Positions 1 to 22,308 of a stretch of DNA of 22,308 nt are shown one piece after another; the stretch's first letter is position 1, and every line of letters starts with the position of its first letter. The stretch is from contig WRCU01000001.1 in the NCBI GenBank assembly GCA_009783805.1, forward strand, positions 1 through 22,308, read 5' to 3'. A program made the translations under genes and the position numbers. The stretch comes from Oscillospiraceae bacterium. Its GTDB lineage: Bacteria; Bacillota; Clostridia; WRCU01. Under the pieces are notes generated by a model, which saw nothing but the letters and a program-made list of their open reading frames with translations, did no database searches and was not told the origin of the DNA.

Positions 1-2
1 CG

Positions 3-1007
3 CTGGGCGCCGCCCTGACCGCCGCGCTGGAGCCGGCGGGCGGGAGCTTCCTATACCTCCTGCTGGGGAACGCCGTGACGGACACCGCGGTGTGCGCGGT
101 CTTCTACATTAAATACAAGGGGCTTTTCCGGTTCGGGCGGCGCCACTTCTCCAAACCCATGTTCAGGAGATTCATCTCATACGGCGCGCCGTTCATCGTG
201 ATCAACATGACCACCAGCCTACTGAACCTGTCCGACAGGTACATCATAGCCTTCCTCTCGCCGACGGGCGACGGCGATGCGATGGCCGGCGTGTACATGG
301 CGAACTACCAGGTCATCTCCAGCGCCTTCCTGGCCATATCGGTCGGCATCCTGAGGGGCGTCTACCCGCGCGCCATGGCGTCCTGGAAAGGCAGCGACAC
401 TAAGGCCGCGGCCGAGGCGATGTCGTCCGGGGTCAGGTACTACCTGCTGGTCGCCGTCCCGGCCCTGGTCGGCATAGCGACGCTCGCCGAGTCGGTCTCC
501 TCGGTCTTCCTCGCCGCCAGGAACGCGCGGTACGCCGAAGGCTGGCCGGTGATGGTGCTCGCCGCCGCGGGCCTGTTCTTCCTCGGCCTGGCCGACTACA
601 GGAACAAAGGCTGTGAGCTGAAGGGCAGGACCAAGCCCATCCTATACATAAACATGGCGTGCGCGGCGTTCAACCTGACGTTCAACCTGATCGCGGTGCC
701 GATCTACGGCTTCATGGCCGCGGCCGTCTCGACGTTCCTCTCCTACCTCCTCTACTTCCTCCTGGCCGGGCTCATCAACAGGGGCATACTGCGGTGGGAG
801 GTCCCCCTGGCCTCGGTGATCCGCATACTGTCATCCGCGGCCGCCATGGGGGTCGCCGTCTTCGCCGTCGACAGGACCGTCGGGCGGGGCGTGGCCACGC
901 TGGCCGCCACCGTGGCCGTCGGGGTCGCCGTGTACGCGGCCGCCCTCATCGCGACCGGCGAGGTCAGGGGTGAGCTGAGGCGCCTCCTAGGCCGCCCGAA
1001 GGCCTGA
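3..1007 (+). CDS. Polysaccharide flippase (Wzx/MATE-like), 5'-truncated
   Basis: The frame is open to the left edge of the window (first full codon at 3), so the N-terminal part is missing; the GTG at 75 is probably internal. The visible 334 residues are mostly hydrophobic helices separated by short basic loops. They include a segment with YGAPFIVINM and SDRYIIAF, typical of the second half of polysaccharide-biosynthesis (MOP superfamily) flippases, and several C-terminal membrane segments with NLTFNLIAVPIYGFMAAAVST, a pattern common where these proteins have Asn- and Pro-bearing helices. Such proteins move lipid-linked oligosaccharide units across the inner membrane. The downstream UDP-glucose dehydrogenase and glycosyltransferase genes fit a capsule or exopolysaccharide cluster. 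The exact substrate cannot be told. An O-antigen or teichuronic-type flippase is equally possible. Confidence 0.85.
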   Translation: MGAALTAALEPAGGSFLYLLLGNAVTDTAVCAVFYIKYKGLFRFGRRHFSKPMFRRFISYGAPFIVINMTTSLLNLSDRYIIAFLSPTGDGDAMAGVYMANYQVISSAFLAISVGILRGVYPRAMASWKGSDTKAAAEAMSSGVRYYLLVAVPALVGIATLAESVSSVFLAARNARYAEGWPVMVLAAAGLFFLGLADYRNKGCELKGRTKPILYINMACAAFNLTFNLIAVPIYGFMAAAVSTFLSYLLYFLLAGLINRGILRWEVPLASVIRILSSAAAMGVAVFAVDRTVGRGVATLAATVAVGVAVYAAALIATGEVRGELRRLLGRPKA

Positions 1008-1064
1008 AGGCCATCCGCCCGCGTCCGGGCCGGCCCGGCGCGAGCCAACTCCCCCCTTTTGCGT

Positions 1065-1070
1065 TATAAT
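1065..1070 (+). promoter_or_regulatory. -10 element before UDP-glucose dehydrogenase gene
   Basis: A perfect TATAAT lies at 1065-1070 in a GC-rich background, 36 bases before the ATG at 1106. The -35 position (about 1042-1047, GAGCCA) matches the consensus poorly. If used, transcription would begin near 1077 and give a leader of about 29 nt that includes the Shine-Dalgarno site. Confidence 0.45.
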
Positions 1071-1105
1071 TGCCTATTACATCCATATCAGGGAAGGCTT
1101 CATCT

Positions 1106-2464
1106 ATGGTAGGGAAAGCAAGTCGGATCGCCTGCATAGGCGCCGGGTACGTGGGCCTGGCCACCTCGCTGTGCCTCGCCGGCGCGGGCTTCGACGTTAC
1201 GTGCGCCGACCGGGACGCCGCCAAGGTCGCCTCGCTCAGCGCCGGCCGGTGCACCTTGGGCGAGGCGGGGATGGCCGGGATGCTGAGGGACGCGCTGGAC
1301 GCCGGCAGGCTCAGGTTCACCGTCAGCAACGCGGAGGCGATAGCCGGCAGCGGGATGGCCTTCATATGCGTATGGACCCCGCAGGGCCCCGACGGAAAGG
1401 CGGACCTGTCCAGCCTGTTCGCGGTCGCGCGCGACATAGGCGCGAACATGGCGGGGCGCATGGACGTGGTCGTCAAGAGCACCGTCCCGGCGGGGACCGC
1501 CAGGAAGGTCAGGGAGGCCATCGTGCGCGCCGCGCCGGACGCGGTGCGGGCGTATGGGTTGGAGGTGCTTTCGTGCCCGGAGTTCCTGAGGGAGAGCAGC
1601 GCCATACGCGACACGCTGCACCCTTCGCGCGTGGTAATCGGCTGCGATGACGATGGGGCCGCCCTACGGCTGAGGGAGACGATGGAGGCGATGGTGGCCC
1701 CGGGGACGCCGTTCGTCATGACGGGACCGGAGTCGGCCGAGACGCTCAAGTACGCGGCCAACGCCTTCCTCTCGATGAAGGTGGCCTTCATAAACGAGGT
1801 CGCCGGCTATTGCGAGGCCGTCGGGGCGGACGTGAGGGACGTCTCCCGCGGGCTGGGCATGGACGACCGCATAGGTCCCAAGTTCCTCGCGGCGGGCCCC
1901 GGCTTCTCCGGGGGCTGCTTCCCGAAGGACCTGGCGGCCCTCCTGCATGAGGGCAGGTCGCTGGGGGTGCCGCTGATGATCCTGGAGGCGACCGCCGAGT
2001 CCAACATGGCGCAGAGGAGGCGCCTCGCGGGGAAGGTCGCGACTGCCCTCGGCGATCCCGCCGCGCCGCCCGGGTCGTCCCTTAGGGGCAGGCTAATCGC
2101 CATCCTGGGGCTATCGTTCAAGCAAGGCACGGGGGACATGCGCGACTCCGTCTCGCTGTACTTCGCGCGCGAGCTATGCGCCCGGGGGGCCTCGCTCAGC
2201 CTGTTCGACCCGGAGGCCTCCCAAAAGGTCGGCGAGTTCCTGGGCGAACTCATGCCGAGCATCAAGGTATGCCCCGACGAGTACGGGGCGGCCGCCGGGG
2301 CCGACGCCGTCGTGATCCTGACGGATTGGCCCAGGTTCGCGGCGATGGACTTGGGAAGGCTGGGCGCCGTAATGGGGCGGAGGCTCATCTTCGACTACAG
2401 GAACGTGCTGAGCGGCGCCGAGGCGGCCGCGGAAGGCTTTGAGTACCACGGCGTCGGGGTCTGA
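1106..2464 (+). CDS. UDP-glucose 6-dehydrogenase
   Basis: This 452-residue enzyme oxidises UDP-glucose to UDP-glucuronate with two NAD+, supplying an acidic sugar for surface polysaccharide. An N-terminal Rossmann motif GAGYVGLA is followed by STVPAGT and PEFLRE. The central helix is NAFLSMKVAFINE. The catalytic motif GGCFPKD has its nucleophile at Cys271, and the C-terminal domain carries GLSFKQGTGDMRDS. The order and length match the UDP-glucose/GDP-mannose dehydrogenase family. I chose ATG 1106 because AGGGAAGG (1090-1097) sits 8 nt upstream and the protein then begins directly at the Rossmann strand. The in-frame TTG at 1070 overlaps a TATAAT box and is unlikely to be translated. UDP-N-acetylglucosamine or GDP-mannose dehydrogenases share the fold, but the motif set best fits UDP-glucose (tuaD/ugd-like). 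Confidence 0.93.
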   Translation: MVGKASRIACIGAGYVGLATSLCLAGAGFDVTCADRDAAKVASLSAGRCTLGEAGMAGMLRDALDAGRLRFTVSNAEAIAGSGMAFICVWTPQGPDGKADLSSLFAVARDIGANMAGRMDVVVKSTVPAGTARKVREAIVRAAPDAVRAYGLEVLSCPEFLRESSAIRDTLHPSRVVIGCDDDGAALRLRETMEAMVAPGTPFVMTGPESAETLKYAANAFLSMKVAFINEVAGYCEAVGADVRDVSRGLGMDDRIGPKFLAAGPGFSGGCFPKDLAALLHEGRSLGVPLMILEATAESNMAQRRRLAGKVATALGDPAAPPGSSLRGRLIAILGLSFKQGTGDMRDSVSLYFARELCARGASLSLFDPEASQKVGEFLGELMPSIKVCPDEYGAAAGADAVVILTDWPRFAAMDLGRLGAVMGRRLIFDYRNVLSGAEAAAEGFEYHGVGV

Positions 2465-2522
2465 TCGCCTGGGGGCGCCAGTCCCCCCCGACGCCGCCAA
2501 TCCCATCGAGAGGTGCCGCCGC

Positions 2523-3776
2523 TTGAGGAATGTCTTCATGGTCGCGCACCAGTTCCCCCCCTCGGGCGGTTCGGGCGTGCAAAGGACGGTCAAGTTCGTG
2601 AAGTACCTGAGGGGCCACGGTTGGGAGCCGACCGTCTTCACCCGCTCGGACCGTGGCCTCGCGCTGCGGGACGAGTCGATGCTCGCCGAGGTCCCGGATG
2701 GCGTGGAGGTCATCCGCTCCAAGGCTTGGTGTTTTTCGGAGCTTAAAGGGCCCCTGTCGTACCCCGGCAGGTTCGTGGCCAGGAAGGCGCTCATCCCGGA
2801 CGGCGAGAGGGCATGGCAGCGCATGGGCCGCAAGGCGGCCCTTAAGGCCGCCTCCAGGGTCAGGCCCGACGTCCTGTACACGACTTCCTACCCATACAGC
2901 GACCACCTGATGGGCCTGTACCTGAAAGGAAGGCTGGGAAGCCTGCCCTGGGTGGCGGACTTCCGCGACGAGTGGACCATGAACCCCAACATCGCCGACT
3001 ACGGCTACGGTAAAAGGCGCAGGCGCAAGGAGAAGGCGATGGAAGAGTCCGTCTTCCGCCGCGCCGACAGGATAATAGCGAACACGCCTTACATGAAGGA
3101 CAACTTCCTCTCCATGTACCCTTTCGCGGAGGGCAAGGTCCGATCCATCCCCAACGGCTACGACGAGGAGGACTTCGCCGGCTTGGGCGGGCCCCGCGAA
3201 AGGGGCGCGCGGTTCACGGTCACGTTCACCGGCCTGCTATACGGGAGGCGCAGGCCCGACCCGTTCTTCGAGGCCCTATCCGGCCTGGTGGCGAACGGCT
3301 CGGTCAACCCCGGCAAGGTGACGGTAAGGATGATCGGGAGCTTCAAGGGGCGGCAGGTGGAGTCCTTGGCCGAGGCCCATGGGCTGGGCGGGGTCGTGGA
3401 GGTCATGCCGTACCTGCCCCATAGGCAGAGCGTGGAGAGCCTGGTCACGTCCGATTGCCTCCTGCTGGTCGCCGGGGCCGGCGAAGAAGCCTTCCACCTG
3501 GGTAAGGTATTCGAATACATGAGGTCAGGCAGGCCGATCCTGGCCGTCGTGCCCGGGCGGGGCGCGGCCGCGGATCTGATCCGTGAGACCGCGACGGGCA
3601 CGGTCGCCGACTGCTCCGACATAGGCATGATAAGGACGGCCTTCAAGGCGCTGTATGACGCCTGGGAGGACGGCGCCCCGAGCCACAGCCCCAATTGGGA
3701 TGAGGTGCGCAGGTACGAGCGGCGGGAGATAGCCCGCATGCTATCGGAAGTCCTGACGGAGGCGGCCGATGGCTGA
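2523..3776 (+). CDS. GT4-family glycosyltransferase
   Basis: A 417-residue GT-B fold glycosyltransferase that probably adds a sugar to a surface polysaccharide precursor at the cytoplasmic face of the membrane. The N-terminal domain opens with a hydrophobic strand and HQFPPSGGSGVQR, a glycine-rich acceptor loop typical of this GT4 subgroup, followed by KFVKYLRGHGW. Mid-protein are DFRDEW and a linker ending IPNGYDEEDF. The C-terminal donor domain starts TFTGLLYG and ends with a GT4-type motif around FHLGKVFEYMRSGRPIL. The TTG at 2523 is preferred: GAGAGGTG (2508-2515) precedes it by 7 nt and the protein then starts at the first beta strand. A longer TTG start at 2439 would overlap the preceding gene by 26 nt and has a badly spaced ribosome site. 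Donor and acceptor are unknown. Confidence 0.87.
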   Translation: MRNVFMVAHQFPPSGGSGVQRTVKFVKYLRGHGWEPTVFTRSDRGLALRDESMLAEVPDGVEVIRSKAWCFSELKGPLSYPGRFVARKALIPDGERAWQRMGRKAALKAASRVRPDVLYTTSYPYSDHLMGLYLKGRLGSLPWVADFRDEWTMNPNIADYGYGKRRRRKEKAMEESVFRRADRIIANTPYMKDNFLSMYPFAEGKVRSIPNGYDEEDFAGLGGPRERGARFTVTFTGLLYGRRRPDPFFEALSGLVANGSVNPGKVTVRMIGSFKGRQVESLAEAHGLGGVVEVMPYLPHRQSVESLVTSDCLLLVAGAGEEAFHLGKVFEYMRSGRPILAVVPGRGAAADLIRETATGTVADCSDIGMIRTAFKALYDAWEDGAPSHSPNWDEVRRYERREIARMLSEVLTEAADG

Positions 3777-3806
3777 GCGGACGCGGGACGGAAAGGCTGG
3801 GCCTTA

Positions 3807-4751
3807 ATGGTTCTTTCGGTCGTGTTGAATCCCGCCGTGGATAAGATACACTTCATAGACGACTTCGAGGTGGGGACGATGCGCCGCAGCGCCAAGACCG
3901 TCGTCTCGCCCGGCGGCAAGGGCGTAAACGTGGCCAAGGTAGCCTCCGCCCTGGGCTCCGGGACGCACGCGGTGGGTTTCGCGGCCGGGCACTACGGCGA
4001 ATGGCTGGAGGGCAGCCTCCGCGAGTGGGGCGTGGGCACCACCTTCATCAAGGTCCCAGGCGAGGTCAGGACCAACGTGAACGTCATCGACCGCGCAAGG
4101 GGGACGGAGACCGAGGTCATAGAGTCCGGGCCGGAGATATCGGGGTCGGACCGCCTGGCGTTGCTGGCCGAGGTGGAGCGGCTCCTTTCGGGGTCCGACC
4201 GCGCGAGGACCGTTCTCATATGCACGGGCGGGTACCCCCTGGGTATACCGGACGATTTTTACGCGACCTTGATCGGGCTGGCGAACGGGCTGGGCGTAAG
4301 GTCCATCCTGGACACCAGCGGAGAGGCGCTGAGGCGCGGCGTCGCGGCCAGGCCGTTCATGGTTAAGCCGAACATGCGGGAGCTCTCGCACATGGTAGGG
4401 TACACGCCTGGGACGCTGCGGGACGTCGCCGAGTCCGCCCGCTCCCTGCTCGGCGCGGGGCCGAAGGTCGTGGCCGCCTCCATGGGCAAGGACGGCGTGT
4501 TGGTGGTCTCTGACCGTTACGGCTTCGCCGCCCTCCCCCCCGAGCTGGAGGCCGTCAACACGATCGGCAGCGGCGACGCGATGGTGGCGGGGTTCGCGGT
4601 GGCGCTCGGCAGAGGGTACTGCATGAGGAAGGCCATCAGGCTCGCGACGGCCTGCGCCGCCTCGAACTGCATGCACGAGGAGATCGGGCTGGTGGACCGG
4701 CCCGAGGTGGAGCGGCTCTCGCGCGATGTCGGCGTGGACAGCCTGCAATGA
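3807..4751 (+). CDS. 1-phosphofructokinase-like PfkB-family sugar kinase
   Basis: This 314-residue PfkB/ribokinase-fold kinase begins in the style of the FruK/LacC branch: MVLSVVLNPAVDKIHF, then SPGGKGVNVAKV (signature 1, sugar binding). The second PfkB signature NTIGSGDAMVAGF holds the catalytic base Asp257. FruK phosphorylates fructose 1-phosphate to fructose 1,6-bisphosphate; LacC acts on tagatose 6-phosphate. A Shine-Dalgarno GGAAAGG lies about 10 nt before the ATG. No fructose PTS transporter or DeoR-type regulator gene is adjacent. Instead it follows the glycosyltransferase gene by 30 nt within a polysaccharide cluster, so the in vivo substrate may differ from fructose 1-phosphate. Kinase assignment is firm; substrate is not. 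Confidence 0.85.
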   Translation: MVLSVVLNPAVDKIHFIDDFEVGTMRRSAKTVVSPGGKGVNVAKVASALGSGTHAVGFAAGHYGEWLEGSLREWGVGTTFIKVPGEVRTNVNVIDRARGTETEVIESGPEISGSDRLALLAEVERLLSGSDRARTVLICTGGYPLGIPDDFYATLIGLANGLGVRSILDTSGEALRRGVAARPFMVKPNMRELSHMVGYTPGTLRDVAESARSLLGAGPKVVAASMGKDGVLVVSDRYGFAALPPELEAVNTIGSGDAMVAGFAVALGRGYCMRKAIRLATACAASNCMHEEIGLVDRPEVERLSRDVGVDSLQ

Positions 4752-4799
4752 CCTACGCCCGACCGGCGCGCAGTCGCGCGCCCATGGCGGAGGAAGGGG

Positions 4800-5672
4800 A
4801 TGATGGGGATAGCGTTCGCAGCCAAGGCGATCGCAACGGCCTTTAGGAAGCCATACATGCTGGCCTTCGCCGCATTGGCGGCGGCGGCCTTCGGCGTCGT
4901 GGCGTACGCCTTCCCGATATTTAAGATCATATCGGCGGTCAGCCTGTTTGAGGGGGCGGACATAGGCCTCAGCGTCATATACGTGCTTAAGGTCATCATG
5001 AGGCACGCGCTTTCGGCGGAGACCCTGACATACGCGGCGGTCGGTATGGCCGGTCTCTCGCTCGTGGGCGGGCTGTACCTCTCATTCGCGCTGGGCGGCG
5101 CCTTCGCGGCCTGCGAGCCCGAAAGGCTGGGCTTCCGGCGTTACCTCTCATCTTCCGTCCGCTCCATCCCCCATATGCTGCTGGCGACGTTCGTCTCCGT
5201 CCTCGTCGCCTGCGCCTTCGCGGTGGCGGCCGTCATAGCCTCCGTTCCGGCCATAGTGGTGACCCGCGCGGTCTTGGTGGGCGGCCTGGCGATCTTCAAC
5301 GAGATGGTCTTTTTGGACTTCGTTACCGTTGTGACCATCCTCATTTGCTATTGCTTCATCAGGGTCTACCTCACCTTCTGGCTGGTTTCGGTCTTTTACT
5401 ACGGGCAGTCGTTTCGGAGCGGGAAGAAGCTGGCCGAAACCGCCTTCTGGTCCACCATGCTGAGGCTCCTGTCCCTGGACGCCGCATTCGTGGCCATGCA
5501 GGCGGCCATGTCGCCCATAAACGGCCAAGCCGCCGGCATCGCCGTCATATGGGCCGTCAACACGGCGTACCTGGCCTTCGGGACCGCCTACACCTTCATC
5601 GTCTACGGGAAGGTGAGGGACGCGTACGTGAAGGGCCCGCACGGCGGCTCAGCCCCGATCAGGCAGGCTTAA
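4800..5672 (+). CDS. Polytopic membrane protein, unknown function
   Basis: I do not recognise this 290-residue protein. It starts at ATG 4800 directly after a strong GGAGGAAGGGG purine tract, with a second in-frame ATG next to it. By eye it has six or seven membrane segments: about residues 19-40, 78-102, 124-147, 149-170, 173-200, 220-235 and 243-265. Short basic loops separate them (RFRRY-like region near residue 110, SGKKLAE near 205), and the tail is hydrophilic. No catalytic motif is visible. It follows the kinase gene by about 50 nt on the same strand and probably ends the polysaccharide transcription unit, because a separate promoter for rpsU starts just downstream. A role in envelope assembly would be a guess from context only. 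Confidence 0.75.
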   Translation: MMGIAFAAKAIATAFRKPYMLAFAALAAAAFGVVAYAFPIFKIISAVSLFEGADIGLSVIYVLKVIMRHALSAETLTYAAVGMAGLSLVGGLYLSFALGGAFAACEPERLGFRRYLSSSVRSIPHMLLATFVSVLVACAFAVAAVIASVPAIVVTRAVLVGGLAIFNEMVFLDFVTVVTILICYCFIRVYLTFWLVSVFYYGQSFRSGKKLAETAFWSTMLRLLSLDAAFVAMQAAMSPINGQAAGIAVIWAVNTAYLAFGTAYTFIVYGKVRDAYVKGPHGGSAPIRQA

Positions 5673-5680
5673 CCCGCTTA

Positions 5681-5709
5681 TTGACTTTGCCGGCCCATGC
5701 CTTTATAAT
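5681..5709 (+). promoter_or_regulatory. Sigma-70-type promoter of rpsU
   Basis: TTGACT (5681-5686) and TATAAT (5704-5709) are separated by 17 bp, which is nearly the perfect housekeeping consensus. The predicted start near 5716 gives a leader of about 60 nt before the GTG start of rpsU. It begins just after the stop of the membrane-protein gene, so rpsU is probably transcribed alone. Confidence 0.85.
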
Positions 5710-5777
5710 GAATGCCACGCAACATGCCGGTAGGCTACGTCCCGGCGCGATCCTGGTCGCCGGAGGGGGGGAAATGA

Positions 5778-5954
5778 GTGTCTGAGATCCGTCTCAAGGA
5801 AAACGAGTCCCTGGACAGCGCCTTAAAGCGCTTCAAGAAGCAATGCGCCAAGTCGGGGGTCATAGCGGAGGTAAGGAAGCGGGAGCATTACGAGAAGCCG
5901 AGCGTAAGGAGGAAGAAGAAGTCGGAGGCCGCGAGGAAGCGGAAGTCCAAGTGA
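5778..5954 (+). CDS. rpsU: 30S ribosomal protein S21
   Basis: A 58-residue, very basic protein. It begins [20 protein letters not shown], followed by [21 protein letters not shown], and ends in an Arg/Lys-rich tail. This matches bS21, a small-subunit protein that helps 16S rRNA pair with the Shine-Dalgarno site. The start is GTG 5778, preceded by GGAGGGGGG (5762-5770) with a 7-nt gap. An ATG four bases earlier is out of frame and stops at once. The gene is bracketed by its own promoter (5681-5709) and a strong terminator (6009-6047), so it is monocistronic. In many Clostridia rpsU lies beside a HIT-family gene and yqeY; here a HIT gene exists 1.5 kb away on the other strand. Identification is firm. 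Confidence 0.95.
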
Positions 5955-6008
5955 CGGCCCCGCATATGCCGGACCCCATTTGAGAGGAAGGGTAAATATT
6001 GCCATTGG

Positions 6009-6047
6009 GCGGCGCGTAAAGTATCATCTACGCGCCGCTTTTATTTT
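6009..6047 (+). terminator. Rho-independent terminator after rpsU
   Basis: A perfect 10-bp inverted repeat, GCGGCGCGTA (6009-6018) with TACGCGCCGC (6029-6038), encloses a 10-nt loop. It is followed directly by a T-rich run (6039-6047, TTTTATTTT on a slightly shifted count). It lies about 55 nt after the rpsU stop. Confidence 0.93.
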
Positions 6048-6128
6048 GGCGGCTCACGGCTCGGCCCAGTACGGCATCGAAAGGGGCGGCATATCCGTAG
6101 GCGGGGCAGGCCCGGCCGAAGGTGGCGA

Positions 6129-7412
6129 GTGCGGCGTATGGCGAACGCGAAGGAAAGGAAGATAAATCCCGGCCGTACGGCCGCAAAGCTGCTCATCTCG
6201 CTGGCCGCGGCCATCGCCTGCTCTGTCATGGACGGCGAGGGCCTGTCCATATACGAGGTCAGCGAAGGCTACTCCGTGATGTTCTACCTGTTCATCGTCT
6301 TCGCCTGCATGTCCGGGTTCCACGCGGCCACCTTGGCGACCATGCTGAAGATAAGGCTGAGGAAAGGCTCGGACATAGAGACGGGGATGCTGTCCGTCCT
6401 CTACAAGGTGATCGCCGTCATAGTGGCCATATTCGGCGTCGCGCTCATCTTCGGCCAGCTGGGCTCGTTCGCGGGGTTCTTCTCCATGTTCGGGGGCATG
6501 ATGCTCGGCTGGTCGCTTCAAGCCCCGGTAAGCGGCATCGCGGCCTGGGTCCTGGTAATCGTGAGCCGCCCGTACAAGATCGGCGACAGGATCATCTTCC
6601 CCAACCTGGGGCTGATGGGCGACATAATCAAGTTCACCCCGATGTACCTCACCCTCAACCAGGTCGGCGGGACCGTCGGCAGCGAGGAGGCCTCGGGCAG
6701 GATCCTGCACGTTCCCAACAACCTCCTGTTCTCCACCGTCGCCATCAACACCACCTTCCATCAGAAGGACGAGGAGTCGGCCTACATACTGGACGAGGCC
6801 GTCTTCCGGGTCACGTTCGACTCCGATTGGGACACTGTCGAGGGCATCTTGATCTCGGCCGCCAAGGAGGCGACGCAGGACATTATCGAAAAGACCGGCC
6901 AGGAACCGTACCTGCGGGGCGAGACATGGGACTACGGCACCTTATTCAGGATAAGGTACATGTCCGACGCCACGGACAGGCCGCGCATACTCTACGAGAT
7001 CACCAAGAAGGCCACCAAGTCGTTCCAGCAGAACAAGAACGTCGACCTCGTGGTCCCGTTCGTTTATTCGTTCAAGCGCCACCTGGACTCCAGCCCGCTG
7101 TCTTCGAAGGGCAACGAGGACCTGGAGCAGATAAAGGTGGAGGAGATCCTGTACGACGTCGAGGAGGCCGAGCGGATCATGCTGGCCGACAAGGCGGAGA
7201 TAGACCGCATAGCCAAGAGCATCTTCGACAAGGGCCTGCTGCAGCCCATCGTGGTCTCGCGCAACCTGGACGGCGGCGGGTACAGGCTGCTCTTCGGGGA
7301 GAAGAGGCTTTTGGCCTGCATCCAGTTGGGTTGGGTAAGGATACCCGCCATAGTGAGGAACCGGCTGGGGACGGACATATCGGACCCGCCGCCCGTGTTC
7401 CCGCAGTTCTGA
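6129..7412 (+). CDS. MscS-type mechanosensitive channel with C-terminal ParB-like domain
   Basis: This 427-residue protein joins two known domains. Residues about 18-150 hold hydrophobic segments ending in a pore helix GGMMLGWSLQAPVSGI and SRPYKIGDRIIF, the core MscS signature. A beta domain (IIKFTPMYLTLNQ, HVPNNLLFSTVAINTT) and an alpha/beta cytosolic part follow, to about residue 320. Residues about 333-420 match the ParB N-terminal fold: a starting strand IKVEEI, helix DKAEIDRIAKSIFDKG, GLLQPIVV, GGGYRLLFGEKRLLAC and VRIPAIV. The GEKR box at 7296-7307 corresponds to GERR of ParB CTPases. No helix-turn-helix follows, so DNA binding is not expected. GTG 6129 has GAAGG 6 nt upstream; ATG 6138 is an alternative with worse spacing. 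It probably acts as an osmotic valve in the inner membrane whose gating may respond to a ligand bound by the ParB-like domain (inference). Confidence 0.88.
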   Translation: MRRMANAKERKINPGRTAAKLLISLAAAIACSVMDGEGLSIYEVSEGYSVMFYLFIVFACMSGFHAATLATMLKIRLRKGSDIETGMLSVLYKVIAVIVAIFGVALIFGQLGSFAGFFSMFGGMMLGWSLQAPVSGIAAWVLVIVSRPYKIGDRIIFPNLGLMGDIIKFTPMYLTLNQVGGTVGSEEASGRILHVPNNLLFSTVAINTTFHQKDEESAYILDEAVFRVTFDSDWDTVEGILISAAKEATQDIIEKTGQEPYLRGETWDYGTLFRIRYMSDATDRPRILYEITKKATKSFQQNKNVDLVVPFVYSFKRHLDSSPLSSKGNEDLEQIKVEEILYDVEEAERIMLADKAEIDRIAKSIFDKGLLQPIVVSRNLDGGGYRLLFGEKRLLACIQLGWVRIPAIVRNRLGTDISDPPPVFPQF

Positions 7413-7444
7413 GCGTGGCCCGGCGATCCCGGCAGGCAGCCTAG

Positions 7445-7485
7445 GCCGCCGTGGGGCCATGCCGCGGCCGTCCGGCCATGGCGGC
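7445..7485. other. GC-rich inverted repeat between convergent genes
   Basis: The arms 7445-7454 (GCCGCCGTGG) and 7476-7485 (CCATGGCGGC) pair over 10 bp with one G-U wobble. The repeat lies between the channel gene and the HIT gene, which converge. No T-run follows on either strand, so it is at best a weak or factor-dependent terminator. Confidence 0.35.
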
Positions 7486-7490
7486 GCCGG

Positions 7491-7841
7491 CTACGCGATG
7501 TCGCCCAGGGTCCCGCCCCCGAGGACGTGGAAGTGCAGGTGGGGCACGCTTTGGCCGGCATCCCTGCCGCAGTTCGTGACCACCCTGTAGCCCCCCTCCC
7601 TCAGCCCCTCGGACTCGGCCACCCTCGCCACCGCGCCCATGATCGAGAGAAGCAATCGGCCGTCCCCGCCGTCCAGCCCCGACAGGTCCCTCACGTGCCC
7701 CTTGCTCGCCACCACCACGTGGACGGGCGCCTTGGGGGCTATGTCCCTGAACGCGATGACGTCGCCGTCCTCAAGGACGACGTCCGCCTTCAGCTTGCCG
7801 GAGGCTATCATGCAAAATACGCATCCTTCCTGGCCGCCCAT
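7491..7841 (-). CDS. HIT-family nucleotide-binding hydrolase
   Basis: This 116-residue protein belongs to the Hint branch of histidine-triad proteins, which hydrolyse nucleoside phosphoramidates and similar nucleotidyl bonds in the cytosol. It starts with a zinc-type CVFCMIASGKL motif, continues DGDVIAFRDIAPKAPVHVVV and ends with the catalytic triad HLHFHVLGG. The whole family length is present. ATG 7841 is preferred: a G-rich Shine-Dalgarno region (GGGGTGG on the coding strand) lies just upstream, while the longer frame from 7880 would add a Gly/Pro-rich tail unlike the family. A run of nine C (7849-7857, G on the coding strand) lies at the ribosome site. It is the last gene of the minus-strand run, 51 nt after the dehydrogenase gene. 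Physiological substrate is unknown. Confidence 0.92.
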   Translation of the reverse strand: MGGQEGCVFCMIASGKLKADVVLEDGDVIAFRDIAPKAPVHVVVASKGHVRDLSGLDGGDGRLLLSIMGAVARVAESEGLREGGYRVVTNCGRDAGQSVPHLHFHVLGGGTLGDIA

Positions 7842-7892
7842 AAAGCCACCCCCCCCCAGCCGCGGCGTCGCGCCGGGCATGGCCCCGAAAAA

Positions 7893-8900
7893 TCAATTCG
7901 GGAAGCAGTTCATCATCGACTCCGTGACCGCGTACTTCCTTTCCCCACCTTCCAAAAAGGCGAGGAGGTCGTGCGTCAAGTAGTCGATCGACCTCACGGC
8001 GGACTCGACTATCCCGCCGGCCCGATGCGGCGTAAGGTAGGCGTTCGCCATCCTGCGGAACCTGGAGTCGGGCTCCAGGGGCTCCTTATCGAATACGTCC
8101 AGCATCGCTGTGATCTCCAGGGCCTCCAGCCGCTCCGCCAGCGCGTCCATGTCCATGAGCATGGAGCGCCCCACGTTCACGAGGAGGCTGTCCTTCCTCA
8201 GCGAGTAGATCTCCTTCCTTCCCACCACTTTCGCCGCGCCCTCCGTGTTGGCCGCGCAAAGCACGAGGACCTCCGAGTCGGCGGCCAGTTCGGCGACGCT
8301 TTCGTACCTTGCGGCGCCGCAGCCCTCCGCCGCCGAGGCGGGAAGGTATGGGTCGTACACGCCGAGCCTCACCGAGAACGGCGCCAGCAGCTCGGACAGC
8401 CTCCTGCCGATGCCGCCGAAGCCCACTATGCCGACTGACCTGCCCGTAAGCTGCCTCTCCAGGGGATCCGTCTCGTATGGGAATCCGCCGTCCCAAACCT
8501 CAGCGCCCATCCGCATGTCCATGTGGTACTGGCTGATCTTCCGCAGGCCCGTCAATATGAGCCCCAACGCCATCTCCGCCACGGCCGGCGACCAGGCCCC
8601 CCTGACCTCCGAGACGGCTATCCCTTTCTTGAAGCACGCCCTGACGTGGCGCTGTGTCGTGTTGATCTGCCCCATGAAGCGCAGCTCGGCGGCCCTTTCC
8701 ACGTCGGCGTCCGTGAAGGTCGGCCACGCCCACATGAAGATGGCGTTCGGCCAGCCGATGTCGTCCTTGAACTGGCCTATGGAGTCGTATGAGGTCTTGC
8801 GCAGCTCCATGGCCTCCCCCAACCTGTCGAACCTCCCCGCCAGCGCGGGCGCCTTGAAGAACCCCTCCGGCAGGTTCACGAGCAGCTTCGTCTTACCCAA
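7893..8900 (-). CDS. D-isomer-specific 2-hydroxyacid dehydrogenase
   Basis: This 335-residue NAD(P)-dependent oxidoreductase is of the D-2-hydroxyacid dehydrogenase family (phosphoglycerate, glyoxylate/hydroxypyruvate and D-lactate dehydrogenases). The Rossmann motif is VGIVGFGGIGRRL, with an acidic residue after strand two (VYDPYLP). The three catalytic residues are visible: Arg in VNVGRSMLMD, Glu in LDVFDKEPL and His in LTPHRAGG. The residue after the catalytic Arg is Ser, where most members have Gly. There is no ACT domain, so it is not a classical regulated SerA. The start is TTG 8900 behind a G-rich tract; a GTG at 8879 is the other option. It lies 15 nt after nrdR in the same orientation. 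The substrate cannot be told from the sequence. Confidence 0.88.
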   Translation of the reverse strand: MGKTKLLVNLPEGFFKAPALAGRFDRLGEAMELRKTSYDSIGQFKDDIGWPNAIFMWAWPTFTDADVERAAELRFMGQINTTQRHVRACFKKGIAVSEVRGAWSPAVAEMALGLILTGLRKISQYHMDMRMGAEVWDGGFPYETDPLERQLTGRSVGIVGFGGIGRRLSELLAPFSVRLGVYDPYLPASAAEGCGAARYESVAELAADSEVLVLCAANTEGAAKVVGRKEIYSLRKDSLLVNVGRSMLMDMDALAERLEALEITAMLDVFDKEPLEPDSRFRRMANAYLTPHRAGGIVESAVRSIDYLTHDLLAFLEGGERKYAVTESMMNCFPN

Positions 8901-8915
8901 TTCACCAACCCCCCA

Positions 8916-9443
8916 TCATACCGACTCGTTGCGCCCCCCCGGGGCCCCCTTACCTTCCAGCAACCCCTCCAGCTCCTCGATGAAGCTCCCTACGTCCGTG
9001 AACTGCCTGTAGACCGACGCGAACCGCACGTAGGATATTTCGTCGGCCTCCTTGAGACGCTCCATGACGGCTTCGCCGATCCTCTCCGACTCCACCTCGG
9101 TGTTCAGCGAGTTGTATAGCATGGACTCCACCTCGGCCGCCATCTGGCTTATCTGTTCCAAGGTGACGGGCCTCTTCTCGCATGCCTTCACCAGCCCCTT
9201 GACTATCTTCTCCCTGTCGAAGGCCTGGCGCGACTTGTCCTTCTTGACCACGATGAGCGGTATGCTCTCGAGCTTCTCATATGTCGTGAACCGCTTCTGG
9301 CAGAACGAGCACTCCCGCCTCCTGCGGGTCACGGAGCCGTCCTCCACGGGCCTCGAGTCGATCACCTTGTCCTCTATGAAACCGCAGTACGGGCATTTCA
9401 AGCGTATGGCCCCCATCCGCGGCCGCGCGCGGGCCGCCGTCAC
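8916..9443 (-). CDS. nrdR: Transcriptional repressor NrdR
   Basis: NrdR represses ribonucleotide reductase genes when its ATP-cone binds (d)ATP. The N-terminal zinc ribbon has CPYCG and [12 protein letters not shown], with [16 protein letters not shown] between. The ATP-cone covers the middle ([19 protein letters not shown]), and the helical end with FASVYRQF is typical. A short extra C-terminal tail follows. GTG 9443 overlaps the stop of the upstream ABC gene by 4 nt (GTGA), which suggests translational coupling. It would add nine residues before Met-Gly-Ala at ATG 9416, which gives the usual family start but has no visible Shine-Dalgarno site. No ribonucleotide reductase gene or clear NrdR box is seen in the window. 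Identity is firm; the start is uncertain. Confidence 0.93.
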
Positions 9444-11308
9444 ATCTGACTCTCATGCATCTTAGCGTATTCGCCCCCCAAAGCCAATAGCTCCCGGTGG
9501 CTCCCGCTCTCCACTATCCTCCCGCCCTGCACCACCATGATCACGTCGGCGTCCCGTATCGTCGAGAGCCTATGCGCGATGACGAACGAGGTGCGGCCAG
9601 AGGCCAGCCTCAGCAGCGCCCTCTGGATGCTCAGCTCCGTCCTCGTGTCCACGCTGGAGGTCGCCTCGTCCAGGACCAGGATCGGGGCCTTGCAAAGTAC
9701 GGCCCTGGCGATGGCCAGCAGCTGCCTCTCCCCTTGGGAGAGGTTGTCCGACTGCCCGCTCACCTCCGTGCCGTACCCGCCCCTCAGCCTCCTTATGAAC
9801 GCGTCGGCGCCGGCCAGCGTGGCCGCCTCGACGACCTCCCCGTCGGTCGCCTCCGGCTTCCCGTACCTGATGTTGTCGGCTATCGTCCCCGTGAACAGGC
9901 ACGTGTCCTGTAGGACGACGGAGAAGGCCGTCCTCAGCGAGTCGCGCCGATACTTCCTTATGTCGGTGCCGTCCAGGTAGATGGCGCCCTCGGACGCGTC
10001 GTAGAACCGCGTCAGCAGGTTCACTATGGTCGTCTTCCCCGCGCCCGTAGGCCCCACCAGGGCGACCTTGCTGCCGGCCCTCACCTCGAAGCTGACGTCG
10101 TCCAGCACCTTGACCCCCTCGACGTATGAGAAGGTGACATGCTCGAACCGCACGTCGCCCTTGGGGTCCGTCATCTCCGCCGCCCCCTCGGGGTCCGGCC
10201 CCTCTCCTTCCTCCCCGAGGATCTCGAAGACCCGCTCGGCGCCGGCCAGGGCCGACTGGAGGTTGTTGAACATCCCGGCGATGTTGTTCAGGGGGAACGT
10301 GAACTGCCTGGAGTATGCCGTGAAGCTGGCTATCACGCCCACGGAGGCCAACCCGCGGTACACCAGCGTGCCGCCCACCGCGGCGATCGCGACGTAGCCC
10401 AGGTTGGTCACCACGTTCATGAAGGGCATAAGGACGCCGGACCATATCTGCGCGAGGACGGCGTTGCGGCGCAGCCTCTCGTTGGTTTCGCCGAATGACT
10501 CGACCACCTTGCCTTCCATGCTGAACGCCTGCACTATCCTATGCCCGGCGATCGACTCCTCGATCATGCCGTTGAGCTTCCCGAGCTCCCTCTGCTGCGC
10601 CTTGAACAGCCTGCGCGACCTGCCGGAAACGGCCTTCGTCAAGAGGATGACCAGCGGCACGGTGATCAACGCGGTCAGCGCCAGGTAGGCGTTCAGGTAG
10701 AGCATCACCGAGAACGATCCCACCACCATGATGGCCGCGCTGATGAGCTGCGTCGTCGACTGGGCGATGGTGGAGCTGATGTTGTCGACGTCGTTCGTCA
10801 GCCTGCTCATGAGCTCCCCGTGCGTATGGGTGTCGTGGAAGGCGAGCGGGAGGGTCTGGAACTTGTCGAACATGGCGTTCCTCAGGTCCTTGACGATCCT
10901 TTGGGAGGCCCCGGTCATGATCAGGCCATGGACGATCCCTATGGCCCAGTTGGCCGAGTAGGCCGCGACGAGGATGGCCGCGAATGAGTCCACCGCCCCG
11001 AATCCCAGCCCGTCGGCCATCGCCCCCACGCTCCGGCCGACCAGGTACGGGACCGAGACCGAGAGGGCCGTCTCGGCGATGAGCAGGACGGCCACCACGA
11101 ACAGCGACTTCCCTTCCTTCAGATAGAACCGCAGGAGCTTGCGGAAGGTCCCCTTCGCGTCCTTCGCCTTCTCGCCGGGCGCGAATCGGGCCATCGGCCC
11201 ACCCATGGGCCCTCCGCCCATGGGGCCGCCCATGAGGCCCCCCGGCCTTCCGCCCATGCCCCTCCCGATGGCGGGGACCGCCACGTCCCCCCTTTTCCTT
11301 TCATCCAT
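9440..11308 (-). CDS. ABC exporter half, consensus-site ATPase subunit
   Basis: This 622-residue membrane-fused ABC transporter subunit is one half of a heterodimeric exporter of the TM287/288, BmrCD and TmrAB type. A Met/Gly/Pro-rich N-terminus ([11 protein letters not shown]) precedes [10 protein letters not shown], a pattern I know from this clostridial subfamily. Six membrane segments follow. The nucleotide-binding domain shows Walker [10 protein letters not shown], signature LSQGERQLL, Walker [13 protein letters not shown] with the catalytic Glu, and H-loop His in IAHRLSTI. Its own signature deviates (LSQGE), so it pairs its intact Walker/H-loop site with the canonical LSGGQ of the partner. 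The ATG at 11308 shares its A with the partner's TGA stop (TGATG), and GGGGAGG lies about 8 nt upstream. Likely substrates are drugs, lipids or peptides; none can be assigned. Confidence 0.92.
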
Positions 11309-13110
11309 CAGGGAACCGCCTCCCCTATCTGCGAGCGGTATATGTCCCTGTACCCGCCGCAATCCCCCAGCAGCGCCTCATGCGGCCCGAACCCCACCAT
11401 GGCCCCGCCGTCCAGCACCAACACGTCGTCGCACTGCCGGACGGACGATATCCTCTGGGAGATCGTCACGCAGGTGAAGTCATGCGCGCGCAGCGCCTCC
11501 CTCATGTCCCTCTCGGTTATGACGTCCAGGGCGCTCATGCAGTCGTCCAGTATGATGAGCTCAGGGTCCCTGACCAAGGCCCTGGCTATGGAGATCCTCT
11601 GCCTCTGCCCTCCCGACAGGTTCACGCCCCCCTGGCCGATCGGCGTGTCCAGGCCCATGGGCGAGGCCATGACGAAGTCATCCGCCTGCGCCTGGGTCAG
11701 CGCGTCCATCACCTCCGCGTCCGTCGCGCCTTCCCTGCCCCAAAGGACGTTCTCCCTGATCGTCCCCGTGAAGAGCGTGGGCCTTTGGGGCACGTACGCT
11801 ATGCGGCCACGCCATTCGCCCACCGGCAAGTCGCCGATGTCCTCGCCGAAGACGCTTATCCTGCCGCCCGTGACGTCGTAGAACCTCAGCATCAGGTATG
11901 CGAGCGTGCTCTTCCCCGAGCCGGTGGGGCCGATCACGCCCATAGAGCCTCCGGGGCGGATCGCCAGGCTTATCCCCGTGAGCGCGTCCATCCCGGTGGA
12001 GCCGCGGTACCTGAAGGACACGCCCTCCATCCTGACGTGCGGCTCCGCGCCGGCGGCGGCGCGGGCCGGCGTCCGGGCCTCGGCGCTCCCGATGCGGGCC
12101 GGCGTCCGGGCCTCGGCGCCTTCGTGGCCCCGCCCAGCCGTGGAGTCGCCGGCGACCGCTCCAGGCCCGCCGCCCATCTCCATGACCTCTGATATGCGCT
12201 CGTTCGAGGCCTTCACCCTCACGAGCATGTTGAAGACGTTGGACAGCATGTTCAGGCTCATGAGCATCTGGGCCATGTACGTTATGAACGCCATGACCTG
12301 CCCCACGCGCAGGTCCCCGGCATCGACCCACCTGGCCCCGAACATGATGAGGAGGGAGGTCGCCAGGTTGACGAACAGCGCCATGAACGGTGTGCATATG
12401 ACGAGGACGTTGTTGGCCTTGACGGAGCTCTCGGCCAGGGCGTCGTTGACCCCCCTGAACCTGGCCTCCTCGTCGCGGAATCGCCTGAACGCCTTGACCA
12501 GCCTGATCCCGGCCAGGTATTCCCTCATGGCCGTGTTCATGGCGTCGATGGCCTTCTGGATCCTCAGGAACCGCGGGTAGGCCAGCCTCATGCTGACCGT
12601 GACCACGCCCATTACCAGGCATACCGCGGGGACGATGATCGGGACGGACTTCAGGTCCAGGGTCGCCGCCATGACGATAGCGCCCACGCACATCACGGGG
12701 GCCTTGAAGAAGATCCTCATCAGCCCGTTCACCATGTTCTGGACCTGCCCGACGTCGGAGGTCTCCCTCGTCACGAGCGAGCCCCCGTCGAACCTGTCTA
12801 TGTCGTAGGCCGACAGCGACATGATCCTTTCGAACAGGTCCAGCCTGAGCCTGCTTCCGAATTTTTGGGACACGTCGGAGGATATGACGCTGCGCGCGAA
12901 AGCGAAGGCCGCGCCCGCGCACGCTATGAGGAGCATCCTGACCCCTTGGCCGGCGACTATCCCCAGGTCGCCCCCCATCGCGCCCTCGTCGATGAGCCTC
13001 GACATGGCCTTCGGCTGCATGAGGTCGCAGACGGCCTCCATCGTGACGCATGCGACCGAGAGGAGGAACATCCACCTATAGCTTTTCCAATACCGCCGCA
13101 GGTAACCCAT
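11308..13110 (-). CDS. ABC exporter half, degenerate-site ATPase subunit
   Basis: This 600-residue partner of the adjacent ABC half has an N-terminal six-helix exporter domain (starting MGYLRRYWKSYRW), then a linker and an ATPase domain. Walker A is GPTGSGKST and the signature NLSGGQRQR is canonical. In Walker B the catalytic Glu is replaced by Asp (LIILDDCMSALD), and the H-loop His is Gln (TISQRISSV). These are the known marks of the non-hydrolysing site in asymmetric heterodimeric exporters. The linker before the ATPase domain carries an in-frame duplicated AEARTPAR segment (33-bp repeat, 12061-12119). ATG 13110 is the clear start. The gene follows the TIM-barrel protein gene by 25 nt and overlaps the next subunit gene by one base, so both halves should be made together. 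Confidence 0.92.
   Translation of the reverse strand: MGYLRRYWKSYRWMFLLSVACVTMEAVCDLMQPKAMSRLIDEGAMGGDLGIVAGQGVRMLLIACAGAAFAFARSVISSDVSQKFGSRLRLDLFERIMSLSAYDIDRFDGGSLVTRETSDVGQVQNMVNGLMRIFFKAPVMCVGAIVMAATLDLKSVPIIVPAVCLVMGVVTVSMRLAYPRFLRIQKAIDAMNTAMREYLAGIRLVKAFRRFRDEEARFRGVNDALAESSVKANNVLVICTPFMALFVNLATSLLIMFGARWVDAGDLRVGQVMAFITYMAQMLMSLNMLSNVFNMLVRVKASNERISEVMEMGGGPGAVAGDSTAGRGHEGAEARTPARIGSAEARTPARAAAGAEPHVRMEGVSFRYRGSTGMDALTGISLAIRPGGSMGVIGPTGSGKSTLAYLMLRFYDVTGGRISVFGEDIGDLPVGEWRGRIAYVPQRPTLFTGTIRENVLWGREGATDAEVMDALTQAQADDFVMASPMGLDTPIGQGGVNLSGGQRQRISIARALVRDPELIILDDCMSALDVITERDMREALRAHDFTCVTISQRISSVRQCDDVLVLDGGAMVGFGPHEALLGDCGGYRDIYRSQIGEAVP
12061..12119. repeat. 33-bp in-frame tandem repeat in ABC linker
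   Basis: A 26-bp sequence starting GCGGGCCGGC and ending CCTCGGCGC occurs identically at 12061-12086 and 12094-12119, a 33-bp period. It encodes two copies of AEARTPAR within the linker between the membrane and ATPase domains of the degenerate ABC subunit. The period of 11 codons keeps the frame. Confidence 0.9.
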
Positions 13111-13135
13111 CTACGCCAGCCACCGGGACCCGACC

Positions 13136-13963
13136 TTAATAGTCGGCGATCCTCTCGTCCATGATGGGGAGCCGCCTATCCAGCGCGGCGAGCGAGTACT
13201 CCACGGTCTCGTGGACCTCCGCGGGGGTCATGCACCCGACCGCCACCAGGTCCTTGTCCCTGATCGTGTTCCAAACGAAGTTGAGGCCCACGAACGGGTT
13301 CAAGTGGCCCGCCGCCATGGGCTTTATGGTCAGCACCGGCTTTTTGGCGCCCCAGATTATCTTGTGGACCAGCTCGACCTCGATCTGCATGAGGAACCCG
13401 ATCGCATTGTATATCTGAATATAGACCTCGACGTCGTACCCGTTCGCGTCGGCGTACGTGACTATCTCCGGCATGTGGGCGCTGAGCCCCGGCACCATGC
13501 CGTTCTCGCGGATCATGTAGAGGTAATCCCCGATCCTGTCGATCCTGCCGGCGCCCTTATTGACCAGCTTCTCCACCACGAAGTGGAGGGGCAGGCATAT
13601 GTCCACGCCGCATTCCGCGCATAGCCTCATGTGGTCGGCGGCCGAAGCCCTGCCTTCGGCGGTGTCGGACACGTCGAACACCGCCAGCTCGATGAGGGTC
13701 ACCTTCCTGCCGGTCCTCTGCTCGGCCATGCGGATGCCGTCCAGCGCGAACCGGTGGCCCACGACGCAGCCGATGATCGCGTCCACCCCATGCTCGAGGT
13801 ACGCCTCCACGATGGCGCAGACCGCGGAGGCCTCGTTGTTGAAGCTCTTGATGTGCACGTCCCGGGCCCTCGTCCTATGTGACCCGCCCATGATGTTGTT
13901 GGTTCCGATGACCAGCCTGGAAAGCTCCAGCCCGCCGATCTTGGTCCTGGGGAACGACTGCAT
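13136..13963 (-). CDS. Predicted TIM-barrel protein, aldo/keto-reductase-like, unknown function
   Basis: I cannot name this 275-residue protein. It opens FPRTKIGGLELSRLVIGTNN and shows alternating strands and helices with acidic, His and Cys residues near strand ends (AIIGCVVGHRF, CAECGVDICLPLHF, KPMAAGHLNPF). It closes with VGCMTPAEVHETVEYSLA, which resembles the C-terminal part of aldo/keto-reductase-type barrels. The usual AKR catalytic Asp-Tyr-Lys-His set is not evident. ATG 13963 is chosen because GGAGGTGG lies 5 nt upstream; the longer frame from 13996 would start inside the predicted -10 element. It is the first gene of the minus-strand run and precedes the ABC exporter by 25 nt, so a link with the exporter's substrate is possible but unproven. 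Confidence 0.75.
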   Translation of the reverse strand: MQSFPRTKIGGLELSRLVIGTNNIMGGSHRTRARDVHIKSFNNEASAVCAIVEAYLEHGVDAIIGCVVGHRFALDGIRMAEQRTGRKVTLIELAVFDVSDTAEGRASAADHMRLCAECGVDICLPLHFVVEKLVNKGAGRIDRIGDYLYMIRENGMVPGLSAHMPEIVTYADANGYDVEVYIQIYNAIGFLMQIEVELVHKIIWGAKKPVLTIKPMAAGHLNPFVGLNFVWNTIRDKDLVAVGCMTPAEVHETVEYSLAALDRRLPIMDERIADY

Positions 13964-13994
13964 TCGCGCCACCTCCGATTCTATCGTGCCTACC

Positions 13995-14024
13995 ATGATA
14001 TGACTTCCGCGAGGCCGTATGCAA
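13995..14024 (-). promoter_or_regulatory. Promoter of the minus-strand six-gene run
   Basis: On the minus strand, TTGCAT (14019-14024) and TATCAT (13995-14000) are 18 bp apart. The predicted start near 13989 leaves a 25-nt leader carrying GGAGGTGG before ATG 13963. It is divergent from the polymerase promoter at 14050-14078. Confidence 0.6.
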
Positions 14025-14049
14025 CGGCTTCCATGCCGCGGGCGCGGCC

Positions 14050-14078
14050 TTGACGGACGGGAACATCTGTTCTATTAT
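14050..14078 (+). promoter_or_regulatory. Promoter of Y-family polymerase gene
   Basis: TTGACG (14050-14055) and TATTAT (14073-14078) lie 17 bp apart. The predicted start near 14085 gives a leader of about 33 nt, and GAAAGGG precedes ATG 14118 by about 9 nt. Confidence 0.75.
14061..14072. promoter_or_regulatory. LexA (DinR-type) SOS operator
   Basis: GAAC-ATCT-GTTC at 14061-14072 fits the Gram-positive LexA consensus GAAC-N4-GTTC. It fills the spacer between the -35 and -10 of the promoter driving the Y-family polymerase gene, where bound LexA would block RNA polymerase. This fits SOS control of the gene. Confidence 0.8.
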
Positions 14079-14117
14079 GGGCAGTGACGGGCACGACCCG
14101 CCGAAAGGGCCGCAGCC

Positions 14118-15323
14118 ATGGAAGCCAATCGTGTGATGCTCCACTCAGACTGCAACAACTACTACGCCTCCGTCGAATGCATCGGGAACGAAGGCCTGCG
14201 CGGAGTCCCCATGGTCGTATGCGGCGACCCGGCGACCAGGCACGGCATCGTGCTCTCGAAGAACGACCACGCGAAGGCGTTCGGGATCCTCACGGGCGAG
14301 AGCGTCCATACCGCGAGGCGGAAGGCGCCGGGCCTGACGGTGGTGAACGCCGACTACCCGAAGTACGTCCGCTACGCCAAGGCCGCCAGGCGGCTGTACG
14401 GCGAGTACGGGGGGGAGGTCGTCCCCTACGGCCTGGACGAGGCTTGGATCGACCTGACGGGCAGGGTCGGGTCGATCGAAGAGGGCGCCCAGGTCGCAGA
14501 TGCGATAAGGGGCCGGATGAAAGGCGATCTGGGCCTGACGGTCTCGGTCGGCGTAAGTTACAACTACCTGTTCTCGAAGATGGCGTCCGACATGAGGAAG
14601 CCGGACGCCACCTCGACGCTCCGACGGGAGGACCTTAGGCCGGTCATATGGGGCATGCCCGCGTTCGAGCTGCTGTTCGTCGGGCCCGTCACCAGGCGGA
14701 AGCTGAGGGCCATGAACATCCTCACGGTCGGCGACCTGGCCAGGGCAGGCAAGGATGTGATGCAAAAGAAGCTGGGCAAGGCGGGCCTCTCACTGTGGCA
14801 GTTCGCGAACGGCGACGACAGCTCCTTCGACCCGCGAGTCCCGGTCGCCGAGCCGTTCAAGAGCTTCGGGAACACGATCACCACGCCCAAGGACATGGCC
14901 GACCCCATCGACGTGTACTCGATGCTCTACGTCCTCTCCTCCGTCGTCGCGATGAGGCTGCGCAAGCATGGGCTCCTGGCCGGCTGCATAAGCCTGAACT
15001 ATAAGCACGCCGACTTCACGGCCGTGGTGAGGCAATGCACCGCGCCGGTCAGGACGGACGAGGCCGAGGTGATCTTCTCCCGCGTCAAGGCGCTGTTCGA
15101 CGGCAACCACGAGGCGGGGAGGCCGATCAGGAGCATCGGGGTGCACGTGAGGAACCTCGGGGGCCGCTCCGCGCGCCAGCACACGCTGTTCGACGGCGAA
15201 CGCGCGGCGTCGCCGGACCTGAGGGCGATGGTGGATGGGCTGAGGGCCAAGCTCGGCGATTTCAACGTAGAGAGGTCCGCGGGCGGGGCGGATTGCGGCG
15301 TATCGGTCGGCGACGTCCTGTAA
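14118..15323 (+). CDS. Y-family translesion DNA polymerase (DinB/Pol IV type)
   Basis: This 401-residue error-prone polymerase copies past damaged bases. The first metal-binding motif is LHSDCNNYYASVE (Asp11, with Tyr at the steric-gate region), and the second is YGLDEAWIDLTG (Asp107, Glu108). SVGVSYNYLFSKMASDMRKP is the palm-domain motif of the family. A helix-hairpin-helix-like thumb (LLFVGPVTRRKLRAMNILTVGDLARAG) and the little-finger domain complete it. The HSDCNN and CGDPATRHGIVLSKN style matches clostridial DinB-like polymerases more than E. coli Pol IV. There is no recognisable beta-clamp QLSLF box, though QHTLF near residue 357 is a plausible variant. It is transcribed from a LexA-boxed promoter. 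Assignment to the family is firm; Pol IV or Pol V-like role is not resolved. Confidence 0.92.
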   Translation: MEANRVMLHSDCNNYYASVECIGNEGLRGVPMVVCGDPATRHGIVLSKNDHAKAFGILTGESVHTARRKAPGLTVVNADYPKYVRYAKAARRLYGEYGGEVVPYGLDEAWIDLTGRVGSIEEGAQVADAIRGRMKGDLGLTVSVGVSYNYLFSKMASDMRKPDATSTLRREDLRPVIWGMPAFELLFVGPVTRRKLRAMNILTVGDLARAGKDVMQKKLGKAGLSLWQFANGDDSSFDPRVPVAEPFKSFGNTITTPKDMADPIDVYSMLYVLSSVVAMRLRKHGLLAGCISLNYKHADFTAVVRQCTAPVRTDEAEVIFSRVKALFDGNHEAGRPIRSIGVHVRNLGGRSARQHTLFDGERAASPDLRAMVDGLRAKLGDFNVERSAGGADCGVSVGDVL

Positions 15324-15344
15324 GGAGCCCATGGCGCGCACCGA

Positions 15345-15374
15345 TTGACACCGGCGGATCCCGTGCCATAGAAT
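15345..15374 (+). promoter_or_regulatory. Promoter of lytic transglycosylase gene
   Basis: TTGACA (15345-15350) and TAGAAT (15369-15374) lie 18 bp apart. Transcription would start near 15381, practically at the ATG at 15382, giving a leaderless message. Confidence 0.6.
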
Positions 15375-15381
15375 CCATGCC

Positions 15382-16341
15382 ATGGCGACGACCGTTCCGG
15401 CAAGCCTCAGCATAAACGCGCCCGGCATGGCGCCAGGCGCCGACCCTAGCGCCCTAAACGGCGGGCAGCCCGCCGCCTCTGTCACGCATCCGGCCGACGC
15501 CGGACCCACGCGTCCCTTCGCCGAGCTGCTGATGGGTTCGATCGCCGAGGCCGCGGCATCGGCCGACGCAGGCGCGGCCTCGGCGTCCGAATCCGGCGCC
15601 GCCTCCGCCGATCCGTCCGGCGCCTTACGAATGGCCGACGTAGGCTCGGCCGACTCGGGCCGGCCGAGCGGGGCGGACGCCCCGGCGCACGGCGGCGTCC
15701 TCTGGGGGATGACCGGCCCGGAGCGGATAGGCCATTACCGCGGGATCAGCGCCAACAACCCGCGCTTCATCGGCCTGTGCTTCGACGAGTACCTGTACGA
15801 CTCCGGTTCCTACCGCCCGACCACGGCGAGCGGCGCATCCGCGGGGTCGTCGCACATCGATAAGTTCGGGAACGACCGGACGGCCGACTACAACAAGGCC
15901 GTGGCGAACCTGCGGAAGTCATCCCTATCCTCCTCCTACGGCAGTCAGGAAGAGCTGGATGCCCTCATAGACGACGCCATCGCCGAAGCCTCGGCCAAGC
16001 ACGGCGTCGAGCAGGCCCTCATCCGGGCCGTCATAAGGCAGGAGTCCGCTTTCAACCCCAGGTGCATATCGCATTCCGGCGCGCAGGGGCTGATGCAGCT
16101 CATGCCCGACACGGCCAGGTGGCTGGGCGTCACCGACCCGTTCGACGTCCGACAGAACGTCGATGGCGGGGTCAGGTACCTACGCGACCAGATATCGACG
16201 TTCGGCGGCGACATCGACCTGTCCCTGGCCGCCTACAACGCCGGCCCGGGCCCCGTCCTCCAGTACGGCAGGGTACCGCCGTACGCGGAGACCATCAACT
16301 ACGTGAGCATGGTGAAGAGGTACTATAGCCAGATGGGGTGA
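15382..16341 (+). CDS. SLT-domain lytic transglycosylase
   Basis: This 319-residue protein cleaves peptidoglycan between MurNAc and GlcNAc with formation of anhydro-MurNAc. The C-terminal domain (about residues 205-319) is a Slt/GEWL fold: HGVEQALIRAVIRQESAFNP with catalytic Glu221, SGAQGLMQLMPDTARWLGV, NVDGGVRYLRDQI and LAAYNAGPGPV. The first 100 residues are low-complexity Ala/Ser/Asp/Gly sequence. I see no signal peptide or lipobox, which is odd for a wall enzyme but known for members exported by other routes such as flagellar or phage-related ones. No Shine-Dalgarno site precedes ATG 15382, and the promoter position predicts a leaderless transcript. Later in-frame ATGs also lack ribosome sites. 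It follows the polymerase gene by 58 nt but has its own promoter. Confidence 0.87.
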   Translation: MATTVPASLSINAPGMAPGADPSALNGGQPAASVTHPADAGPTRPFAELLMGSIAEAAASADAGAASASESGAASADPSGALRMADVGSADSGRPSGADAPAHGGVLWGMTGPERIGHYRGISANNPRFIGLCFDEYLYDSGSYRPTTASGASAGSSHIDKFGNDRTADYNKAVANLRKSSLSSSYGSQEELDALIDDAIAEASAKHGVEQALIRAVIRQESAFNPRCISHSGAQGLMQLMPDTARWLGVTDPFDVRQNVDGGVRYLRDQISTFGGDIDLSLAAYNAGPGPVLQYGRVPPYAETINYVSMVKRYYSQMG

Positions 16342-16394
16342 GACCCCTGGGGATTCGGCGCGCAGCGTAGGATCCGGCCCCCGCCGCCGAGGGC

Positions 16395-17438
16395 TTAAAG
16401 GCTCAGTTCCGGCTCCGCGTCGAGGTCGAGGCCGTCGGACTCGCCCGACGCGTAGCGGTGGTATGCGGCGGCCGCCACCATGGCCGCGTTGTCCGTGCAT
16501 AGCCTGGGCGGCGGTATGTATGCGGCCATGCTTTCGCTGGCCGCCCTGGCGGCCACCGTCTCGCGCAGCAGCCTGTTGGCGGCCACCCCCCCGGCTATGG
16601 CGACGTTACGGATCCCCGTCATGGAGGCGGCCCGGAAAAGGTTGGCCGCCAACGCGTCGACGATGCTCATGCGCAGGCCCGAGCATACGCCCCTTACCGT
16701 GGCGGGTCCCAAGGCGCCTTCCCGAGCATGCGAGCCGATCACGTTCAGCGCAGCCGTCTTGACCCCGCTGAAGCTGTAATCGAACGAGTCGCCCAGGTTT
16801 GCCCTGGGCAGTGCGATCGCGCCCGAGCCGTCGCCGGCCACGGCGTCTATGGCCGGCCCGCCCGGATAGCCCAGTCCCAAGGCCCGTGCGACCTTGTCGA
16901 AGACCTCCCCCGCGGCGTCGTCCCTCGTCCTACCCATTACCGAGACCTTGCCGCCGGCGTCCGCCCGGAAGACGTGGCTATGCCCGCCGGAGGCGACCAG
17001 GCATATGAATGGCGGCCCAAACGCGGGGTCATCGATCTGGTTGGCGTATATGTGGGCCACGACGTGGTTGACGCCTATCAGGGGGATCCCCAGGGCCAGG
17101 CTCATGCCTTTGGCGGCGGAGATGCCGACGAGCAGGGCCCCGACCAACCCCGGTCCGTTCGTGACGGCCACGGCGTCCAGGTCCCCGTATCCGATCCCGG
17201 CATCCCGGACGGCCTTCTCGGCCACCTGCGTGATGGTCTCTATGTGCATCCTGGAGGCGATTTCAGGGACCACCCCGCCGTACACGCCATGCGCCTTCAC
17301 CTGGGAGGCGACCACGTCCGAAAGGACGGCCTTGCCGTCCTCCACCACGGCGCAGGCGGTCTCGTCGCAGCTCGTCTCTATGGCCAGTATCCTGACCGGG
17401 GCGCGGAGCCCCGCCCGTCCCCTCGGCCGCCCGCGCAA
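16395..17438 (-). CDS. tsaD: tRNA N6-adenosine threonylcarbamoyltransferase TsaD
   Basis: TsaD transfers the threonylcarbamoyl group from TC-AMP to A37 of ANN-decoding tRNAs, working with TsaB and TsaE. The sequence starts RILAIETSCDETACAVV. The metal-binding His pair lies in GVNHVVAHIYA, then SGGHSH, and FSGVKTA follows. AIAGGVAANRLLRE and the end motif LCTDNAAMVAAAA complete the ASKHA-fold signature. Length (347) is normal. The only usable start before RILAIE is TTG 17438, which adds a short Arg-rich lead. An AAAGGGA lies some 12 nt before it, overlapping the stop of the DUF1858 gene 9 nt upstream. The two genes probably share a transcript. tsaB and tsaE are not in this window. Confidence 0.95.
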   Translation of the reverse strand: MRGRPRGRAGLRAPVRILAIETSCDETACAVVEDGKAVLSDVVASQVKAHGVYGGVVPEIASRMHIETITQVAEKAVRDAGIGYGDLDAVAVTNGPGLVGALLVGISAAKGMSLALGIPLIGVNHVVAHIYANQIDDPAFGPPFICLVASGGHSHVFRADAGGKVSVMGRTRDDAAGEVFDKVARALGLGYPGGPAIDAVAGDGSGAIALPRANLGDSFDYSFSGVKTAALNVIGSHAREGALGPATVRGVCSGLRMSIVDALAANLFRAASMTGIRNVAIAGGVAANRLLRETVAARAASESMAAYIPPPRLCTDNAAMVAAAAYHRYASGESDGLDLDAEPELSL

Positions 17439-17446
17439 CCCGTCGC

Positions 17447-17662
17447 CTATCCCTTTGCGGCCTGGGACCCGATGTACGCGTTCAGCTCACCGACCAGCTC
17501 GTCCACGTCCATGCCATGCACGGCGCAGGCGTCCTCTATGCTCTCACCGGCGGCCGAAGGGCAGTGTATGCACCTCATGCCTTTGCCCAGGAAGATCGCC
17601 CCCGTGCCTTCATCGATCTTCAGGACGTCCGCTATTATCATTTCCTTCGTCACGATCGCCAT
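17447..17662 (-). CDS. DUF1858-domain protein
   Basis: This 71-residue protein starts MAIVTKEMIIADVLKIDEG and contains GMRCIHCPSAAGESIEDAC, then a helix HGMDVDELVGELNAYIG. This is the DUF1858 pattern, a small helical domain with a CxxC pair often seen next to or fused with redox and hybrid-cluster proteins and thought to bind a metal or take part in redox sensing. ATG 17662 is supported by GGGAGG about 7 nt upstream; an ATG two codons earlier is too close to that site. It precedes tsaD by 8 nt in a two-gene unit with its own promoter. Function in tRNA modification is not established. Confidence 0.87.
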   Translation of the reverse strand: MAIVTKEMIIADVLKIDEGTGAIFLGKGMRCIHCPSAAGESIEDACAVHGMDVDELVGELNAYIGSQAAKG

Positions 17663-17733
17663 ATGCATACCTCCCTTTCCGGTCCGCCCATGCGGAGGAG
17701 GGGCGACCCTATGGCCGCTTGGCCAACCCATCC

Positions 17734-17763
17734 ATCATATATCCGCGCGGGCCCCAGGGTCAA
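17734..17763 (-). promoter_or_regulatory. Promoter of the DUF1858-tsaD unit
   Basis: On the minus strand, TTGACC (17758-17763) and TATGAT (17734-17739) are 18 bp apart. The -35 overlaps the stop codon of the fumarase beta gene. The predicted start near 17728 gives a leader of about 65 nt. Confidence 0.55.
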
Positions 17764-18359
17764 CGGCCCAACGGGCCGCCGGGCGCGTCCGGGGGCGTCG
17801 CCCCATAGCGCATCCTGGCCTCCGCGTACAGGTCGCCGCCGACGGCGTCCAACAGCACGACGGCCGGGAAGTCCCTGACCTCCATCCTCAGCACGGCCTC
17901 GGACAGCAGGTCGGCATAGGCGACCGTCTCCACCGCCGTCACCCTTTCGGCCAGGTATGCCCCGGCCCCGCCTACCGCCCCTAAGTATACGGCCCCATGC
18001 CTCAACATGGCGGACGCCGTCTCGGGCGACCTTACGCCTTTCCCCACCATGGCCTTCACCCCGGCCCCCAGCATTAGCCCCGTATATGCGTCCATGCGCC
18101 CCGAGGTCGTGGGCCCCGCCGAGCTCACGGCCATCCCGCCGACTCCCGGGCATGGCCCGCAGTAGTATATGAACGCCCCATCCAAGTCCAGGTCGAGCCT
18201 GCCCGTCGCCTCCAGGTTATCCTGCAGGCGCCTGTGCGCCGCGTCCCTGGCCACGATGAACGAGCCCGATATCAGCAGGCGGTCCCCGGCCCGGAGCCCG
18301 GCCAGCTCGTCGGCCCCCGCCGAGGTGCTTACCCTTATCCTGCCTTCCTTCGCCCCCAT
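17760..18359 (-). CDS. Class I fumarate hydratase, beta (C-terminal) subunit
   Basis: This 199-residue subunit of an oxygen-sensitive [4Fe-4S] hydro-lyase interconverts fumarate and malate with the alpha subunit. Family motifs are GDRLLISGSFIVARDAAHRRL, YYCGPCPG, SSAGPTTSGRMDAYTG and GAVGGAGAYLAERV. Family length fits ATG 18359 (GGGGGA about 6 nt upstream). A GTG at 18404 would overlap the alpha stop as GTGA and is a possible coupled start. It follows the alpha gene directly. L(+)-tartrate dehydratase beta subunits are close relatives and cannot be excluded by sequence reading alone, though the SSAGPTTSGRMD form is common to both. Confidence 0.88.
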   Translation of the reverse strand: MGAKEGRIRVSTSAGADELAGLRAGDRLLISGSFIVARDAAHRRLQDNLEATGRLDLDLDGAFIYYCGPCPGVGGMAVSSAGPTTSGRMDAYTGLMLGAGVKAMVGKGVRSPETASAMLRHGAVYLGAVGGAGAYLAERVTAVETVAYADLLSEAVLRMEVRDFPAVVLLDAVGGDLYAEARMRYGATPPDAPGGPLGR

Positions 18360-18400
18360 CGCGGTCCCCCATGGATCATGGCCGATCCGGTCGGTTAGCC

Positions 18401-19240
18401 TCACAGCCAGGCCGTCGCGTGCCGGTTGGCGTGGCATCCCAAGCTTACGGCCACGGGCAGCCCGGCTATGTGCGTCGGGTACGTCTCGACGTGCACCGCC
18501 AAGGCGGTGACGTTCCCGCCGGTTCCGGCCGGCCCTATGCCCAGCCCGTTGATCAGCCTCAGCGCCTTCTCCTCCAAGGCTTTAACATGCGGCAGATGGC
18601 TATGCCGCCCGCATTCCCTGAGCAGCGCCTTCTTCGCCAGCAGCACCGCCTTGTCCATCGTCCCGCCCAGCCCCACGCCGACTATCAGCGGCGGGCATGG
18701 GTTGGGCCCGGCCGCCCCGACGCACTCGACCACGGCCCTCACCACGCCGCCCTCGCCGTCCGACGGCGAGAGCATCCTCACGCAGCCCATATTCTCGCTG
18801 CCGAACCCCTTAGGCATGAAGGTGACCTTCAGCCCATCCCCCGGCACGAGCTCGCAATGGACCACGGCGGGCGTGTTGTCGCCCGTGTTGGTCCGCAGCA
18901 GCGGGTCGCCCACGACCGACATGCGGAAGCCGCGCCTGCGGTAGGCCTCACTGACCCCCCGGTTGACGGCCGACGCAAAGTCCCCGTTTATACGCACGTC
19001 CTGCCCGACCTCGGCGAAGACCACGGCCATCCCCGTGTCCTGGCATATAGGGACGCCGCGCGCCGCGGCGACCCTCGCGTTCTCGGCGATGATCCCCAGC
19101 GTCTCCCTGCCGATCGGCGAAGCCTCGGCGGAGGCCGACTCGGCGATCCTGGCCATGACGTCGTCCCCCAGCCTGCAGTTCGCGTCGTAGGCCAGGCCCT
19201 CTATTGCCCTCGTTATCTCGGATGCCTCCACTACCCTCAT
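18401..19240 (-). CDS. Class I fumarate hydratase, alpha (N-terminal) subunit
   Basis: This 279-residue iron-sulfur subunit carries the cluster-ligand cysteines: PICQDTG, NPCPPLIVGVG and a C-terminal SLGCHANRH. Other family landmarks are GDPLLRTNTGDNTPAVV, PKGFGSENMG and GLGGTMDKA. It forms the [4Fe-4S] active site that dehydrates malate to fumarate in the partial TCA cycle of anaerobes. ATG 19240 is chosen, with a G-run 8 nt upstream; a TTG at 19255 would add five residues. It leads a two-gene unit with the beta subunit, with a TATAAT at 19296-19301 upstream. Tartrate dehydratase alpha is the main alternative. Confidence 0.9.
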   Translation of the reverse strand: MRVVEASEITRAIEGLAYDANCRLGDDVMARIAESASAEASPIGRETLGIIAENARVAAARGVPICQDTGMAVVFAEVGQDVRINGDFASAVNRGVSEAYRRRGFRMSVVGDPLLRTNTGDNTPAVVHCELVPGDGLKVTFMPKGFGSENMGCVRMLSPSDGEGGVVRAVVECVGAAGPNPCPPLIVGVGLGGTMDKAVLLAKKALLRECGRHSHLPHVKALEEKALRLINGLGIGPAGTGGNVTALAVHVETYPTHIAGLPVAVSLGCHANRHATAWL

Positions 19241-19260
19241 GCGATGAGCCCCCAAGGCTT

Positions 19261-19285
19261 CGCGCCGCCCGCTTTCGGGGGCGCG
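19261..19285 (-). other. GC-rich hairpin in fumarase leader
   Basis: CGCGCCGCCCG (19261-19271) can pair with CGGGGGCGCG (19276-19285) with one bulged base and a CTTT loop. It would sit at the very 5' end of the fumarase transcript. There is no U-run after it on the minus strand, so it is more likely an mRNA-stabilising or translation-affecting element than a terminator. Confidence 0.4.
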
Positions 19286-19295
19286 GTTTAGTCAT

Positions 19296-19301
19296 ATTAT
19301 A
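19296..19301 (-). promoter_or_regulatory. -10 element before the fumarase genes
   Basis: On the minus strand a perfect TATAAT lies about 56 bases before ATG 19240. The -35 region (GGTAAG at 17-bp spacing) is a poor match. Transcription would begin near 19289, right at a GC-rich hairpin. Confidence 0.5.
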
Positions 19302-19381
19302 CAGTTTCCCCGTCCGATCTTACCTAATATTTGGCATTCCTGTGCAAATGGGCGGAAACAAAGGGTAAGCGGTTTATTTCG

Positions 19382-19411
19382 CTTGACTTGCCAAAAACGT
19401 CAAGTTAGAAT
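19382..19411 (+). promoter_or_regulatory. Promoter of the HU gene with inverted repeat
   Basis: TTGACT (19383-19388) and TAGAAT (19406-19411) are 17 bp apart. The -35 is part of an inverted repeat CTTGAC (19382-19387) / GTCAAG (19399-19404), which could be an operator. The predicted start near 19418 gives a 25-nt leader with AGGAGGG. Confidence 0.78.
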
Positions 19412-19442
19412 ACACACGAATTCCAATCACAGGAGGGTGCAC

Positions 19443-19715
19443 ATGAATAAATCGGACTTGAAGGACACTATCGCCGAGAAGACTGGCCTAACGAAAAAGC
19501 AGAGTGAGCTAGCCATAAGCGCCTTAGTCGACTCGATCGGCGAAGCCCTCAAGACGGGTGAGAGGGTCATCATCGTGGGCTTCGGGACCTTTGAGGTCAG
19601 GGAGAGGGCCGAACGCAAGGGCCGCAACCCGCAAACCAAGAAGGAGATCACGATCCCGGCGTCCAAGGCTCCCGTCTTCAAGGCCGGCAAGTACCTCAAG
19701 GATCTCGTCAACTGA
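19443..19715 (+). CDS. hup: DNA-binding protein HU
   Basis: This 90-residue histone-like protein bends and compacts DNA without strong sequence preference. It starts [20 protein letters not shown] and holds the HU signature [20 protein letters not shown], with the DNA-inserting NP turn at the arm tip, then a C-terminal helix [12 protein letters not shown]. The length is exactly that of the family. ATG 19443 has a near-perfect AGGAGGG 7 nt upstream; a longer TTG frame from 19383 starts inside the -35 and is rejected. The gene has its own promoter and terminator. Codon choice here (AAG, ACT, CTA, AAA mixed) is less GC-biased than in neighbours, as expected for a highly expressed gene. IHF subunits share the fold, but the sequence reads as HU. 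Confidence 0.96.
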
Positions 19716-19758
19716 TCCTAGGCCGAATAGGCCCGACCCATGCTGCAGGCTGACCTTC

Positions 19759-19790
19759 GCCCCATACCGGACGGTATGGGGCTTTCCTTA
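19759..19790 (+). terminator. Rho-independent terminator after hup
   Basis: GCCCCATACC (19759-19768) and GGTATGGGGC (19773-19782) form a perfect 10-bp stem with a GGAC loop, followed by TTTCCTT. It lies about 43 nt after the hup stop and just before the convergent methyltransferase gene ends. Confidence 0.88.
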
Positions 19791-20942
19791 CGCCCCACGC
19801 CCGCCGTCCGCGCGGGGCCTCCCCGCCGGGCCGCTCAGGTATTGGTATAGCTGGCACTCTATGCCGCCGTTGTATAGCTTCCTCCTCTTGTCGGCCTTCC
19901 TCCCGAAGATCCTCTCCATGCCCTCGTAAGCCGTGATGACATGGTGCGACCACGTTTCGAGCCTGCCGTAGGCCTCGGCCATGGCCCTGTACGTCTTGGG
20001 CAGGTCGTGGGCAGTGCGCTCGCCATATGGCGGGTTCGTCACGGTGTAGCCGTTCTTGGCCGGGGAGGAGGTCCTGCCCACGTCCATCTCCTGGAAGTGT
20101 ATGGCGCCGCCGACGCCCGCGCGGGCCGCGTGGTGCCTCGACGCGGAGATGCTGCCTCTGTCTATGTCGGTCCCAATTATGCCGACCCTCTCCACCTTCG
20201 CGGCGGCCGACCCCGCCTCCGCCAGCGCGTCGCCCCATGCGGCCTTTCCGGGCATGCCCCATCCCATGGACGCGAATTCCCTGCCCGCGCCCGGCGCCAT
20301 CCCGAAGGCCATCATGGCGGCCTCGATCGGTATCGTGCCCGACCCGCAGAAAGGGTCGATGAGCGGTATGCCGGGCCTCCACCGGGTTATGAGGAGGATC
20401 GCCGCGGCCAGGGTCTCGCGTATCGGGGCCCCATGGGCCAGTATCCTGTAGCCGCGCTTGTGCAGCCCTTCGCCGCTGGTGTCCACCCCCACCGAAACAA
20501 TGTCCTTATGAATGAAGAGGATGGTCCTGTACACGGCCCCCACCTCCTCGATCCATGCGGCCTTGTAGGCCTTCTTCAGCCGTTCGGCGATCGCCTTCTT
20601 GGCGATGGCCTGGCAGTCGGAGACGCTGAACAGCCTCGACGAGACGGACTTGGCCTCCACGGGGAACGTCGCGTCGCGCGGCATAAGGCCTTCCCACCCG
20701 ATCGCGGAGACACCGTCGTACAGCTCGTCGAACGACTCCGCCTTGAAGGCCCCCATCCTCAGGAGGACCCTGTCCGCGCACCTGAGCATGACGTTGGACC
20801 TCGCTATGCCGGCCTCGTCGCACCGGTAGGTGATCCTTCCCGTCTCCGTCTCCCTGTCCCTGTAGCCCAGCCTGTCCAGCTCATAGGCCAGCGCCGACTC
20901 AGTGCCGAACGCCGTCGTGGCGGTCAGCGTCACGACCCCCAT
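19788..20942 (-). CDS. THUMP-domain 23S rRNA guanine-N2 methyltransferase (RlmL/YpsC type)
   Basis: This 384-residue protein has an N-terminal ferredoxin-like/THUMP region (starting MGVVTLTATTAFGTESALAYEL, with VEAKSVSSRLFSVSDCQAIAKKA) that binds RNA. It continues into a Rossmann-fold SAM methyltransferase: GIPLIDPFCGSGTIPIEAA (SAM-binding motif I and adjacent helix), GTDIDRGSI, and the catalytic NPPY in YTVTNPPYGER for guanine-N2 methylation. This is the Bacillus YpsC / E. coli RlmL N-terminal-half family (m2G2445 of 23S rRNA). It lacks the RlmK half of the E. coli fusion, as is usual in Gram-positives. ATG 20942 has GGGGGA about 5 nt upstream. It converges with hup. No clear promoter is seen upstream on the minus strand. 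Confidence 0.9.
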   Translation of the reverse strand: MGVVTLTATTAFGTESALAYELDRLGYRDRETETGRITYRCDEAGIARSNVMLRCADRVLLRMGAFKAESFDELYDGVSAIGWEGLMPRDATFPVEAKSVSSRLFSVSDCQAIAKKAIAERLKKAYKAAWIEEVGAVYRTILFIHKDIVSVGVDTSGEGLHKRGYRILAHGAPIRETLAAAILLITRWRPGIPLIDPFCGSGTIPIEAAMMAFGMAPGAGREFASMGWGMPGKAAWGDALAEAGSAAAKVERVGIIGTDIDRGSISASRHHAARAGVGGAIHFQEMDVGRTSSPAKNGYTVTNPPYGERTAHDLPKTYRAMAEAYGRLETWSHHVITAYEGMERIFGRKADKRRKLYNGGIECQLYQYLSGPAGRPRADGGRGA

Positions 20943-21067
20943 GCGTCCCCCGCGCCTATTCCGCCCATGCGCGCCTTTCCCTTCCCGCCGTGCCCTAGCG
21001 CGGCCTTGCCCGCGGGTAAGGCGTCCGCGGCCGCGCGCATGGTTCGGCCATTTTATGTATGATTAGG

Positions 21068-21095
21068 AATTACAAGAAATGTACGATAATTACAA
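21068..21095. repeat. 8-bp direct repeat upstream of PocR/AraC regulator gene
   Basis: AATTACAA occurs at 21068-21075 and 21088-21095, exactly 20 bp apart, in the only markedly AT-rich stretch of the region. Two direct half-sites about two helical turns apart fit the binding mode of AraC-family proteins. Function is inferred only. Confidence 0.5.
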
Positions 21096-21168
21096 TATGG
21101 ACATGGCCCATTGCATTAACATGCTACTTGCCCTGGATTATAGCACATGACGCGCAAGGCGGGCCTTA

Positions 21169-22308
21169 ATGATCAAGAACGGCATCGAGATAGAGGGTCA
21201 GGTCATCCGGACGGTGGAGTCTTACGGCAAGGCCGCCGGCGTGCATTGCCAGATCATAGATTGGGACGGCTCCGTCCTCCACTCATTCCCGCCGCACGGC
21301 GACCGTCCCAAGGCCGCGGGCAGGTTCGGCGCCGCCGGCGCGGGCCCCATGGCCGGCGTCTGCGCCAAGGTCTCCTCCTTAGTCGGTGGCCCCGGTGTGT
21401 GCGCCAACGCCCACAAGTACGGCTTCTACCAATCGGAGAGGTTCGGCGGGCGGTACATATTCTTCTGCCCCGCCGGCCTCGTGCACTGGGTCTCGCCGTT
21501 CACCCTGGACGACGGGGAGAGGTACGCGGTGCTGGCCGGGCCCGTCATGGTCGGCGAGCCGGACGACTCGTTCATGGGGGACCTTCTGGCCAGGAACTTC
21601 GGGTATGGCGGGCGCCTGCCCGGACGCACGGCGGACGAGATCCAGTCGCTCATGGGGGACCTGCCGAACCTCAGCCCCGACAGGGTGAACGCCATGTCGT
21701 TCACGCTGATGGTCCTGACCTCCCACATCACGGGCGACCATTTTTCAGGCTCGATCAACAGGTGCGACTCCGCCGAGAGCAAGACGAACATGGCCAACGT
21801 GGTGAGCTACTTCAAGGCATCGGCCAAGCAGAAGGACGACGGGGGCTACGTCTACCCCATCGAGAAGGAGAGGGAGCTGCTGCCCCTCATATCGATCGGC
21901 GACAAGAAAGGCTCCCAAAGGATATTGAACGAGATATTCGGCTCCATATTCTTCTCGACCGGCGGCAACTTCGAGGTCATCAAGGCCCGGGTCCAGGAGC
22001 TGATGGTCCTACTGTCCAGGGCCACCGCCGACGGCAGCGCGGACCCGGGGTACGTGTTCGGCTCGGACGGCGGCTACATGGCCCAGATCGGGCGGTTCCA
22101 GACGATCGACGAGCTGACCTACTGGCTGTCCTCGATGATGGAGCGCTTCACCGACTGCATATTCAACCTCGAGGGCGTGAAGCACATAGACGTCATCTAC
22201 AAGGCCGTCAACTACGTGAAGAACAACTACATGAACCGGATGACGCTGGAGGACGTGGCCTCGGTCGTTTTTTTGAGCCCTTCCTACTTCAGCAGGATAT
22301 TCAAGGAC
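21169..22308 (+). CDS. PocR-domain AraC-family regulator, 3'-truncated
   Basis: The frame runs from ATG 21169 (AAGGCGGG upstream) to the window end without a stop, giving 380 residues. The N-terminal 170 or so residues resemble the PocR sensor domain: a Cys-His stretch GVCANAHKYGFYQSERFGGR, then IFFCPAGLVHWVSPF and a GPVMVGEP strand. In known members this fold binds small metabolites such as glycerol or propanediol-type ligands. After a helical middle region, the end (KAVNYVKNNYMNRMTLEDVASVVFLSPSYFSRIFKD) is the first helix-turn-helix of an AraC DNA-binding domain, so about 60 residues are missing beyond the edge. PocR regulators often sit before diol- or glycerol-catabolic and microcompartment genes, so the region right of the window may hold such genes. 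The ligand is unknown. Confidence 0.87.
   Translation, partial: MIKNGIEIEGQVIRTVESYGKAAGVHCQIIDWDGSVLHSFPPHGDRPKAAGRFGAAGAGPMAGVCAKVSSLVGGPGVCANAHKYGFYQSERFGGRYIFFCPAGLVHWVSPFTLDDGERYAVLAGPVMVGEPDDSFMGDLLARNFGYGGRLPGRTADEIQSLMGDLPNLSPDRVNAMSFTLMVLTSHITGDHFSGSINRCDSAESKTNMANVVSYFKASAKQKDDGGYVYPIEKERELLPLISIGDKKGSQRILNEIFGSIFFSTGGNFEVIKARVQELMVLLSRATADGSADPGYVFGSDGGYMAQIGRFQTIDELTYWLSSMMERFTDCIFNLEGVKHIDVIYKAVNYVKNNYMNRMTLEDVASVVFLSPSYFSRIFKD

Follow-up and report, generated by a model that had tools for sequence, protein, structure and literature searches.

A single uninterrupted reading frame in an Oscillospiraceae genome joins an MscS-type mechanosensitive channel to a ParB N-terminal (ParB_N) domain. 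Such fusions occur in bacteria of several phyla, and the nucleotide-pocket fold of the attached domain suggests that a cell nucleotide may tune this pressure-release channel. The gene occupies positions 6129–7412 (427 amino acids, with the stop codon included in the coordinates) on the plus strand of the window, i.e. the whole 22,308 nt-long stretch of DNA that was analysed, and all features of the gene given below lie on that strand. Its start is a GTG at 6129 or, alternatively, an ATG at 6138, with the 424 amino acid-long copy in the protein collection (P0002) agreeing with the latter. A ribosomal protein S21 gene precedes it, and a sigma-70-like promoter match (5999–6027; 10/12, a match to the consensus only) is found upstream, with two such matches between 4700 and 7900 as compared to a mean of 0.6 in shuffled sequences. 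Pfam scanning placed the MscS β-domain (MS_channel_2nd, PF00924) at residues 134-208 (6528–6752; 28.4 bits against a cut-off of 20.2, E = 1.8e-6) and ParB_N (PF02195) at residues 331-411 (7119–7361; 45.6 bits against a cut-off of 26.3, E = 7.4e-12), after which the protein continues for only 16 residues. No helix-turn-helix (HTH) in the fusion protein exceeded its curated Pfam cut-off, the only such match being PF23336 with 12 bits against 27.1. A preliminary description had proposed just such a frame, with MscS and ParB_N parts and no HTH, and the domain scan bears this out; the ParB domain, which it had placed at about residues 333-420, is present, albeit with a Pfam match that ends at residue 411 rather than 420. 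Among NCBIfam models, those for Noc and ParB matched the tail and those for MscS the channel part, all under the model cut-offs, while ParB-like PHROGs families matched the tail with E-values down to 3.7e-15.

A hydropathy scan indicated hydrophobic segments at residues 15-41 (6171–6251), 43-75 (6255–6353), and 81-122 plus 125-147 (together 6369–6569), the last two corresponding to the second helix and the pore helix (FGGMMLGWSLQAPVSGIAAW) in the MscS alignment. Within the limits of this simple scan, which is not a topology model, the three segments from residue 43 onward match the E. coli MscS helices that come before the β-domain, residues 43-75 aligning with the first helix region, whereas the segment at 15-41 is extra, as the E. 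coli MscS alignment begins downstream of it. Profile alignment of channel residues 40-317 to E. coli MscS (PDB 9p0n, residues 25-283; E = 6.7e-12) extended from the first membrane helix through the final strand of the cage, with the cytosolic α/β cage region at residues 216-317 (6774–7079). Pore helix, β-domain and cage thus align with E. coli MscS (PDB 2oau, 9p0n) and YnaI, to which the fusion adds the N-terminal hydrophobic segment, a NQVGGxVGSEE insertion in the β-domain (part of the LNQVGGTVGSEEASG stretch, residues 176-190; 6654–6698), and ParB_N after the cage. This insertion is almost invariant in fused and unfused members of the clade alike, making it a clade signature. A short, variable linker (residues 318-330; 7080–7118) follows the cage, such that the ParB domain starts ~14 residues past the strand aligned with the last cage strand of MscS, which in that channel closes the base of the cage. 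Across 49 fused loci, the distance from this strand to the first pocket motif of the ParB domain (Box I) was 47-64 residues (median 52), and that from Box I to the C-terminus 44-84 residues.

The ParB assignment of the tail holds across the family. PF02195 matched 45 of the 45 family tails given (E up to 0.01), and a tail profile compared against solved structures found Noc (1.6e-22), Spo0J (1.8e-14), sulfiredoxin (Srx; 1.2e-6), KorB (1.7e-5), SerK (3.4e-5) and PadC (PDB 6ryk; 0.0018). Since every one of these tails matches PF02195 and the profile recovers Noc and Spo0J, the ParB_N match is not a chance hit. When the tail alone served as query, 11 proteins were retrieved among 59 candidates: the window's own protein and P0038, P0034, P0010 and P0047, all of them fusions; P0122, which looks like a fusion fragment and includes cage letters; and five ordinary ParB-type proteins (P0123-P0127). 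No donor family other than the ParB type was seen among these matches.

Of 1106 homologues, the best 120 included 112 with both domains, one of them the window's own copy, and with a Planctomycetota member as query the fusion was found in all 120 matches listed, of 1037. In a scan of species genomes, in which tails at 80 loci were scored with a profile built from the family, 49 of the best 80 of 119 related genome stretches carried a ParB tail. Further fusions, whose existence the preliminary description had left to a domain search, were thus found, and the 49 loci span eight named phyla: Bacillota (14), Planctomycetota (13), Lentisphaerota (6), Verrucomicrobiota (4), Chloroflexota (3), Latescibacterota (3), Armatimonadota (1) and Handelsmaniibacteriota (1), plus four without phylum. 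As the window belongs to a draft assembly of 339 contigs, we considered whether two genes had been joined artefactually during assembly or gene prediction; given that the fusion recurs in 49 of the best 80 loci and in more than 200 listed proteins, we reject a chimera and regard the artefact as having a negligible probability. By record title, all hosts of the 49 fused loci are metagenome-assembled or uncultured, with no cultured host among them. Few genomes of the window's own phylum have the fusion (3 of 299 in a sample), and the same holds for a sample of the class (3/291) and for relatives (2/41), the window's genome being included in each count. One genus (code g11) contained the fusion in one genome and no match in the other (G010, G342), pointing to patchy gain or loss. 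No PF00924 match besides the fusion occurs in the genome of the window (73% complete) or in one further fusion-bearing genome (G011; 83%), while the three fusion-bearing genomes of higher completeness each encode one or two additional MscS genes; MscL is also present in four of the five.

To what extent does the tail retain a nucleotide pocket? Conservation was counted over 248 distinct tails (289 proteins were given, of which eight are unfused and without a tail, leaving 281 tails in total). The preliminary description had pointed to two boxes, GLLQPIVV and GEKRLLAC, as CTP-binding motifs, and both were located as described, at residues 369-376 and 390-397. GLLQP (residues 369-373; 7233–7247) constitutes the Box I or C-motif loop, and GEKR (residues 390-393; 7296–7307) the Box II or P-motif, GxxR; in the alignment to Noc (PDB 7nfu), GEKRLLA pairs with GERRWRA. 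In the numbering of the Box II residues as GE78RRY/F, taken from PMC8494293, the Arg equivalent to Spo0J R80 is present, whereas Lys replaces R79 and Leu replaces R82, again as had been noted; E78 is kept too. Both boxes are strongly conserved, namely G369 in 246, L370 in 243, Q372 in 237 and P373 in 246 tails for Box I, and G390 in 248, R393 in 243, A396 in 246, C397 in 243 and W402 in 248 for the Box II region. Sequence entropy was 0.00 at G369 and 0.24 at R393, compared to a mean of 1.95 over residues 333-411.

The remainder of the pocket is less well kept. According to PMC8367383, changing R60, R103, R104, R139, N136, G79 or S74 of Caulobacter ParB removed or weakened CTP binding; of these seven residues, the tails as a family retain only G79 and R104. 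The place of R103 holds Arg in 7 of 248 tails, that of R60 is not conserved, and that of the cytosine-contacting Ser holds Ser in 149. In the window protein itself, a Ser occupies the place of S74 and, in one alignment, an Arg lies near R60, but this Arg is not conserved in the family. Box III (read as any ENxQR-like string downstream of the domain, and including N136 and R139) was found in none of the 281 tails, and canonical GERR in none of the 248 distinct ones; the place of the Box II Glu is taken by Glu in 67 and by His in 131. Moreover, the canonical pocket is completed by a helix from the partner subunit, as laid out in PMC8367383, and this helix would fall beyond the end of the fusion protein, which counts against a sensor. 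The CTP-pocket reading of the preliminary description therefore stands in part: the base-loop Gly (246/248) and the GxxR Arg (243/248) are kept, whereas CTP in particular is unsupported, with other contacts not kept and Box III absent.

Close homologues devoid of the pocket, which would have spoken against that reading, were not seen, as only far lineages (five of 248 tails) deviate. Two loci from one related lineage (L025 and L037; Latescibacterota/Handelsmanbacteria) carry Trp in place of G369 together with Gln in place of the GxxR Arg, and these are the only two tails without G369, both also lacking R393. Three others (P0185, P0194, P0224) have His or Lys at R393 and keep G369. The joint loss in L025 and L037 suggests that G369 and R393 act together. 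Analysis of close pairs spoke to selection on the tail: in all 11 pairs chosen, dN was below dS in the ParB part (e.g. 0.053 versus 1.915 for L008/L009), a comparison restricted to this part because some dS values of the channel core and linker came out undefined (-1), and dN was higher in the ParB part than in the channel core in nine of the 11. By these two results, the ParB domain is kept for a function while being less constrained than the channel. The ParB part of L025/L037 is likewise constrained (dN 0.075, dS 0.508), suggesting that the domain has some use even without the pocket residues.

Our leading explanation, drawn from these sequence comparisons and to which we give an even chance, is that the tail constitutes a ParB-fold ligand sensor, connected by a short linker to the final strand of the cage in an MscS-type channel, and that binding of a nucleoside triphosphate (NTP) tunes the channel, most likely without hydrolysis. 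If the tails follow MscS symmetry, a ring of seven ParB folds would lie beneath the base of the cage, and each fold would bind an NTP with its GLxQP loop and GxxR Arg; this would alter the packing of the ring against the cage and thereby shift the channel's tension threshold, its adaptation or the access of solutes. The NTP would be bound in a PadC-like manner, that is, without being hydrolysed, since Box III is gone and the Box II Glu is often His. That the tail binds a nucleotide, be it CTP, ATP or GTP, is plausible: as reported in PMC12704722, ParB-fold fusions can bind any of the three, Box III is often missing from non-canonical members of the fold, and the nucleotide cannot be predicted from sequence. 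The same survey found NTP binding for 11 of 28 purified ParB-fold proteins and none for the other 17. These 17 non-binders, the variants at R393, and L025/L037 count against the nucleotide-sensor reading, as do the poor retention of the seven Caulobacter residues and the dN that exceeds that of the channel core in nine of 11 pairs. In its fuller form, an NTP-gated and possibly CTP-gated ion channel with a seven-domain ring as a non-hydrolysing sensor and a tension threshold set by nucleotide state, the proposal is a tentative one that we hold to be possible rather than probable.

The chief rival to a nucleotide sensor is a structural or protein-binding role for the ParB fold, in which the pocket would be a relict and its loop residues would be kept for the fold; the domain might cap or narrow the base of the cage, or act as a solute filter, a crowding sensor or a dock for a partner. 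We consider this alternative a real, if somewhat doubtful, contender. It would account for the loss of most phosphate- and base-contacting ParB residues from the tails, the persisting constraint on the domain in L025/L037 despite their missing pocket, a linker that is short and of similar length across loci, and the existence of relatives that lack ParB, two of which (L054 and L058) have a zinc ribbon instead. What it explains less readily is that constraint on G369 and R393 is much stronger than on the domain overall, and that R393 corresponds to the residue required for NTP binding in other ParB folds, where an Arg-to-Ala change at the GxxR motif abolished binding in the binders (PMC12704722).

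Cys397 (7317–7319), just past Box II, is almost invariant in the tails (243/248), while only two of ten canonical ParB/Noc proteins (L089, L095) have a Cys at this place. Together with the retrieval of sulfiredoxin (1.2e-6) and SerK by the tail profile, this would fit thiol or redox control or Srx/SerK-like chemistry, in which Cys397 senses oxidants or electrophiles, possibly along with a nucleotide, and opens or closes the channel. However, Cys397 lies four residues after the GEKR Arg and not at the catalytic place of sulfiredoxin, whose catalytic Cys sits inside the motif equivalent to Box II, and packing can also conserve a small residue where a helix begins. We thus deem thiol control unlikely.

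Regarding the origin of the fusion, a tree of channel cores (91 rows, 54 fused and 37 unfused, with L079 excluded owing to a break in its frame close to the start) required four changes of the fused label, as compared to a mean of 29 upon shuffling, and its starred branches force three. Archaeal members formed one unfused group, Poribacteria together with three Latescibacterota/Gemmatimonadota rows a second one, and fused bacteria most of the remainder. This fits a history of few gains and some losses, with the direction not being inferred from what is a quick tree with several long branches. The 31 unfused loci comprised Poribacteria (9), Bathyarchaeota (7), Brockarchaeota (4), Nitrososphaerota (2), Latescibacterota (2), Thermoproteota (1), Gemmatimonadota (1), Chloroflexota (1; L079 with its broken frame) and four unplaced ones, and open stretches of at least 40 amino acids in any frame of these loci contained no ParB remnants. 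Unfused P0071 and P0108 may be true losses or truncated genes. As to other features of the unfused relatives, L054 and L058, both archaeal, carry a C-terminal zinc ribbon (CxxC...CxxC) at the place of the ParB tail, i.e. a different accessory domain at the same position, and by eye the C-termini of P0058, P0065 and L075 read as zinc ribbons too. Four archaeal proteins of 490-526 amino acids (P0058, P0065, P0070, P0073) appear by eye to contain the β-domain and cage twice in one chain; of these tandem-duplicated relatives, two are named Thermoproteota and Bathyarchaeia. Eight Poribacteria loci (L072-L074, L076, L077, L081-L083) comprise two to three tandem MscS-like frames.

Gene context was surveyed at 50 loci (49 fused plus the window, many with short flanks). 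Clustering of 345 ORFs of at least 80 amino acids within 5 kb yielded no neighbour gene conserved among fused loci that would support any ligand; the single group recurring in at least four loci, ABC-transporter-like by eye and without a domain call, was present at seven. Among 26 genomes of relatives with an unfused MscS gene, this gene lay within 15 kb of ParB/Noc genes on the same contig in four (G002, G019, G021, G029; 8-15 kb apart), and in the other 22 the two were more than 15 kb apart or on different contigs. Such proximity is a possible route to the fusion, or reflects mere clustering near the origin. It also bears on the idea that the tail tethers the channel to the partition machinery (ParA, ParB or DNA), for instance to place it near the nucleoid or septum. 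The four genomes, and a Staphylococcus gene list in PMC8460829 in which parB and an MscS gene stand side by side, raise the probability of such a tether only slightly; Noc, which has the same fold, binds membranes under CTP control (PMC8429893). Nevertheless, HTH scores stayed below the cut-off, the ParA-binding motif [LFI]G[KR]G[LFI] (as given in PMC12704722) was found in none of 49 tails from residue 301 on, and Box III, from a region involved in the CTP-driven pairing of ParB (PMC8367383), is absent. In addition, the window's genome encodes a separate canonical ParB, and MscS and ParB/Noc genes were not close in the 22 genomes above. This argues that a tethering role is very improbable.

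Nucleotide-domain MscS channels and ParB-fold fusions as a class are already known. The former are represented by bCNG channels, MscS proteins fused to a cyclic-nucleotide-binding domain, with which papers by Caldwell (2010) and Malcolm (2012), listed among the references of PMC4560390, reportedly deal. Like the fusion, these belong to the MscS superfamily and carry a nucleotide-sensing domain; the fusion has a ParB fold in its place, with no cyclic-nucleotide-binding domain detected in the Pfam scan of the protein. PadC of Myxococcus xanthus, which is not known to be a channel, shares with the tail the ParB fold and the absence of Box III, albeit with a weak profile match only (PDB 6ryk). It binds CTP without noticeable hydrolysis and lacks the ENLQR box and the Box II Glu, as stated in PMC8494293 and PMC8367383. 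The CTPase clamps Noc, Spo0J and ParB are the closest solved sequences and have the GxxQP loop and GxxR in common with the tail, which in contrast to them lacks the HTH and Box III that accompany DNA clamping. Finally, the ParB-CTPase-fold fusions of PMC12704722 (PNAS 2025) place the same fold on unrelated domains and include binders of CTP, ATP and GTP; in the main text of that article, the words mechanosensitive, channel and MscS do not occur. Open PMC papers with matching words treated MscS and ParB apart at those words, none describing a fusion. As far as can be seen from this open PMC literature, the combination is undescribed, in keeping with the earlier remark that no MscS-ParB system was known.

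CTP/ParB-fold switches are known mainly from DNA clamps and some other fusions. Should the domain tune an osmotic channel, turgor release would be linked to nucleotide state and ion channels would join the functions of the ParB fold; if so, a class of ligand-tuned osmotic valves in at least eight bacterial phyla would have been overlooked under plain labels, the names already given in databases being mechanosensitive ion channel or ParB N-terminal domain-containing protein. Sister channels with and without the ParB tail, along with the lineage devoid of both pocket residues, constitute a natural test set for the role of the pocket. Elsewhere in the window, a 290 amino acid-long hydrophobic protein (4800–5672) and a 286 amino acid-long protein (13136–13996) had no Pfam match at E = 0.001, and the frame at 21169–22308 encodes a PocR sensory domain with an AraC-type HTH, cut by the end of the window.
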